This document shows positions 1 to 64,000 of a stretch of DNA of 64,000 nt, in pieces. The position numbers were made by a program, and so were the translations under genes. A model generated the notes under the pieces. That model saw nothing but the letters and a program-made list of their open reading frames with translations, searched no databases and had not been told where the DNA came from. Every line of letters begins with the position of its first letter. The first letter of the stretch is position 1. Source of the DNA: Agrobacterium vaccinii (GTDB lineage: Bacteria > Pseudomonadota > Alphaproteobacteria > Rhizobiales > Rhizobiaceae); assembly GCF_021310995.1 (NCBI RefSeq), contig NZ_CP054150.1, forward strand, positions 2,480,001 to 2,544,000. Reading direction: 5' to 3'.

Positions 1-530
1 GCCGCCAGATGAAGGCGGAACGTGAAAAGCGCGCACAGGTTCTGGAAGCGGAGGGGTCGCGCGCTGCGCAGATCCTGCGCGCCGAAGGGGCCAAGCAATC
101 CGCCATCCTCGAGGCCGAGGGCCAGCGCGAAGCCGCCTTCCGCGATGCTGAAGCGCGCGAACGTCTGGCCGAAGCGGAGGCCAACGCCACCCGCATGGTC
201 TCGGAAGCCATCGCCGCAGGTGATATCCACGCCATCAACTACTTCATCGCCCAGAAATACACCGAAGCCATGGCGGCCATCGGTACCGCGAAGAATTCCA
301 AGATCGTGCTGATGCCGATGGAAGCTTCTTCGCTGATCGGCTCGCTCGGCGGTATCGGCGCCATTGCCAAGGAAGTGTTCGGTCGCGGAAGCGATGCGCC
401 GTCCGCACCCGAAACCCCTGCCCCGACACGCCAGCGCAGCTCCGTTCCGCCGTCCTCCAGCCGCCCATCGGCCCAGACCATCAATGTGACCATCCCCAAC
501 AACCCGTTCGGCCCGTCATCGGAGAGATGA
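1..530 (+). CDS. SPFH/Band 7 (stomatin-like) membrane-associated protein, C-terminal part
   Basis: The frame is open from the first base, so this gene is cut at its 5' end; an internal ATG at 9 is not the true start. The visible part begins with the charged Ala/Glu-rich helix typical of SPFH proteins (KAEREKRAQVLEAEG, then repeated AEG steps), followed by a hydrophobic patch and a Pro/Ser-rich tail ending near an NPFGPS motif. Stomatin/QmcA-type SPFH proteins form large membrane-bound oligomers and usually pair with an NfeD protein. That partner follows after one base, which supports the family call. The N-terminal membrane anchor and most of the Band 7 domain lie outside the window. Confidence 0.85.
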   Translation, partial: RQMKAEREKRAQVLEAEGSRAAQILRAEGAKQSAILEAEGQREAAFRDAEARERLAEAEANATRMVSEAIAAGDIHAINYFIAQKYTEAMAAIGTAKNSKIVLMPMEASSLIGSLGGIGAIAKEVFGRGSDAPSAPETPAPTRQRSSVPPSSSRPSAQTINVTIPNNPFGPSSER

Positions 531-531
531 G

Positions 532-996
532 ATGATCGCGAGACTCGTCACCGATCTCGGCCCGTGGAGCTGGTGGATACTGGCGGCCCTGCTGCTGGCC
601 GCAGAATTGCTGGCACCCGGCGTGTTCCTAATCTGGATCGGTGCCGCCGCCCTCGTCATCGGCGCCATCTCGCTGGCGCTGTGGGACACTGCCATCTGGA
701 GTTGGCAGCTGCAATTGTTGCTATTTGCCGTCCTGTCGATCGCATTCGCGCTTCTTGGCCGCCGATATTACGGCAGAGACCACGCCAAAACCGACGAGCC
801 CTTCCTCAACCAGCGCGAAGCCAGCCTCATCGGCCGCACAGCCACCTTGCATGAGCCGATTGCGGAAGGCCGTGGTCGTATCAAGCTGGATGACACATGG
901 TGGCCCGTACAGGGCGAGGACGCACCTGCCGGTGCCCGAGTCCGCATCGCATCCGCCCACGGGCGCACGCTCACCGTGGAGCAGGTTCCGAACTGA
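532..996 (+). CDS. NfeD-like membrane protein (short form)
   Basis: The product has 154 residues. Two or three hydrophobic segments fill residues about 10-75, ending in a basic GRRYYGRD stretch. A soluble C-terminal domain follows (about 95-154), with the pattern LIGRTATLHEPI...GRIKLDDTWWPVQGED typical of the OB-fold of NfeD proteins. The ATG lies one base after the SPFH stop and has GGAGAG five bases upstream, so the two genes are translationally linked. Short NfeD proteins lack the protease domain and are thought to assist SPFH scaffolds; the exact role here is inferred. Confidence 0.88.
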   Translation: MIARLVTDLGPWSWWILAALLLAAELLAPGVFLIWIGAAALVIGAISLALWDTAIWSWQLQLLLFAVLSIAFALLGRRYYGRDHAKTDEPFLNQREASLIGRTATLHEPIAEGRGRIKLDDTWWPVQGEDAPAGARVRIASAHGRTLTVEQVPN

Positions 997-1194
997 CAAG
1001 CTGCGGGTTTCACGCACACCTCGTGAGCGCTCGGTTCGCCCTTTGGCTGATTCGAGTCTCATCATCTGAGCGCTATGCTGCACTGCACCATGCAACTGGT
1101 GCATCTCTTATCTTCCTGAAAATCAATTCTGAATTCGATAGCGATGCTGTAGGCATGCTGTCCATTGTCAGATGGATAAAAAGGTTTTCAAGAC

Positions 1195-1578
1195 ATGGAT
1201 TTGCAGCCACCCGCAGATATGGAACTGACCCTACGTACCCTCGCCATGCCCGCCGACGCCAACCCGGCAGGCGATATTTTCGGCGGATGGGTCATGTCAC
1301 AGATGGACTTGGCCGCCTTCGTGCGCGCCAATGATGTGGCAGGCGGTCGCACGGTCACGGTGGCCGTCAACGAAATCGTCTTCAAGAAACCGGTCAAGAT
1401 CGGCGACACGCTCTGCGTCTACACCCGCATCGAAAAAGTAGGCCGCACGTCCATCACCCTCAAAATAGAAGCCTGGACCCGCCGCCACTCGCAACAATCC
1501 CGCGACAAGGTCACGGAAGCGGTGTTCATCATGGTGGCCGTGGATGACGAGGGCAACCCGAGGGCGGTCGGTGGCTAA
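1195..1578 (+). CDS. Acyl-CoA thioesterase, YciA-like hotdog family
   Basis: A 127-residue protein with a single hotdog domain. The segment NPAGDIFGGWVMSQMD near residues 22-37 carries the family's catalytic Asn-Pro...Asp region, and later beta strands (VAVNEIVFKKPVKIGD, then EKVGRTSITLKIEAW) follow the usual order. YciA-type enzymes hydrolyse acyl-CoA to free acid and CoA in the cytoplasm and work as oligomers. The gene stands alone, with about 200 bases upstream without a gene. The ATG was chosen because the sequence aligns at its natural N-terminus; AAAAAGG lies about nine bases upstream. Acyl chain preference cannot be read from sequence. Confidence 0.88.
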   Translation: MDLQPPADMELTLRTLAMPADANPAGDIFGGWVMSQMDLAAFVRANDVAGGRTVTVAVNEIVFKKPVKIGDTLCVYTRIEKVGRTSITLKIEAWTRRHSQQSRDKVTEAVFIMVAVDDEGNPRAVGG

Positions 1579-1652
1579 CCCACCACTCAGCTAGAAGCGC
1601 TCTTTAATGGCGTTGCTGAGTGTCGTTGCAACAAACGCAAAATCGGATTTGC

Positions 1653-2318
1653 TTAGAACTTCACGCCCAGACCAACCCGCACAGCGTTCTGATCGATATC
1701 ACCGTTGAGCAAAGGGCCTAACGCGCCGTAATCGTAGTTTTTGTCGCCGAAGTCAGTATAGCGGTATTCAACGCGGCCGAAAATCATGTCGGTGAACGCG
1801 TAATCAACACCAGCACCGACCGTGTAGCCGTTAAAGGTCTCTTTGTTCTTTGGAAATCCCGGCGTCACAAGATAGCCGCGTCCGACAGCCCAGCCAGCGG
1901 TGCCGTAAACGAGAGCCCGGTCGAATGCGTAACCCGCGCGGGCCCGAACAGAGCCCTGCCAGTCCAAGCCGTATTCGAACCGGTCAGGCGCAAGTATTGT
2001 CAGCGTGCCATCGCCCCAATTGCCGTCGAAATCGCCTTCCACACCGAGAACCCAATTGTTGTTGAACTGGTGGTTGTACCCTGCAAAGGCTCCCAGAACG
2101 CCACCGTTGAAATTGGCTTCCAGCGGTATCGCCGCGATGCCGGAGATATCCTGATTGTCCCACGCATATCCGCCCTGCACACCAGCTGTGAAGCCGGTCC
2201 ATGAGAACGCCTGTCCGGAAATGGCCACAGGTGCCTGCGGTGCCTCGTAAAATGCATCCGCAGCCATCACGGTTGAAGCGGTCAGAGCAAAAGCTGTGGC
2301 AATGACGATTTTTTTCAT
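1653..2318 (-). CDS. Outer membrane beta-barrel protein, porin-like (Omp25/OmpA-barrel family)
   Basis: The open frame runs up to 2528, but the start at 2318 is preferred because it opens a clean signal peptide (MKKIVIATAFALTAS, cleavage after VMA-A). The mature protein has 221 residues including the signal and alternates strands such as WTGFTAGVQGGYAW, NWVLGVEGDFDGNWG and MIFGRVEYRYTDFG. It ends in VRVGLGVKF with a C-terminal Phe, the outer-membrane insertion signal. It matches the small 8-stranded barrels common in Rhizobiales outer membranes. Ligand or pore function is unknown. It lies downstream of tRNA-Val on the same strand. Confidence 0.86.
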   Translation of the reverse strand: MKKIVIATAFALTASTVMAADAFYEAPQAPVAISGQAFSWTGFTAGVQGGYAWDNQDISGIAAIPLEANFNGGVLGAFAGYNHQFNNNWVLGVEGDFDGNWGDGTLTILAPDRFEYGLDWQGSVRARAGYAFDRALVYGTAGWAVGRGYLVTPGFPKNKETFNGYTVGAGVDYAFTDMIFGRVEYRYTDFGDKNYDYGALGPLLNGDIDQNAVRVGLGVKF

Positions 2319-2541
2319 TTTGGGCACTCTGGTTGTGTTGGTTTTAATATGTAACCAACGCCAGAAAAATGCTGTAGCGCCGCCGCAACAAAGCAAGAGT
2401 TTGCTTTCATTCGGCTGAGGCATTTTCAAAGACAGAAATTTCCAGCCTCTCATTGCAGGCAGAAGGGGGCTCGCAGTACGGTTGGCCAAAACGCAAAAAG
2501 GTCTCGCAATTTCTTGCAAGACCTTCACGCATGAAATCGGA

Positions 2542-2616
<75 letters not shown>

Positions 2617-2697
2617 TCCGTTGAGGCGCATAAATCACAAAACCGGAGGAAGCGTCAACTGCTTTTTTTCAGTTTTGTGAAAGGTTTATGCGAGGCC

Positions 2698-3060
2698 TTA
2701 CGCCACAAGGAGTTTGTTCACTTCGTCGACCAGATCGCGCAGGTGGAAAGGCTTGGAAAGGACCTTTGCGTCCTTCGGTGCCTTCGAATCAGCGTTGAGG
2801 GCGACAGCTGCGAAGCCGGTGATGAACATGACCTTGAGGTCGGGGTCGAGTTCGGTGGCGCGGCGGGCCAGTTCGATGCCGTCCATTTCCGGCATGACGA
2901 TGTCGGTCAGCAGCAGCGAGAAGGGCTCTTCACGAAGCCGGTCATAGGCGCTTGCGCCGTTGTCGAAGGAGGAAACCTTGTAACCAGCTTTCTCCAGCGC
3001 CTTCACGAGGAAGCGGCGCATATCATTGTCATCTTCCGCAAGAAGAATTTTCTGTACCAT
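2698..3060 (-). CDS. cpdR: Single-domain response regulator CpdR
   Basis: A 120-residue stand-alone receiver domain with no output domain. The acidic pair ED-D at residues 9-11, the phosphoacceptor Asp53 in LLLTDIVMPEMDG, Thr81 in FITG and Lys103 in LSKPF are all present. In Alphaproteobacteria, CpdR is dephosphorylated to an active form that delivers substrates such as PdeA to ClpXP and so controls cell-cycle proteolysis; phosphorylation comes from the CckA-ChpT relay. The close match in length and motifs, and the neighbouring N-formylglutamate amidohydrolase and hisN genes, fit the rhizobial cpdR1 locus. The second-best reading would be a generic receiver protein. Confidence 0.85.
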   Translation of the reverse strand: MVQKILLAEDDNDMRRFLVKALEKAGYKVSSFDNGASAYDRLREEPFSLLLTDIVMPEMDGIELARRATELDPDLKVMFITGFAAVALNADSKAPKDAKVLSKPFHLRDLVDEVNKLLVA

Positions 3061-3242
3061 TTAAATGACCGTAACTTCTGATTTATTGGGAATACCTTAT
3101 CCCGATCATACCGCATTCTCAGTAAATATCATGTGAACGGTAGAATCAGGACTCGGACGACTGCTGCACAGTATGGACTTGCTCTGCCTTAACTGGCAAC
3201 ATGAAGCTTCTGGCAGAATTATGACATGGTAAACGGGGCGGA

Positions 3243-4127
3243 ATGGACTGGGTCACGGGCGAGTACGAACTCTTCGAGGTGCACGAACCCGCCGTTCACA
3301 GCATTCCGTTCGTATATAACTCCCCCCATAGCGGTCGCTGCTACCCCGTTTCTTTCCTCGAATCATCCCGGCTGAACGCCTATGAAATCCGAAGATCAGA
3401 GGATCATTACGTCGATGAGCTGTTTTCCGGGGCGACCGATATCGGCGCGCCTATGCTCAAGGCCAACTTTCCCCGCGCCTATCTGGATGTGAACCGCGAG
3501 CCATATGAGCTTGATCCGCGCATGTTCGATGGCGCCTTGCCGTCATACGCCAATATAGGCTCCATGCGCGTGGCGGGCGGCCTTGGCACCGTGCCGCGCA
3601 TCGTGGCTGAGAACATGGATATCTACGCTCATCGCCTGTCCGTGGATGAAGGCATCAGCCGCGTCGAAAGCATCTACAAGCCTTATCACGCCTGCCTGCG
3701 CAAGCTCGTGTCGCGCACCCACGCCAGTTTCGGCATGGCAGTGCTGATCGATTGCCACTCCATGCCGGGCAATATCCGGCTTGCCAGTTCCAACATCCGC
3801 CCGGACGTCATCATCGGCGACCGTTACGGCACCAGCGCGTCTGCGGAAATATCCCGCGCGGCCCTTTATTTTCTGGAAGAGCTGGGCTTTACCGCCGTCT
3901 GCAACAAGCCTTATGCGGGCGGCTTCATAACAGAACATTATGGACGCCCAACCCGCTCGCTGCACGCCTTGCAGATCGAGGTCAGCCGGGCACTGTATGT
4001 GGACGAGAAAACGCTTCTGAAAACGGCTGAGTTCTATGCCGTGCAATCTGCGCTCGATACCTTCATGCGCCAGCTCTCGGCATTCGTGTCGGAATACGCC
4101 CTCGACATGGCCTTCGCCGCCGAATAG
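3243..4127 (+). CDS. N-formylglutamate amidohydrolase family protein
   Basis: The 294-residue protein carries the family motifs: NSPHSGRCYP near residue 25, SEDHYVDELF near 60, DVNREPYELDPRMFDG near 83 and LIDCHSMPG near 170, which holds a likely zinc-binding Asp-His pair. The family hydrolyses N-formyl-L-glutamate to formate and glutamate, the last step of one histidine-degradation route. No other hut genes are nearby, so its physiological substrate is uncertain. It is transcribed away from cpdR. The ATG at 3243 follows GGGGCGGA, a reasonable ribosome site. Confidence 0.85.
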   Translation: MDWVTGEYELFEVHEPAVHSIPFVYNSPHSGRCYPVSFLESSRLNAYEIRRSEDHYVDELFSGATDIGAPMLKANFPRAYLDVNREPYELDPRMFDGALPSYANIGSMRVAGGLGTVPRIVAENMDIYAHRLSVDEGISRVESIYKPYHACLRKLVSRTHASFGMAVLIDCHSMPGNIRLASSNIRPDVIIGDRYGTSASAEISRAALYFLEELGFTAVCNKPYAGGFITEHYGRPTRSLHALQIEVSRALYVDEKTLLKTAEFYAVQSALDTFMRQLSAFVSEYALDMAFAAE

Positions 4128-4171
4128 CGGCCTCCTTCCCCAGCGCTTTTTAAAAACACCGCCACGCGGCC

Positions 4172-4247
4172 AAAAAAAACCGCGCCTTGGCGCGGTCAAG
4201 TCTAGGGAGGAAACACCCAAGGAGGGTATTTACAGTCAAAGACTGTG
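4172..4247 (-). ncRNA. Small trans-acting RNA candidate, MmgR/alpha-r8-like
   Basis: Read on the minus strand, the region forms a 5' hairpin (ACAGTC-TTT-GACTGT), then a hairpin ACCC-TCCTT-GGGT, then an unpaired TTTCCTCCC, then a GC hairpin (CCGCGCC-AA-GGCGCGG) followed by eight T residues, a classic intrinsic terminator. Upstream lies TTGACA, 17 bases, TAGCTT, placing the start near 4247 and giving about 76 nt. The two CCTCC tracts could pair with Shine-Dalgarno sequences. From memory, size, three-stem layout and position beside cpdR/hisN resemble the rhizobial MmgR sRNA; the family name was not verified by search. No coding gene on this strand needs this terminator. Confidence 0.8.
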
Positions 4248-4252
4248 TCATG

Positions 4253-4281
4253 AAGCTACTGACAACATGCTCATTTGTCAA
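4253..4281 (-). promoter_or_regulatory. Sigma70-type promoter of the small RNA
   Basis: On the minus strand the -35 box TTGACA is at 4276-4281 and the -10 box TAGCTT at 4253-4258, separated by 17 bases. The predicted start falls six to seven bases downstream, right at the first hairpin of the small RNA. Confidence 0.7.
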
Positions 4282-4454
4282 TCAATTTTATTTCCGCCTA
4301 CATTATATGCAATTTATCGCGCGCTGCGCGTTTATTGGTCGGCGCTAAATCGAAATTGCTTCATTTTGAGTTTCAGGCAGCGCGACACATCGTGGTGGAC
4401 GTCAGCCATGGAAGCGGGTTATGTCCTCTTCGGGTTCAAAATGGTGAGGTTCTG

Positions 4455-5231
4455 ATGCTGCCAGATCGCGATTTCTTCTTTCGTATTGCCGATGCCGCCA
4501 AGGCGGAAACGCTGCCACGGTTTCGCATCGGCACCGCCGTCGCCAACAAGCAGGATGGCGGATATGATCCGGTGACGGAGGGCGATCAGGCGGCGGAAAC
4601 GGCCATTCGCGCTCTGATCACGGAGCATTTTCCTGACCACGGCATTTTGGGTGAAGAGCACGGTAGCGTGGGGATCGATCGCGAACATGTCTGGGTCATC
4701 GATCCCATCGACGGCACCCGCGCCTTCATCTCGGGCCTGCCGGTCTGGGGCACGCTGATCGGCTTTCAGTCTTCTGGCCGCGCCACCATGGGTGTGATGG
4801 ACCAACCCTTTACCGGCGAGCGTTATTTTGCCGATGGACAGGCCTCTTGGTATTTCGGCCCCGGCGGCGACCGACAGATCAAGACCCGCGCATGCGAGAC
4901 GCTGGCGGACGCCATTCTGTTCACCACCTCCCCGCATATCTTCACCCCGCAGGAAGCCGCCCGTTACAAACCGGTGGAAGAACAGGTGCGCCTGTTCCGC
5001 TATGGCGTGGATTGCTATGCCTACGCCCTGCTGGCCGCCGGTCATGTCGATCTCGTCATCGAATCCGGCCTGAAACCCTATGATGTCGGCGCACTCATTC
5101 CCATCATCGAACAGGCAGGGGGCGTCATCACCAACTGGGATGGCGGCAGGCCGGAGGCAGCCGGTCGCATCATCGCCGCTGGCAGCAAGGCCTTGCACGA
5201 ACAGGCGCTTGCGCATCTTTCAGGAATGTAA
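4455..5231 (+). CDS. hisN: Histidinol-phosphatase, inositol-monophosphatase family (HisN-type)
   Basis: A 258-residue protein of the lithium-sensitive phosphatase fold. It shows metal-binding motifs GEEHG (about residue 72), DPIDGTRAFISGLPVWGTLIG (about 88, Asp-Pro-Ile-Asp-Gly-Thr) and the later Asp in YDVGALIPIIEQAGG. In Actinobacteria and many Alphaproteobacteria such enzymes dephosphorylate histidinol phosphate in histidine synthesis; an inositol- or related monophosphatase is the alternative. The ATG at 4455 has GAGG six bases upstream and gives the normal family length. A longer open frame from 4275 would overlap the small-RNA promoter and adds an unrelated N-terminus. Confidence 0.75.
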   Translation: MLPDRDFFFRIADAAKAETLPRFRIGTAVANKQDGGYDPVTEGDQAAETAIRALITEHFPDHGILGEEHGSVGIDREHVWVIDPIDGTRAFISGLPVWGTLIGFQSSGRATMGVMDQPFTGERYFADGQASWYFGPGGDRQIKTRACETLADAILFTTSPHIFTPQEAARYKPVEEQVRLFRYGVDCYAYALLAAGHVDLVIESGLKPYDVGALIPIIEQAGGVITNWDGGRPEAAGRIIAAGSKALHEQALAHLSGM

Positions 5232-5413
5232 GTCCATTGCGCGGTTAAGTTGCTGTTATTTTCGCGCCAACACCGCGATATATCGCCAAAACTGCAGACC
5301 ATCCTCGAGAAATGAAAGCGATGAGACGAAAAAGTAACCGTTGGTTAACCATACTACGGCACTCTGGCGTTGAATTCTTTTATCTTCATCTACTGATATA
5401 CGCGAGGATCGCT

Positions 5414-5599
5414 ATGGCATATGACTGGAGTGGGAATACCGTCAAGCAACAGCGTTGCGACTGGGTCATCATCGCTGCTTTGCTCGCTCTAGCCATCGTC
5501 GTCATGGCGACACCACTGGCGCTCATGCGCGGAGCAACACCAACATCCGTTTTCGACACGACATCCGTGGACGCCAGCCCGAAGCTGGCAAAACTCTAA
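5414..5599 (+). CDS. Small single-span membrane protein of unknown function
   Basis: A 61-residue product with a short polar N-terminus, one strong membrane helix (WVIIAALLALAIVVMATPLA, about residues 18-37) and a polar Thr/Ser-rich tail. The ATG at 5414 has GAGG seven bases upstream; the open frame extends back to 5312 but that start has no ribosome site and adds an unlikely stretch. I do not recognise the family. It lies convergent with the ABC gene, four bases from its stop, so it is probably its own transcription unit. Confidence 0.55.
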   Translation: MAYDWSGNTVKQQRCDWVIIAALLALAIVVMATPLALMRGATPTSVFDTTSVDASPKLAKL

Positions 5600-5602
5600 G
5601 CT

Positions 5603-7363
5603 CTACGCCTTGATCAGATCGAGATGCAGCACGCGCGGCGACAGGACCTGAAGAATGGTCTCAGAGCGGCCAATATAGACAATCGCGGTATCGGTCATGC
5701 CAGCCAGCACGGCAGACAGCGTATCGACCGTTTCTTTCTCCAGCCCTTCCAGGAGGTCGTCGATAAATAGCCAGCGCGGTTTCAGCAAAACAGCATTGGC
5801 CACCCGAACGCAGGCTTGCTCGTCGGAATCAAACTTCTTGTCCCAGCGAATATTGTCGTCCATGCGCGGGATGATGTGGCCGAGACCGCATTGCTGCATG
5901 GCATCCAGAAAATCCTGTTCCTTGAACTTCTGCGGGCTGCGCGGATAGCACAGAATCTCACGCAAGGGGGCTGCCGGTAAATATCCGTGCTGTGCGATGA
6001 ATAGCGTTTCCTCTCGCGGCGGCATGGAAATGGTGCCGCGCCCCCAAGGCCACAGCCCGGCAATGGCGGCAAAGAACAGGCGACGGTTGACGCCCTGGTC
6101 GCCGTTGACCATCAGCCGGTCTCCGACATTGATCTCCACCGGCGCCTCGCGCAGACGGAACACACGCGACATATCCTGCCCGCCAACCTCAGGGCATATC
6201 TCGACGGATGTCAGCCGGATCGAACCGGTCGTGGTCCGTTCGATGTCGATGGCGTTGCCGTGGCGCTCCACGCTGTCCATCTGGATCAGGGCATTGCGGA
6301 AAACAGAGACGCGCTGCAAATTGGCTTTCCACGCAGCGATCGGGCCGAAATTGTCGATGTACCAGCGCAGTGCCACATTGACCTGATTGAAGGCGCCCAC
6401 CGCCATCATCAGCCCGCCGAAGCTTAAATGCCCGGAGAAGTAAACCGGGGCAGCGATCAGAATGGGAGCAACGATGGCAAGCCAGCCGTAGCCTGACGAT
6501 ACCCACGTCAGATGCGTCAGCGCCATGGCAAGGCCACGAATGACGACCAGAACAGCGTTGATGTCTTCACCGATGCGATGACGCTCGTTCTTTTCGCCGC
6601 GCGCCAGCGTAATCGCCGTCAGGTTTTCGCTGGCCCGCATCAGGGAAAAGCGTAGCTCCGCTTCCTTGGAATAGCGCTCCGCATTCAGCGGCACCAGCCG
6701 GTAACCGACAAGGTTGCTCAGCAGCGATGCCGAGCCCGCATAAATCAGTGCCGCCCAGACCATATAGCCCGGTATTTCAACCATCTTGCCGCTGATCTCT
6801 ATGGCAAAACCGGCAGACAGACCCCAGAGAACACCGATGAAGCTGACCAACAGAATGGTGGCGTTGACGAGGCCGATGGCCAGGGCCGTGCTGCTTTCAG
6901 CAAGGTTGCGCACATCGTCATGCAGGCGCTGGTCCGGGTTGACGGCAATGGCACCGAAGCCGGAAAGCCTTGCGGCCCGGCCCGGCTTAAACCACTGGTC
7001 GACCATGTCTTTCGCCAGGCCCTCGCGCATGTTCAGCGCCGTCATCTGGTTCAGCCAGGTCTGAAAGACGTTGAGAAGCAGCAGCGAGCCTGCAATCATC
7101 GCAAACACCTGAAGCTGGTGCAGAAACGAGTTCAGATCGCGCCGTTCCAGCGCGTTGTAGAAAGGTGCGTTCCACTCGTTCAGCTTGACCTGCCCATAGG
7201 CGGTGACAAGGATGATGGTCAGCAGCGCACACATCAGCGCAATCAGCCTGCCCCGGACGGGAGACGTCCAGAACGCACTACCCATCATCTTCAATTGAGA
7301 CCTGAAATCCAGATCGAATGACGGGTGGCCGGTTGTCTCCGTGGACAGATTACCTTGCGCCAT
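5603..7363 (-). CDS. SbmA/BacA-like ABC transporter with degenerate ATPase domain
   Basis: The 586-residue protein has the ABC_membrane_2 layout: a membrane domain of about six helices (residues 40-345) with the family stretch NEWNAPFYNALERRD at 62-76, then a nucleotide-binding-like domain from about 380. Where YddA/SbmA-type relatives carry GxSGxGKS, this one reads GDQGVNRRLF (421-430), so the Walker A Lys and Ser are gone. The signature is FDSDEQ (511-516) rather than LSxGEQ, and Walker B is LFIDD with Asp where the catalytic Glu belongs. The fold landmarks AIAGLWPWGRG and YLPAAPLREILCYP remain. It probably cannot hydrolyse ATP normally; it may act like the proton-driven SbmA/BacA peptide importers. 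AAGG precedes the ATG. Confidence 0.82.
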   Translation of the reverse strand: MAQGNLSTETTGHPSFDLDFRSQLKMMGSAFWTSPVRGRLIALMCALLTIILVTAYGQVKLNEWNAPFYNALERRDLNSFLHQLQVFAMIAGSLLLLNVFQTWLNQMTALNMREGLAKDMVDQWFKPGRAARLSGFGAIAVNPDQRLHDDVRNLAESSTALAIGLVNATILLVSFIGVLWGLSAGFAIEISGKMVEIPGYMVWAALIYAGSASLLSNLVGYRLVPLNAERYSKEAELRFSLMRASENLTAITLARGEKNERHRIGEDINAVLVVIRGLAMALTHLTWVSSGYGWLAIVAPILIAAPVYFSGHLSFGGLMMAVGAFNQVNVALRWYIDNFGPIAAWKANLQRVSVFRNALIQMDSVERHGNAIDIERTTTGSIRLTSVEICPEVGGQDMSRVFRLREAPVEINVGDRLMVNGDQGVNRRLFFAAIAGLWPWGRGTISMPPREETLFIAQHGYLPAAPLREILCYPRSPQKFKEQDFLDAMQQCGLGHIIPRMDDNIRWDKKFDSDEQACVRVANAVLLKPRWLFIDDLLEGLEKETVDTLSAVLAGMTDTAIVYIGRSETILQVLSPRVLHLDLIKA

Positions 7364-7619
7364 CAGTACCTTGCCATTTCCATAATGATTCGAATTCCAG
7401 CAGTTCTACAGGCGTCGACTATAGGTGCGTGTCGTGACAGCAATAGCATGACGCGGGGGCTTGTCTACGTCCCACGCACGGCCTGGACCAAGACGGTCTG
7501 CAGCAATGCCACCCGGCACTGAAATGTTCCTTGCTTTATTTGCGTGCATTGCACAAAGTCCAAGCAATCAAGAGGGGCGGACAATCCGCGCAAACCGGAA
7601 AAACCGGGCAAGGGCAAGT

Positions 7620-10600
7620 ATGTCAATCAAAGCAAGCATCTATCATCTGACGCATTATAAATATGACAGTCCGATTCGCCTCGGACCGCAGATCATCAGA
7701 TTGAAGCCTGCGCCGCATTCTCGTACCCACGTCATCAGCCACTCGCTCAAGGTCTCCCCCGCCAATCACTTCGTCAATTTACAACAGGACCCTTACGGCA
7801 ATTTTCTGGCGCGTTACGTCTTTCCTGATCCGGTAACGGAATTCCGCATCGAGGTCGATCTTGTCGCGGATATGACGGTCTATAATCCCTTCGACTTTTT
7901 CGTGGAGGAAAGCGCCACCTACTGGCCTTTTGAATATCCCGAAACGTTGAAGGCCGACCTGTCGATCTACCAGACACCAGAGCCGACGGGCCCGCTTCTG
8001 GAAAACTACCTGAAAACCCTCGACTGGACGGCGGGCCAACCCACCGTGGATATGGTCGTCGGTCTCAATGCCCGGCTGCAAAGCGAAATCGGCTATGTCA
8101 TCCGCATGGAAACCGGTGTGCAGACGCCCGAGGAAACGCTGGGAACCGCCAAGGGCTCGTGCCGCGACACGAGCTGGCTGCTGGTGCAAATCCTGCGCCA
8201 TCTCGGCTTTGCCGCCCGCTTCGTGTCTGGTTATCTCATTCAATTGACACCGGATTTGAAGGCGCTGGACGGCCCCTCGGGAACCGAGGTGGACTTCACC
8301 GATCTTCACGCCTGGGCGGAAGTCTATCTTCCCGGCGCGGGTTGGGTCGGGCTTGACCCGACCTCGGGCCTGCTGACCGGCGAAAGCCATGTGCCGCTGG
8401 CCGCAACCCCGCATTTCAGCAATGCCGCCCCCATTTCCGGCGGCTATTATGGCCAGGCCAACACCGAATTCGCCTTCGATATGAAGGTCACCCGCGTGGC
8501 CGAACATCCGCGCATCACCAAGCCCTTTTCGGACGAAAGCTGGGACCGCCTGAACGCCTTGGGCGAAGAGGTTGACAAGGTTCTGGCGCAACAGGATGTG
8601 CGCCTCACCATGGGCGGCGAGCCTACCTTTGTTTCGATCGATGATTTCGAATCGGGCGAATGGAACACAGACGCGGTTGGACCGACCAAGCGGGAAAAGG
8701 CCGATGTGCTGATCCGCAAGCTGCGCGAGCGCTTCGCCCCCAACGGCTTCCTGCATTACGGTCAGGGCAAGTGGTACCCCGGCGAAAGCCTGCCTCGCTG
8801 GACGTTTTCGCTCTATTGGCGCAAGGACGGCCAGTCCGTCTGGCACAATCCCGATCTGGTCGCCCGCGAAGGTGCCGATACCGGTGTCACCTCGGAAGAT
8901 GCCGAAAAGCTTCTGACCAACATCGCCGCCAATATCGGCATCGCCCCGGAACTGGTGCTGCCGGCTTACGAAGACCCGGCGGAATGGCTGATCAAGGAAG
9001 GCAACCTGCCTGACAATGTCGATCCATCCAATTCCAAGCTGAAGGACCCGGAAGAGCGCAACCGCATCGCCCGCGTGTTCGAGCGCGGCCTGACGACGCC
9101 GACTGGCTACATTCTGCCTGTGCAGGCTTGGAATGCTAAGGCGACATCCGAAAAGCGCTGGATGAGTGAGAAGTGGAAGACCCGGCGCGGCCGCATCTTC
9201 CTCGTTCCCGGTGATAGCCCGGTTGGCTACCGCATTCCGCTCGGCACCCTACCCCACGTGCCGCCATCGAAATTCCCCTATATCCATCCGGCCGATCCAT
9301 CGGTGACCCGTGGCCCTCTGCCGGATGCCGTGGCACCCACCGAACGCGTTCTGCCGGAAGCTTCGTTTCAGGCCTCGGAAGGGGCAACGCAGGAGCGCAT
9401 CGAGCAATCGATCAGCGATATCAACGGCGAAGTCCGCACCGCTTTGTCGGTGGAAGCGCGCGATGGACGTCTGTGCGTCTTCATGCCGCCGGTGGAAGAG
9501 ATCGAGGACTATCTCGATCTCGTCGCCGCCGCTGAAAAAGCCGCGACCGATCTTGGCCTTCCCGTCCACATTGAGGGCTATACCCCGCCGCATGACGAGC
9601 GCATGAACGTCATCCGCGTCGCGCCCGATCCCGGTGTTATCGAAGTCAACATCCACCCGGCGGCCAGCTGGAAGGATTGCGTCGACATCACCACTGCCGT
9701 GTATGAAGACGCACGTCAGACACGGCTGGGTGCGGATAAATTCATGATCGACGGTCGCCACACCGGCACCGGCGGCGGCAACCATGTGGTGGTGGGCGGT
9801 GCCAACCCCAATGACAGCCCGTTCCTGCGCCGTCCCGACCTGTTGAAGAGCCTCGTGCTGCACTGGCAGCGTCACCCCTCGCTGTCCTATCTCTTCTCCG
9901 GCCTGTTCATCGGCCCGACAAGCCAGGCACCGCGCATCGATGAAGCCCGTCATGACAGCATGTACGAGCTGGAAATCGCCATGGCGCAGGTGCCTATGCC
10001 GGGCAACGGCGAAGCACCGCCGCTGCCATGGCTGGTCGACCGCCTGTTCCGCAATCTGCTGACGGATGTCACCGGCAACACCCACCGCTCCGAGATTTGC
10101 ATCGACAAGCTGTTCTCCCCGGATGGCCCGACGGGTCGCTTGGGCCTAGTGGAATTCCGTGGCTTCGAAATGCCGCCGAATGCCCGCATGTCGCTGGCCC
10201 AGCAATTGCTGGTGCGTGCCATCATCGCCCGCTTCTGGAAGAACCCTGTCGGCGGAAAATTCGTGCGCTGGGGAACGGCGCTGGCCGACCGTTTCATGCT
10301 GCCGCATTACATCTGGGCGGATTTCCTCGATGTTCTCGCAGACCTGAAGGAAAACGGCTTCGACGTGAAACCGGAATGGTTTGCCGCCCAGCTGGAGTTT
10401 CGCTTCCCCTTCTTCGGCGAAGTCGAATATGAAGGCTCGAAGCTCGAACTGCGTCAGGCGCTGGAGCCATGGCATGTCATGGGCGAACAGGGTGCCATCG
10501 GCGGCACCGTGCGGTATGTGGACAGCTCCGTGGAGCGTTTGCAGGTGCGGCTGGAAACCTCCAACCCGTCGCGTTACACGGTGGCCTGCAACGGTCGCGC

Positions 10601-10952
10601 CGTGCCACTGAAGCAGACGGAAAACTCGGGCGTCTCGGTCGCTGGTGTGCGCTTCAAGGCATGGCAGCCCTCGCAGGGTCTTCACCCGGCCTTGCCGGTC
10701 AACACACCGCTAACCTTCGATATATATGATACATGGTCGAACAGATCGATCGGTGGCTGCATCTATCATGTTGCCCATCCGGGCGGACGCACCTATGAGA
10801 CGTTCCCCATCAACGGAAACGAAGCGGAAGCCAGAAGGCTTGCCCGTTTCGAGCCCTGGGGGCACACTGCCGGCCAATATACGTTGTGGCCGGAAGCTGC
10901 GTCGCCGGAATTCCCGCTGACGCTTGATTTGAGACGCCCGCAGGGAGTGTGA
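7620..10952 (+). CDS. Transglutaminase-like protein fused to putative amidoligase domain (DUF2126)
   Basis: A large cytoplasmic protein of 1110 residues. Residues 1-90 form the N-terminal beta domain found before bacterial transglutaminases ([19 protein letters not shown]). The papain-like core follows with Cys181 in [10 protein letters not shown], His230 in DLHAWAEVY and Asp246 in GLDPTSG, so the catalytic triad is intact. From about residue 330 to the end runs the DUF2126 region, listed as a putative amidoligase, with [19 protein letters not shown] and the His/Gly-rich [17 protein letters not shown]. The ATG at 7620 is preferred over an upstream frame start at 7461 because the family begins here. 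First gene of a three-gene operon; one base separates it from the next. Confidence 0.88.
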
Positions 10953-10953
10953 C

Positions 10954-13362
10954 TTGGCAAAGGCACCGGCAATGGAACGGACAAATGATAAACCCGGCAT
11001 GGCCTCCATGCTGGATTATCGTTCCATGCCCGGAATTGCTGATGAAATGCTGGATATCAATGGTCGCATCCGCCCCGTCTGGCAGCCTTTCGTCAACGCG
11101 CTTTCCCGCATGGAAGAGCGCGAATTGCATGAGCGCTTTGCCCGCACCGACCGTTACCTGCGCGACGCCGGCGTGTTTTACCGCGATTACAGCGCGCAGG
11201 GAAACACCGAGCGCAACTGGCCGATTTCCCATATTCCCGTCCTGATCGACGACAAGGAATGGGAAGCGGTCTCCCACGGGCTCATTCAGCGCGCCAATCT
11301 GCTGGAGAGCATCGTTGCGGATTTTTACGGTGAAAACCGGCTGGTCCAACAGGGTTACGTGCCGCCGTCGCTGCTTGCCTCCAACCCGGAATATCTGCGT
11401 CCGCTCGTGGGCGTGAAACCGGCGGATGGCCACTATCTGCATTTCTGTTCGTTCGAAATAGGACGCGGGCCTGATGGTCACTGGTGGGTGCTGGCAGACC
11501 GCACGCAGGCACCATCGGGCGCGGGCTTTGCGCTGGAAAACCGCGTCGCCACCACCCGCGCCTTTTCCGATATCTACGCCGAATCCCATGTCCACCGCCT
11601 CGCCTCCTTCTTCGGCGCGTTTCGCGATACGCTGCAATCTCACCGCCAGCACCCGGATGACCGCATCGCGGTTCTAACGCCCGGCCCCGCCAGCGAAACC
11701 TATTTCGAACACGCCTATATCGCCCGCTATCTCGGCTTCATGCTGCTGGAAGGTGAAGACCTCACCGTCGTCAACAACCGCGTCATGGTCCGCACCGTGG
11801 CCGGTTTAAAGCCTATCGGCGTGTTGTGGCGGCGCCTCGATGCCTCCTATACCGACCCGCTGGAGCTGGACCAGAACTCCCATATCGGCACGCCCGGCAT
11901 GGTGCAGGCGCTGCGCTCCGGCTCGCTCAGCATGGTCAATGCGCTGGGGTCCGGCATTCTCGAAACCCGTGCGCTGCTCGCCTTCATGCCCGCCATCTGC
12001 CGCCATCTGCTGGGCGAAGATTTGGCAATGCCGTCCATCGCCACATGGTGGTGCGGCCAGCCGTCCGAGCGCGAACATGTTGCGCGCAATATCGAACGCA
12101 TGGTCATCGGCCCGGCCTATTCGCGCCTGCCCTTCTTCGATGATAACGGCCAGTCGGTTCTCGGTTCTTCGCTGCGCGAAACGGCCAAGGATTCTATCGG
12201 TGACTGGCTGGCAAGCGACGGCCACAAGCTCGTCGGCCAGGAAGTCGTCACGCTGTCCACAACCCCCGCTTTTGTCGATGGCAAACTGGTGCCCCGCCCT
12301 ATGAGCTTGCGCGTCTTCGCGGCCCGTACGCAGGATGGCTGGCAGGTCATGCCCGGTGGCTTTGCCCGCATCGGCCGCAGCAACGATACCGCGGCCATCG
12401 CCATGCAGGCAGGCGGCAGTGCTGCCGATGTCTGGATCGTCTCCGACAAGCCGGTGGAACGCACCACGCTTTTGCCAGCGGAAGAAAACTTCATCCGCAA
12501 CATGCCCGGCAGCCTGCCGAGCCGCGCCGCCGATAATCTCTTCTGGCTGGGCCGTTATATCGAGCGCGCAGAAGGGGCGTTACGCATCCTGCGCGCATGG
12601 CACGCTCGCTATGCTGAATCCGCCGATCCGAAGCAGCCGCTTCTGGCCCACGTCACCGAATACCTCGAAACCGTGGATATTGACGTAGAGGAAGCCGTTC
12701 CCGCAAGCCTCATCGCCAATCTCAACAGCGCCATTTATTCCGCCAGCAATATCAGAGACCGTTTCTCACCCGATGGCTGGCTGGCGCTGAACGATCTGGC
12801 CAAAACCGCCCGCCGCTTCCAGAGCAAGGTGGCCGCGGGTGATGACGCCACCCACGCCATGACGGTTCTCTTGCGCAAGCTGGCGGGCTTTGCCGGTTTG
12901 GTGCATGAAAACATGTACCGCTTCACCGGCTGGCGGTTCCTGTCCATCGGTCGTTATCTGGAACGCGGCCTGCATCTCACCCGTCTTCTGGGCCATATGA
13001 GCGGGCCGGATGCGCCTGACGGTTCCCATGACATGCTGCTCGAAATCGGCGACAGCGTCATGACCCATCGCCGCCGCTACAACGTCAACACGGCAGCACT
13101 GACGGTAATGGACCTGCTTGGCCTCGATCCGCTCAACCCGCGCTCCATTCTGTTCCAACTCAACGAAATCCGCACCGAGGTGGAGCAGCTGCCCAATGCT
13201 TTCGTCAACGGGCAGATGTCGCCCTTCTACCGCGAGGTCATGCGCGTCCATTCCGGCCTTGCCGTGATGACGCCAGAAAACCTGTCGCCCGCCGTCTTCC
13301 GGCAATTGGAGCAGGATCTCGAACATCTCTCGGACCTTCTCGCCCAGACATATCTCGGATAA
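10954..13362 (+). CDS. Circularly permuted ATP-grasp protein fused to alpha-E domain
   Basis: The 802-residue product starts with TTG at 10954, with GGGAG six bases upstream, directly after the previous stop; an ATG at 10972 is the alternative. Residues about 60-480 match circularly permuted ATP-grasp ligases (FYRDYSAQGNTERNWPISHIP; VLTPGPASETYFEHAYIARYLG; IGVLWRRLD; NALGSGILETRALLAFMP). Residues about 512-802 are the helical alpha-E domain, opening with RAADNLFWLGRYIERAEGA. Comparative-genomics work on ATP-grasp amidoligases predicted that this pair, with transglutaminases, makes and processes unknown peptides or modifies proteins. No substrate peptide gene is visible nearby. Confidence 0.9.
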   Translation: MAKAPAMERTNDKPGMASMLDYRSMPGIADEMLDINGRIRPVWQPFVNALSRMEERELHERFARTDRYLRDAGVFYRDYSAQGNTERNWPISHIPVLIDDKEWEAVSHGLIQRANLLESIVADFYGENRLVQQGYVPPSLLASNPEYLRPLVGVKPADGHYLHFCSFEIGRGPDGHWWVLADRTQAPSGAGFALENRVATTRAFSDIYAESHVHRLASFFGAFRDTLQSHRQHPDDRIAVLTPGPASETYFEHAYIARYLGFMLLEGEDLTVVNNRVMVRTVAGLKPIGVLWRRLDASYTDPLELDQNSHIGTPGMVQALRSGSLSMVNALGSGILETRALLAFMPAICRHLLGEDLAMPSIATWWCGQPSEREHVARNIERMVIGPAYSRLPFFDDNGQSVLGSSLRETAKDSIGDWLASDGHKLVGQEVVTLSTTPAFVDGKLVPRPMSLRVFAARTQDGWQVMPGGFARIGRSNDTAAIAMQAGGSAADVWIVSDKPVERTTLLPAEENFIRNMPGSLPSRAADNLFWLGRYIERAEGALRILRAWHARYAESADPKQPLLAHVTEYLETVDIDVEEAVPASLIANLNSAIYSASNIRDRFSPDGWLALNDLAKTARRFQSKVAAGDDATHAMTVLLRKLAGFAGLVHENMYRFTGWRFLSIGRYLERGLHLTRLLGHMSGPDAPDGSHDMLLEIGDSVMTHRRRYNVNTAALTVMDLLGLDPLNPRSILFQLNEIRTEVEQLPNAFVNGQMSPFYREVMRVHSGLAVMTPENLSPAVFRQLEQDLEHLSDLLAQTYLG

Positions 13363-13365
13363 GCC

Positions 13366-14247
13366 ATGCTCTACGATCTGACGCTGCACATGGGCTATAT
13401 CTACGATACGCTGGCATCCGGCGCGCGCCACATCATCCGCATCATGCCGCTGTCCATCCCCGGTCGGCAAAGGCTGATCGCAGGCACGCTCAGCGTTTCC
13501 CCCTCCCCGGATGAGCGCACCGTCTTCAATGATTTTTTCCAGCAAAGCGCTACGTCCGTTTTCCTGCGCGCCTCCCACGACAAGCTGGATATCCGCATGC
13601 AGGCTCGCGTGTCCGTGGAGAGCCCGTCTCTGACGGCAGATTTCTCGCCGCAACTTGCGAGACTGCCCGCCGAACTGGCCAGCGTCTGGTCGCTCGATCC
13701 ACAGTCACCGCATCATCTGGCAGGCATCAGCCCGCGCATCGGTGAGAACGCAGCCATTGCGGCCTACGCCCGCGAAACGATCCAGCCCGGCATGACCATC
13801 CGCGAAATCGCGATGGCGCTGTGCAAGCGCATCTACAAGGACTTCAAATATGATGGCGAAGCGACCACGGTAGACACCACACCGGCGGAAGCCTTCAAGC
13901 TAAAACGCGGCGTTTGCCAGGATTTCTCGCATATCATGATTTCGGCACTGCGCAGCCTCGGCATTCCTGCCGGTTACGTCAGCGGCTTCCTGCGCACCAT
14001 ACCGCCAGCGGGCAAGGAACGGCTGGAAGGTGCAGACGCCATGCATGCCTGGGTGCGCGTCTGGTGTGGAGAGGCGACGGGTTACATCGAACTCGACCCG
14101 ACCAATGACATCGTCGCTGGCAGCGACCACATCGTAGTCGGCTACGGTCGAGATTACGCCGATATCGCCCCCGTTATCGGCGTGCTGAAAAGCTACGGCA
14201 ACCAGCAGACCACGCAGGCCGTCGACGTCATTCCCGTCAAGCATTGA
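13366..14247 (+). CDS. Transglutaminase-like cysteine protease family protein
   Basis: A 293-residue protein starting three bases after the ATP-grasp stop. An N-terminal beta domain (about 1-90) is followed by the transglutaminase core with Cys184 in RGVCQDFSHIM, His227 in DAMHAWVRV and Asp244 in ELDPTND, a complete triad. Bacterial members act as peptidases or as amide-bond-forming or -exchanging enzymes. With the upstream transglutaminase/DUF2126 protein it gives the operon two related thiol enzymes, perhaps one to trim and one to join or release products made by the ATP-grasp ligase. That division of labour is inference. Confidence 0.9.
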   Translation: MLYDLTLHMGYIYDTLASGARHIIRIMPLSIPGRQRLIAGTLSVSPSPDERTVFNDFFQQSATSVFLRASHDKLDIRMQARVSVESPSLTADFSPQLARLPAELASVWSLDPQSPHHLAGISPRIGENAAIAAYARETIQPGMTIREIAMALCKRIYKDFKYDGEATTVDTTPAEAFKLKRGVCQDFSHIMISALRSLGIPAGYVSGFLRTIPPAGKERLEGADAMHAWVRVWCGEATGYIELDPTNDIVAGSDHIVVGYGRDYADIAPVIGVLKSYGNQQTTQAVDVIPVKH

Positions 14248-14415
14248 AGCTGCACCAAAATGGAACGAAACCCGTGTCGCAACGGCACAGAGCCTCGTTT
14301 CACGACAAAAACCTGTCCCGTTTCCAGCACTCGATAAATTTACTCACGTTACGTTAGGAAAATCTACATCGCCTGTAGGTAGTGGTGATTCCATACGATA
14401 ATCGAACGGGCGGAC

Positions 14416-15669
14416 ATGATGTTCAATGGGGCCGGAATGACGAAACGGGTGCGCGCACTGCTGACAGACAGACAGGGCAATTTTGCCATGATGACGGCGC
14501 TGACGCTGCCTTTGCTGATGGGTTTTGCGGGCGCTGGTCTTGAACTGACCAAGGCCCTGCAGGTCAAATCCGATCTCCAGAACGCAGCCGATTCGGGCAC
14601 GCTTGCTGCCGCCACCAAGTTTCGTGAGACCGAGGGCAAGTTGAGCGACGACCAGCTCAAGGCAGAAGTGAAACAATTCCTCGGTGCGACGGATTTCGCA
14701 AAGGAACTGAAGCCTGCCGACAAGCAAGAGCTGGACGAGAACATCAACTCGGTCGCTTCCCGGTTCAAGACATCCAAGGGCGATGGCTTCCGCATCGCCA
14801 CCACCGTCAGCTACAAAATGCCGCTGAACCCGCTGCTGAGCTTCATCGGCGCCAAAACGCTGACACTCAGCGCCACCAGCACGTCCGAAAGCAGCTTCAA
14901 CAACGGCTCGCCGCTATCGATGTATCTTGTCCTGGACCGCTCCGGCTCAATGTCCTTCAAGACCGATACGATCGACAAAAGCAAAAGCTCCTGTCAGAAT
15001 TTCACGGTGGAGAACTGGACCTCGAAACCCTCGACGGTTAAAGCCTCGAGCCCGTGTTACGTGGCAAAGAGCACCTCGCTAAAAACCGCCGTCAACTATC
15101 TGGTGGCGACCCTCAACACATCCGATATCACCTACAAGGCGAGCGGATCACCTGAATCGACCTTTGTCCGCACCGGCGCAATCGCCTATAACGACAAAAG
15201 CTTTGCCGGGCAGGATATCGACTGGGGAACGCAAAAGGCCAATGCCTATGTGCAAGCCATCCCGCTCGTCCCGGAAGGCGGAACCAATGCGGACGCCGCG
15301 CTCATTACCGCCTTCAACGCACTGAAAAGTACCAACACCAAAGAAAGTGACGAGCACAAGAAGAAAGGCAATCTTTCGTTCAAGCGATACATTGTTTTGA
15401 TGACGGATGGTGAAATGACCGGATCGAGCAACAGCTGGAACGCGGCGGTGGATGCTTCAGTGCGCGCCACCTGCGCCAAAGCGAAGGCCGACGATATCGA
15501 CATCTTCACCGTCGCCTTCATGGCGCCGCCCAAGGGCAAATCGCTTCTCCAGGCCTGCGCCACCAGCGCGGACAACTATTACGCGCCGGAAAATATGGAA
15601 GAAATCGTTGCTGCCTTTGGTGATATCGCCCGAAAAGCCTCTGGAAATGTCAGCCGCCTGACCAACTGA
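14416..15669 (+). CDS. TadE/TadG-like pilus-assembly protein with VWA domain
   Basis: The 417-residue protein opens with a basic stretch, then the Tad motif RQGNFAMMTALTLPLLMGF, a hydrophobic segment anchoring it in the inner membrane (about residues 28-45). ELTKALQVKSDLQNAADSGTLAAA follows in style with TadG proteins. From about residue 172 runs a von Willebrand A domain: MIDAS motif DRSGSMS, then a Cys-containing insertion, and a later VLMTDGEMTGSSN. Such proteins are secreted or envelope-anchored parts of tight-adherence pilus systems. No other tad genes are in the window, so this is an orphan copy. An ATG at 14437 is an alternative start. Confidence 0.82.
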   Translation: MMFNGAGMTKRVRALLTDRQGNFAMMTALTLPLLMGFAGAGLELTKALQVKSDLQNAADSGTLAAATKFRETEGKLSDDQLKAEVKQFLGATDFAKELKPADKQELDENINSVASRFKTSKGDGFRIATTVSYKMPLNPLLSFIGAKTLTLSATSTSESSFNNGSPLSMYLVLDRSGSMSFKTDTIDKSKSSCQNFTVENWTSKPSTVKASSPCYVAKSTSLKTAVNYLVATLNTSDITYKASGSPESTFVRTGAIAYNDKSFAGQDIDWGTQKANAYVQAIPLVPEGGTNADAALITAFNALKSTNTKESDEHKKKGNLSFKRYIVLMTDGEMTGSSNSWNAAVDASVRATCAKAKADDIDIFTVAFMAPPKGKSLLQACATSADNYYAPENMEEIVAAFGDIARKASGNVSRLTN

Positions 15670-15692
15670 AATCCTTAACGCCTATTTGATAG

Positions 15693-15726
15693 ACCACGGA
15701 AACCACATCGGTTTTCGTGGTTTTTT
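15693..15726 (+). terminator. Intrinsic terminator after the VWA gene
   Basis: A 12-bp stem (ACCACGGAAACC pairing with GGTTTTCGTGGT, one G-T pair) closes a five-base loop and is followed by six T residues. It lies 24 bases after the VWA stop and isolates it from glgP. Confidence 0.9.
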
Positions 15727-15842
15727 GTTATTTTCACATCATGTCCATAACCCTGTCATATCTCTCTAAGTCATTCACGTTTCCGACAAAACGGCTGTTG
15801 CCACGGCCCGATATCGGTGCATAAATCACTGGTATAACTGGC

Positions 15843-18359
15843 ATGCCGGATCGACAGAATCAGACACTCTCCTCCCAACAAGGTGCTGACCGACCAATGA
15901 TCAATAAACTCGTCACCAACGATCTTCCTCGTCCCGCCCCGCGTAGTTCGGAACCAGAAGTTCTCGCTTCCGAAATCATCGAGCGACTGACCTACCGCAT
16001 CGGCAAGGACGTCAAGGTTGCCAAGCCGCACGACTGGCTGACCGCCACCATTCTGGTCATCAGAGACCGCGTCATCGACAAGTGGATGGAATCTACCCGC
16101 AAAGCCTATCAGCACGACAGCAAGCGCGTTTATTATCTGTCGCTGGAATTCCTCATCGGTCGCCTGATGCGCGATGCCATCTCCAACCTTGGCCTGATGG
16201 GCGAAATCAAGGATGCGCTGACATCGCTGGGTGTCGAGTTCGACGTCATTGCCGGTCTGGAGCCGGATGCCGCCCTTGGTAATGGCGGCCTTGGCCGTCT
16301 CGCTGCCTGTTTCATGGAATCCATGGCGACCGTCGATATCCCGGCCTATGGCTACGGCATCCGTTACGTGCACGGCCTGTTCCGCCAGCAGATGGCCGAC
16401 GGCTGGCAGGTGGAACTGCCCGAGACATGGCTTGCACACGGCAACCCCTGGGAATTCGAGCGTCGTGAAAGCTCCTACGAAATCGGTTACGGCGGTTCCG
16501 TCGAGACCGTCGGCGGCTATGAAGAGCCGCAGCGCTTCGTCTGGAAGCCTGCCGAGCGCGTCATCGCCACCGCCTTCGACACGCCGGTCGTCGGCTGGCG
16601 CGGCACCCGCGTCAACACGCTGCGCCTCTGGTCTGCCCAGCCGATCGACCCGATTCTGCTTGACGCCTTCAATGCGGGCGACCACATCGGTGCTCTCAGA
16701 GAAAGCAACAAGGCCGAGGCCCTGACCCGCGTTCTCTACCCTGCGGATGCCAATCCTGCCGGTCAGGAGCTGCGTCTGCGCCAGGAATATTTCTTCTCGT
16801 CGGCCTCGCTTCAGGACATTCTGCGCCGCCACTTGCAGCAATATCCCGACCTGACCAATCTGCCGGAAAAGGTCTCCATCCAGCTCAACGACACGCATCC
16901 GGCCATTTCCATCGCCGAATTGATGCGCCTTCTGTGCGATATTCACGGCATGGAATTCGAAGAGGCCTGGACACTGACGCGCGGCACCTTCTCCTACACC
17001 AACCACACGCTTCTGCCCGAAGCGCTGGAAAGCTGGCCAGTGCCGCTGCTGGAACGCCTGCTGCCACGTCACATGCAGATCATCTACGCGATCAATGCCA
17101 ACACCCTTCTGGTTGCCCGCAAGGAACAGACGATGAGCGACCAGCAGGTCCGCTCCATTTCGCTGATCGAAGAAGGCGGAGAACGCCGGGTGCGCATGGG
17201 CAACCTCGCCTTCATCGGCTCGCATTCCATCAACGGCGTGTCGGCGCTTCACACAGAGCTCATGAAGGTCACGGTGTTTTCCGACCTGCACAAGCTCTAC
17301 CCGGACCGCATCAACAACAAGACCAACGGCATCACCCCACGCCGCTGGCTTATGCAGTGCAATCCGGGCCTGACGGACCTCATCCGCCAGTCCATCGGCG
17401 ACGAATTCCTTGACGATGCCGAAAAGCTCGCAGCACTCGACCGTTTTGCCGAAGACAAGGGCTTTCGCGAAAAGTTTGCCGAAATCAAGCGGCAGAACAA
17501 GGCGCGCCTTGCCAATGTCGTGGCACAGCGCATGGGCATCCGCCTCGATCCATCCGCTATGTTCGATATTCAGATCAAGCGCATCCACGAATATAAGCGC
17601 CAGCTTCTGAACCTCGTCGAAGCCGTTGCTCTTTATGATCAAATCCGCTCACGCCCGGAACTGGATTGGGTGCCACGCGTTAAGTTCTTCGCTGGCAAAG
17701 CAGCACCGAGTTATCACAACGCCAAGCTGATCATAAAGCTCGCCAATGATATCGCGCGTGTCATCAATAACGATCCGGCGGTGCGGGGTCTTCTGAAAGT
17801 GGTTTTCATTCCAAATTATAACGTGTCCCTTGCCGAAATCATGGTTCCGGCTGCTGACCTGTCAGAGCAGATTTCGACGGCTGGCATGGAAGCATCCGGC
17901 ACCGGCAACATGAAATTCGGTCTGAACGGCGCGCTGACCATCGGCACGCTCGACGGTGCCAATGTCGAAATGCTTGAGCATGTCGGCAAGGACAATATCG
18001 TCATTTTCGGCAAGACCGCAGAAGAGGTTTCGCAGGCACGCTCGGAAGGTCACGATCCGCGCGCCATCATCGAAAATTCCGCTGAACTGTCGCAGGCGCT
18101 GTCATCCATCGCCTCTGGCGTCTTCTCGCCTGATGACCGGTCCCGTTTTTCGGAACTGATGGACGGCATCTATAACAATGACTGGTTCATGGTCGCCGCC
18201 GATTTCGACGCTTACGCCCAGGCACAGCGTGATGTCGACGCAATCTGGAGCGATCCTTCGAGCTGGTACGAAAAAACCGTACGCAATACGGCACGCATGG
18301 GCTGGTTCTCGTCCGACCGGACGATCCGGCAATATGCAACCGAAATCTGGAGGGCCTGA
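15843..18359 (+). CDS. glgP: Glycogen phosphorylase
   Basis: The 838-residue protein follows the family from YYLSLEFLIGRLMRDA (about residue 98) through NDTHPAISIAELMRLL and TNGITPRRWL to the pyridoxal-phosphate site EASGTGNMKFGLNGALTIGT near residue 680, where the Lys in NMKF binds the cofactor. It phosphorolyses glycogen to glucose-1-phosphate in the cytoplasm. The start at 15843 is the first in frame; an ATG at 15897 gives 820 residues, nearer to typical size, but neither has a strong ribosome site. The stop overlaps glgB's ATG (TGATG), so both are translated from one operon. Confidence 0.95.
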   Translation: MPDRQNQTLSSQQGADRPMINKLVTNDLPRPAPRSSEPEVLASEIIERLTYRIGKDVKVAKPHDWLTATILVIRDRVIDKWMESTRKAYQHDSKRVYYLSLEFLIGRLMRDAISNLGLMGEIKDALTSLGVEFDVIAGLEPDAALGNGGLGRLAACFMESMATVDIPAYGYGIRYVHGLFRQQMADGWQVELPETWLAHGNPWEFERRESSYEIGYGGSVETVGGYEEPQRFVWKPAERVIATAFDTPVVGWRGTRVNTLRLWSAQPIDPILLDAFNAGDHIGALRESNKAEALTRVLYPADANPAGQELRLRQEYFFSSASLQDILRRHLQQYPDLTNLPEKVSIQLNDTHPAISIAELMRLLCDIHGMEFEEAWTLTRGTFSYTNHTLLPEALESWPVPLLERLLPRHMQIIYAINANTLLVARKEQTMSDQQVRSISLIEEGGERRVRMGNLAFIGSHSINGVSALHTELMKVTVFSDLHKLYPDRINNKTNGITPRRWLMQCNPGLTDLIRQSIGDEFLDDAEKLAALDRFAEDKGFREKFAEIKRQNKARLANVVAQRMGIRLDPSAMFDIQIKRIHEYKRQLLNLVEAVALYDQIRSRPELDWVPRVKFFAGKAAPSYHNAKLIIKLANDIARVINNDPAVRGLLKVVFIPNYNVSLAEIMVPAADLSEQISTAGMEASGTGNMKFGLNGALTIGTLDGANVEMLEHVGKDNIVIFGKTAEEVSQARSEGHDPRAIIENSAELSQALSSIASGVFSPDDRSRFSELMDGIYNNDWFMVAADFDAYAQAQRDVDAIWSDPSSWYEKTVRNTARMGWFSSDRTIRQYATEIWRA

Positions 18360-20566
18360 TGAAGAAACCGCTCAACACTGCCGACGACAAAAAGACTGGC
18401 GCCATCAACCCGGCGGAAATCGAGGCAATCAAGAGCGGTTTGCATTCCAACCCCTTTGCCGTGCTCGGCGTTCACCAGACGCCGGACGGCTTCGTGGCCC
18501 GTTGCTTCATTCCCGGTGCGGAAGAAGTAACGGTCATGACCCTTGATGGCACGGTCGCCGGGGAGCTGACGCGGACCGATGCGGATGGCTTCTTCGAAGG
18601 ACCGATCGAGATTTCGAAGCGCCAGCCTGTTCGCTACAGAGCCCTGCGTGACGATGCAGAATGGGCGGTGACCGATCCCTATAGTTTCGGTCCCGTTCTC
18701 GGCCCCATGGACGACTACCTCGTGCGGGAAGGCTCGCATCTTCGCCTGTTCGACAAGATGGGCGCGCACCCATTGAAGCTGGAAGGCGTCGAAGGTTTTC
18801 ACTTTGCCGTCTGGGCACCGAATGCGCGGCGCGTGTCGGTCGTCGGTGACTTCAACAATTGGGACGGTCGCCGCCATGTCATGCGCTTCCGCAAGGACAC
18901 CGGCATCTGGGAAATCTTTGCGCCGGACGTTTATGCCGGTTGCAGCTACAAATTCGAAATCATCGGCCCGCATGGCGAGTTGCTGCCGCTGAAAGCCGAC
19001 CCCTATGCCCGCCGCGCCGAACTGCGCCCGAAGAATGCTTCGGTCACCACACCGGAACTTGTTCAGGAGTGGAGCGATGAGGCACACCGCAAGCACTGGG
19101 CCAGCATAGACCAGCGCCGCCAGCCGATCAGCATCTACGAAGTGCATGCCTCATCGTGGCAGTACAACGACAATGGCGAGTTTCTGACATGGGACGAACT
19201 GGCCGCACGGCTCATCCCCTACTGCGCCGACATGGGCTTTACCCATATCGAATTCATGCCTGTAACCGAGCACCCCTATGATCCGTCCTGGGGCTATCAG
19301 ACCACCGGCCTCTATGCCCCGACCGCGCGTTTCGGCGAGCCCGAAGGCTTTGCCCGCTTCGTCAATGGCGCGCACAAGGTTGGTATCGGCGTCATTCTGG
19401 ACTGGGTGCCCGCCCACTTCCCGGTCGATGAGCACGGTCTGAAATGGTTCGATGGGTCGGCCCTTTACGAACATGCCGATCCACGTCAGGGTTTCCACCC
19501 GGACTGGAATACCGCGATCTACAATTTCGGTCGCGTCGAGGTCATGTCTTACCTCATCAACAACGCACTCTACTGGGCCGAGAAATTCCATCTCGATGGC
19601 CTGCGCGTCGATGCCGTAGCGTCCATGCTCTATCTCGATTATTCCCGCAAGGAAGGCGAGTGGGTGCCCAATGAATATGGCGGTCGTGAGAACCTGGAAT
19701 CCGTGCGTTTCCTCCAGCAGATGAACACGCTGATCTACGGCAACCATCCCGGCGTTATGACCATCGCCGAAGAATCCACCTCGTGGCCGAAGGTATCGCA
19801 GCCGGTTCATGAGGGCGGTCTCGGTTTCGGCTTTAAGTGGAACATGGGCTTCATGCATGACACGCTGAGCTATTTCCAGCGCGAGCCTGTGCACCGCAAG
19901 TTCCACCATCAGGAACTCAGCTTCGGCCTGCTCTATGCCTTCTCAGAAAATTTCGTGCTGCCGATTTCCCATGACGAAGTGGTGCACGGCAAGGGCTCGA
20001 TGATTGCCAAGATGCCGGGAGATGACTGGCAGAAATTCGCCAACCTTCGCGCCTATTACGCCTTCATGTGGGGTTATCCCGGCAAGAAGCTGCTGTTCAT
20101 GGGCCAGGAATTCGCACAGTGGAGCGAATGGAGCGAGAAGTCGTCGCTCGACTGGAACCTGCTGCAATATCATATGCATGAGGGCATGCGCCGCCTCGTG
20201 CGCGATCTCAACTTCATGTACCGCTCGAAAGCCGCGCTGCATGCGCGCGATTGTGAACCGGAGGGCTTCCAGTGGCTTTCGGCGGATGACCATGAAAACT
20301 CCGTTTTTGCATGGCTTCGCTTGGCACCCGGTGAAAAACCGGTGGCGGTCATCAGCAACCTGACGCCTGTCTATCGCGAGAATTTCTACGTGCCGCTGCC
20401 CACCGCCGGCCGCTGGCGCGAGGTTCTCAACACCGATGCCGAGATTTACGGCGGCACCGGCAAAGGCAATGGCGGACGCGTGCAGGCCGTCGATGCAGGC
20501 GGCACGATCGGAGCGACGCTGACATTGCCGCCGCTTGCCGTCATCATGCTGGAACTGGAAGCTTGA
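18359..20566 (+). CDS. glgB: 1,4-alpha-glucan branching enzyme
   Basis: A 735-residue GH13 enzyme. An N-terminal carbohydrate-binding region (NPFAVLGVHQTPDGFVAR) and a CBM48 domain (FAVWAPNARRVSVVGDFNNWDG, about 150) precede the barrel. Catalytic residues are visible: nucleophile Asp in GLRVDAVASMLYLDYSR, acid/base Glu in TIAEESTSWP and the stabilising Asp in PISHDEVVHGKGSM. It transfers alpha-1,4 chains to form alpha-1,6 branches in glycogen. Translation is coupled to glgP by the TGATG overlap. Confidence 0.97.
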   Translation: MKKPLNTADDKKTGAINPAEIEAIKSGLHSNPFAVLGVHQTPDGFVARCFIPGAEEVTVMTLDGTVAGELTRTDADGFFEGPIEISKRQPVRYRALRDDAEWAVTDPYSFGPVLGPMDDYLVREGSHLRLFDKMGAHPLKLEGVEGFHFAVWAPNARRVSVVGDFNNWDGRRHVMRFRKDTGIWEIFAPDVYAGCSYKFEIIGPHGELLPLKADPYARRAELRPKNASVTTPELVQEWSDEAHRKHWASIDQRRQPISIYEVHASSWQYNDNGEFLTWDELAARLIPYCADMGFTHIEFMPVTEHPYDPSWGYQTTGLYAPTARFGEPEGFARFVNGAHKVGIGVILDWVPAHFPVDEHGLKWFDGSALYEHADPRQGFHPDWNTAIYNFGRVEVMSYLINNALYWAEKFHLDGLRVDAVASMLYLDYSRKEGEWVPNEYGGRENLESVRFLQQMNTLIYGNHPGVMTIAEESTSWPKVSQPVHEGGLGFGFKWNMGFMHDTLSYFQREPVHRKFHHQELSFGLLYAFSENFVLPISHDEVVHGKGSMIAKMPGDDWQKFANLRAYYAFMWGYPGKKLLFMGQEFAQWSEWSEKSSLDWNLLQYHMHEGMRRLVRDLNFMYRSKAALHARDCEPEGFQWLSADDHENSVFAWLRLAPGEKPVAVISNLTPVYRENFYVPLPTAGRWREVLNTDAEIYGGTGKGNGGRVQAVDAGGTIGATLTLPPLAVIMLELEA

Positions 20567-20635
20567 CCCTGCGGGGCCGCAAGGCCCGGTGCGGAGACAT
20601 GAAAGAAAATACGGGAATTTTATGGGAGGAATGCA

Positions 20636-21898
20636 ATGAGTGAAAAAAGAATTCAGCCACTGGCACGTGATGCAATGGCCTATGTGCTGGCCGGTGGCCG
20701 TGGCAGCCGCCTGAAGGAACTCACCGACCGTCGCGCAAAGCCTGCCGTCTATTTCGGCGGCAAGGCGCGCATCATCGATTTCGCCCTGTCGAATGCACTC
20801 AATTCCGGTATTCGCCGCATTGGCGTTGCCACCCAGTACAAGGCCCACTCGCTGATCCGCCACCTCCAGCGCGGCTGGGACTTCTTCCGTCCCGAACGTA
20901 ACGAAAGTTTCGATATTCTGCCCGCCTCCCAGCGCGTATCCGAAACGCAGTGGTATGAAGGCACCGCCGACGCGGTCTTCCAGAACATCGACATCATCGA
21001 GTCCCACGGCCCGGAATATATGGTCATTCTGGCGGGCGACCACATTTACAAGATGGACTATGAATACATGCTGCAACAGCATGTGGACTCAGGTGCCGAT
21101 GTCACCATCGGCTGCCTTGAAGTGCCGCGCATGGAAGCCGTCGGTTTTGGCGTCATGCACGTCAACGAGAAGGATGAAATCATCGATTTCATCGAAAAGC
21201 CCGCCGATCCGCCAGGCATTCCCGGCAATCCGGATTTCGCCCTGGCGTCCATGGGCATCTACGTGTTCCACACGAAATTCCTGATGGAATGCCTGCGTCG
21301 CGATGCTGCCGACCCGAATTCCAGCCGCGATTTCGGCAAGGATATCATTCCCCATATCGTGCAGCATGGTAAGGCCGTGGCTCACCGTTTCGCATCGTCC
21401 TGCGTACGTTCCGATTTTGAAAATGGTCCTTACTGGCGCGATGTCGGTACCATCGATGCATACTGGCAGGCCAATATTGACCTCACCGATATCGTTCCCG
21501 ACCTCGACATCTACGACAAGTCCTGGCCGATCTGGACCTATGCGGAAATCCTGCCGCCTGCCAAATTCGTGCATGACGATGAAAACCGCCGGGGTTCGGC
21601 GACCTCGTCTGTCGTCGCGGGTGACTGCATCATCTCCGGCTCGTCGCTCAATCGCAGCCTGTTGTTCACCGGTGTCCGGGCCAATTCCTACTCACGCCTT
21701 GAGAATGCCGTTGTGCTGCCGAGTGTGAAAATCGGACGCCACGCGCAGCTCAGCAACGTGGTGATCGACCATGGCGTCGTCATTCCAGAAGGGCTCGTCG
21801 TTGGAGAGGACCATGACCTGGACGCAAAGCGCTTCCGCCGGACAGATAGCGGCATTTGCCTCATCACCCAATCGATGATCGACAAGCTGGATTTGTAG
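20636..21898 (+). CDS. glgC: Glucose-1-phosphate adenylyltransferase
   Basis: The 420-residue protein makes ADP-glucose from ATP and glucose-1-phosphate, the committed step of glycogen synthesis. The N-terminal nucleotidyltransferase motif [20 protein letters not shown] (about 14-33) is intact, as are the substrate region FIEKP and the allosteric-type [15 protein letters not shown]. The C-terminal part is a left-handed helix domain ([20 protein letters not shown]). GGAGGA lies seven bases upstream of the ATG. It sits 69 bases after glgB and five before glgA. Family members in Agrobacterium are activated by fructose-6-phosphate and pyruvate; regulation cannot be read here. Confidence 0.97.
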
Positions 21899-21903
21899 AC
21901 CCC

Positions 21904-23346
21904 ATGAATGTTCTGTCGGTTGCATCCGAAGTCTATCCACTCATCAAGACCGGGGGGCTCGCCGATGTCGCTGGCGCGCTTCCCATCGCGCTCAAGGCCT
22001 ATGGCGTTACCACCCGCACGCTGGTTCCCGGCTATCCCGCCGTCAAGGCGGCGGTATCGGATGCGGTCAAGATCGCCGAATTCACCGACCTCTTGGGCGA
22101 AAGCGCCGATTTGTTGGAAGCGCATCATGAGGGGCTGGACCTCCTGATCCTCGATGCACCCGCTTACTTCGACCGCCCGGCTGGCCCCTACCTCGATTCC
22201 ACCGGCAAGGATTTCGAGGATAACTGGAAGCGCTTTGCAGCCCTGTCTCTGGCCGCAGCCCAAATTGCGCAGGGCAAGCTGGCGGATTGGCAACCGGACC
22301 TACTGCACGCCCACGACTGGCAGGCGGCTATGGCGCCGGTCTACATGCGCTATGCAGAAACGCCGGAAATTCCCAGCGTTCTCACCATCCACAACATCGC
22401 GTTTCAGGGTCAGTTCGGCGCAAATATCTTTAGCCAGTTGGGCCTGCCCGCCCATGCCTTCAACACGGAAAGCATCGAATACTACAACGATATCAGCTTC
22501 CTCAAAGGCGGCGTGCAGACATCAACGGCCATCAGCACGGTCAGCCCATCCTATGCAGAGGAAATTCTGACGCCGGAATTCGGCATGGGGCTGGATGGCG
22601 TTATCAGAAGCCGCGCCCATGTCATGCATGGCATCGTCAATGGTATCGACGCAGAGGTCTGGAACCCCGCAACCGACCACCTCATCAACGACAATTATTC
22701 CGCCGCCAACCTCAAGCTGCGGGCGCGCAACAAGGTTTCGGTCGCCAATCATTTCCGCATCGATCAGGGGGACGGCCCGCTGTTTTGCGTGGTCTCGCGC
22801 CTGACATGGCAAAAGGGTATCGATCTCGTCACCGAGGTCGTGGATGACATCGTCGCCATGGGCGGACGTCTGGTCGTGTTGGGTGCTGGCGAGATTGCGC
22901 TGGAAGGTGCTCTTCTGGCCGCAGCCTCGCGCCATCCGGGCCGCGTCGGCGTAGCCATCGGCTACAACGAACCGCTGTCTCACCTCATGCAGGCGGGCTG
23001 CGATGCCATCATCATCCCCTCGCGCTTCGAACCTTGCGGCCTGACCCAGCTTTATGCGCTGCGCTACGGCTGTATTCCTGTGGTTGCGCGAAACGGCGGG
23101 CTGAACGATACGGTTATCGATGCCAACCACGCAGCCGTTGCCGCGAAGGTGGCAACCGGCGTGCAATTCACCTCGATCACGCCGGAAGGCTTGCGCCAGG
23201 CTATCAGGCGCACGGTGCGCTATTATCACGATCAGAAACTGTGGACGCAGATGCAGAAGCAGGGCATGAAATCGGATGTTTCCTGGGAAAAAAGCGCTGG
23301 CCTTTACGCCGCGCTCTACGCCCAACTTATTTCGAAAGGCCAGTAA
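21904..23346 (+). CDS. glgA: Glycogen synthase (ADP-glucose)
   Basis: A 480-residue GT5 glycosyltransferase. The ADP-glucose site [13 protein letters not shown] is at residues 15-27, [14 protein letters not shown] near 137 and the C-terminal donor site [18 protein letters not shown] near 375. It extends alpha-1,4 glucan chains. The ATG at 21904 lies five bases after glgC and matches the universal [18 protein letters not shown] start; an in-frame ATG at 21856 lies inside glgC and is unlikely. The stop is immediately followed by the pgm ATG. Confidence 0.97.
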
Positions 23347-24978
<1,632 letters not shown>

Positions 24979-24995
24979 CGGTTCGCTGGGGCAGC

Positions 24996-25173
24996 GGGTG
25001 GGGTTTACCCCCCTCTGCCCTGCCGGGCATCTCCCCCACAGGTGGGGAGATCGACTCGCAGCAACCTTTCGGTCATCTGAACTGTCGAGATTGAAGTAAA
25101 GTCAGCGCGCCCAGCCAATCTCCCTCCTTGTGGGGGAGATGCCCGGCAGGGCAGAGGGGGGTAAACCCCACCC
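24996..25173. repeat. 178-bp palindromic element with perfect 45-bp inverted repeats
   Basis: Bases 24996-25040 are an exact reverse complement of 25129-25173. The arms start GGGTGGGGTTTACCCCCC and contain CTGCCCTGCCGGGCATCTCC; pairing continues imperfectly inward. The 88-base centre is unrelated. It lies between pgm and glgX, ending 23 bases before the glgX ATG, and would form a very stable hairpin in RNA from either strand. The shape fits the non-autonomous palindromic intergenic elements of rhizobia; membership in a named family was not checked. Confidence 0.9.
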
Positions 25174-25196
25174 ACAAACCCAAAAAACGGAAACCC

Positions 25197-27146
25197 ATGC
25201 CAAACCCCACCGCTTTCCGCCTCGGCGCAACACTGACGGAAACCGGCACGGCATTCTCCGTCTACTCCCGCCACGCCTCCCAAATCGACCTCTGCATCTT
25301 CGACCCGACCGGCGCCACCGAAACCGCCCGCCTGACGATGCAGCGCGGCGACAACGACATCCACCGCATCACCACCAACGCCCCAGTCGGCACCCGCTAC
25401 AACTTCCGCGCCAACGGCATCTACGCCCCCGACCACGGCCTCTGGTTCGATCCCTCGAAACTGCTGCTCGACCCCTACGCGACTGAAATCGACCGAACAT
25501 TCACCCACGATCCAAGTCTCTACACGTTCGGCGAAGACACCGCCGCCGCAATGCCGAAGGCGATCGTGCGACATCACGCGCCAGCCCTGAAGCAACCGCC
25601 GCAGTTCACCCCCGGTGGCCTGATCTACGAAGTCGCCGTCACGCCCTTCACCATGCTTCACCCGGATGTTCCCGAAGCCATCCGGGGCACCGTTTCCGCA
25701 CTCGCCCACCCCGCCATCATCGCCCATCTGAAACACATCGGCGTCGATGCCATCGAACTGATGCCCATCACCGCCTGGATCGATGAGCGTCACCTGCCGC
25801 CACTCGGTCTCACCAATGGCTGGGGCTACAACCCCGTCGGCTTCATGGCTCTCGACCCGCGCCTTTGCCCCGGTGGCGTGGACGAGTTGCGCGATACGGT
25901 AGCCACCCTGCATGAAAACGGCATCGGCACTATTCTCGATCTGGTCTTCAACCACACCGGCGAAAGCGACCGTTTCGGCGCGACGCTATCGCTGCGCGGG
26001 CTCGACAATCTCAACTATTACCGCCACGCCAAAGACAACCCCGGCACGCTGGTCAACGATACCGGCACCGGCAACACCGTTGCCTGCGACCATCCGCATG
26101 TGCGCCGCCTCATCCTTGATACGTTGCGCCATTTTGTGGCCCATGCGGGCGTGGATGGCTTTCGCTTCGACCTAGCCCCAATCATGGGACGCACAAACGA
26201 AGGCTTCGATATGGCATCGCAGACGCTCCATGCTATGCACACCGATCCAATCCTGCACGATCGCATCATGATTGCCGAGCCTTGGGACATCGGTCCCGGC
26301 GGTTACCAGCTCGGCAATTTTCCCGAAAACTTCCTCGAATGGAACGACCGCGCCCGTGATGATTTACGCCGCTACTGGCGCGGCGATGCGGGCACAACAG
26401 GCGCGCTGGCCGATGCGCTGGCAGGCTCATCCGGCATTTTTTCGCGCCATAACCGCACCCGTACCCGCAGCATCAATTTCCTCGCCGCCCATGACGGCTT
26501 TACCCTCTTTGATCTCGTTTCCCACGCCCATAAGCACAATGATGCCAATGGCGAAGACAACCGGGATGGTCACAACGAAAATCACTCCTGGAACAACGGT
26601 GTCGAGGGCCTCACGGACGACCCGACGATCAACGCGGCGCGCATTGCCGATGTCAAATCCCTGCTGTCGACGCTATTCGTCACCCGTGGCACCATCATGC
26701 TGACGGCAGGCGATGAGGGCGGGCGCAGCCAACGCGGCAACAACAACGCCTATTGTCAGGATAACGCCATCACCTGGGTGGACTGGGCAAACCTCTCGCC
26801 CGAAATCATCGACCACACGGCCTATCTCTCCGCGCTTCGCAGGCGCTTCGATGTTTTCTCGCAAGATGCGTTTTTCTCGTCCAACACCGATGATGTGCGC
26901 TGGCTCTCGGCCACCGGCGTGCCGATGTCTGTGGCGGACTGGGAAAACCCCCAAGGCGTACCACTGGCCATGGTGTTGAAAACCCATGACAATCATCATG
27001 ACATTCCTGCCGAACTTGCCATTCTCTTCAACCGCAGCCGCGATGTCGTGCCTTTCACCCTGCCGGGAGACTGGAAGCCATTGGGCACGGATTTCGGCAA
27101 TCCGGCCTATCTGCCCGCCCGCTCCGTCGTATTTTACATCCGGTGA
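25197..27146 (+). CDS. glgX: Glycogen debranching enzyme
   Basis: The 649-residue protein has an N-terminal CBM48-like region (FRLGATLTETGTAFSVYSRHA) and a GH13 barrel with NGWGYNPVGFMALDPRL, LDLVFNHTGESD, nucleophile Asp in GFRFDLAPIMGR, acid/base Glu in MIAEPWDIGPGGYQLGNFP and Asp in FLAAHDGFTLFDLVS. It hydrolyses alpha-1,6 branches on phosphorylase-limit glycogen. The ATG at 25197 starts the conserved region; the open frame reaches back to 25128 but that part lies inside the palindromic element. The element separates it from the pgm operon, so it may be expressed differently. Confidence 0.94.
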   Translation: MPNPTAFRLGATLTETGTAFSVYSRHASQIDLCIFDPTGATETARLTMQRGDNDIHRITTNAPVGTRYNFRANGIYAPDHGLWFDPSKLLLDPYATEIDRTFTHDPSLYTFGEDTAAAMPKAIVRHHAPALKQPPQFTPGGLIYEVAVTPFTMLHPDVPEAIRGTVSALAHPAIIAHLKHIGVDAIELMPITAWIDERHLPPLGLTNGWGYNPVGFMALDPRLCPGGVDELRDTVATLHENGIGTILDLVFNHTGESDRFGATLSLRGLDNLNYYRHAKDNPGTLVNDTGTGNTVACDHPHVRRLILDTLRHFVAHAGVDGFRFDLAPIMGRTNEGFDMASQTLHAMHTDPILHDRIMIAEPWDIGPGGYQLGNFPENFLEWNDRARDDLRRYWRGDAGTTGALADALAGSSGIFSRHNRTRTRSINFLAAHDGFTLFDLVSHAHKHNDANGEDNRDGHNENHSWNNGVEGLTDDPTINAARIADVKSLLSTLFVTRGTIMLTAGDEGGRSQRGNNNAYCQDNAITWVDWANLSPEIIDHTAYLSALRRRFDVFSQDAFFSSNTDDVRWLSATGVPMSVADWENPQGVPLAMVLKTHDNHHDIPAELAILFNRSRDVVPFTLPGDWKPLGTDFGNPAYLPARSVVFYIR

Positions 27147-27235
27147 GTTGCTGCGATGCAAAAACAAGATTGTTCTTTAGCCTTGCCCCTGTAAACTCCA
27201 CCCTGCTGCTTTCGTAACATTTGTCGCGAGGAACC

Positions 27236-27724
27236 ATGCCCAAGGAAATCTCTCTATCCGAGGTAAAAGACCTTGTCGGTTCCGAAGTTGGAATATCCGA
27301 CTGGATCACGGTCGATCAGGCGATGATCGACGCCTTCGCCAAGGCAACGTTGGATGATCAGTTCATCCACACCGATCCCGAGCGCGCCTCCGCCGAAAGC
27401 CCGTTCGGCGGCACCATTGCCCACGGCTTTCTAACGCTGTCCCTGCTCTCTGCCATGAACTACAGCGCCCTGCCGAAAATCCGAGAGCAGACCATGGGCA
27501 TCAATTACGGCTTCGACAAACTCCACTTCGTCGCCCCCGTCAAAAGCGGTGCCCGGATCCGCGGCCACTTCACCCTTGCCGAAGCCCGCTTTCGCGGCGG
27601 CGCCATGCTGATGAACACCTATGACGTGACAGTGGAAATCGAGGACGAAAAGAAGCCAGCCCTGACGGCGAGGTGGACCACCATCAGCCAGTTTAATCCG
27701 GAAGACCGACCGGACGAGGATTAG
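27236..27724 (+). CDS. MaoC-like hotdog-fold dehydratase
   Basis: A 162-residue protein with the MaoC hydratase signature: DAFAKATLDDQFIHTDPERA near residue 32-51, where Asp and His are the catalytic pair, and FGGTIAHGFLTLSLLS next to it. The fold is a single hotdog domain; enzymes of this group hydrate 2-enoyl-CoA. GAGG lies four bases before the ATG at 27236; a TTG at 27221 also opens the frame but is less likely. It is separate from the permease that follows by 158 bases. Confidence 0.9.
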   Translation: MPKEISLSEVKDLVGSEVGISDWITVDQAMIDAFAKATLDDQFIHTDPERASAESPFGGTIAHGFLTLSLLSAMNYSALPKIREQTMGINYGFDKLHFVAPVKSGARIRGHFTLAEARFRGGAMLMNTYDVTVEIEDEKKPALTARWTTISQFNPEDRPDED

Positions 27725-27794
27725 GACCAGTATCCTAACGTCATCATCATTCCTGTTGAACTGCGCGTTCTCTTATCGGACAAACATCGCCAGC

Positions 27795-27814
27795 AAACAT
27801 TGCGCGCAATGTTT
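27795..27814. promoter_or_regulatory. Perfect 20-bp palindrome upstream of the APC permease
   Basis: AAACATTGCGCGCAATGTTT equals its own reverse complement. It lies 68 bases before the permease ATG, where an operator would be expected. A second, shorter palindrome (GAACATGTTC) is at 27829-27838. No regulator is identified. Confidence 0.5.
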
Positions 27815-27882
27815 TCTCTAAACCATGGGAACATGTTCTTCCAATCTGCGTTGAATTCCACACGCATTGAGGGGGAATTTCA

Positions 27883-29283
27883 ATGGCAGAATCAGTAACA
27901 AAACCCGACAACTCAGCTGAGCCGACAACCGAACTCAAACGCGTGATCGGGCCGGGATTGCTGCTCCTGTTCATCGTGGGTGATATTCTCGGCACCGGCA
28001 TCTACGCGCTGACCGGCCAGGTGGCCGCAGAAGTCGGTGGCGTCGTCTGGCTACCCTTCCTCATCGCGTTCGGCGTCGCTCTTCTTACCGCCTGCTCCTA
28101 TCTGGAACTCGTCACAAAATACCCCAAGGCCGCCGGTGCAGCGCTTTATACGCACAAGGCTTTCGGCGTGCATTTCATCACCTTCCTCGTCGCCTTCACC
28201 GTCATGTCGTCGGGAGTCACCTCTGCCTCCACCGCCTCACGCGCTTTTGCCGCCAACTTCACCACCGTCACCGGGTTGGATTTCGGAGCCTTCGGCGTCA
28301 CGGGTGTCGCCATCGCCTTCATCGCAGCCATCGCGCTTATCAATTTCCGAGGCGTGGGCGAAAGCGTGAAGATGAATGTGGTGCTGACCGTGGTTGAACT
28401 CACCGGCCTGCTCATCATCATCGGCATAGGTTTCTGGGCCATCGGCAATGGTCAGGGCGATGTATCGCGCGTCTGGACCTTCGAGCCGGCAGGCGAACAC
28501 GGTGTCATCTGGTCCGTCGTCGCGGCCACCACGCTTGCCTTCTTCGCCATGGTCGGCTTTGAGGATTCGGTCAACATGGCCGAGGAATGCAAGCAGCCAG
28601 CCCGCATCTTCCCGAAGGTGCTGCTGGGCGGCCTCGCGATCACCGGCGTCATCTATGTTCTCGTCGCCATCTCCGCCATCACGCTGGTTCCGGCAGCTGA
28701 TCTTGGCGAAGGCGAAACCCCGCTGCTAAAGGTGGTTGCCGCAGGCGCACCCAACTTCCCAATCGGTATCTTCGGCGTTATCACCATGTTCGCCGTCGCC
28801 AATTCCGCCCTTATCAACATGATGATGGCCAGCCGCCTGATCTACGGCATGAGCCGCGAGGGCGTGCTGCCCCCCGCACTCGGCAAGGTCCACAAAGGCC
28901 GCCAGACCCCGTATATCGCCATCATCTTCACCTCGATCATCGCCATCGGCCTCATTGCCTTTGCAGGCGGCGTGCCAGCACTCGGCGGCACCACAGCCCT
29001 GCTGCTGCTCGGCGTCTTCACCATCGTCAATGTCGCGGTGCTGGTGCTTCGCAAGGACGAAGTCGCCCACAAACACTTCCGCACCCCCACCATCCTACCC
29101 ATCATCGGCGCCATCAGCTGCTTCTTCCTCGTCGGTCCGTGGACAGGGCGTGATATGGTGCAATATTCGATTGCCGGTGTCCTGCTGTTTATCGGCGTGT
29201 TGCTGTGGCTGGCGACTGTTGGATTTATGCGGATGCAGGAGAAGGCGGCTTATGGTGAGGACTCATTCAAGTCCACGCTATGA
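27883..29283 (+). CDS. APC-family amino acid permease, C-terminus extended by an insertion sequence
   Basis: A 466-residue protein with about 12 membrane helices. The first helix carries GDILGTGIYALTGQVA, the APC substrate-binding loop, and FEDSVNMAEECKQPARIFP sits between helices 6 and 7. It likely imports an amino acid by proton symport; the substrate is unknown. GGGGGAATTTCA precedes the ATG. The last ten residues (YGEDSFKSTL) are encoded by the left end of the adjoining insertion sequence. Removing the element and one TA target copy restores a TAG stop right after ...QEKAA, so the original protein had 456 residues. Confidence 0.9.
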   Translation: MAESVTKPDNSAEPTTELKRVIGPGLLLLFIVGDILGTGIYALTGQVAAEVGGVVWLPFLIAFGVALLTACSYLELVTKYPKAAGAALYTHKAFGVHFITFLVAFTVMSSGVTSASTASRAFAANFTTVTGLDFGAFGVTGVAIAFIAAIALINFRGVGESVKMNVVLTVVELTGLLIIIGIGFWAIGNGQGDVSRVWTFEPAGEHGVIWSVVAATTLAFFAMVGFEDSVNMAEECKQPARIFPKVLLGGLAITGVIYVLVAISAITLVPAADLGEGETPLLKVVAAGAPNFPIGIFGVITMFAVANSALINMMMASRLIYGMSREGVLPPALGKVHKGRQTPYIAIIFTSIIAIGLIAFAGGVPALGGTTALLLLGVFTIVNVAVLVLRKDEVAHKHFRTPTILPIIGAISCFFLVGPWTGRDMVQYSIAGVLLFIGVLLWLATVGFMRMQEKAAYGEDSFKSTL

Positions 29284-30098
29284 TTGCTGATACGAGAGCA
29301 ATTGCAGAGAGATAGTTTGCGGCGAGCCTGTCGTATCTTGTTGCGATGCGTCGCCAGTTTTTGAGCCTGCAGAACAGGCGTTCAATGACATTTCTGCGCC
29401 TATAAGCTTTGCGGTCGAGTGGATATGGTTTTTTCCGTGTCGCCGATGATGGGATGACGGCCTTGATCTTATGACCTTTGAGCCATCCGCGCAGGCTATC
29501 GGCATCATAGGCCTTGTCGGCGAGAAGGCGTCTGGTCGGGCGCACGGCTTCCAGCAAAGGAATGGCCATCCTGATGTCTGCGATGTTTCCTGGTGTCAGA
29601 GCAAACGCGACCGGTCTGCCGCAATGATCGGCCAGACAATGGATTTTGCTTGTTCTTCCTCCGCGTGACGTGCCAATCGCTTGCGCCCACGCCCCCCTTT
29701 TGAGCTTTGAGCGGAACGATGCGCCTTGATGTGCGTGCTGTCGATGGACAATTCTTCAGGGACGGGGCCGGTTGCAGCCATCTTTTCAAAGATGCGTTGC
29801 CAGATGCGCCGTCGTGCCCAACGGTGATAGCGATTGTAGATGGTTTTGGCAGGCCCGTATTCCGGCGGAACGTCACGCCACCGGCAGCCAATTTTCAGCA
29901 CATGAAGAATACCGGAAATCACACGTCGGTCATCGACACGGCGAGCACCGGGCTGATTCTTCGGCAGGTACGGCTCAATCGCAGCCCAGGCCTCATCAGA
30001 AAGCCAGAAAAGATCGCTCATCATGAACATCCTTGCTTTGAAACTCAAACAAGCAAGAATCATGCAATAAAGACAGTTGTTTGATCAGGTCCTCATCC
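29253..30098. mobile_element. IS5/IS427-type insertion sequence, 846 bp
   Basis: The ends carry imperfect inverted repeats (left GGTGAGGACTCATTCAA, right read inward GATGAGGACCTGATCAA) and are flanked on both sides by TA, the short target duplication usual for this group. The element holds one transposase made from two frames on the minus strand. The transposase catalytic residues appear intact, so it may be active. It sits between two convergent genes and uses the TA that formed parts of both their stop codons. Confidence 0.88.
29267..30024 (-). CDS. IS5-family transposase made by -1 frameshift (OrfA 29596-30024, OrfB 29267 to about 29700)
   Basis: OrfA begins MSDLFWLSDEAWAAIEPYLP, the DUF4096-type DNA-binding start, and holds the first catalytic Asp in SIDSTHIKAH. 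Its zero-frame end is junk-like and stops at 29596. A slippery A-AAA-GGG-GGG at 29692-29701 (minus strand) allows a -1 shift into a frame reading GGRTSKIHCLADHCGRPVAF, then LLADKAYDAD (second Asp) and RRNVIERLFCRLKNWRRIAT (the Glu). The three acidic residues form the DDE triad. The full product would be about 250 residues. AAGGA precedes the start. Confidence 0.88.
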
Positions 30099-30697
30099 TA
30101 GAGTTTCGACCGGATTTCGGCACGGTCGAAACGAACCTCCGAAATAGGCGATCCGTTTTCTGTCATTTTAAGCGATCTCAAAACCAAATTGAGGTCCGGC
30201 GCATAATGTTGATCGAAGATTATGGGTGCTCCATTGATCATTATGGTGGTCACCCGAACCTTCCATACGCGATAGGAGCAGTCCGAAATCGTTTCGTTTC
30301 CAAACTCCAAGAAGCGTAGCTGAACCCGTCCTTCGGCAGTTATCTTTCTGTGGTCTCTTAAGACGAAATTTGTCATCCAGACCTCCAGTTCCGGTAGTCT
30401 GGAAAGACGAATCTCACCTGAATAAAAAATCTCTTGTCTGCCTTTTGTAGAGACGCGTTCGCGGGGGAGCAGGGCATGAGCATACTTCGCTGAAACGGGC
30501 TCAAACGCTTTACCACGCGACATAATACGTCGCTCCTCGATCAAGCCATCCTTCTCCCGATAAAGCGTCGATAAAAATGGATTATCTCGCGTCAAGACAA
30601 CGCCCTTTTTGATATCGTTCTCCATAAGGCACCTTGCTGCGGACGGGCTTGCGAAGGAGAAGACCACCAGAATAAGGGATAAAAATCTTAACCGCAT
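30098..30697 (-). CDS. Predicted secreted protein of unknown function
   Basis: A 199-residue product with a Sec signal peptide (MRLRFLSLILVVFSFASPSAA) and a mature part rich in beta-strand patterns (RLSRLPELEVWMTNFVLRD; RVWKVRVTTIMINGAPIIF). Two Cys in the mature part (after the signal and near residue 139) may form a disulfide. I do not recognise the family. Its TAG stop is completed by the last base of the insertion sequence; without the element the stop would be TAA at the same place, so the protein is unchanged. Confidence 0.6.
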   Translation of the reverse strand: MRLRFLSLILVVFSFASPSAARCLMENDIKKGVVLTRDNPFLSTLYREKDGLIEERRIMSRGKAFEPVSAKYAHALLPRERVSTKGRQEIFYSGEIRLSRLPELEVWMTNFVLRDHRKITAEGRVQLRFLEFGNETISDCSYRVWKVRVTTIMINGAPIIFDQHYAPDLNLVLRSLKMTENGSPISEVRFDRAEIRSKL

Positions 30698-30951
30698 AAA
30701 TGATCACCAACCCTCAATCTTCATTTGCACAAGATACGCCACAACCACAAGGCTAGTGATTTGGTGCGCGACTGGCAAGCTCAAGCATCTACGCATCAAG
30801 AGCTCCTCTTCCTACAATCCTAAAACCGCACTCCACTGGGCACCTATATTCCCCCACACGCAAAAAAATCACAGGTGTTGCCAAGCACGGTTGCAATCCG
30901 CCGCAACGGTGATACATCGAAATTCCGGCTCCCATTTCAAAAGGAAATATT

Positions 30952-31584
30952 ATGCCGGACTTTTCCACACTCATGCTTTTTTCCGCCGCAGCTCTCGTTT
31001 TAACAGCGACCCCCGGTCCCGATATGTTGCTGATTGCTTCACGCAGTGTCAGCCAGGGACGGTCTGCGGGTTTCCTCACCTATGCCGGAATAGCTGCGGG
31101 CACATATTGCCACGCAATCGCTGCCGCACTTGGCCTTTCCCAGCTGTTTGTGAATGTTCCCATTGCCTATGAGATCGTGCGCTGGGCGGGCTGCGCCTAT
31201 CTGCTCTATCTGGCGTACAAGACGCTTCGGTCACAAAGCTCCGCCTTTGCGCCATCGGCAGGTCTCAAGAAACTTTCGGGCAAACGGATTTTCAGCGAGG
31301 GTCTGGCGACCAACATTCTCAATCCCAAGATGGCGCTGTTCGTGCTGGCGCTTTTCCCGCAATTCATCGACCCAAATGGAAGTTCGATGCTCGTTCAGAC
31401 GGTGGTGCTCGCCAGCATTCTGAATGGCGTGGGTTTTGTGGTGAATGGCACGGTCATTCTGTTGGGCACCAGCATCCGCAACCGCTTGTCCGCCGTCAGC
31501 CGGTTTCCCAAACTACCGCAATATTTGCTGGCAACCGTGTTTGCCGGGCTTGCATGCCGTCTGGCACTCGGCACGAAAAACTGA
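30952..31584 (+). CDS. LysE/RhtB-family exporter
   Basis: The 210-residue protein has about six membrane helices and the family signature TATPGPDMLLIASRSVSQGR at residues 18-37, with AGIAAG after it and NPKMALFVLALFPQFI near residue 124. These proteins export amino acids such as lysine, threonine or homoserine lactone; the substrate here is not determined. AAGGAAAT lies seven bases before the ATG. It is convergent with the sarcosine oxidase operon. Confidence 0.9.
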   Translation: MPDFSTLMLFSAAALVLTATPGPDMLLIASRSVSQGRSAGFLTYAGIAAGTYCHAIAAALGLSQLFVNVPIAYEIVRWAGCAYLLYLAYKTLRSQSSAFAPSAGLKKLSGKRIFSEGLATNILNPKMALFVLALFPQFIDPNGSSMLVQTVVLASILNGVGFVVNGTVILLGTSIRNRLSAVSRFPKLPQYLLATVFAGLACRLALGTKN

Positions 31585-31607
31585 AAACACCCTAAGAGGG
31601 CGTTCTC

Positions 31608-32150
31608 TCAGGCATCCCGAGCGCCCTCTTCCAGCAAGCCGAACACATAATCCGCAAAAGAGCGCCAGCACTCCACCCGGAACGTATCTTCCGTCACCCG
31701 GAAAAGCACGACTTCCGCCTTGCTGAGCAGCGTGCGCGAACATGCGCCAACGGGGAAGGCATTGAGCGAGAAATCCTGCGGGCAGCCGGCGTTTATCGTG
31801 GCTTCAGCACTTTCACCTGAAACCGTCATGGCCACGTTGCGGTGGGAAACATCGGTGGCGGAGTGGGGGGCTGAAACGCCGGCGCAGGCGTCGAGCAGAT
31901 TGCTTTCGCCCTGGTCGATGACGAGCCATTCGTCTGGCCCGAGCCAGAGTGCTGCGCGCAGGCCAGAGGTGGTGGAGGTCTTAGGTGACTGCGGCAGGCT
32001 GATGTCCAGCGCCTGCGAAAGCTCACTGACAGCATCCGCCTTTGCCCGCAGCGACAGCCGATAAGCGGGTGCGGCCATCTTTATCGAGACGGTTGCGGAA
32101 CCGGCGCGGGCGCCTTCCAGAACCAATGTGCGGTTTGCCAGATCAGCCAT
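31608..32150 (-). CDS. soxG: Sarcosine oxidase gamma subunit
   Basis: A 180-residue protein matching SoxG in order and length, with LWLGPDEWLVI near the middle and DVSHRNVAMTVSGESAEATINAGCP, then AFPVGACSRTLLSKAEVVLFR. SoxG has the same fold as the folate-binding T-protein tail and completes the heterotetramer that demethylates sarcosine to glycine with folate and produces hydrogen peroxide. Its start overlaps the end of soxA by eight bases, which indicates coupled translation. It is last in the operon. Confidence 0.88.
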   Translation of the reverse strand: MADLANRTLVLEGARAGSATVSIKMAAPAYRLSLRAKADAVSELSQALDISLPQSPKTSTTSGLRAALWLGPDEWLVIDQGESNLLDACAGVSAPHSATDVSHRNVAMTVSGESAEATINAGCPQDFSLNAFPVGACSRTLLSKAEVVLFRVTEDTFRVECWRSFADYVFGLLEEGARDA

Positions 32151-35100
32151 TGATGCGGCCTCCTTCCTTGTCGAAGAACACCATGTCCGTCACCTGAACC
32201 GCAATCGTCTTGTCGGCCAAGGGAATATAGAGCGTCTCACCCATCCGTGCCCGGCCACCGGCCACCAGCCCGAAGGCGATGGAGCGGCCAAGATTTTCGG
32301 ACCAGTAGGATGAGGTCACATGCCCCAGCATGGTCATCGGTTTCGGCTGGTTCGGATCGGCCACGATCTGCCCACCCTCTTCCGGCACATCATGCGGATT
32401 TTTTGGCAGCAGACCCACGAGTTGCTTGCGTCCCTCACGCTTCAGGTCCGGGCGTTGCAAACCACGAATACCGACGAAATCCGTCTTCTTCTTGGACACC
32501 GCCCAACCAAGCCCGGCATCGTCAGGCGTCACTGTGCCGTCGGTATCCTGACCAACGATGATATAGCCCTTTTCGGCGCGCAGAATATGCATGGTCTCGG
32601 TGCCATAGAGGCAACCGCCGACGGCTTGCGCCCGCTCAGCAATTTCCTTCCACACGGCCGGACCAAAATCGGCGGGTACGTTGATTTCGAAACCGAGCTC
32701 TCCGGTAAAGGACACACGGAACAACCGCGTCGGCACGCCGCAAATCTTGCCCTCGGCAATGGCCATATGCGGGAAGGCGTCGGGCGAAAGATCGATGCCC
32801 TCCACCAGCGGCGCAATCACCTCACGCGCCCTAGGCCCCTGCACGGCAATAACCGCCCATTGTTCGGTGGCGGATGTCAGCCAGACATTGAGGTCAGGGA
32901 ATTCCGTCTGGAGATAGTCTTCCATATGATGCAGCACGCGCGGCGCACCGCCGGTCGTCGTTGTCACATGGAACCGGTCTTCGGCCAGACGCCCAACAAC
33001 ACCGTCATCGTAAACGAAGCCATCTTCGCGGGTCATGATGCCATAGCGGCAGCGGCCCGGCTTCAGCGTATCCCAGGCATTGGTATAGAGCAGGTTGAGA
33101 AATTTTGCTGCATCGGGCCCGACAACCTCGATCTTGCCCAGCGTGGACGCGTCGAACACGCCCACCGTTTCGCGCACCGTTTTGCATTCGCGGTTCACCG
33201 CCTGGTGCATGTCTTCACCGGCGCGTGGATAGAACCAAGCGCGCTTCCAGTTGCCAACATCTTCGAAGGCTGCACCGGCTTCCTCTTCCAGCGCATGCAT
33301 CGGCGTCTTGCGGGCAGGATCGAACAGCTTGCCGCGCGAATGGCCCACCAGCGTGCCAAAGGTCACCGGCGTATAGGGCGCACGGAATGTCGTCAGTCCT
33401 ACGGTCGGCAGCGGGCGGCCCAAGGCTTCGGACGCAATGGCCAGACCATGCATGTTGGACATCTTGCCCTGATCCGACGCCATACCATTGGTCGTGAAAC
33501 GCTTGATATGCTCGATGGAATGCATGCCTTCGCGCACCGCAAGGCGAATATCTTTGGCGCAGACATCGTGCTGGAAATCGATGAAAGCCTTGACGTTGTC
33601 GCCTTTGCCCGCCCCTTCCGCAGCGCCAATCATGCCGCCGGTCCACACATGCGCGTTGGCACCGGAAAACTCTGCCGTACCACCACCGGCGGCAGCCGCC
33701 TCGGCAATCAAATCTATAAGATCATCCGTGCCGTTGCAGGCACCGATGGAAACGCAATCCTGCACATGCACATCGGGCAGAAAACGCTGGTTTTCCGTGT
33801 CGTATGTCAACTTGCCGCGTGATTGCGAAAACAGATGGACGGATGGCGTCCAGCCAGCGGAAACCACCAGCGCATCCACCTTGATCTTGCGCTTGAACGA
33901 ACCGCCATTGCGACCCACCGTCATGGAGGAAACACGCAGACGCCCCGACGTGTTGTAAACACTATGGCCCGCCAACACCTCGATGCCCAGCGCCCGCGCC
34001 TCATCCAGAAGCTTTACATCCGGGTTGGCGCGGCAATCCACGATGGCGGCAATCGCCACCCCCGCCCGCTTCAGATCGAACGCGGTTTCGTAAGCCGAAT
34101 CATGCGCTGTATAGACACCCACATTGTGGCCCACCGTCACGCCGTAATGGTTGAGATAGGTCCGCGCAGCCGAGGCCAGCATGATGCCGGGGCGGTCATT
34201 ATTGGGAAACACCATGTGCCGCTCGATAGCACCGGTCGCCAGCACCACCTTTTTGGCCCGCACCTGCCATAGCCGCTCACGCGGGGCATGCCCCGGTGTC
34301 GCCAGATGGTCGGTCACACGCTCGGCAAGGCCGATGAAATTGTGGTTGTAGTAGCCGAATACGGTGGTGCGCGTCAGAACCTCAACATTCGGCATGACCA
34401 TCAGCTCGGCGAAGGTCTTCTGCGCCCAGTCGTAGCCGTTCAGACCATCGATGATCGCGCCGGTGTCGAAACGCAGCGCGCCGCCAACCTCCGGGTTCTC
34501 ATCCCCCAGAATAACCTTCGCGCCCGTCCTGGCCGCAGCCAGCGCCGCCGTCAAACCGGCCACGCCACCGCCTGCCACCAGAACGTCGCAATGGGCATAA
34601 CGGCTGGCATAATGATCGGTATCGCCTTCCTTTGGCGCGTTGCCCAAGCCCGCCGCCCGACGAATAATCGGCTCATACAGCTTGTCCCAGGCAGCTTTCG
34701 GCCACATGAAGGTCTTGTAGTAGAACCCCGCCACGAACATCGGCGAGAGAAAATCATTCACCGCGCCGACATCGAAGGACAGCGACGGAAAACGGTTCTG
34801 CGAAGAGACAACAGCCCCGTCGAACACTTCCTGCACCGTGGCCCGCACATTCGGCTGCTTGCGGCTGCTGTCTCTGGAAACGTCGATCAGCGCATTCGGC
34901 TCTTCCGGCCCGGCAGACAGAAAGCCGCGCGGTCGGTGATACTTGAACGAGCGGCCAATCAGATGCACGCCATCGGCCAGCAGCGCGGACGCAACCGTAT
35001 CACCCTGCAAGGCCGTGTGGATCTTGCCATCGAAGGTAAACCGCGCGGTGCGCGCAGGCGTCAGGCGGCCAGCGCCTTTGATGCGATAGGCGCCGCTCAT
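32143..35100 (-). CDS. soxA: Sarcosine oxidase alpha subunit
   Basis: The 985-residue subunit begins with a 2Fe-2S-like N-terminal domain without the cluster (DGVHLIGRSFKYHRPRGF). A dinucleotide-binding domain follows (VLVAGGGVAGLTAALAAA, about 175), then an aminomethyltransferase-like C-terminal half from about 590 (FDASTLGKIEVVGPDAAKFL; FTGELGFEINVPADFG; LRAEKGYIIVGQDTDGT) that binds tetrahydrofolate. It carries NAD and accepts the methylene group from sarcosine. It overlaps soxD by four bases (ATGA) and soxG by eight. Confidence 0.96.
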   Translation of the reverse strand: MSGAYRIKGAGRLTPARTARFTFDGKIHTALQGDTVASALLADGVHLIGRSFKYHRPRGFLSAGPEEPNALIDVSRDSSRKQPNVRATVQEVFDGAVVSSQNRFPSLSFDVGAVNDFLSPMFVAGFYYKTFMWPKAAWDKLYEPIIRRAAGLGNAPKEGDTDHYASRYAHCDVLVAGGGVAGLTAALAAARTGAKVILGDENPEVGGALRFDTGAIIDGLNGYDWAQKTFAELMVMPNVEVLTRTTVFGYYNHNFIGLAERVTDHLATPGHAPRERLWQVRAKKVVLATGAIERHMVFPNNDRPGIMLASAARTYLNHYGVTVGHNVGVYTAHDSAYETAFDLKRAGVAIAAIVDCRANPDVKLLDEARALGIEVLAGHSVYNTSGRLRVSSMTVGRNGGSFKRKIKVDALVVSAGWTPSVHLFSQSRGKLTYDTENQRFLPDVHVQDCVSIGACNGTDDLIDLIAEAAAAGGGTAEFSGANAHVWTGGMIGAAEGAGKGDNVKAFIDFQHDVCAKDIRLAVREGMHSIEHIKRFTTNGMASDQGKMSNMHGLAIASEALGRPLPTVGLTTFRAPYTPVTFGTLVGHSRGKLFDPARKTPMHALEEEAGAAFEDVGNWKRAWFYPRAGEDMHQAVNRECKTVRETVGVFDASTLGKIEVVGPDAAKFLNLLYTNAWDTLKPGRCRYGIMTREDGFVYDDGVVGRLAEDRFHVTTTTGGAPRVLHHMEDYLQTEFPDLNVWLTSATEQWAVIAVQGPRAREVIAPLVEGIDLSPDAFPHMAIAEGKICGVPTRLFRVSFTGELGFEINVPADFGPAVWKEIAERAQAVGGCLYGTETMHILRAEKGYIIVGQDTDGTVTPDDAGLGWAVSKKKTDFVGIRGLQRPDLKREGRKQLVGLLPKNPHDVPEEGGQIVADPNQPKPMTMLGHVTSSYWSENLGRSIAFGLVAGGRARMGETLYIPLADKTIAVQVTDMVFFDKEGGRING

Positions 35101-35411
35101 CGTGCCGCTCCTTCATGTCCGGCCATAACGGTGGCCTCATCCGGCTTCGGCTCGCCTGCCTTGTAAGTCAGGTGTATCTTGTCGGTTACCGAATGGCGCG
35201 CGGCGTTGAAGAACCGCCCACAGCCATGAATATGCCGCCAGCGCTCGAACACCATGCCCTTGTCATTGTCGCGCATGAAGAAATATTCGGCGAATTCCTC
35301 ATCGGAAATGGCCGAGATATTTTCGGGCCGCGCAATATGCGCCTCGCCCGCCCAGCGAAATTCCAGCTCGGAACGCTCTTCTTCACAATAGGGACAACGG
35401 ATCAGCAGCAT
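35097..35411 (-). CDS. soxD: Sarcosine oxidase delta subunit
   Basis: A 104-residue protein with the SoxD zinc site: CPYCEEERSELEF at residues 6-18 and later HIHGCGRFF (about 60-68), giving three Cys and one or two His. The family core RDNDKGMVFERWRH is intact. SoxD is a small structural subunit. It is followed by soxA with an ATGA overlap. Confidence 0.93.
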   Translation of the reverse strand: MLLIRCPYCEEERSELEFRWAGEAHIARPENISAISDEEFAEYFFMRDNDKGMVFERWRHIHGCGRFFNAARHSVTDKIHLTYKAGEPKPDEATVMAGHEGAAR

Positions 35412-35420
35412 GTTTTCGCC

Positions 35421-35828
35421 TCAAAGAGAGCTTTCCGGAACGATCGTTCCGGCGGGTTGATCACACAGACGCTTTCCCATGGTCACATAGGGATAAAGCC
35501 TGCCCATCAGTTCGTTTATATCGGTAAAGGCCTGAAAAACCTTGATCTTTCCCAAATTGACAACTGCCATCATCATCGGGTTTACATCCAGCAACACGGG
35601 CTCTTCCTGCTCGCCCTCGTCATTTTCGGCAACGAAATAGACGAGCTTTTCGCCCATTGCGGGTGCACAAAGCAGCATCCCCTTATGGGCTACGAAGGGC
35701 CAGTCCCGCTCGCCTTGCGCCTTACGAATGGTCTGCACGCGAAAATCCTCAGCCTCAGGCACCATCTTCGCCGTCTCCACCGGCGTCACAGCGAACACTG
35801 CCGCAAAAAGCGCCTCCGGCACCATCAA
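35421..35828 (-). CDS. Unknown protein inserted in the sarcosine oxidase operon
   Basis: A 135-residue soluble protein between soxB and soxD. Its ATG overlaps the soxB stop (ATGA), and soxD starts nine bases after it ends, so it is part of the operon. It contains VAHKGMLLCAPAMGEKLVYFVAENDEGEQEEP and a hydrophobic NPMMMAVVNLGKIKVFQAF, with no signal peptide and no motif I recognise. Known sarcosine oxidase operons usually run soxB-soxD-soxA-soxG without such a gene. It could be an assembly or cofactor factor; that is a guess from position. Confidence 0.7.
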   Translation of the reverse strand: MMVPEALFAAVFAVTPVETAKMVPEAEDFRVQTIRKAQGERDWPFVAHKGMLLCAPAMGEKLVYFVAENDEGEQEEPVLLDVNPMMMAVVNLGKIKVFQAFTDINELMGRLYPYVTMGKRLCDQPAGTIVPESSL

Positions 35829-37078
35829 TGCGCCACCGCCGCAGCCGCTGCCTCATCGATAAGCCGCCCCGAACGGAACCGCTCCAGGTTAAGCCCTTCC
35901 GCCAGCTTATGCGGCTCGCCACGCGCGATCAGATGCGCAAACAGATGCGCCGACCCCGGCGTCGCCTTGAACCCGCCTGTGCCCCAGCCGCAATTGACGA
36001 ACAGGTTCGGTACCGGCGTCACGCTCTGGATGGCGGACCTGTCGGGCGTGTTGTCGGTAATGCCGCCCCATTGGCGCATCATCTTCACGCGGCGGAAAAT
36101 CGGGAACAGTTCACAGATCGCATCCAGCGTGTGGGTAATGATCTGCAAACCGCCGGTCTGGGAATAGGAGTTATACTGGTCCGTGCCAGCGCCGATCACC
36201 AGCTCGCCCTTGTCGGATTGCGAAATATAGGCATGCACCGTGTTGGACATGACGACGCAGGGGAAAATCGGTTTCAAAGGCTCAGATACCAGCGCCTGCA
36301 ACGGGTTGGAGGCCAGCGGCACCCGCACATCGGCCATGTTCATGATGACGGAGGAATGCCCCGCCGCCGAAACACCGATCTTCTTGGCACCGATAAAGCC
36401 GCGATTGGTCTCCACCCCCGTCACCGCACCATCCGGTCCGCGACGAATGGCCGTGACCTCACAGTTCTGGATGATGTGAACACCGCGATCCGAGGCCCCA
36501 CGCGCATAACCCCAGGCTACCGCATCGTGCCGCGCCGTGCCACCACGCCGCTGAAGGGCAGCACCATTGATGGCGTAGCGCGCATTGGCGGATATATCGA
36601 GCGGCGGACAGTAGGCCTTCGCCTGTTCCGGCGTCAGCCATTCATTGTCGATGCCATAGAGGCGGTTGGCATTGATATGGCGCTTGAACGACTGCTGGTC
36701 GTGCACATTGTGCGACAGCATCATCACGCCGCGTGCCGAATACATGACGTTGTAATTGAGATCCTGGCTCAAGCCTTCCCACAGTTTCAGGGAATGCTCG
36801 TAAATATCCATGCTCTCTTCATAGAGATAGTTGGAGCGGATGATGGTGGTGTTGCGCCCGGTATTACCGCCGCCGATCCAGCCTTTTTCCAGCACCGCGA
36901 TGTTGGTAATGCCGTGCTCCTTGGCCAGATAATAGGCCGCACCCAGCCCATGCCCGCCACCGCCGATGATGATGACGTCGTATTCCTTGCGCGGTTCAGG
37001 AGAGGCCCACTGCGCCTCCCATCCCCTGTGCGCCCGCAAGGCCTCGCGAGCCACGGCAAAAACCGAAAATTTGCGCAT
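35825..37078 (-). CDS. soxB: Sarcosine oxidase beta subunit
   Basis: The 417-residue flavoprotein has the FAD-binding motif YDVIIIGGGGHGLGAAYYLA at about residues 30-50, then GWIGGGNTGRNTTIIRSNY with the region that carries the covalent FMN His further on (ALQRRGGTARHDAVAWGYA). The end shows NLFVNCGWGTGGFKATPGSA. It oxidises the amine. The ATG at 37078 gives the standard length; the open frame reaches 37180 but adds an unlikely leader. First gene of the operon. Confidence 0.95.
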   Translation of the reverse strand: MRKFSVFAVAREALRAHRGWEAQWASPEPRKEYDVIIIGGGGHGLGAAYYLAKEHGITNIAVLEKGWIGGGNTGRNTTIIRSNYLYEESMDIYEHSLKLWEGLSQDLNYNVMYSARGVMMLSHNVHDQQSFKRHINANRLYGIDNEWLTPEQAKAYCPPLDISANARYAINGAALQRRGGTARHDAVAWGYARGASDRGVHIIQNCEVTAIRRGPDGAVTGVETNRGFIGAKKIGVSAAGHSSVIMNMADVRVPLASNPLQALVSEPLKPIFPCVVMSNTVHAYISQSDKGELVIGAGTDQYNSYSQTGGLQIITHTLDAICELFPIFRRVKMMRQWGGITDNTPDRSAIQSVTPVPNLFVNCGWGTGGFKATPGSAHLFAHLIARGEPHKLAEGLNLERFRSGRLIDEAAAAAVAH

Positions 37079-37382
37079 TCGCGAACCACTCCCTGGAAAA
37101 CCGGCTGGACTGCTCCGGCAGAAACATACACATCGCAAATCAAAAAGCACCGCAATGTTCATTTTGCGACGCGGCGACATATTGTTTCGACATAGGCCCT
37201 CAGAACGCTTCTATCTTTGCTTTTTAAGGCTTTGAAGGGTTAACGGCTGGACTTTGGGGACGCGATCTGGTATTGCAGCACACCAATCGCGTGGCCGCTC
37301 GGCCAACCGAACGATTTTTTGTTTGCTTGCGAATGCCATAATTCACACGGCAAAAATAACCAACCAAAGGAACGGGATTCAC

Positions 37383-37616
37383 GTGCAGGTACTAGTCCGC
37401 GACAACAACGTTGATCAGGCACTTCGAGCTCTTAAGAAAAAGATGCAGCGCGAAGGCATTTTCCGCGAAATGAAGATGCGTGATTTTTACGAAAAGCCGT
37501 CCCAGAAGCGCGCCCGCGAAAAGGCTGAAGCTGTTCGCCGCGTTCGCAAGCTTGCCCGCAAGCGTATGCAGCGCGAAGGTCTGATTGCAGGCCCACGCCC
37601 AGCCGGCCGGGCTTAA
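37383..37616 (+). CDS. rpsU: 30S ribosomal protein S21
   Basis: The 77-residue basic protein starts with GTG at 37383 and reads [20 protein letters not shown], the standard S21 opening, with a Lys/Arg-rich tail ([20 protein letters not shown]). S21 joins the 30S platform and aids initiation. GGGA lies five bases before the start. The 304 bases upstream hold no other gene; they contain the divergent promoters of the sox operon and rpsU, without boxes I could fix with confidence. Confidence 0.96.
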
Positions 37617-37627
37617 GGCCGTTTTTT
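37604..37627 (+). terminator. Intrinsic terminator overlapping the rpsU stop
   Basis: CGGCC at 37604-37608 pairs with GGCCG at 37617-37621 over an eight-base loop that holds the stop codon, followed by six T residues. Confidence 0.65.
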
Positions 37628-37726
37628 AGACGTTTTTGAATGCTTAGGGGGCGGGGGCGATATTTTCGCCACCGCTCTTTGAGTTTATGATCTTGGAACG
37701 GGCTTGGTAGAGGGAACCCAAATCGC

Positions 37727-38623
37727 ATGAACGCTGTTGATACCCGTGATTCTATAAATCCGTTTGTAATCCCAAGCGGCGTATCTCAGAGAAAAAATAT
37801 GCGGCTTTGGTCCTCCCTAATTGTATGCGGCGTGCTTGTGACCCTGTCCGGTTGCGCCACCACCACCCAGACAAGCGACGTATTCCAGCTCGACCGTGCA
37901 CAGGGGTCGCAGGAAAACATCAGTTCGCTGACCTCGGTCATCAACGCAAATCCGCAGGACCCGGAAGGCTACAATGTTCGTGGCTCAGCCTATGGTCGCT
38001 CAGGCGACAGCAAGCGTGCCATCGCCGATTTCGAGCGCGCCTTGCAGCTCAATCCGCGCTTCTATCAGGCCTATGCTAACCGTGCGCTGGTGTACCGCAA
38101 CAGCGGCCAGCAGCAACTGGCACTTCAGGACTATAATTCGGCGCTGCAGATCAATCCCAGCTATGATGTCGCTCTCATCGGTCGCGGCAATCTTTACCGC
38201 CAGACCGGTCGCGTCAACGAAGCCTTCAACGACTTCTCCGCCGCCATCAATCTGGACACGACGGATGGTCGCGCATGGCACAATCGCGGCCTGATCTACC
38301 AGCTGCGCAATCAGCACACCCAAGCCATCGAGGACTTCTCGAAAGCGATCTCGCTCTCGCCGAACTCGCCTGAGCCATACAATGGCCGTGGCATTTCCTA
38401 CGTCGCGATGAACGACGATGAAAACGCCTTCGCTGACTTCAACCACGCCATTGCTCTCGACGGCGACCTTGCCGAGTCCTGGGCAAACCAGGCGCTGGTC
38501 TATGAGCGGCGTGGCGAAAGAGACAAAGCCGCCAAATCCTACGGCCACGCCGCCCGTCTCGACCCCAAATACAAGCCAGCCGTGGACGGTCTGGCCCGTA
38601 CCCGCGGTGGCAGCGCGTCGTAA
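37727..38623 (+). CDS. TPR-repeat lipoprotein
   Basis: The 298-residue product has six or so tetratricopeptide repeats from about residue 80, such as AYANRALVYRNSGQQQLALQ and AWHNRGLIYQLRNQHTQAIE. A lipobox (VTLSGC) is at residues 38-43 after a hydrophobic stretch, so it is likely acylated and held in the envelope. If translation starts at the internal ATG 37799, the signal peptide is of usual length (MRLWSSLIVCGVLVTLSGC); the 37727 start has AGAGGGA upstream and adds 24 polar residues. NlpI-like scaffolding is possible. Confidence 0.82.
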   Translation: MNAVDTRDSINPFVIPSGVSQRKNMRLWSSLIVCGVLVTLSGCATTTQTSDVFQLDRAQGSQENISSLTSVINANPQDPEGYNVRGSAYGRSGDSKRAIADFERALQLNPRFYQAYANRALVYRNSGQQQLALQDYNSALQINPSYDVALIGRGNLYRQTGRVNEAFNDFSAAINLDTTDGRAWHNRGLIYQLRNQHTQAIEDFSKAISLSPNSPEPYNGRGISYVAMNDDENAFADFNHAIALDGDLAESWANQALVYERRGERDKAAKSYGHAARLDPKYKPAVDGLARTRGGSAS

Positions 38624-38691
38624 CAGGCCCGTTCAGGTTCATGTCAGAAAGGCCCCTTACCTCTACACACCTAACGTGGAAAGGTCATGAC

Positions 38692-39117
38692 ATGAAACAC
38701 ATACGCACCACACTCGCCGCCGCCGCTATCCTGATGATGGCGTCGCAGAGCTATGCCGCAACAGTCGTCAAGGTCGTTGAAGGCGGCGAAGCCGGTGGCC
38801 CCATGACGCTCACCCTCGACCAATCCACCATCAAGGCCGGCGAGACAACCTTCCACGTCCATAATGACGCGATGTCGGAAGAGCACGAGATGGTTCTGGT
38901 GAAACTCAAGTCTCCTAATGAAAAACTGGACGTCGTCGCTGGAAAAAACCGCATCGACGAGAAAAAGCTGAAGAGCATGGGCGAGGTCTCCGAACTGAAA
39001 CCCGGTGCAGACGGCCAGCTCAAAGCAAAGCTTACCCCCGGCTCCTATGTGCTTCTCTGCAACATCAAGGGTCATTATCAGGCCGGTATGCACGCCGCCT
39101 TGACGGTGACGAAGTAA
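38692..39117 (+). CDS. Periplasmic cupredoxin-like copper protein
   Basis: A 141-residue protein with a Sec signal peptide (cleavage after SYA near residue 22). The fold is a cupredoxin: TLDQSTIKAGETTFHVHN, then His65 in EEHEMV and the C-terminal ligand loop Cys123-x4-His128-x4-Met133 (LLCNIKGHYQAGMHA), which is a complete type 1 copper set. Such proteins carry electrons or copper in the periplasm. GGAAAGG lies ahead of the ATG. No oxidase gene sits directly beside it, though a cytochrome oxidase subunit IV-like gene is 2.4 kb away. Confidence 0.85.
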   Translation: MKHIRTTLAAAAILMMASQSYAATVVKVVEGGEAGGPMTLTLDQSTIKAGETTFHVHNDAMSEEHEMVLVKLKSPNEKLDVVAGKNRIDEKKLKSMGEVSELKPGADGQLKAKLTPGSYVLLCNIKGHYQAGMHAALTVTK

Positions 39118-39134
39118 TCATCACAAACAACGGC

Positions 39135-39159
39135 GCTTCAGGCCAGCGCAGCCTGAAGC
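39135..39159. terminator. Hairpin between convergent genes, likely two-way terminator
   Basis: GCTTCAGGC and GCCTGAAGC form a perfect 9-bp stem with a seven-base loop between the cupredoxin and ABC exporter stops. There is no long T run, so the call is moderate. Confidence 0.5.
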
Positions 39160-39182
39160 CACTCCAAAGCAAAAAGCTAGCC

Positions 39183-41345
39183 TCAGTCCGCCGCACCCCC
39201 ATTATCACGGGCTATCGCAGCTTTTAGCAATGGCAATAACTCCCGATACGTTTCCAGGAAATCATCGTCCATGCGGTGATTTGAACCGCGAAACGCCATG
39301 AACAGCTCGTTTCGAAGATCAACAAGAGTCTGACGTTTGCTAGCCTGCGCAGCATCGGACGCCGCGTTGAAAGATCCGAAATGCTGATATCCATTAAATG
39401 AGAGCGCGAACGCCACTATGGCATCGCGATCGGTGGGATCAGGAAGCTCATCAACTCGCAGAGAGCTGTCAGGCCTTAAAACCGGTTCCACTGCGCTATC
39501 CTCCTCGCCGATATAGCCGCCCGTTTGTCGCTGCCACAGGCGCGCATAAAGCCCGCCTTGTGCCAACAGCGCGGTTGGCGACCCCTCTTCAACGATGCGA
39601 CCCTTATCCAGCACCACGATCCGGTCCATCCGGGCGATGGTGGACAGCCGGTGGGCAATGGCGATAACTGTTTTGCCCGTCATCAACATGTCCAGCTTTT
39701 CCTGGATTGCCGCCTCGGATTCGCTGTCGAGCGCGGATGTCGCCTCATCGAGAATGAGGATCGGCGCGTCTTTCAACAGCACGCGTGCAATTGCCACGCG
39801 CTGGCGCTGACCGCCGGAAAGCTTGACGCCCCTGTCACCGACGAAGGCATCGTAACCGCGCCGTCCCTCGCTATCGGCAAGGTCCGCAATAAAGCCGTCG
39901 GCCTGTGCTGCCCTCGCCGCCGTAGCAATCTCCTCATGGGAGGCATCCGGCCTGCCATAGCGAATATTGTCTCCAACGGATCGGTGCAGCAGCGAAACGT
40001 CCTGTGAGATGACACCAATGTTTTCGCGCAGGCTGGCCTGCGTCACCGACTGGATGCTTTGTCCGTCAATGCTGATATTGCCCTGCCCCGGCTCGTAAAA
40101 TCGCAAGAGCAGATTGACCAGCGTCGTCTTACCCGCACCGGAAAGACCGACCAGCCCAACCTTTTCGCCCGCTGCCACCTTCAAGGTCAGATGATCGATC
40201 ACCGTCTTTTCGGCACGATAGGCAAAATGGACCTGCTCGAAATTGATCTCGCCGCGCGCTACGATAAGCGGCTTTGCGTCCGGCGCATCGACGATCGTTG
40301 GCAGTGTGGTCATAACCGGCATCGCATCCTTGATCGTGCCGATAGCCTGAAAGATTTGCTGACCCATTTCCAAAAACGCCCGGGCATTGGCGGAAAGCCG
40401 CTGGGTCAGGTAGATCGAGCCCGCAAACTGGCCTGTCGTCACGAAGCCATCGACCATGCCCCAAAAGCCGATACTCAGCATTGCAATCCACAGGACGACG
40501 TTGAGAAGAAGAATGGCGGTGCTGGTCGTCAGATAGACCCGTCGCTCGCGGTGCTGGGTATCGATGACCTCGGTGAAGACCTTGCGCAGAGCCCCGGCTT
40601 CGCTGTCTTCCGCCGCGAACTGTTTCACCATCTGAATGTTGCTGTAGAGATCGGTCATAGACCCCACCAGCAGACTGCGCTTCTTGGCAGAGCGGCGTGC
40701 AAGCTCCGAAAATTTCGGCACGGCCATAACGGCAATCGCAATGCTGACGACGATCCAGACAAGCACCGGCAGCGCCAAAGGCCATGCCACAGTGCTCAGC
40801 AGCACAAGCGAACCTACGAATTGCACGAGAAAATACGGTATCGAGTAGAATGCGACAGTCACCTGCTGCTGCACCGCGGATGCCGCCTGCGATAGACGCG
40901 AAGCGACCTGGCCCGCAAAAAGATCATGGAAGAAGCCGATATCCTGACGCTCGACCGCCTTGTGCCCCTGCCACTGAATGGCGGCGGGCATGCACACAGC
41001 GACCGTTTGCGACGTCAGCGTGTTGGCCATGAAGGAAAGCAGCGGCTGCACTGGAAACAGCAGGACGACCATGATGGTCAGCAACGGCCACTCGCTTTGC
41101 AGAAATGCCGCCGCACCCTTGGCGGTGACACCGTCGACAATGGCCGAAAAGCTCCAGATCAGAAAAAGATTGGTGGCTTCCATCAGCATCGCGAAAACTG
41201 AAATCGCGAGGAGCACGCCCCGAAACATCCGCACGAAGTGCAAAAGCAGGTGAAAAGGCCCCTGCGATGGGATGGGTCTGTAGGGAATGTCGAGCGGTCG
41301 TATCAGCCGCTCAAAGGGCCGGTAAGCGAAGTCTGAAAAAGCCAT
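39183..41345 (-). CDS. ABC exporter, fused membrane and ATPase domains, with C-terminal extension
   Basis: A type IV ABC exporter half-transporter of about 720 residues. Six membrane helices fill residues 60-310. The ATPase is canonical: Walker A GLSGAGKTTLVN, Q-loop VISQDVSLLHRSV, signature LSGGQRQRVAIARVLL, Walker B ILILDEATSALD and the switch His in AIAHRLSTI. After the usual end, a further 110 residues follow, from LRPDSSLRVDELPDP to the stop, with an FNGYQHFGSF stretch and amphipathic helices; I do not recognise this tail. The ATG at 41345 is preferred; a GTG at 41363 is possible. Substrate is unknown. Confidence 0.85.
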   Translation of the reverse strand: MAFSDFAYRPFERLIRPLDIPYRPIPSQGPFHLLLHFVRMFRGVLLAISVFAMLMEATNLFLIWSFSAIVDGVTAKGAAAFLQSEWPLLTIMVVLLFPVQPLLSFMANTLTSQTVAVCMPAAIQWQGHKAVERQDIGFFHDLFAGQVASRLSQAASAVQQQVTVAFYSIPYFLVQFVGSLVLLSTVAWPLALPVLVWIVVSIAIAVMAVPKFSELARRSAKKRSLLVGSMTDLYSNIQMVKQFAAEDSEAGALRKVFTEVIDTQHRERRVYLTTSTAILLLNVVLWIAMLSIGFWGMVDGFVTTGQFAGSIYLTQRLSANARAFLEMGQQIFQAIGTIKDAMPVMTTLPTIVDAPDAKPLIVARGEINFEQVHFAYRAEKTVIDHLTLKVAAGEKVGLVGLSGAGKTTLVNLLLRFYEPGQGNISIDGQSIQSVTQASLRENIGVISQDVSLLHRSVGDNIRYGRPDASHEEIATAARAAQADGFIADLADSEGRRGYDAFVGDRGVKLSGGQRQRVAIARVLLKDAPILILDEATSALDSESEAAIQEKLDMLMTGKTVIAIAHRLSTIARMDRIVVLDKGRIVEEGSPTALLAQGGLYARLWQRQTGGYIGEEDSAVEPVLRPDSSLRVDELPDPTDRDAIVAFALSFNGYQHFGSFNAASDAAQASKRQTLVDLRNELFMAFRGSNHRMDDDFLETYRELLPLLKAAIARDNGGAAD

Positions 41346-41526
41346 GGCGCTCTGCAGTAACACTGGAAAAGAATGGTGGCAGTATCAGTAATAGCCAACA
41401 TTGAACCATGGATTGCGGTGATCGCAAACCCTTTAACGCAGATTGTAGAAAAGTTTCCCGCCGTAGCAGCGATCCAGGATCGATGGGTAAGCACGGCGCA
41501 GGAATGCTCCGCCGTGCCAGAGACGA

Positions 41527-41751
41527 TCAACGCAGCAGAACGAATCCCGCGATATTCAGGATCAGGAATACCAGAAGGCCACCGAAAAAACCGCCGGTGG
41601 TGAAGAAGCCAACCGCCATGGCGATCATCAGCACGATCACCATCATCGTGCCGTACTTCGCAGCGGTCAGAAAACCGTCATAGGTCTTTTCGTGTTCGGG
41701 ATAATTCATCGGCGCGCCGACTTCGACTGGACCCGTGTGGTGTTCGCTCAT
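41527..41751 (-). CDS. aa3-type cytochrome c oxidase subunit IV-like peptide
   Basis: A 74-residue membrane peptide. The N-terminal segment MNYPEHEKTYDGFLTAAKYG is the hallmark of the bacterial COX IV family, followed by two hydrophobic stretches (MMVIVLMIAMAVGFF and GGLLVFLILNIAGFVLL). The subunit is a small accessory part of the aa3 oxidase. The other oxidase genes are not in this window. Confidence 0.8.
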   Translation of the reverse strand: MSEHHTGPVEVGAPMNYPEHEKTYDGFLTAAKYGTMMVIVLMIAMAVGFFTTGGFFGGLLVFLILNIAGFVLLR

Positions 41752-42175
41752 GCCATTTCCCCTTCAATTACCCAGATTTCCGCCCGTTACTCCAAACGCC
41801 CACGGCGTTTTCCTCACAGGGCAAAAAAGTGCAGAATGCTCCAATGCCAAGACCTACATGGAACCGATGAAAAACGCAACGGACCGTGCCGGCGCTCTTG
41901 CACCGCATTGGATGCATTTTCACCGCCGCTAGACTTGTGGTCTACGGGTCGAAAACAGTGCAGCCAAGCAACAGACGCGCCAGCAATTCTTGCCAAAGCG
42001 CCTCTTTACACGGTGCAAAGCGCTATCCCAGTTGCATTTCGTAAAACCAACTCCTACACGAAATAGTGGGGAGGACGTCCGAAGCATTCGCAAGGCAAGC
42101 GAAAGCATCGCTATCAGGGAACGGCACGGACGGATTCTGCGCATTAACCCGCAAAGGGATCGAGGAGGGGAAAAA
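41752..42175. other. Gene-free stretch upstream of the TRAP permease genes
   Basis: This 424-base stretch holds no convincing gene. The only structure I see is a short dyad TAGAC-TTGTG-GTCTA at 41930-41944, which could be a weak operator but is too short to rely on. A strong ribosome site (GAGGAGGGG) ends it just before the DctQ-type start. Confidence 0.5.
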
Positions 42176-42715
42176 ATGACGGCTCTTCTAAAACTAAGCG
42201 CCCTTATTGACTGGTTCAGTGAGGCGATGGGCAAGTTTGCAGGCTATCTTGTCCTGATCTGCTGCCTCGTCAGCGCTGGCAACGCCATCGTTCGCTATGT
42301 CTTCAACTACAGCTCCAATGGCTGGCTGGAAATCCAGTGGTACATGTTCGCCTTCATCGTTCTGGTCGGCGCGTCCTACACGCTGCGGATGAATGAGCAT
42401 GTGCGCGTGGACATCATCTATGGCGCGATCTCGGCCCGCACGCGGCTCTGGGTCGATATTATCGGCATCACACTCTTCCTGCTGCCCGCCTGCTTCTTTC
42501 TGGCGTGGCTCAGTTGGCCGATGTTCACCCTGTCGCTGGCCCAGAACGAAGTCTCGTCCAATGCCGGTGGCCTCATTCGCTGGCCGGTGAAGTTCATCAT
42601 CTTTGCGGGCTTTGCCCTGCTGGTCCTTCAGGGAATATCCGAACTGGTGAAGCGCATCGGCGCGCTGAACGGGCTCTACGAGCTCGACACCAAATACGAA
42701 AAACCGCTCCAGTAA
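42176..42715 (+). CDS. TRAP transporter small permease (DctQ-type)
   Basis: A 179-residue protein with four membrane helices. The family pattern is visible: AGNAIVRYVFNYSSNGWLEIQ near residue 35 and VGASYTLRMNEHVRVDIIYG near 63. It forms the membrane complex with the large permease and feeds on a soluble binding protein. The ATG at 42176 follows GAGGAGGGG; a longer open frame from 41990 has no support. The large permease starts 29 bases after its stop. Confidence 0.92.
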   Translation: MTALLKLSALIDWFSEAMGKFAGYLVLICCLVSAGNAIVRYVFNYSSNGWLEIQWYMFAFIVLVGASYTLRMNEHVRVDIIYGAISARTRLWVDIIGITLFLLPACFFLAWLSWPMFTLSLAQNEVSSNAGGLIRWPVKFIIFAGFALLVLQGISELVKRIGALNGLYELDTKYEKPLQ

Positions 42716-42744
42716 CTCAGGCGCTGATCGCTAAGGATATTTCC

Positions 42745-44247
42745 ATGTTCGAATACGGTATTCTGCCGCCGCTGATGTTCCTGGGCATGATCATTTTCAT
42801 GCTCTACGGCTTCCCCGTGGCTTTCTCCCTTGCCTCCGTTGGCCTTCTCTTCGGCGTCATTGGCATTTTCACGGAGCATTTTTCGCCAGCCTTCCTGCAA
42901 GCCTTGCCACTTCGCATTTTCGGCATCATCTCCAACGATCTTCTGCTGGCCATCCCCTTCTTCACCTTCATGGGTGCCATTTTGGAGCGATGTGGCCTTG
43001 CTGAAGACCTGCTGGAAGGCACCGGCAAACTGTTCGGAGCTATTCCAGGCGGTCTTGCCTATGCCGTCATTCTCGTCGGCGCGATCCTGGGCGCCATCAC
43101 CGGCACGGTGGCGGCCTCGGTCATCACCATGGGCGTCATATCCCTGCCCATCATGCTGAAATACGGTTACAATCCGCGTCTCGCCACCGGCGTCATCGCC
43201 GCATCCGGCACCATCACGCAGGTCATCCCGCCTTCCCTGGTGCTGATCGTTCTCGCAGACCAGCTCGGTAAGTCCGTCGGCGATATGTACCTCGGGGCTA
43301 TCGGCCCATCGATCCTCCAGGTAACGATCTTTATTCTGTTCATTTTCGTTATGTCGAAGCTGCGGCCCAAGGACCTGCCCGCCCTGCCGCCGGAAGCCCG
43401 CGGAGAGTTGAACCGCGCTCTGGTGTTCAAGGTGCTGGCGGGTATGGTCCCCTCCATCGTTCTGATCTTCCTCGTGCTCGGCACCATCTTCATGGGCCTT
43501 GCGACACCCACGGAAGCAGGCGCGCTCGGCGTCGTCGGCGCCATGGCGCTGGCCGCTGCCCATCGTCGCCTCACCTGGGATCTCGTCAAGCAGGGCATGC
43601 ATTCCACCATGCACATCACCTCGATGGTGGTGTTCATTCTGGTCGGCGCGACATGCTTCAGCCTTGTCTTTCAGGGCATGGATGGTTCGTTGTGGATCGA
43701 ACACATGCTGTCGGGCATTCCAGGTGGTCCCATCGGCTTCCTCATCTTCGTGAACATCTTCATCTTCTTCCTGGCCTTCTTCCTCGATTTCTTCGAAATC
43801 GCCTTCATCGTCATCCCGATGCTGGCCCCTATCGCGCAGTCGCTCGGCATCGACCTCATCTGGTTCGGCGTTCTCATCTGCATCAACATGCAGACCAGCT
43901 TCATGCACCCGCCCTTTGGCTTTGCGCTCTTCTACTTGCGCTCCATCGCACCGCGTAGCGTCAAGACTTCCGATATCTACATGGGCGCGATCCCATGGCT
44001 GGGCATGCAGCTCATCCTCGTCGCCATTGTCATCTTCTGGCCCGAATCCGTTACCTACTGGCTGGACAAGACACCGCAGGTCGATCTCAACACCATCAAG
44101 ATCGAAGTCCCCGCCTTCGGCAACGGCGGCGGCAACACCATGCCCAATTTCGGCCTGCCGCCAATGGACGGCGCACCGGCCCAACCGGGCGGAAACGGAT
44201 TGCCCGGCATGCCAAATCTCAACGAGCCACCGAAGATCGGTCCTTAA
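42745..44247 (+). CDS. TRAP transporter large permease (DctM-type) with Gly/Pro-rich tail
   Basis: The 500-residue protein has about 12 membrane helices, with family segments LAIPFFTFMGAILERCGLAEDL, GTVAASVITMGVISLPIMLKYGY and ATGVIAASGTITQVIPPSL. It moves the substrate with a sodium ion gradient. The last 45 residues (from about 455) are low-complexity Gly, Pro, Asn and Met (GNGGGNTMPNFGLPPMDG), unusual for the family. The ATG at 42745 is the natural start; the longer frame from 42505 lies inside the small permease gene. Confidence 0.93.
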   Translation: MFEYGILPPLMFLGMIIFMLYGFPVAFSLASVGLLFGVIGIFTEHFSPAFLQALPLRIFGIISNDLLLAIPFFTFMGAILERCGLAEDLLEGTGKLFGAIPGGLAYAVILVGAILGAITGTVAASVITMGVISLPIMLKYGYNPRLATGVIAASGTITQVIPPSLVLIVLADQLGKSVGDMYLGAIGPSILQVTIFILFIFVMSKLRPKDLPALPPEARGELNRALVFKVLAGMVPSIVLIFLVLGTIFMGLATPTEAGALGVVGAMALAAAHRRLTWDLVKQGMHSTMHITSMVVFILVGATCFSLVFQGMDGSLWIEHMLSGIPGGPIGFLIFVNIFIFFLAFFLDFFEIAFIVIPMLAPIAQSLGIDLIWFGVLICINMQTSFMHPPFGFALFYLRSIAPRSVKTSDIYMGAIPWLGMQLILVAIVIFWPESVTYWLDKTPQVDLNTIKIEVPAFGNGGGNTMPNFGLPPMDGAPAQPGGNGLPGMPNLNEPPKIGP

Positions 44248-44332
44248 GGGAAACACTTGATGCGTGTGGACTGATGTATTATATTGGTGAAGTGGAAGGC
44301 AGGGTTGCACCCCCGCCTTCCGTTTGTTCTTG

Positions 44333-44413
44333 CTAGAAATTGAGCCGGACAGTCAATGACCAGCCTGTCCGGTTTTTCCTAATCAAAAACGTAATGCTCA
44401 GTGGTTTCCACAT
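44333..44413 (-). CDS. Possible 26-residue small ORF behind a structured leader
   Basis: On the minus strand, ATG at 44413 opens a reading frame of 26 codons (MWKPLSITFLIRKN...) ending with TAG at 44333. A very strong ribosome site, GGAGGTGAT, lies four bases upstream, and the structured element at 44434-44514 comes right before that. The frame overlaps the terminator of the TRAP genes on the other strand, which argues for caution. The peptide is basic with a hydrophobic middle; I do not recognise it. Confidence 0.35.
   Translation of the reverse strand: MWKPLSITFLIRKNRTGWSLTVRLNF
44345..44377 (+). terminator. Intrinsic terminator after the TRAP permease genes
   Basis: CCGGACAG at 44345-44352 pairs with CTGTCCGG at 44365-44372 and is followed by five T residues. 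A second stem (GGAAGGC/GCCTTCC) lies just before it at 44294-44321. Confidence 0.85.
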
Positions 44414-44433
44414 CGCATCACCTCCACGATTCG

Positions 44434-44514
44434 AGAGCAAGGCCGTTACCACGGTCGGCGGGGCCCGTCACCGCCGATACGTCCTGCTGGTAGGACGTTA
44501 GCTGCTTTTGCTCT
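44434..44514 (-). ncRNA. Four-way-junction RNA candidate (leader or small RNA)
   Basis: A 7-bp closing stem (AGAGCAA with TTGCTCT) encloses three hairpins: ACGTCC/GGACGT, CGGCGG/CCGCCG and CCGT/ACGG. On the minus strand a promoter (TCGACA, 16 bases, TATGAT) places the transcript start near 44518, just before the closing stem, and a GGAGGTGAT ribosome site follows the structure. The element therefore looks like a cis-acting leader or a stand-alone RNA. It lacks the T-arm loop of tRNA, and no riboswitch class I know matches it. Confidence 0.55.
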
Positions 44515-44524
44515 GAACGCTGTT

Positions 44525-44552
44525 ATCATAAATTGCCCACTGACTTTGTCGA
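44525..44552 (-). promoter_or_regulatory. Promoter for the structured RNA candidate
   Basis: Minus-strand -35 TCGACA at 44547-44552 and -10 TATGAT at 44525-44530, spaced by 16 bases, pointing into the four-way-junction element. It lies just past the terminator of the TRAP binding-protein gene, so it defines a new transcript. Confidence 0.5.
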
Positions 44553-44574
44553 GCGAATTTCAACTATAAAGCGC

Positions 44575-44601
44575 AAAAACCCGGACCTTTCGATCCGGGT
44601 T
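44575..44601 (-). terminator. Intrinsic terminator after the TRAP binding-protein gene
   Basis: On the minus strand AACCCGGA pairs with TCCGGGTT across an eight-base loop, and the stem runs into five T residues (44579-44575). It lies about 27 bases after the stop of the binding-protein gene. Confidence 0.85.
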
Positions 44602-44627
44602 CGAGTCTCACCTGCGGTTGGTGTCGT

Positions 44628-45782
<1,155 letters not shown>

Positions 45783-46023
45783 CTATCTGGCATAGCGAGA
45801 GGAAAGCACGAGCCCGGGCCACTGACAAGCAGGACAGCCAAGAATAAAATGCCCGGGAAGCCCTGTTGTCGGGCAGTTCAGATCAATATTTTTAATCAGT
45901 CGAAATATACAGTAGCATCCCTATACTTTAGGCGAAGGCCGTGCGCAATTTTGCTGGATCGGGGCGCTTGACGAACAGGTTTTGCGGTTTCAAAACAGGC
46001 AGCAGATTCACGCCGGAGCCGTC

Positions 46024-46779
46024 ATGTCCAAGCCCATCATCGCCATCCCCGCCGATATTCGCCATCTGGATGGCGCGGAATGGCACGCGGCACAAACGCA
46101 GTATCTCGCCGCCGCCTTGAAAGTGGCCGATGTCATGTCCTTCATCATCCCGGCCTTCGAAGCTGGAAACGATGTGGATGCCATTCTCGACCGGGTGGAT
46201 GGACTGCTGGTTTCCGGCTCTGCCACCAACGTTCACCCGTCCCTTTACGGCGTCGAAGCCAAGGATAGCGACGGCCCTTTCGACCCCGGCCGGGACGCCA
46301 CGAGCCTGCCGCTCATCCGTCGCGCCATTGATCGCGGTATTCCGATGCTGGCCATCTGTCGCGGCATTCAGGAACTCAACGTCGCGCTGGGCGGCACGCT
46401 TGCCAGCGAAATTCAGGAACAGCCCGGCATTTGGGACCACCGCAAACCTCATGATATCGACCGGGATAAGGCCTTTGCCATTCGCCAGCCCGTCTTTGTC
46501 CGAGAGGGCTCCTGTATTGCCCAGCATCTCGGCTTAACAGGCGAGGTGCAGATCAACTCCCTGCACCGCCAGGCCATCGCGGAAACCGCCCCCGGGCTTC
46601 AGGTAGAGGCGACGGCCGAGGATGGCACCATCGAAGCCGTCTCGGTCATCGATTCCAAAGGCTTTGCCGTCGGCGTCCAATGGCACCCGGAATACTGGGC
46701 GCAAACGGATGCCCCGTCACGCGCATTGTTCGAGGCCTTTGGTAACGCAGTGCGTGCCTATCAAGCAACCAAGGCTTGA
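46024..46779 (+). CDS. Class I glutamine amidotransferase-like gamma-glutamyl hydrolase (PuuD-type)
   Basis: The 251-residue protein has the peptidase C26 fold. The nucleophile is Cys112 in MLAICRGIQELNVALGG, and the His-Glu pair is in GVQWHPEYW near residue 220. GLLVSGSATNVHPSLYG near 60 and NSLHRQAI near 180 match enzymes that cleave gamma-glutamyl-GABA in putrescine breakdown. No glutamyl-putrescine synthetase is adjacent, so the substrate is inferred. GGAG lies ahead of the ATG at 46024; an upstream frame start at 45982 is less likely. Confidence 0.87.
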   Translation: MSKPIIAIPADIRHLDGAEWHAAQTQYLAAALKVADVMSFIIPAFEAGNDVDAILDRVDGLLVSGSATNVHPSLYGVEAKDSDGPFDPGRDATSLPLIRRAIDRGIPMLAICRGIQELNVALGGTLASEIQEQPGIWDHRKPHDIDRDKAFAIRQPVFVREGSCIAQHLGLTGEVQINSLHRQAIAETAPGLQVEATAEDGTIEAVSVIDSKGFAVGVQWHPEYWAQTDAPSRALFEAFGNAVRAYQATKA

Positions 46780-46796
46780 GGCCAGTAACAGCCCAG

Positions 46797-48593
46797 TTAC
46801 GCAGCCTGCCGCGTGGCGTTCCCGGGTTCCAGCTGGAACTGGCCGACCATGGCAGACAGCGATAATGTAGCGTCAGCAATCGTCTTGCTGACCGCATTGG
46901 TTTCCTCCACCATCGCTGCGTTCTGCTGGGTCATCTGGTCCAGCGTGTTGACGCTGGTGCTGATTTCCTGAAGCCCCGTGGATTGTTCGCGCGCGCCGGT
47001 GGCAATGCTGTCGACATTGGCGTCGATGCGGCAGACGAAATTTTCGATCTGGGTCAGCGCGCTGCCGGTGGATTGCACGAGCTTCACGCCGCTTTCCACC
47101 TGTTCTCCCGATTTGCCGATGAGGTCGCGAATTTCGCGCGCGGCTTTGGCAGAACGTTGGGCGAGCTCGCGCACTTCCTGCGCCACAACCGCAAATCCCT
47201 TGCCCGCGTCTCCGGCACGGGCTGCTTCCACGCCCGCATTCAAAGCCAGCAGGTTGGTCTGGAACGCGATCTCGTCGATGGTGCTAACAATCGACTTGAT
47301 TTCACTGGCTGCGGTTTCGATGCGCTGCATGGCGGCAATCGCTTCACCGACGACATCGGAGGATTGCGATGTGGAGCGGCGCGCTTCCTTGACCAGGTCG
47401 CGCGTGTCGTTGACCCGCGCCGTCGATGTCTTGACCGTGGTGGCCACCTCTTCCAGCGCCGCCGCCGTCTCTTCCAGCGCGGCCGCCTGCTGCTCGGTGC
47501 GGCGGGCAAGGTCGTTGGCGGCACCGTTCATTTCCTGCCCCTGCTGGCGCAAATGGTCGGCCTCATGCATGATCGTGCCGAGCGTGGTTTGCAGCCGTGT
47601 AACGGTGGCGTTGAAATCGCCACGAAGCGTCTCGAATTGCCGCTCCAGCGTAAAGCGAAGATCGCAATTGGACAGGTTGTTGAGACCACGGCCCAGTTGC
47701 TCAATAGCAAAGCGAAGGGCGTCCGCTTCGGCTATGCGCTCCTTCTCACGCGTTTCGCGCTCCCGGTTGGTGGCAATGCGGGACTGCTCGGCCTCATCTT
47801 CGAGCTGACGCTTGGCCAGACCGGCATCCCGGAAAATCGAGAGTGCGCGGGCCATCGCGCCGATTTCATCGTGCCGTTGCAAATGCGGCGGCGCATCGTC
47901 CAGATTGCCACCCGCCATGCGCGTCATGGAGCCGGTAATCTCGTTGATCGGCGCAATGGCCCGGCGTCGCAGGAAAATAGTGGCGGCAATGGAGAGAACG
48001 ATCAGGAGCCCGCCAAGCGTGTAATTGGTGTTTTGCAGGAACGAGGTCTGCGCTGCCGCATCAACTTCCTTCTGCTTGCCGTATATCGTGCCCATATCCA
48101 CAAGTTGGTTCACGGCATCTTCATGCGCGTGAAAGCTGGCGCTCAGCGCCGGCAGCGATGCGGTGATCCGGGCAGGGTCTTTGGATTGCAGGGCTGGCAG
48201 CGTGTCGGTATCCAGCAGCTTCCAGAACGCATCGCCCTTGATCAGCACGTCATTCTGCAATTTCTCCTTCAGCGCATCGGGAAGCGTCGTCGTCTTCCAG
48301 TATTCGCGACGCTCCTGATACTGCCCTTTGAGAACTTCGATCCGCTCGACATTCTTCGCAAGCCTGCCACCGTCAAGCGCGCTCTCATTGGTCAGAGCAT
48401 AGGTCTCGATCAGATAGAGCGGCGGCGGCAGGATGTCAGCAATCAGGTCCTTGCTGTCGATGATCTCCTGATAGATCGGGCCATTCACCTTTAGCGTGTC
48501 GAGTGCGTAAGCACCCATTAGCAACGTCAACGTAATGCCAGTTGCGAGTGCGACGCCGCTGGCGGTAACGATGGCCGAGATAGTCAGTTTCAT
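46797..48593 (-). CDS. Methyl-accepting chemotaxis protein
   Basis: A 598-residue inner-membrane chemoreceptor. TM1 is at residues 7-30, a helical periplasmic sensor (about 31-188) follows, then TM2 (TLGGLLIVLSIAATIFL) and a HAMP domain (RRRAIAPINEITGSMTRMAG). The cytoplasmic hairpin contains the signaling tip EIAFQTNLLALNAGVEAARA and the methylation helices. The C-terminus (EPGNATRQAA) lacks the pentapeptide that tethers CheR/CheB in some receptors. The sensor domain has no ligand motif I can name. It is transcribed alone. Confidence 0.93.
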   Translation of the reverse strand: MKLTISAIVTASGVALATGITLTLLMGAYALDTLKVNGPIYQEIIDSKDLIADILPPPLYLIETYALTNESALDGGRLAKNVERIEVLKGQYQERREYWKTTTLPDALKEKLQNDVLIKGDAFWKLLDTDTLPALQSKDPARITASLPALSASFHAHEDAVNQLVDMGTIYGKQKEVDAAAQTSFLQNTNYTLGGLLIVLSIAATIFLRRRAIAPINEITGSMTRMAGGNLDDAPPHLQRHDEIGAMARALSIFRDAGLAKRQLEDEAEQSRIATNRERETREKERIAEADALRFAIEQLGRGLNNLSNCDLRFTLERQFETLRGDFNATVTRLQTTLGTIMHEADHLRQQGQEMNGAANDLARRTEQQAAALEETAAALEEVATTVKTSTARVNDTRDLVKEARRSTSQSSDVVGEAIAAMQRIETAASEIKSIVSTIDEIAFQTNLLALNAGVEAARAGDAGKGFAVVAQEVRELAQRSAKAAREIRDLIGKSGEQVESGVKLVQSTGSALTQIENFVCRIDANVDSIATGAREQSTGLQEISTSVNTLDQMTQQNAAMVEETNAVSKTIADATLSLSAMVGQFQLEPGNATRQAA

Positions 48594-49016
48594 GGCAAGC
48601 GATCCAGAAAGAAGAACGGGGGAATTTCGAGCGCGCCGATGTGCGGCGCGGTGTCTTGACGATGGCAGTACCGTCGTAAAGGTCTGCCAGAATGCTCATG
48701 ATGCATTCCACCCGAGTTCATCTCAGGGACAGGTCGTGCAAATCTGCAAAGACTGCGTTTTACGGAGCATTTACTATACGCGTATATTTTTGATTAATAT
48801 TTTCTGAGACACATAATGATTAACATAGTCTAATTATCTAAAATACCGACGGCCAAAATTCCTGCTTTCACGCTCTGTTTTTTACTTTCACCTTTGATCT
48901 GTCTCAAATCACACCGCTTGCGCCCATGCTTATTGGCCACGAAGAGATGCGGCCTGCGGATTTGCTTTATGAAAAGAAGACCAAAGCGCCTCTCTGGATT
49001 GATCAAGGAGAGAGAC
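48594..49016. other. Intergenic region between divergent chemoreceptor and ompW
   Basis: This 423-base stretch is AT-rich in the middle (about 48770-48840) and holds the promoters of both divergent genes. I see an FNR-like site near ompW (given separately) and no gene. A TTAA-N7-TAAT at 48820-48834 is close to the CtrA consensus but imperfect and is not called. Confidence 0.6.
48894..48907 (+). promoter_or_regulatory. FNR/FixK-like box upstream of ompW
   Basis: TTGAT-CTGT-CTCAA matches the anaerobox TTGAT-N4-ATCAA with one mismatch. It lies about 110 bases before the ompW start. OmpW genes are known targets of FNR in enteric bacteria, which makes the site plausible. Confidence 0.45.
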
Positions 49017-49703
49017 ATGTTCGCCAAATTTCGCACCGTCACCTTGCTGGCAACCAGCCTTTGCCTGTCGCTGCCAGCGGCCCTTAACGCCGCAGACCTC
49101 GCGCCCTTTGCACCGGCACCCACGGCAGAAGAGGCGATTGCTGCGTCCAGCGCATGGATGCTACGCGTGCGTGGCCTTGGCGTCATCACGCATGATAGCG
49201 GTTCGGTCGATGGTGTCGCAGGTGCTGGCCTCGCCTACTCAGACACAGTCATTCCCGAGTTCGATGTCAGCTATTTTTTCACCGATAACATCGCCGCCGA
49301 ACTCATACTGGGCACGACCTTCTCCAAGATCAAAACCACCGGCTCCATCGGCGATATCGATGTCGGCAAGACCTGGCTTCTGCCCCCGACCGTGACCTTG
49401 CAATATCACTTCACCAACTTCGGCGCCTTCAAGCCCTATGTCGGTGCGGGTGTGAATTACTCGCTGTTCTACAACCAGTCCGAAAAGAACGGCTTTACCA
49501 ATCTCGATGTGAAGAACGATTTCGGCGCGGCCTTGCAGGTCGGTTTCGACTACATGGTGACAAAGAACTGGGGCGTAAATTTCGACGTGAAGAAAATCTT
49601 CCTCGAAACAAAATGGAGCGCCGACCTCAACGGCACGCCCGTCAGCGGCAAAGCGAAGCTCGATCCATGGCTGATCGGCGCTGGAGTCACCTACCGATTC
49701 TGA
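49017..49703 (+). CDS. ompW: OmpW-family outer membrane protein
   Basis: The 228-residue protein has a Sec signal (cut after LNAA near residue 25) and an eight-stranded barrel with family hallmarks: WMLRVRGLGVITHDSG, PEFDVSYFFTDNIAAELILG, TVTLQYHFTNFGAFKPYVGAG and DPWLIGAGVTYRF at the end, including the C-terminal Phe. OmpW forms a narrow hydrophobic channel in the outer membrane, linked to stress and low oxygen in other bacteria. GGAGAGAGAC lies before the ATG at 49017. It is convergent with the next barrel gene. Confidence 0.93.
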   Translation: MFAKFRTVTLLATSLCLSLPAALNAADLAPFAPAPTAEEAIAASSAWMLRVRGLGVITHDSGSVDGVAGAGLAYSDTVIPEFDVSYFFTDNIAAELILGTTFSKIKTTGSIGDIDVGKTWLLPPTVTLQYHFTNFGAFKPYVGAGVNYSLFYNQSEKNGFTNLDVKNDFGAALQVGFDYMVTKNWGVNFDVKKIFLETKWSADLNGTPVSGKAKLDPWLIGAGVTYRF

Positions 49704-49716
49704 TCGGGCATGCCGG

Positions 49717-50883
49717 TCAGAAACTGCCGCTGAAACGGGTCGAGACACTGCTGCCGCGATAAGCGTCAGCAGTGTCAAGTTCGTCATGCAGCAGGCGTGC
49801 AAACTCGATTTCGATCTTGCGATCATGCCCGGCATCCAGCCCCAGCGTTGCAACCAGCCGTCTTTCGCCGCTGTTGTAGTCGTAAAAGATCCAGTCCTTA
49901 TGGCTCCGTTCCACCGCAAGATCGAATGTCAGCGACTTCGTCGGCTTGGTCTTGATGACGGCCTTCCAGCGACGCTGGTATTCACCCAGTGGGTCATCGA
50001 TATCATAGAGCGCATAGTCCCTTGAATAGGCTGCGCCCAGTGAAAGTCTGTCGTCGAGCTTCCACTCCGCTTCCGCACGCAGATAGGGACGCGTGCGCTT
50101 GACCTGATTGCCGACCTCATCACCTGCAATCGTCGTCAGTCCCGCCTCCATAAGAACCGTAAGCCTGTCACCGAACGTGCGCCCATAGGCAAGCGAGCCG
50201 CGCATGTTGGTCGCAGGAAAACGCAGATAGAGGTCCGCCTCCCGCTGCCGCTCCGGTATCAGGCTGGCATTATAGGCAAACGTCACCCCGGCCTCCCCAC
50301 CGGCAAGCGCCCTGACGTGGCTGGCTTTGAGGCCAAGCAACGCTTCGTTGGCATCGATCCGGGTTTCAAACCCTTGGGGTAAACGCGCCTTTCCCTTCAT
50401 CAGATTGGTATAGCTCGCGGTGAGCGTGCTCTTCCCGCCCAACGCATCCAGCGTGGCTGCCGTCGATAGGTCGATCTTATGGTCCAGACGACGGAAGCCA
50501 AAGGTTTTACCGCCATCGATATAATCGATGTCGCCAGCATCGCTGCGCGTGCCACGCATCTGCGCAGTCCATTCCAGCTTTTCCGAGATTTGACGACTGA
50601 GGGTAAAGTTCACCCAGCTATTGTGCTCATCGGCGAACCGGTATTTGGGAACGAAAACCTCCTGATGATGGAAGGAATAACCGAATTTGGTGCCTTCGCG
50701 CTCGATCTCGCCCTCAAAGCCAAGGCCCGTGCGCAGGCTCATGGCCGCGACGCGGTTGGTGTCGCCAAAATAATTGGTGTCGTAACTGGTCTCGGCCTCA
50801 TAGGTCACGGTGGGTTCGCCGCTTGCCGTACGCACGCAAACACTGCACATCAGCACCGCAAGAGCAAAGCGCAAGAGCATCAA
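49717..50883 (-). CDS. Outer membrane beta-barrel protein of unknown function
   Basis: A 388-residue product with a signal peptide (cut near SGE at about residue 23) and a repeating amphipathic strand pattern throughout (RAEAEWKLDDRLSLGAAYSR; TKSLTFDLAVERSHKDWIFY), ending in VSTRFSGSF with a C-terminal Phe. The layout suggests a barrel of about 16-18 strands, but no named family is recognised. It may be a surface-exposed adhesin or porin. The stop faces ompW at a distance of 13 bases. Confidence 0.7.
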   Translation of the reverse strand: MMLLRFALAVLMCSVCVRTASGEPTVTYEAETSYDTNYFGDTNRVAAMSLRTGLGFEGEIEREGTKFGYSFHHQEVFVPKYRFADEHNSWVNFTLSRQISEKLEWTAQMRGTRSDAGDIDYIDGGKTFGFRRLDHKIDLSTAATLDALGGKSTLTASYTNLMKGKARLPQGFETRIDANEALLGLKASHVRALAGGEAGVTFAYNASLIPERQREADLYLRFPATNMRGSLAYGRTFGDRLTVLMEAGLTTIAGDEVGNQVKRTRPYLRAEAEWKLDDRLSLGAAYSRDYALYDIDDPLGEYQRRWKAVIKTKPTKSLTFDLAVERSHKDWIFYDYNSGERRLVATLGLDAGHDRKIEIEFARLLHDELDTADAYRGSSVSTRFSGSF

Positions 50884-51140
50884 TATCTCCGAAATCTAAT
50901 TGAGAGATATCTTATAGATAGATGGTTAACGAGTTTTGCTTGGCAAACTCGGCTTTGGGTTAAAACACACATACGACCGCCCGTCAGGACCTCGGGCCCA
51001 GCAAGCAAGCATTTGAATCAACTTGGATATGTTAATATTAACGGTTTATTATAACATTAGCATATGCTTGCATTAGATTCTCCTAATTGTACTTTCAAAA
51101 CACGCCAGACGGCGATGTTTACAGATCAAAGGAGAGAGAA

Positions 51141-51419
51141 ATGCTGACTAAAATAGCGTGTGTTACTGTCGCTCTGACCGTTGCTTCCATGGCCTCGGCC
51201 CATGCCGGGGGTCTGCTTGGCGGCCTTCTCGGCGGCAACAGCAACAAAGGCGGCCTCGTCAACGTCTCGCCAAACCTCAATCTTGGCGTGGGCAACGTCC
51301 TGTCCGGTAACAAGACGGGTGTTCTGAGCGGTATTCTCAATGGCAACAAGACATCGGTCGATGCCCTGAACAACGATAACGACCGTGGTGGTTATAACAA
51401 GAAGAAGCGTCGCCACTAG
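51141..51419 (+). CDS. Small secreted Gly/Asn-rich protein of unknown function
   Basis: A 92-residue product with a clear Sec signal peptide (MLTKIACVTVALTVASMASAHA). The mature part is low-complexity: GGLLGGLLGGNSNKGG, then repeated LS(G)xLNGNK steps, and a basic end RGGYNKKKRRH. It might be a surface or biofilm peptide that binds nucleic acid or sugar through the basic tail; this is guesswork. The ATG at 51141 has AGGAGAGAG ahead of it; the frame from 51087 adds no sensible sequence. A strong terminator follows. Confidence 0.65.
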   Translation: MLTKIACVTVALTVASMASAHAGGLLGGLLGGNSNKGGLVNVSPNLNLGVGNVLSGNKTGVLSGILNGNKTSVDALNNDNDRGGYNKKKRRH

Positions 51420-51493
51420 CGTGCTGTCCCTCGTGCGTCCTGACCTAACGCACGGCGCTAAAGGCTAATTCATTCTGCTGAAATCTTGCGGAA

Positions 51494-51520
51494 GGGGGGC
51501 TGAAAAGCTCCCCTTTTTTT
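51494..51520 (+). terminator. Intrinsic terminator after the small secreted protein
   Basis: A stem of about eight pairs (GGGGGGCT with AGCTCCCC) closes a GAAA tetraloop and runs into seven T residues, 75 bases after the stop. Confidence 0.9.
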
Positions 51521-51536
51521 GGCAGTTCCCTCGGGA

Positions 51537-52529
51537 TCAGACGGTAATGTCGACGATACCACAATCGCCTGCTTCAGACGCAAAGGCCAGCAGATTGCCG
51601 GTATTGCTCCACGCCATGGAGGTAATCGCTCCCTTGCCCGGACGACGCAGCAGCGCCTCCTTCTGGTCGGCCAATCGCACGCCCAGAATCATACCATCGG
51701 CGAAACCGATGGCCAGAACCTCATCCGCCGGGTGAAACGCGACATTGGTCACCATGATGTTGGCGCGGGTGCCGAGTTCCAGCGGCGCCTTGCCCATCGG
51801 GCCGTCCTTGCCCGCAAACGGCCAGACGATGGCAGCCGGTGCGCCCGAAGATGCCAGCCACTTGCCCTTGTGCGACCACGAGATGGATTTGACCTTGGCC
51901 GGATAGCCGGTCATGCGCATGTGGCGCGCATCCGTGCCACCCTTGACCGCGTCCAGCTTCCAGCCATGCAGCGCATTTTCCTGCATAGTCGTCACCAGAA
52001 ACTTCCCATCTGCCGAGAACGTCACGCCCGTATGGGCACCCTTCCAATCCAGATCGATCGGATCACCGGCACTCGCCACCCAGTGCAGGGTCACGCCATT
52101 ATAGCGGGCTGCGGCAATGCGCAGACCTTTCGGCGCAAAGGCAATCGCCTCCACCGTGCGCTCTTCCTTGAATTCCTTGGTGGTGCCGTCGTTCAACCGC
52201 ACGAAACTGGATTTGCCGACGCCATAGGCCACCGCATTCTGCGGGCCACCGGCAACGACGCTGATCCATTTACGCGGCACATGCGCAAGCTCGCTCACCG
52301 AACCGTCATGGCCAATCCGCAGCACCCTGCCATCTTCGCCGCCGGTCAGAAGCGTCGCACTGTGCGGATCACGCACGCAGGTCAGCAGACCCTTATGCGC
52401 CTCCATAACTTTCTCCCCGCCATCCAGCCGGTGAATATTGCCGGAGGCTGCGGCAAAAAGCGGAATATCACCCAGAAAATGCGTCGCGACGACGTGGCCT
52501 TCGAGGTCAAGAGGGGCAACGGTGGGCAT
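51537..52529 (-). CDS. WD40-repeat beta-propeller protein
   Basis: A 330-residue cytoplasmic protein with seven blade-like repeats, for example AHKGLLTCVRDPHSATLLTGGEDGRVLRI, TVEAIAFAPKGLRIAAARYN and TNVAFHPADEVLAIGFADGMI. WD40 propellers are protein-interaction platforms, not enzymes. It follows the CobW GTPase on the same strand, 217 bases downstream with a palindromic repeat between, and the two likely share a pathway. The ribosome site near the ATG is unremarkable. Confidence 0.87.
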   Translation of the reverse strand: MPTVAPLDLEGHVVATHFLGDIPLFAAASGNIHRLDGGEKVMEAHKGLLTCVRDPHSATLLTGGEDGRVLRIGHDGSVSELAHVPRKWISVVAGGPQNAVAYGVGKSSFVRLNDGTTKEFKEERTVEAIAFAPKGLRIAAARYNGVTLHWVASAGDPIDLDWKGAHTGVTFSADGKFLVTTMQENALHGWKLDAVKGGTDARHMRMTGYPAKVKSISWSHKGKWLASSGAPAAIVWPFAGKDGPMGKAPLELGTRANIMVTNVAFHPADEVLAIGFADGMILGVRLADQKEALLRRPGKGAITSMAWSNTGNLLAFASEAGDCGIVDITV

Positions 52530-52615
52530 GGGTCAGTGGTCTTTCGTTTTATATTCGTGAATGTCGTTTCTGCCTTGGTCGGCCCAAGACATGGAAGGCA
52601 CCCGCCCCACTCTCC

Positions 52616-52726
52616 GTCACCCCGGCCTTGAGCCGGGGTCCAGCAGCCGCGCGTCTGCGCGGCTTGAAGAGTCTTTTGCGATCAAGGACTTGATCGCACT
52701 GGATCCCGCATCAAGTGCGGGATGAC
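52616..52726. repeat. Palindromic intergenic repeat, copy A
   Basis: The 111-base element starts GTCACCCCGGCCTTGAGC and ends GCGGGATGAC. Inside are several hairpins: CCCGGCCTTGAGCCGGG, GCCGCGCGTCTGCGCGGC, GATCAAGGACTTGATC and CCCGCATCAAGTGCGGG. It shares the core TCCAGC...GCGC-TCTGCGCGGC...GAAGA-TCTTTT with copy B at 61721-61835, so it is a dispersed repeat. It sits between the CobW and WD40 genes and might form an RNA barrier between them. Confidence 0.85.
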
Positions 52727-52746
52727 GAAGGCAAGGGCCTAAAGCA

Positions 52747-53856
52747 TCAAGCAGCAACGCACGCGTTAAAACTGTTCTCCAGCTTCTCACGGTCCAGATT
52801 GCGACCGATGAACACCAGGCGGCTTTCGCGCTTTTCGCCTTCTTTCCAGGCGCGCTGGTGATCACCTTCGATGATCATGTGCACGCCCTGCACCACGTAG
52901 CGTTCCGCATCGTCCTTGAAGGCAATGATACCCTTCAGGCGCAGAATGTTCGGGCCATCGGTCTGCGTCACCTTCTGAATCCAGGGGAAGAACCGTTCTG
53001 CATTCATTTCGCCGCCGCGCAGCGAGATGGACTGAACGGTCACATCATGGATCGCTGACACTTCGCCATGATGGTGGTGTCCATGATCATGGTCATGATG
53101 ATCGTGACCGTGATGGTCGTGCCCGTGGTCATGGTGGTGGTCATGTCCGTGGTCATGGTCGCAATCCGGTCCGCAGACATGGTCGTCATGGCCGTGCTCT
53201 AGGAAATGCGGGTCGTTTTCCAGCGCACGTTCCAGGTTGAACGCACCCTGATCCAGAACGCGGGCAAGATCGACACCGGAGCGGGTCGCCTTGTAGATGC
53301 GGGCAGACGGGTTGATGGCACGCACGATGTCTTCGATGCGGGCCAGTTCTTCCGGCGTCACGAGGTCGGTCTTGTTGATGATGACGACATCGGCAAATGC
53401 GATCTGGTCTTCGGCCTCGCGGCTGTCCTTCAGGCGCAGCGGCAGATGCTTGGCATCCACCAGCGCCACCACGGCGTCGAGTTCGGTCTTGGCGCGCACA
53501 TCGTCATCCATGAAGAAGGTCTGGGCAACGGGCACAGGATCGGCAAGGCCGGTGGTCTCGACGATGATGCCGTCGAAACGGTCCGGGCGGCGCATCAGGC
53601 CTTCTACAACGCGAATGAGGTCTCCGCGCACGGTGCAGCAGACGCAGCCATTGTTCATTTCGTAGATTTCTTCGTCCGATTCCACGATCAGATCGTTGTC
53701 GATGCCGATCTCGCCGAATTCATTGACGATGACGGCGTATTTCTTGCCGTGATTTTCGGACAGAATGCGGTTGAGAAGCGTGGTCTTGCCCGCGCCCAGA
53801 TAGCCCGTCAACACGGTAACTGGAATGGGCTTTTTGGTTGTTGCTGCTTCGGTCAT
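52747..53856 (-). CDS. CobW/COG0523 GTPase with histidine-rich metal-binding region
   Basis: The 369-residue protein is a G3E-family GTPase. Walker [10 protein letters not shown] is at residues 18-26, [13 protein letters not shown] holds the Cys-x-Cys-Cys metal motif at 71-74, and the base-recognition NKTD is at 161-164. Residues 221-273 contain about 25 His ([20 protein letters not shown]), a metal-storage loop. A C-terminal CobW_C domain follows. Such proteins load zinc or another metal into client enzymes. No zinc-responsive operator was found upstream. It heads a pair with the WD40 gene. Confidence 0.9.
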
Positions 53857-53934
53857 GAGAAACCTCTGAAGGAGATGAGCCGCAATGCGGCCTTGAAAGC
53901 GTTGCCGTTCATATAGGCGTCTGGCGGAATGAGT

Positions 53935-54759
53935 TCAAAGAGAATCTGCCGAAGTTTTTTGATCCGTACTTTCAAGCAAATTCATGTCGAAGGCCCTGAC
54001 ATCCTCCAAAAGCGCCACCAGACCAGAGATAGAATGGGCAATGATGGCCTCACCCTTCTGCGCGCTCGCCGCTGCGGCATTGCCCGCCACACCTTGGGCG
54101 TTGAGGTCGGACATACGCCAGCCGAAAGCATGCGGCCCGTAGGCACGCAGATGCGTGAAACGCTTTGCAAACTCAGTCTGTTTCGAAGTGAAATTCGCGG
54201 CCTTGTCCATCCGCACCCGTTGCGGTTGCAGCGCCAGCATCACCGATGTCTCGATGTCGCCGCCGTGAATATCGATGGCTTTATCATCAGGCGAAATGAC
54301 ACCCTCCGGCATGCCGAACCGCGTCCAGCTCGTCGCCACCGCCAGCATGCCAAAGCGCACACGCGCCTCTGTCGCCACGATGGTCAGCAGCGGAGAATTA
54401 CCGCCATGCGCGTTCAGCATCACGAATTTGCGGATGCCCTTGTTGTGCTGTGCTTCGGCGATGCCGAGCCACCGGTGCACAGCCTCATCGAAGGCGAGCG
54501 TGTTCGTGCCCGGTACATCCATGTGTTCTATGGAATAACCCACAGGCTCGGCGGGCAGGAAGTGAAAGGGCGCATCGGCGGGCAGCGCTTGTCGCAAACG
54601 CTCGACGATACCGTCTACGATCAGCGTATCCGTTTCGAATGGCAGGTGCGGTCCATGCTGCTCATGCGCGCCCAGAGGCAGCACCACGATCGCATCATTT
54701 TGCGGCTGCGACGGCGCTGTTACGTTATTGTCGTGAATATGCGTATATGTGTCAGACAT
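53935..54759 (-). CDS. Creatininase-family amidohydrolase
   Basis: A 274-residue protein with the creatininase fold. Metal and active-site residues lie in GAHEQHGPHLPF (about residues 30-41), TDTLIVDGI, LNAHGGNSPL (about 115) and HGGDIETSVML (about 165). The family includes creatinine amidohydrolase and enzymes such as mycofactocin or riboflavin-pathway hydrolases, so the substrate remains open. It lies 78 bases upstream of the CobW gene on the same strand, and that enzyme class uses divalent metal, which makes a functional link possible. Confidence 0.85.
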   Translation of the reverse strand: MSDTYTHIHDNNVTAPSQPQNDAIVVLPLGAHEQHGPHLPFETDTLIVDGIVERLRQALPADAPFHFLPAEPVGYSIEHMDVPGTNTLAFDEAVHRWLGIAEAQHNKGIRKFVMLNAHGGNSPLLTIVATEARVRFGMLAVATSWTRFGMPEGVISPDDKAIDIHGGDIETSVMLALQPQRVRMDKAANFTSKQTEFAKRFTHLRAYGPHAFGWRMSDLNAQGVAGNAAAASAQKGEAIIAHSISGLVALLEDVRAFDMNLLESTDQKTSADSL

Positions 54760-54837
54760 CTGGCGATCCGCGCCTGCATTCGTTAAGTGTTACAAGAACA
54801 TATAACCGTTCCGTGATCTCAGAAAAGGCATTTGCTG

Positions 54838-55347
54838 ATGAGCAAGGATAAGCTGGCCAAAAAGAACAAGTCTGCCAAGAAGGCAAAGACCGGCAAGAAG
54901 AAGGATCTGCCCTTCGGCCCGGACGAGCTGGCGCAGAGCATTACGCAGGCTGCCCGCTCCATGCGCACCGCGCTCAGCCACAACCTGGCGGAAAGCGGGC
55001 TCTATGCCGGTCAGGATGGCGTCATCCTTGCGCTCGCGCAGGAAGGCAGCATGTCGCCCGGCCAGATCGCCCAGAAGCTCGGCGTCAAGGCTCCGACCAT
55101 GACCCGCACCATCGGGCGCATGGAAGCGCAAGGCTTTGTCGAACGCAGTGCCGGTGATGGAGACGGCCGCCTGACCATGGTGAAACTGACAGAGACGGGC
55201 CTCAAAAGCGTAGAGCACATTCACGCGTCGCTGGCAGATTGCAACGCCCGCGCCATGGAGGGACTGTCCGCCAAGGAGGTCAAAACCGTCGTGAAACTGC
55301 TGCGCACCATCGACACGAATTTGCAGTCGCAGGAGCTAATCGATTAA
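54838..55347 (+). CDS. MarR-family transcriptional regulator
   Basis: A 169-residue protein with a Lys-rich N-terminal tail (MSKDKLAKKNKSAKKAKTGK), unusual for the family, and then a winged helix: LALAQEGSMSPGQIAQKLGV, recognition helix KAPTMTRTIGRMEAQGFVER and wing GDGDGRLTMVKLTETG. It binds DNA as a dimer, often repressing efflux or catabolic genes nearby. The ATG at 54838 follows AAGG; a TTG at 54832 is also in frame. It is transcribed divergently from the creatininase gene. Confidence 0.88.
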   Translation: MSKDKLAKKNKSAKKAKTGKKKDLPFGPDELAQSITQAARSMRTALSHNLAESGLYAGQDGVILALAQEGSMSPGQIAQKLGVKAPTMTRTIGRMEAQGFVERSAGDGDGRLTMVKLTETGLKSVEHIHASLADCNARAMEGLSAKEVKTVVKLLRTIDTNLQSQELID

Positions 55348-55458
55348 AATTTTGAGATCATAATCTCGGTTCTTAAAACCAGTTGCGCGTTTTATTTAAA
55401 TTGTTTAGTCACAATTTAAATGTCGTTTTGACGGCATGCGTGACCGTAGGAGGGGACC

Positions 55459-56481
55459 GTGGCGCAAAAAATCAAACTTTCCACCATTGCCGAAAGCCTC
55501 GGGCTTTCCACAGCCACGATTTCGCTCGCTTTGCGCGACAGCCCGCTGGTGGCTGCCGATACGCGTGAGAAGATCAAGGAGCAGGCCCGCGCGCTGGGTT
55601 ATATCTATAACCGCCGCGCCGCCAGCCTGCGCACCTCCCGCTCCGGCATTATCGGCGTCGTCTTCCACGATGTGATGAACCCGTTCTACGGCGAAATTCT
55701 CAAGGCCATCGAAAGCGAGCTCGACCGCAGCCGACAGACCTTCATCCTGTCCAACCATTACGATTCCGTAGAAAAGCAGCGCACCTTCATCGAGACGCTT
55801 TTGCAACTGGGCAGCGACGGCATCATCATGTCGCCTGCCATCGGCACGCCACTGGAAGATATGACGCTGGCCGAAGAAAACGGCATGCCCGCCATTCTCG
55901 TGGCGCGCTCCATGGACGGCGTGGATATGCCGACCTTCCGGGGCGATGACAGCTATGGCATTTCGCTGGCGACAAACCACCTGATCAGCCTTGGCCACCG
56001 CACCATCGCCATGGTGGGCGGAACGGACCAGACATCGACCGGTCGCGACCGCTATCAGGGTTACGTCAATGCCCTGCGCAAGGCAGGCATCGAGGTTGAC
56101 CCAAACCTGCGCATTCCCGGCGCCCGCTCTAAACAAGGCGGGTTCGAAGCTGCCGTCAATTTCCTGTCGCTGCCGCAAAAGCCAACCGCTGCCGTGTGCT
56201 GGAACGACCTCGTCGCTATTGGCCTGATGAACGGCATTTCCCGCGCGGGCTTCGTTCCCGGCAAGGACATCTCCGTCACCGGCTATGACGATCTAGAGGA
56301 AGCAGCCATCGCCACCCCTGCCCTGACAACCGTTTCCAACGGTCAGGCGGAAGTCGGGCGGCTGGCGGCGCGCGCCCTGCTGGACAGGTTGGCGGGCAGC
56401 CATGAGCCTGATGGCATTCACCTCATCAAGCCGGAAATGCGCATCCGCCAGTCCACCAGCCCCTGCATTCCACGCAGTTGA
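55459..56481 (+). CDS. LacI-family transcriptional regulator
   Basis: The 340-residue protein starts with GTG at 55459, after AGGAGGGG. The DNA-binding helix-turn-helix and hinge (STIAESLGLSTATISLALRD, then EQARALGYIYNRRAASLR) are followed by a periplasmic-binding-like effector domain (SGIIGVVFHDVMNPFYGEIL; TSTGRDRYQGYVNALRKAGI; GYDDLEEAAIATPALTTV). Members sense sugars or nucleosides. The 2-hydroxyacid dehydrogenase 92 bases downstream is a candidate target. Confidence 0.93.
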   Translation: MAQKIKLSTIAESLGLSTATISLALRDSPLVAADTREKIKEQARALGYIYNRRAASLRTSRSGIIGVVFHDVMNPFYGEILKAIESELDRSRQTFILSNHYDSVEKQRTFIETLLQLGSDGIIMSPAIGTPLEDMTLAEENGMPAILVARSMDGVDMPTFRGDDSYGISLATNHLISLGHRTIAMVGGTDQTSTGRDRYQGYVNALRKAGIEVDPNLRIPGARSKQGGFEAAVNFLSLPQKPTAAVCWNDLVAIGLMNGISRAGFVPGKDISVTGYDDLEEAAIATPALTTVSNGQAEVGRLAARALLDRLAGSHEPDGIHLIKPEMRIRQSTSPCIPRS

Positions 56482-56573
56482 GCCTTTGGCCCCATTGTTG
56501 TTTCGAATGCGGGTTCCGCTTTTTGAAATGATCGTCTAGCTTGGCCTCATGCATAGCAGGAGGATACCAAAGC

Positions 56574-57536
56574 ATGTCAGATAGCAAAGCCGTCGTTCTC
56601 GTTCCGGGCAAAATTCACCCGCGCGTTCTCGAGCGCTTCGAAGGCAAGGTCGAGGTGGTGAAAGCGCCGGCAGGGCCAGAGCCTTCGCTATCTGCCGATG
56701 ACGCAAAGCGGATCACGGCTGTCGCCGTCACCGGCGGCTTCAACGCCGCCTGGATGGACGCGCTGCCCAACCTAAAGGTCATCGCCAACTTCGGCGTCGG
56801 CTATGATGGCGTGGATGTGAAACATGCGGCATCGCGCGGCATCATCGTCACCAACACGCCTGACGTTTTGAACGACGAGGTCGCCGACACCACGATTGCG
56901 CTGCTGATCAACACGCTGCGCCGTTTCTATCAGGCCGAAACCCACCTTCGCGAAGGCAAATGGGTGTCCGAAGGGCCGTTCGCGCTCTCGCCCTTTTCAC
57001 TGCGGGGCCGCAAGGTTGGCCTGTTCGGCATGGGCCGCATCGGTCAGGAAATCGCCAAGCGCCTCGAACCCTTCAAGGTCGAAATCGGCTATCACACCCG
57101 CAGCAAACGCGCCGAACTGTCTTACACCTATTATGCCTCGCTGAAGGAGATGGCGCAGGCCGTCGATGTGCTGATCTGCATCGTGCCCGGCACGCCGGAA
57201 ACGCACAAGGCCATCAATGCCGAGATCCTGTCTGCGCTAGGCGCAAACGGCGTGTTCATCAATGTCGGTCGCGGCTACAGCGTCGATGAGGATGCCTTGT
57301 TGACAGCCCTTCAGGATGGCACGCTGGGTGCTGCGGGTCTCGATGTGTTCTACGAAGAGCCAAAGGTGCCGGAAAGCTTCCTCTCGCTGCCCAATGTCTC
57401 GCTTCTGCCCCACGTCGCCTCGGCGTCAGTGCCCACCCGCAACGCCATGGCCGATCTGGTCGTGGACAACGTGTTGGGATGGGTCAACGACGGCAAGGTG
57501 CTGACACCGGTGCCCGAAACGCCCGTCAAGGGGTGA
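56574..57536 (+). CDS. D-isomer-specific 2-hydroxyacid dehydrogenase
   Basis: A 320-residue NAD(P)-dependent enzyme. The Rossmann motif is GLFGMGRIGQEIAKRL (about residues 150-165). Catalytic residues are Arg in INVGRGYSVDEDAL, Glu in VFYEEPKVPESF and His in SLLPHVASAS. It fits glyoxylate/hydroxypyruvate reductases, which reduce 2-oxo acids; the exact substrate is uncertain. AGGAGG lies 11 bases before the ATG at 56574. It lies 92 bases downstream of the LacI regulator. Confidence 0.9.
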   Translation: MSDSKAVVLVPGKIHPRVLERFEGKVEVVKAPAGPEPSLSADDAKRITAVAVTGGFNAAWMDALPNLKVIANFGVGYDGVDVKHAASRGIIVTNTPDVLNDEVADTTIALLINTLRRFYQAETHLREGKWVSEGPFALSPFSLRGRKVGLFGMGRIGQEIAKRLEPFKVEIGYHTRSKRAELSYTYYASLKEMAQAVDVLICIVPGTPETHKAINAEILSALGANGVFINVGRGYSVDEDALLTALQDGTLGAAGLDVFYEEPKVPESFLSLPNVSLLPHVASASVPTRNAMADLVVDNVLGWVNDGKVLTPVPETPVKG

Positions 57537-57575
57537 TGGCCCAGCCATCCCCCCTTGACGTACCAACTCAATCTC

Positions 57576-58142
57576 TCAGGAAAGCTTGCGGCCGCTTGCC
57601 ACCAGCATACCGGCCGCACCTGCGAGCCAGCCGCTTTTCAGTTCCAGCGCCAGAAAACGCGAACGCTCGAATGGGCCAGGCATGACCAGATGCTGGGTGT
57701 GGCTCGCAAAAAAGCCGAAGCGTTCGTAGTACGGCGCGTCGCCGACGAGCAGGATCGCGCCGTGGTCGCGGCGGGCAGCCTCGGCGATCGCCGCACGCAT
57801 CAGCGCAGAACCGATACCCTTGCCTTCATGCATGCAATCGACAGCCAGCGGCCCGAGCAAAAGCGCTTCGATGGCACGGCCTTCACGGCTAACGCCAGCC
57901 TGAACGCTCCACAGGCGCACGGTGCCGATGACATGGCCGTCTTCGTCACGCGCAACCAGGGCCAGACCTTCGGCGGGAACGCGGCCCGCGCGCAGCTTTT
58001 CGGAAGACTTGCGGCGGCGGCCAGCGCCCATGACGCGGTCGAGAAGGCTCTCGCGTGCAACCACGTCGCCCGGATTTTCAACATCGATCTGAAATGTCTG
58101 TGGCGTGAAAAATGCACGTACAGAATTGAGAACAGCGGCCAT
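57576..58142 (-). CDS. GNAT-family N-acetyltransferase
   Basis: A 188-residue protein with the GNAT fold. Motif A with the acetyl-CoA loop is LLLGPLAVDCMHEGKGIGSA (Q/RxxGxG/A form EGKGIG), and GDAPYYERFGFFASHTQH is the family's later strand and helix. The pattern resembles YhbS-type acetyltransferases; the acceptor is unknown. The C-terminus (LKSGWLAGAAGMLVASGRK) is hydrophobic. GGGAGG precedes the ATG. It lies downstream of ornithine decarboxylase on the same strand. Confidence 0.87.
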   Translation of the reverse strand: MAAVLNSVRAFFTPQTFQIDVENPGDVVARESLLDRVMGAGRRRKSSEKLRAGRVPAEGLALVARDEDGHVIGTVRLWSVQAGVSREGRAIEALLLGPLAVDCMHEGKGIGSALMRAAIAEAARRDHGAILLVGDAPYYERFGFFASHTQHLVMPGPFERSRFLALELKSGWLAGAAGMLVASGRKLS

Positions 58143-58251
58143 TTCGGCCTCCCGTCACCAAGCCGCCCACATAGCGGCACCTGAATGAAAGCATGTCGCG
58201 CAAAGCTGTTGAGCGGTTTTGCGATAACGACATGCGATAAAAAAAGTGAGA

Positions 58252-58346
58252 CCGTTCCGGCCCGCCAGACCACGCCTTATCCTCAACTGGACAGAGGTGC
58301 GGCAAGCAGGGTTTGCGCCTGAGCGCGGATGGCCAAGCCGGAACGG
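58252..58346. repeat. Distant inverted repeat between odc and GNAT genes
   Basis: CCGTTCCGGC at 58252-58261 and GCCGGAACGG at 58337-58346 are perfect complements, separated by 75 bases. On the minus strand seven T residues follow about seven bases after the stem. It may end the odc transcript or form a small RNA. Confidence 0.4.
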
Positions 58347-58392
58347 GAGGATCCTAAAGACTGTCGCCTGCCCCCAGACAGGCATCAGCCAT

Positions 58393-59526
58393 TCAGATCA
58401 CATAGGACTTCAGCGGCTCGAAACCGTTGAAGGCGACCGCCGAATAGGTGGTCGTGTAGGCGCCCGTGCCTTCGATCAGAACTTCGTCGCCGATAGTCAG
58501 GGAGACCGGCAGCGGATACATGTTCTTCTCGTACATCACGTCGGCGCTGTCGCAGGTTGGACCTGCCAGAACGCAAGGCTCCATCTCGTCGCCGTCACGC
58601 TCGGTGCGGATCGGGTAACGAATGGCTTCGTCCATCGTTTCGGCCAGACCACCGAACTTGCCGATGTCGAGGAACACCCAGCGGTGGTTGTCGTTGTCGG
58701 ACTTGCGCGAAACAAGCACGACTTCCGCCTTGATGACACCGGCATTACCGACCATGCCGCGACCCGGCTCGATGATGGTCTTCGGAATCTGGTTGCCGAA
58801 GTGCTTGCGCAGCGCCGTGTCGATGGCATGGCCATATTCTTCGGCAGCAGGCACGTCGCGCAGGTACTTCGTTGGGAAGCCACCGCCCATGTTGACCATC
58901 TGTAGGTGGATGCCCTGCTTGGCCAGCGACGCGAAGACGCGCTTTGCATCGCCGAGAGCAGCATCCCATGCGTCGAGGTTCATCATCTGCGAACCAACAT
59001 GGAAAGACACGCCGTAGGATTCCAGACCCATCTGATGGGCATAGACCAGTACATCGACAGCCATCTGCGGCACGCAACCGAACTTGCGCGACAGCGGCCA
59101 TTCGGCGCCTTCACCATCGGTCAGAACGCGGCAGAATACGCGGGCGCCGGGGGCTGCACGGGCAACCTTTTCGACTTCCTCATGGCTGTCCACGGCGAAG
59201 AGATCGATGCCGAGCGCATGGGCGCGCGCAACATCGCGTTCCTTCTTGATGGTGTTGCCGAAAGAGATGCGGTCGGAGGTCGCACCGGCATCGAGCGCCA
59301 TCTGGATTTCAGCCACGGAGGCGCAATCGAAGTTGGAGCCCATGCCAGCCAGCAGCTTGAGAATTTCAGGTGCCGGGTTTGCCTTGACGGCATAATAGAT
59401 CGAGCTGTTTGGCAGAGCATGCCGGAACGCGTGAAAATTATCGCGCACGACGTCAAGATCGACCACGAGGCATGGGCCTTCGGGGCGGCGTGTCTTGATG
59501 AAGTCGAGGATGCGTGCAGTCGTCAT
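58393..59526 (-). CDS. odc: Ornithine decarboxylase (PLP fold III)
   Basis: The 377-residue enzyme converts ornithine to putrescine. The cofactor Lys is in SIYYAVKANPAPEIL near residue 51. GGGFPTKYLRD and IEPGRGMVGNAG bind the phosphate, and CVLAGPTCDSADV holds the active-site Cys-Asp pair at the C-terminal side. The protein resembles eukaryotic-type ODC of Alphaproteobacteria; lysine or diaminopimelate activity is possible. The ATG at 59526 fits the family start; a longer open frame to 59964 is leader. A leader of about 400 bases suggests RNA-level control. Confidence 0.9.
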   Translation of the reverse strand: MTTARILDFIKTRRPEGPCLVVDLDVVRDNFHAFRHALPNSSIYYAVKANPAPEILKLLAGMGSNFDCASVAEIQMALDAGATSDRISFGNTIKKERDVARAHALGIDLFAVDSHEEVEKVARAAPGARVFCRVLTDGEGAEWPLSRKFGCVPQMAVDVLVYAHQMGLESYGVSFHVGSQMMNLDAWDAALGDAKRVFASLAKQGIHLQMVNMGGGFPTKYLRDVPAAEEYGHAIDTALRKHFGNQIPKTIIEPGRGMVGNAGVIKAEVVLVSRKSDNDNHRWVFLDIGKFGGLAETMDEAIRYPIRTERDGDEMEPCVLAGPTCDSADVMYEKNMYPLPVSLTIGDEVLIEGTGAYTTTYSAVAFNGFEPLKSYVI

Positions 59527-59934
59527 CGTTGTATTCCCTCGAATGTTCCGACTCCGGGAAAGTCCGGAGGACAAAGGGCGCTCAAGATATGCAGAACGAT
59601 TCAGCCGGTGGAGGCGCAGAATCATTTGCATACGCTCAAGGCGCAAATGTGAACAACGCCCTGCCAGGAGCATTATTCGGCTTTGTCTGCCATGGGATTG
59701 GCGGGAATCATCCCCAACCGCACTTACGGCAATGATGGTGTGCCTCTTCAGTACCCCGGCTGATGGAAAGCCGGAAGAGAACCAGAAAGGCCCGCACCGT
59801 CGTTGCTTCGTATGTCCTCGCATTTCCCGGTTGGCCGGAATAGCGACTGGAGGGGTTAATTCCAGGTACCTTACCAAACTCCTCACCACATCGAGGGTCC
59901 GGCGGACACACATGGGCACGTGCGACTTTGGGCA
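59527..59934 (-). promoter_or_regulatory. Long 5' leader of odc, speF-type candidate
   Basis: From the predicted start at about 59934 to the odc ATG lie 408 bases with several hairpins, for example CCGGC...GCCGG, CTGG...CCAG and CTCCGGAC...CCCGGAGT just before the start codon. The speF RNA motif described upstream of alphaproteobacterial ornithine decarboxylase genes fits by position, but its conserved bases were not checked. A short ORF in the leader (MIPANPMADKAE) might be a leader peptide. Confidence 0.5.
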
Positions 59935-59939
59935 ACCGG

Positions 59940-59968
59940 GAGATAAGAATATTCGCTGTAACAATCAA
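59940..59968 (-). promoter_or_regulatory. Promoter of the odc leader
   Basis: Minus-strand -35 TTGATT at 59963-59968 and -10 TATCTC at 59940-59945 with a 17-base spacer. It faces odc and is back-to-back with the LysR gene, which might also regulate it. Confidence 0.5.
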
Positions 59969-60068
59969 GGGAATTTTTCATCATGTTGCGGATTTTTTTG
60001 GCAGACCATTTTATTCTTGAACGATGCGCCCCAAGCGTTCAATTATGTGGAACGAACAGGAGATTTCG

Positions 60069-60962
60069 ATGGACACTCTCACGCGCATCCGGGCTTTCAT
60101 CGATGTGGTCGAGGCGGAGGGTTTCTCCGCAGCCGCCCGCAAAACCGGGCGTTCCAAGGCTTTGTTGTCCAAATATGTGCGCGAGCTGGAGGACGATCTC
60201 GGCGCTCTGCTGCTCAACCGCACCACCCGTCAGTTTTCCATGACCGAGGCGGGCCACACCTACTACCGCACGGCCTCCGATATCCTGAAGGAAATCGATA
60301 ATCTCGCTGATCTCGTGCGCGAGAAGAATGCCGATTTGAAAGGCAAGTTGCGAATATCCGTGCCCCGCACCTTCATCGATGCCGAAATCGGCCAGAGCCT
60401 CATCGATTTCGCCAAGGAAAACCCTGAGCTTTCGCTGGAGATCGTCGCGGAGGACCGTTTCGTCGATCTGATCGAAGAAAGCTTCGATATGGCGATCCGA
60501 ATCACCAAGCTCGAAGATTCCGGCATGATCGCCAAGAAGCTTGCCGATTTTCGCGTCTATGCCGTGGCCACACCGGATTTCGTGGAGCGCTATGGCCCTT
60601 TGAATACCCCGCAGGATCTGGCCAAGGTGCCCTGCATCGTGGATACGAACTCGCGCTTCCACAATCACATCCGTTATTTCGAACCCGGCGGCGGCACCAA
60701 TTCGGTGGCCATCACCGGCCCTCTCGAGGTCAACAGTCCGCAGGCCACGCTGCGTGCCGCCCGCTCGGGCCTCGGCGTCGCCATCGTGCCGGATTTCATC
60801 GCCAAGCCCTCCATACAATCAGGCGAACTCGTGACCCTTTTCGATAACTACATTTCCCGAGACCGGGGCATCTATGCGGTCTATCCGCACCGCCGCTATC
60901 TGCCCGCCAAGGTCCGCAGCTTCGTGGACTACCTGTCCAACTGGTTCAAGACATACGAGTGA
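60069..60962 (+). CDS. LysR-family transcriptional regulator
   Basis: The 297-residue protein starts at 60069 with AGGAG six bases upstream. The N-terminal helix-turn-helix is IRAFIDVVEAEGFSAAARKT, followed by the linker helix and the effector-binding domain (LRISVPRTFIDAEIGQSLID). It belongs to the AaeR/PerR-like group by pattern. It is divergent from odc with a shared 540-base upstream region, so odc is a candidate target. Confidence 0.9.
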   Translation: MDTLTRIRAFIDVVEAEGFSAAARKTGRSKALLSKYVRELEDDLGALLLNRTTRQFSMTEAGHTYYRTASDILKEIDNLADLVREKNADLKGKLRISVPRTFIDAEIGQSLIDFAKENPELSLEIVAEDRFVDLIEESFDMAIRITKLEDSGMIAKKLADFRVYAVATPDFVERYGPLNTPQDLAKVPCIVDTNSRFHNHIRYFEPGGGTNSVAITGPLEVNSPQATLRAARSGLGVAIVPDFIAKPSIQSGELVTLFDNYISRDRGIYAVYPHRRYLPAKVRSFVDYLSNWFKTYE

Positions 60963-61056
60963 GCTTTTATGCGCCATAGGGCGCAAAGCCGAAATTCGGT
61001 CCCAATTCGCGCTAGAATCAGAAACACACATCGAACAATCGAGACAGACAGCATCC

Positions 61057-61704
61057 ATGAAAAACGTCATCGTCCCACTGGCTGCATGCTTGTCCGCCTG
61101 CCTTGCACCCCTCACCGCCTTCGCGCATCCGCATATCTTCGCAGAAGCCCGCATGGAAATCATCGAAGGCTCCGATGGCAACATTCAGGAAGTGCGCAAC
61201 ATCTGGCGTTTCGACGAGATGTTCTCGGCCAGCGTCGTGCTGGACTACGACAAGAATAGCGACGCCAAGCTCGACAAGGAAGAACTGGCCGAAATCGGCA
61301 ACACGGTCCATGAATCGCTGGCCGAATTTTCCTATTACACCTTCATTACGCTCAACGGCAAAGCCGTCGATTTCGGCAAGCCTGATACCATCCATGTCGA
61401 TTACAAGGACAATCAGGTGCTGATGTTCTTCTCCGTCAAGCCGCAAAAGCCTCTGCCCATCAAGGGCCTGTTGAGCTTCGGCGCGTGGGACCCGACCATG
61501 TATACGGCAATCGATTTCGCCAAGGACACCGACATCGTCGTCAAGGGCCCGCATCTGGCGGCCTGCAAACACAAGGTCGTCAGGCCCGACCCGGACGAAA
61601 TCATCGCCCAGAACCAAAACAACCTCACCGACGCCTTCTTCAACGACCCCACCGGCACGGATATGACCAAGCTGTTTGCGACACGGCTGGAATTGTCATG
61701 CTGA
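61057..61704 (+). CDS. DUF1007-family periplasmic protein, metal-transport partner
   Basis: A 215-residue protein with a Sec signal (cleavage after AFA near residue 23) and the family start HPHIFAEARMEIIE. EF-hand-like DYDKNSDAKLDKEELAEIG (about residues 66-84) may bind a divalent ion. DUF1007 proteins nearly always sit beside NicO/RcnA-type nickel-cobalt exporters, and here the next gene is one. It overlaps the next gene's first ATG (ATGCTGA). Confidence 0.88.
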   Translation: MKNVIVPLAACLSACLAPLTAFAHPHIFAEARMEIIEGSDGNIQEVRNIWRFDEMFSASVVLDYDKNSDAKLDKEELAEIGNTVHESLAEFSYYTFITLNGKAVDFGKPDTIHVDYKDNQVLMFFSVKPQKPLPIKGLLSFGAWDPTMYTAIDFAKDTDIVVKGPHLAACKHKVVRPDPDEIIAQNQNNLTDAFFNDPTGTDMTKLFATRLELSC

Positions 61705-62906
61705 GGGTCTCCTTACTCTCCTCATTCCTGTGCTTGTCACAGGAATCCAGCTGGCGCGCATCTGCGCGGCAGGAAGACTCTTTTCAGCCCAAAGACTTGG
61801 GCTGGCTGGATTCCTTTGACGAGCACAGGAATGAGGGAGCAAGGGTGATCGGCTTAGCTCTCGCCACTATAGCCCTACTTGTCCTGATGATCACCAACGC
61901 CCACGCCCAATCCCCCCTCGGCATCGGCTCGGCAGAACCATCCATCTCCGTCGGCGGGCCGCTCGGCCCCCTTTTCCAGTGGATCAACGTTCATCAGCAG
62001 ATGTTCTACCGCTCCCTCACCGGCGCGCTGAAGGCGATGCGGGAAGACCCGTGGGCGCTGGCCTCGCTGATCGGGCTGTCCTTTGCCTATGGCGTCTTCC
62101 ACGCGGCTGGCCCCGGCCACGGCAAGGCCGTGATCTCTTCCTATATGATTGCCAATGAAACGCAGCTGAAGCGCGGCATTCTGATTTCGTTCATCTCGGC
62201 CATCATTCAGGGTGCGGTCGCCATAGCACTCGTCGGCGCCGCCTATCTGGTGCTGCGCGGCACCTCCATCACCATGACCAAAGCAACGCAGACGATGGAA
62301 ATCGCCAGCTTTGCCATGGTTGCGCTGTTCGGCGCATGGCTTTTGTTCCGCAAGCTGCACAGCCTGCTGACCCGCCCTGCCCCGGCACTTTCAGTGGAAT
62401 ATGCCGCCCCGGCGATAGAAACCGCAACCATGGACGCCAGCCCCATGCGCACCGGCATGGGCAGCGGCCTACGCTTTCAGGGCAAGCCGGTCTTCCCGGA
62501 TCACGACCAAAGTGGCACTGGGGATATCTGCACCACCTGCGGCAACGCCCACGCGCCCGATCCATCGCTTCTGCGGGGCAAGGATTTCAGCCTTCACGAA
62601 GCATGGTCCGCCATCATCGCCGTCGGCCTTCGCCCCTGCTCCGGCGCCATTATCGTCATGAGCTTTTCGATCCTCAATGGCCTGCTGATGGGCGGCGTAC
62701 TCTCGGTCCTCGCCATGTCCATCGGCACCGCCATCACCGTCTCGCTACTGGCCTGCCTCGCCGTCAAAGCCAAAGACATCGCCGTCCGCTTCGCCGGAAC
62801 CGGCAGCAAAAGAGCATCCCGCATCACACACGGCATAGAAATCGCGGGCGCGCTGTTCGTGCTGCTGATGGGCCTCGCCCTACTGGGCGCCTCGCTTCAG
62901 GCGTAG
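61698..62906 (+). CDS. NicO-family nickel/cobalt exporter with repeat-derived N-terminal extension
   Basis: The conserved protein begins with GTG at 61845 (VIGLALATIALLVLMITNAHA, a signal or first helix) and has about seven helices. Family motifs are YGVFHAAGPGHGKAVISSY and AVGLRPCSGAIIVMSF, with a loop containing DICTTCGNAHAPDP that may bind metal. A coupled ATG at 61698 is also in frame and would add 49 residues encoded mostly by palindromic repeat copy B. Which start is used is unclear; GTG with AAGG upstream gives 353 residues. Confidence 0.85.
   Translation: MLRVSLLSSFLCLSQESSWRASARQEDSFQPKDLGWLDSFDEHRNEGARVIGLALATIALLVLMITNAHAQSPLGIGSAEPSISVGGPLGPLFQWINVHQQMFYRSLTGALKAMREDPWALASLIGLSFAYGVFHAAGPGHGKAVISSYMIANETQLKRGILISFISAIIQGAVAIALVGAAYLVLRGTSITMTKATQTMEIASFAMVALFGAWLLFRKLHSLLTRPAPALSVEYAAPAIETATMDASPMRTGMGSGLRFQGKPVFPDHDQSGTGDICTTCGNAHAPDPSLLRGKDFSLHEAWSAIIAVGLRPCSGAIIVMSFSILNGLLMGGVLSVLAMSIGTAITVSLLACLAVKAKDIAVRFAGTGSKRASRITHGIEIAGALFVLLMGLALLGASLQA
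61721..61835. repeat. Palindromic repeat, copy B, within the NicO reading frame
   Basis: The 115-base element has 13-bp perfect end repeats (CTCATTCCTGTGC and its complement) and internal hairpins GCGCGCATCTGCGCGGC and GCCCAAAGACTTGGGC. It shares its core with copy A. It lies between the ATG overlapping the DUF1007 stop and the GTG of the exporter, and it is open in that frame. Confidence 0.85.
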
Positions 62907-62978
62907 GCAGCGATTTCGTGCTACCAATTTTGCCGATTAATCCCTAGGTTGTGCTTCAGTTAAGAAGTAGGAGTGTGG

Positions 62979-63518
62979 GTGTCTGTGGTCAGTCATCGAT
63001 CAGTGAAACAATATGCTTTCAAGTTCAGCGCAATTGCCAGCGCATCGCTCGGTATTGTTCTGGGCCTTGCCGTTTTCGACGCAAGTCTTCCGTTGTCGAG
63101 CTATGGCAAATTTTGGCTTTTGATCACGGCATGCCTTTGCGCAGCCTTCATCGCAGGCCTGATGACAGATTACCTCCTCGCCAGATTGACCAATGCTCCG
63201 ATTTTTTTCAGAATCGATTTGGCATCCAAACAAGTCCGCTCGTCAGTCGAACGGCGCTTTAAAGGCAACCGCACGGACGAGGAATATCGGCGGATCAAAA
63301 TCGCTATCGTCGTGCCGCTGGTCATCGTGTGTTTGATCGGGATGTTATTTGTATCAGGGGAATGGGCCGCACATGCTTTCACGATCGGGTTGTTTCTCTG
63401 GATCGCAAAAGGCATCTTTAATTTCTTCGATGCGAGCACGGGCTACGGCATTGAGGGCGTGATTGGCTGGACTTTGTCGGGCTTCTTTCTAGCCCTGTTA
63501 TTCGGATTTTTCTCTTGA
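62979..63518 (+). CDS. Four-helix membrane protein, first of a tandem paralogous pair
   Basis: A protein of about 179 residues with four membrane helices and a basic loop (ERRFKGNRTDEEYRRIKI) in the middle. GTG at 62979 has the best spacing to TAGGAG; GTG codons at 62973 and 62985 are alternatives. No family is recognised. The motif K-F-x-x-IA...LG-x-V-x-G-x-AV...S-x-YGK-x-WL (about residues 14-46) is shared with the next gene, and the stop overlaps that gene's ATG (TGATG). Confidence 0.65.
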   Translation: MSVVSHRSVKQYAFKFSAIASASLGIVLGLAVFDASLPLSSYGKFWLLITACLCAAFIAGLMTDYLLARLTNAPIFFRIDLASKQVRSSVERRFKGNRTDEEYRRIKIAIVVPLVIVCLIGMLFVSGEWAAHAFTIGLFLWIAKGIFNFFDASTGYGIEGVIGWTLSGFFLALLFGFFS

Positions 63519-64000
63519 TGGCGGCGCCCCTGGTAGATCGTCTCCTGACGAAACAAAATGCTGCGAAGTTTGGCACAATTGCCTGCAAAGCTCTCGGTGT
63601 TGTTTTCGGGCACGCAGTTTACAATGGCAACCTTCAGCCTATTTCCACCTATGGCAAACGATGGCTTATCGTTAGCATGTGTCTCGGCCTTGCATTTCTC
63701 ATCGGGATGGTCATCGAATATTACATTCGCAAATTCTACTTAGCGTCTGCGTTACCAGAAGATAGCGGTGAGGATTCGAGCTTGAGTCAGCCTATCCGGG
63801 CTCATTTCAGAGTGGACCGCAGCCTCATCGCACGAGGTGCCGTGCTGGCTTTCATCATAGCGGTCTTCGGCTCCGTCGCGATACTCGGCTCCGTGGCCGC
63901 TGCTTTGCTCATTGTACCCTTCGTGCTCTTGACTGCAGCAGATAACTACGTCTCGGTGAATTCGGCCGATCGACACTTCAAGGCGTCAGCTATCAGCGCA
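63518..64000 (+). CDS. Membrane protein, second of the tandem pair, cut by window end
   Basis: The reading frame opens with ATG at 63518, inside the previous stop, and stays open for 161 codons to the last base, so its 3' end is missing. The start reads MAAPLVDRLLTKQNAAKFGT, then LGVVFGHAVYNGNLQPISTYGKRWL, matching the neighbour at the same spacing. Two N-terminal helices, an acidic loop (PEDSGEDSSLSQP) and two later helices repeat the layout. The pair looks like a recent gene duplication. Function unknown. Confidence 0.65.
   Translation, partial: MAAPLVDRLLTKQNAAKFGTIACKALGVVFGHAVYNGNLQPISTYGKRWLIVSMCLGLAFLIGMVIEYYIRKFYLASALPEDSGEDSSLSQPIRAHFRVDRSLIARGAVLAFIIAVFGSVAILGSVAAALLIVPFVLLTAADNYVSVNSADRHFKASAISA

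Follow-up and report, generated by a model that had tools for sequence, protein, structure and literature searches.

The window, a stretch of 64,000 bp covering positions 2480001-2544000 of contig 1 of the Agrobacterium vaccinii genome (4.87 Mb, three contigs), contains three genes packed on the forward strand with gaps of 1 base (A-B) and 3 bases (B-C). Gene A (7620..10952, ATG start) encodes a transglutaminase-like N-terminal region (residues 6-83) and core (141-247) followed by DUF2126 (279-1105); its open frame begins upstream of this ATG, at a TTG at 7461. Gene B (10954..13362, TTG start) encodes, at residues 95-473, a circularly permuted ATP-grasp fold and, joined to it, an alpha-E domain (521-801), and gene C (13366..14247) encodes a stand-alone transglutaminase-like protein with an intact C/H/D triad. 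Pfam searches returned Bact_transglu_N, Transglut_core and DUF2126 (1334 bits) for gene A, CP_ATPgrasp_2 (459 bits) and Alpha-E (203 bits) for gene B, and Transglut_core and Bact_transglu_N for gene C, all above cut-off. These identities and the tight packing agree with an earlier note on this DNA. NCBIfam models matched none of the three genes at E 0.001, and no sigma-70-like promoter was found in window positions 7200-14600.

The transglutaminase triad of gene A (C181, H230, D246; 8160..8357, forward strand), located by alignment of homologues, is kept in nearly every homologue (C, 51/52; H, 52/52; D, 51/52). The DUF2126 region (8454..10934, forward strand) is a putative ATP-dependent carboxylate-amine ligase, and its model is predicted to have a glutamine-synthetase-like fold. 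Comparison of the model using a second structure aligner assigned it to the glutamine-synthetase/GCS fold, consistent with the ligase-type domain proposed earlier; Foldseek by itself returned weak matches (E ~0.007), so the fold claim depends on the second aligner, and no match was obtained when the DUF2126 profile was compared with that of GCS2. Six candidate active-site residues (E334, E675, H722, R823, E845 and R847) are invariant in 34/34 aligned sequences, and the roles they may play are suggested by order and spacing only. By carrying the transglutaminase-like core and DUF2126 within one protein, gene A has the feature of the Rv2566 type, in which transglutaminase-like and carboxylate-amine ligase domains are fused; this type was published in 2008 and occurs in M. 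tuberculosis (PMC2588565). The link made earlier to published comparative genomics holds for the gene A architecture. That account reports no Pup-like small ORF, and none was seen here within 1.5 kb on each side of the loci; its available text does not treat gene B.

The model of gene B has a circularly permuted ATP-grasp with the full glutathione-synthetase-like fold. In ATP-grasp enzymes the E-x-N motif provides Mg ligands, and a lysine and a glycine-rich loop serve ATP. Alignment with solo relatives, in which the ATP-grasp is not fused to alpha-E, places A181-D182-R183 at the E-x-N site of gene B (11494..11502, forward strand), with both the E and the N lost, and the region of the lysine and glycine-rich loop (residues ~386-400; 12109..12153, forward strand) is not conserved. 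The 44 fused B proteins retain only 0-2 of nine aligned ATP-grasp positions, and the asparagine of E-x-N is found in none of them (0/44) versus all solo ATP-grasp proteins (36/36); in the fused B from Acidobacteriota, 3/9 positions are kept. Fused B was sampled in three phyla, and the motif loss extends to nearly all sampled homologues, from Pseudomonadota and one example each from Acidobacteriota and Actinomycetota, the occurrence outside Pseudomonadota resting on two plasmid examples. Fused and solo ATP-grasp proteins form two separate sides of the tree, each fully supported. Other parts of gene B are strongly retained: R183 is invariant in 37/37 aligned B proteins (Arg in 42/44 of a larger set), the alignment has 46 invariant columns, both E-R pairs of the alpha-E domain (12514..13356, forward strand; Pfam and alignment) are present, and dN/dS is low, indicating purifying selection. 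Based on the lost residues, the separate clade and the purifying selection, gene B is probably a maintained pseudo-ligase, and we infer that it serves as a scaffold.

The thiol triads are better preserved. In gene C the C, H and D are each kept in 44/44 homologues, and in the transglutaminase of a related solo operon each is kept in 19/19, suggesting by triad that A and C are putative cysteine enzymes of the transglutaminase-like superfamily. The earlier note had held all triads to be intact and had counted two ligase-type domains in the cluster. The first part stands for the thiol triads of A and C, conserved across 52 and 44 homologues, and does not extend to gene B, whose ATP-grasp half lacks the glycine loop and the lysine as well as the E-x-N pair. 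Loss of the ATP-binding residues, which the note itself had named as evidence against its proposal, is what alignment finds in B, arguing against a second active ligase. An assay of gene B as the ligase would be run on a protein without the usual ATP site. We found no earlier description of an inactive ATP-grasp and no characterization of gene B, in a search that excluded Iyer 2009 and Hervas 2008, which may state B inactivity.

DUF2126 is present in 77/151 genomes of a family sample and in 84/299 genomes of a Pseudomonadota sample, with some genomes counted in both, so that DUF2126 systems are common among the sampled Pseudomonadota. The closest named gene A proteins are from Agrobacterium, Rhizobium and Neorhizobium. 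Among 40 loci hand-picked from the family and phylum DUF2126 matches, 35 carry A, B and C in order on one strand, an arrangement beyond chance; B and C lie beside A but on the opposite strand in two (L058, L060) and are absent near A in three (L047, L061, L076). We also scanned named genomes, limited to the best 80 of at least 594 relatives, by title nearly all Alphaproteobacteria. Within these best 80, B follows A in 72 of the 76 loci with at least 2.6 kb downstream of A, C is found in all testable loci (71/71), and the median gaps to the aligned start are ~10 bases for A-B and ~4 for B-C. The A-B-C system is thus real, widespread and already predicted, and the member in the window is ordinary for its family; the literature searched names no product for a DUF2126 system. 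Two variants were seen in passing. In L061 (8009-11036) a divergent DUF2126 (32-35% identity) is separate from the transglutaminase gene and has no B or C nearby, its neighbours appearing by eye to be glycoside hydrolases and a MATE-like exporter. In a relative (L078, 8526-11058) the DUF2126 gene is broken across two frames, but both B and C have open frames.

An intact solo operon of ATP-grasp, alpha-E and transglutaminase (L084, with the ATP-grasp at 8746-10170) lies ~238 kb from the window genes in the same genome. As far as the literature searched shows, the new point is that the ATP-grasp in the window is disarmed yet maintained and an intact one stands in a partner operon. The complete make-and-trim route suggested earlier for these three genes is not supported, the intact ATP-grasp being in the second operon and not in B. 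In the phylum sample, CP_ATPgrasp_2 is found in all DUF2126 genomes (84/84), with two or more copies in 79/84, versus at least one copy in 77/215 and two or more in 10/215 of the genomes without DUF2126, related genomes being non-independent in these counts. The family sample gives the same picture (with DUF2126, 77/77 and two or more copies in 74/77; without, 49/74 and 1/74). The two halves are also contiguous elsewhere. One locus (L196) and Burkholderia cenocepacia (L216) carry a one-strand run of solo ATP-grasp, alpha-E, transglutaminase, A, B and C, an Enterobacter plasmid has the order solo ATP-grasp, alpha-E, A, B, C, and in four further loci (L190, L191, L195, L197) the halves adjoin in mixed orientation. 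The Enterobacter run (L213, 1159-10350) is on an IncFII plasmid of an E. roggenkampii blood isolate, with an IS26 transposase ~5 kb off. Immediately downstream of the solo operon in our genome is a 1448-residue protein of closely similar short repeats (L084, 12697-17043).

B and C occur without an adjacent A in S. meliloti Ak57 (L214, 7001-10302) and Tsukamurella (L215, 5995-9377), and in four loci (L187, L188, L189, L192) A occurs with Anbu and fused B is absent. A and B are therefore not obligate partners. In the available text on the Anbu of Y. bercovieri, pull-downs found no specific interaction of the operon proteins with Anbu, and the sole activity reported in the system is that a solo ATP-grasp releases phosphate from ATP (PMC6376114). 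Together with the loci in which A or B stands without the other, the negative pull-downs leave an adaptor role of B for A specifically tentative.

The Anbu operon (PMC5666114, PMC6376114), as far as described in the portions available, contains the same three domain families as A-B-C and as the Anbu-less solo operon of our genome. The A-B-C version differs from it in that ATP-grasp and alpha-E are fused, the ATP-grasp residues are lost, DUF2126 is added and Anbu is missing; with B fused and no Anbu in the genome, where HslV is present, A-B-C is not an Anbu-type operon. Replacement of Anbu by DUF2126 was considered and rejected: when only genomes carrying CP_ATPgrasp_2 are counted, Anbu is found in 50/84 with and 50/77 without DUF2126 (p = 0.52). 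The solo-type ATP-grasp of Methylobacillus flagellatus (PDB 3n6x) retains in alignment the E-x-N, K and Gly-loop that B lacks; a search of the PDB with the solo profile recovered 3n6x and three chance-level matches, and did not match glutathionylspermidine synthetase. Glutathione and glutathionylspermidine synthetases, YgiC and Cp1B, the last with acyl-phosphate residues probed by mutation, are active ligases in the available text of PMC12568646, whereas B has neither the E nor the N of E-x-N. RloABC of Pseudomonas aeruginosa likewise encodes an ATP-grasp beside a catalytically dead partner, according to the accessible part of PMC12239564; there the inactive member is the transglutaminase, and the families differ from those in the window.

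Expression studies of related genes, cited here from the sections available, point to nitrogen. In B. cenocepacia H111 the NtrC-dependent genes I35_5080-5083 encode DUF404/DUF407, DUF403, a transglutaminase-like protein and a "large protein containing transglutaminase-like domain", and B and C are not among the genes reported in the available text (PMC5491218). From the gene order in L216, the large protein I35_5083 would correspond to gene A. In wild-type P. putida, nitrogen limitation raises PP_2686-2688 by 11-15 fold; the rise is 17-37 fold in a relA/spoT mutant and 14-20 fold when rpoN is mutated. For the proteasome-beta-like PP_2685 the corresponding changes are 1.1, 4.8 and 1.5 fold, and NtrB/NtrC is given as a putative regulator there (PMC7801951). 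PP_2687 and PP_2688 are likely the alpha-E and ATP-grasp genes. The persistence of induction in the rpoN mutant argues against strict sigma-54 control. We found no sigma-54-like site before gene A, and the sigma-54 pattern has 19 matches on both strands of the whole window versus 15.6 expected. These domains correlate with urea metabolism in marine metagenomes (PMC3597751, from the part available), and the accessible text of the Anbu structure paper reports that Anbu increases in nitrogen-limited P. putida and that expression of the operon genes is unchanged across various conditions (PMC5666114). When nitrogen is limiting, the system may serve in nitrogen storage, in recycling or in tagging.

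We favor, at a probability of about 0.5, a reading in which an amide-ligase system has two parts and A-B-C makes up the second, with A as ligase, B as a pseudo-ATP-grasp and the solo ATP-grasp acting in trans. DUF2126 of gene A would most likely activate a carboxylate with ATP and join it to an amine, and the transglutaminase-like domain of A, a putative cysteine enzyme, may cleave such an amide or exchange it. Gene B, a conserved pseudo-ATP-grasp with alpha-E, would probably act without catalysis, as a subunit for binding or assembly, gene C would add a further cysteine enzyme of the same family, and the active ATP-grasp would come from the solo operon, the two halves cooperating. A more speculative extension, which we consider possible and rather doubtful, brings together in a single machine two amide-ligase folds that are unrelated, with a glutamine-synthetase-type A, an ATP-grasp fold in B that would have lost its ATP site and been kept, in the three phyla sampled, as a substrate or partner adaptor or for new chemistry at the conserved Arg, and an active sister ATP-grasp. 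The full glutathione-synthetase-like fold of B, the operon packing and the domain content would also suit two active ligases, A and B, that together with the thiol enzymes A and C make and trim a peptide, but this is very unlikely given that nearly all sampled B homologues lack the E-x-N, the lysine and the glycine loop.

Gene B could instead be repurposed and not dead, its fold having gained a new use of nucleotide or metal at the conserved Arg that replaces Asn. The invariance of this Arg, the 46 invariant columns and the low dN/dS speak for this; the K, Gly loop, D, N and K are lost or variable and the loop has no fixed substitute, making repurposing unlikely. Somewhat less unlikely, though still improbable, is a tag-and-remove cycle in which proteins receive an amino acid or peptide from the ligases and lose it again through the transglutaminase-like enzymes or Anbu, with the tagging idea already published for the Anbu operon (PMC6376114, in its available text). 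Of the 50 genomes with both Anbu and DUF2126, 20 were compared by position, and in 15 of these the two are within 1 kb of each other, but Anbu is absent from our own genome. Nor did we see a conserved small ORF for a substrate peptide or tag, for which the earlier note had proposed a search, within 1.5 kb on each side of the loci; the largest groups of small ORFs (at most 12/118 upstream and 15/106 downstream loci) look like shadows of larger genes, and the authors of PMC2588565, in the text available, likewise report none. The two-part reading makes the question testable: the solo ATP-grasp and DUF2126 would be the catalysts, B would be a subunit, and growth would be under nitrogen limitation.

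Downstream of gene C (14416-18359) the window encodes a TadG-like von Willebrand protein and a glycogen-phosphorylase-like gene, the latter assigned by eye and so named in L214. TadG-like and GlgP genes have 15 and 16 flank matches, respectively, across the 80 named loci (best 80 of at least 594 relatives), and we know of no functional link between them and the operon. On the other side (5603-7363), an SbmA/BacA-like ABC transporter is encoded on the opposite strand, facing the operon. N-formylglutamate amidohydrolase-like, HisN-like and SbmA/BacA-like genes were considered as parts of the system and rejected, with 1, 0 and 2 flank matches, respectively, in the same best 80; all three are retained beside the operon in one near relative (L062).
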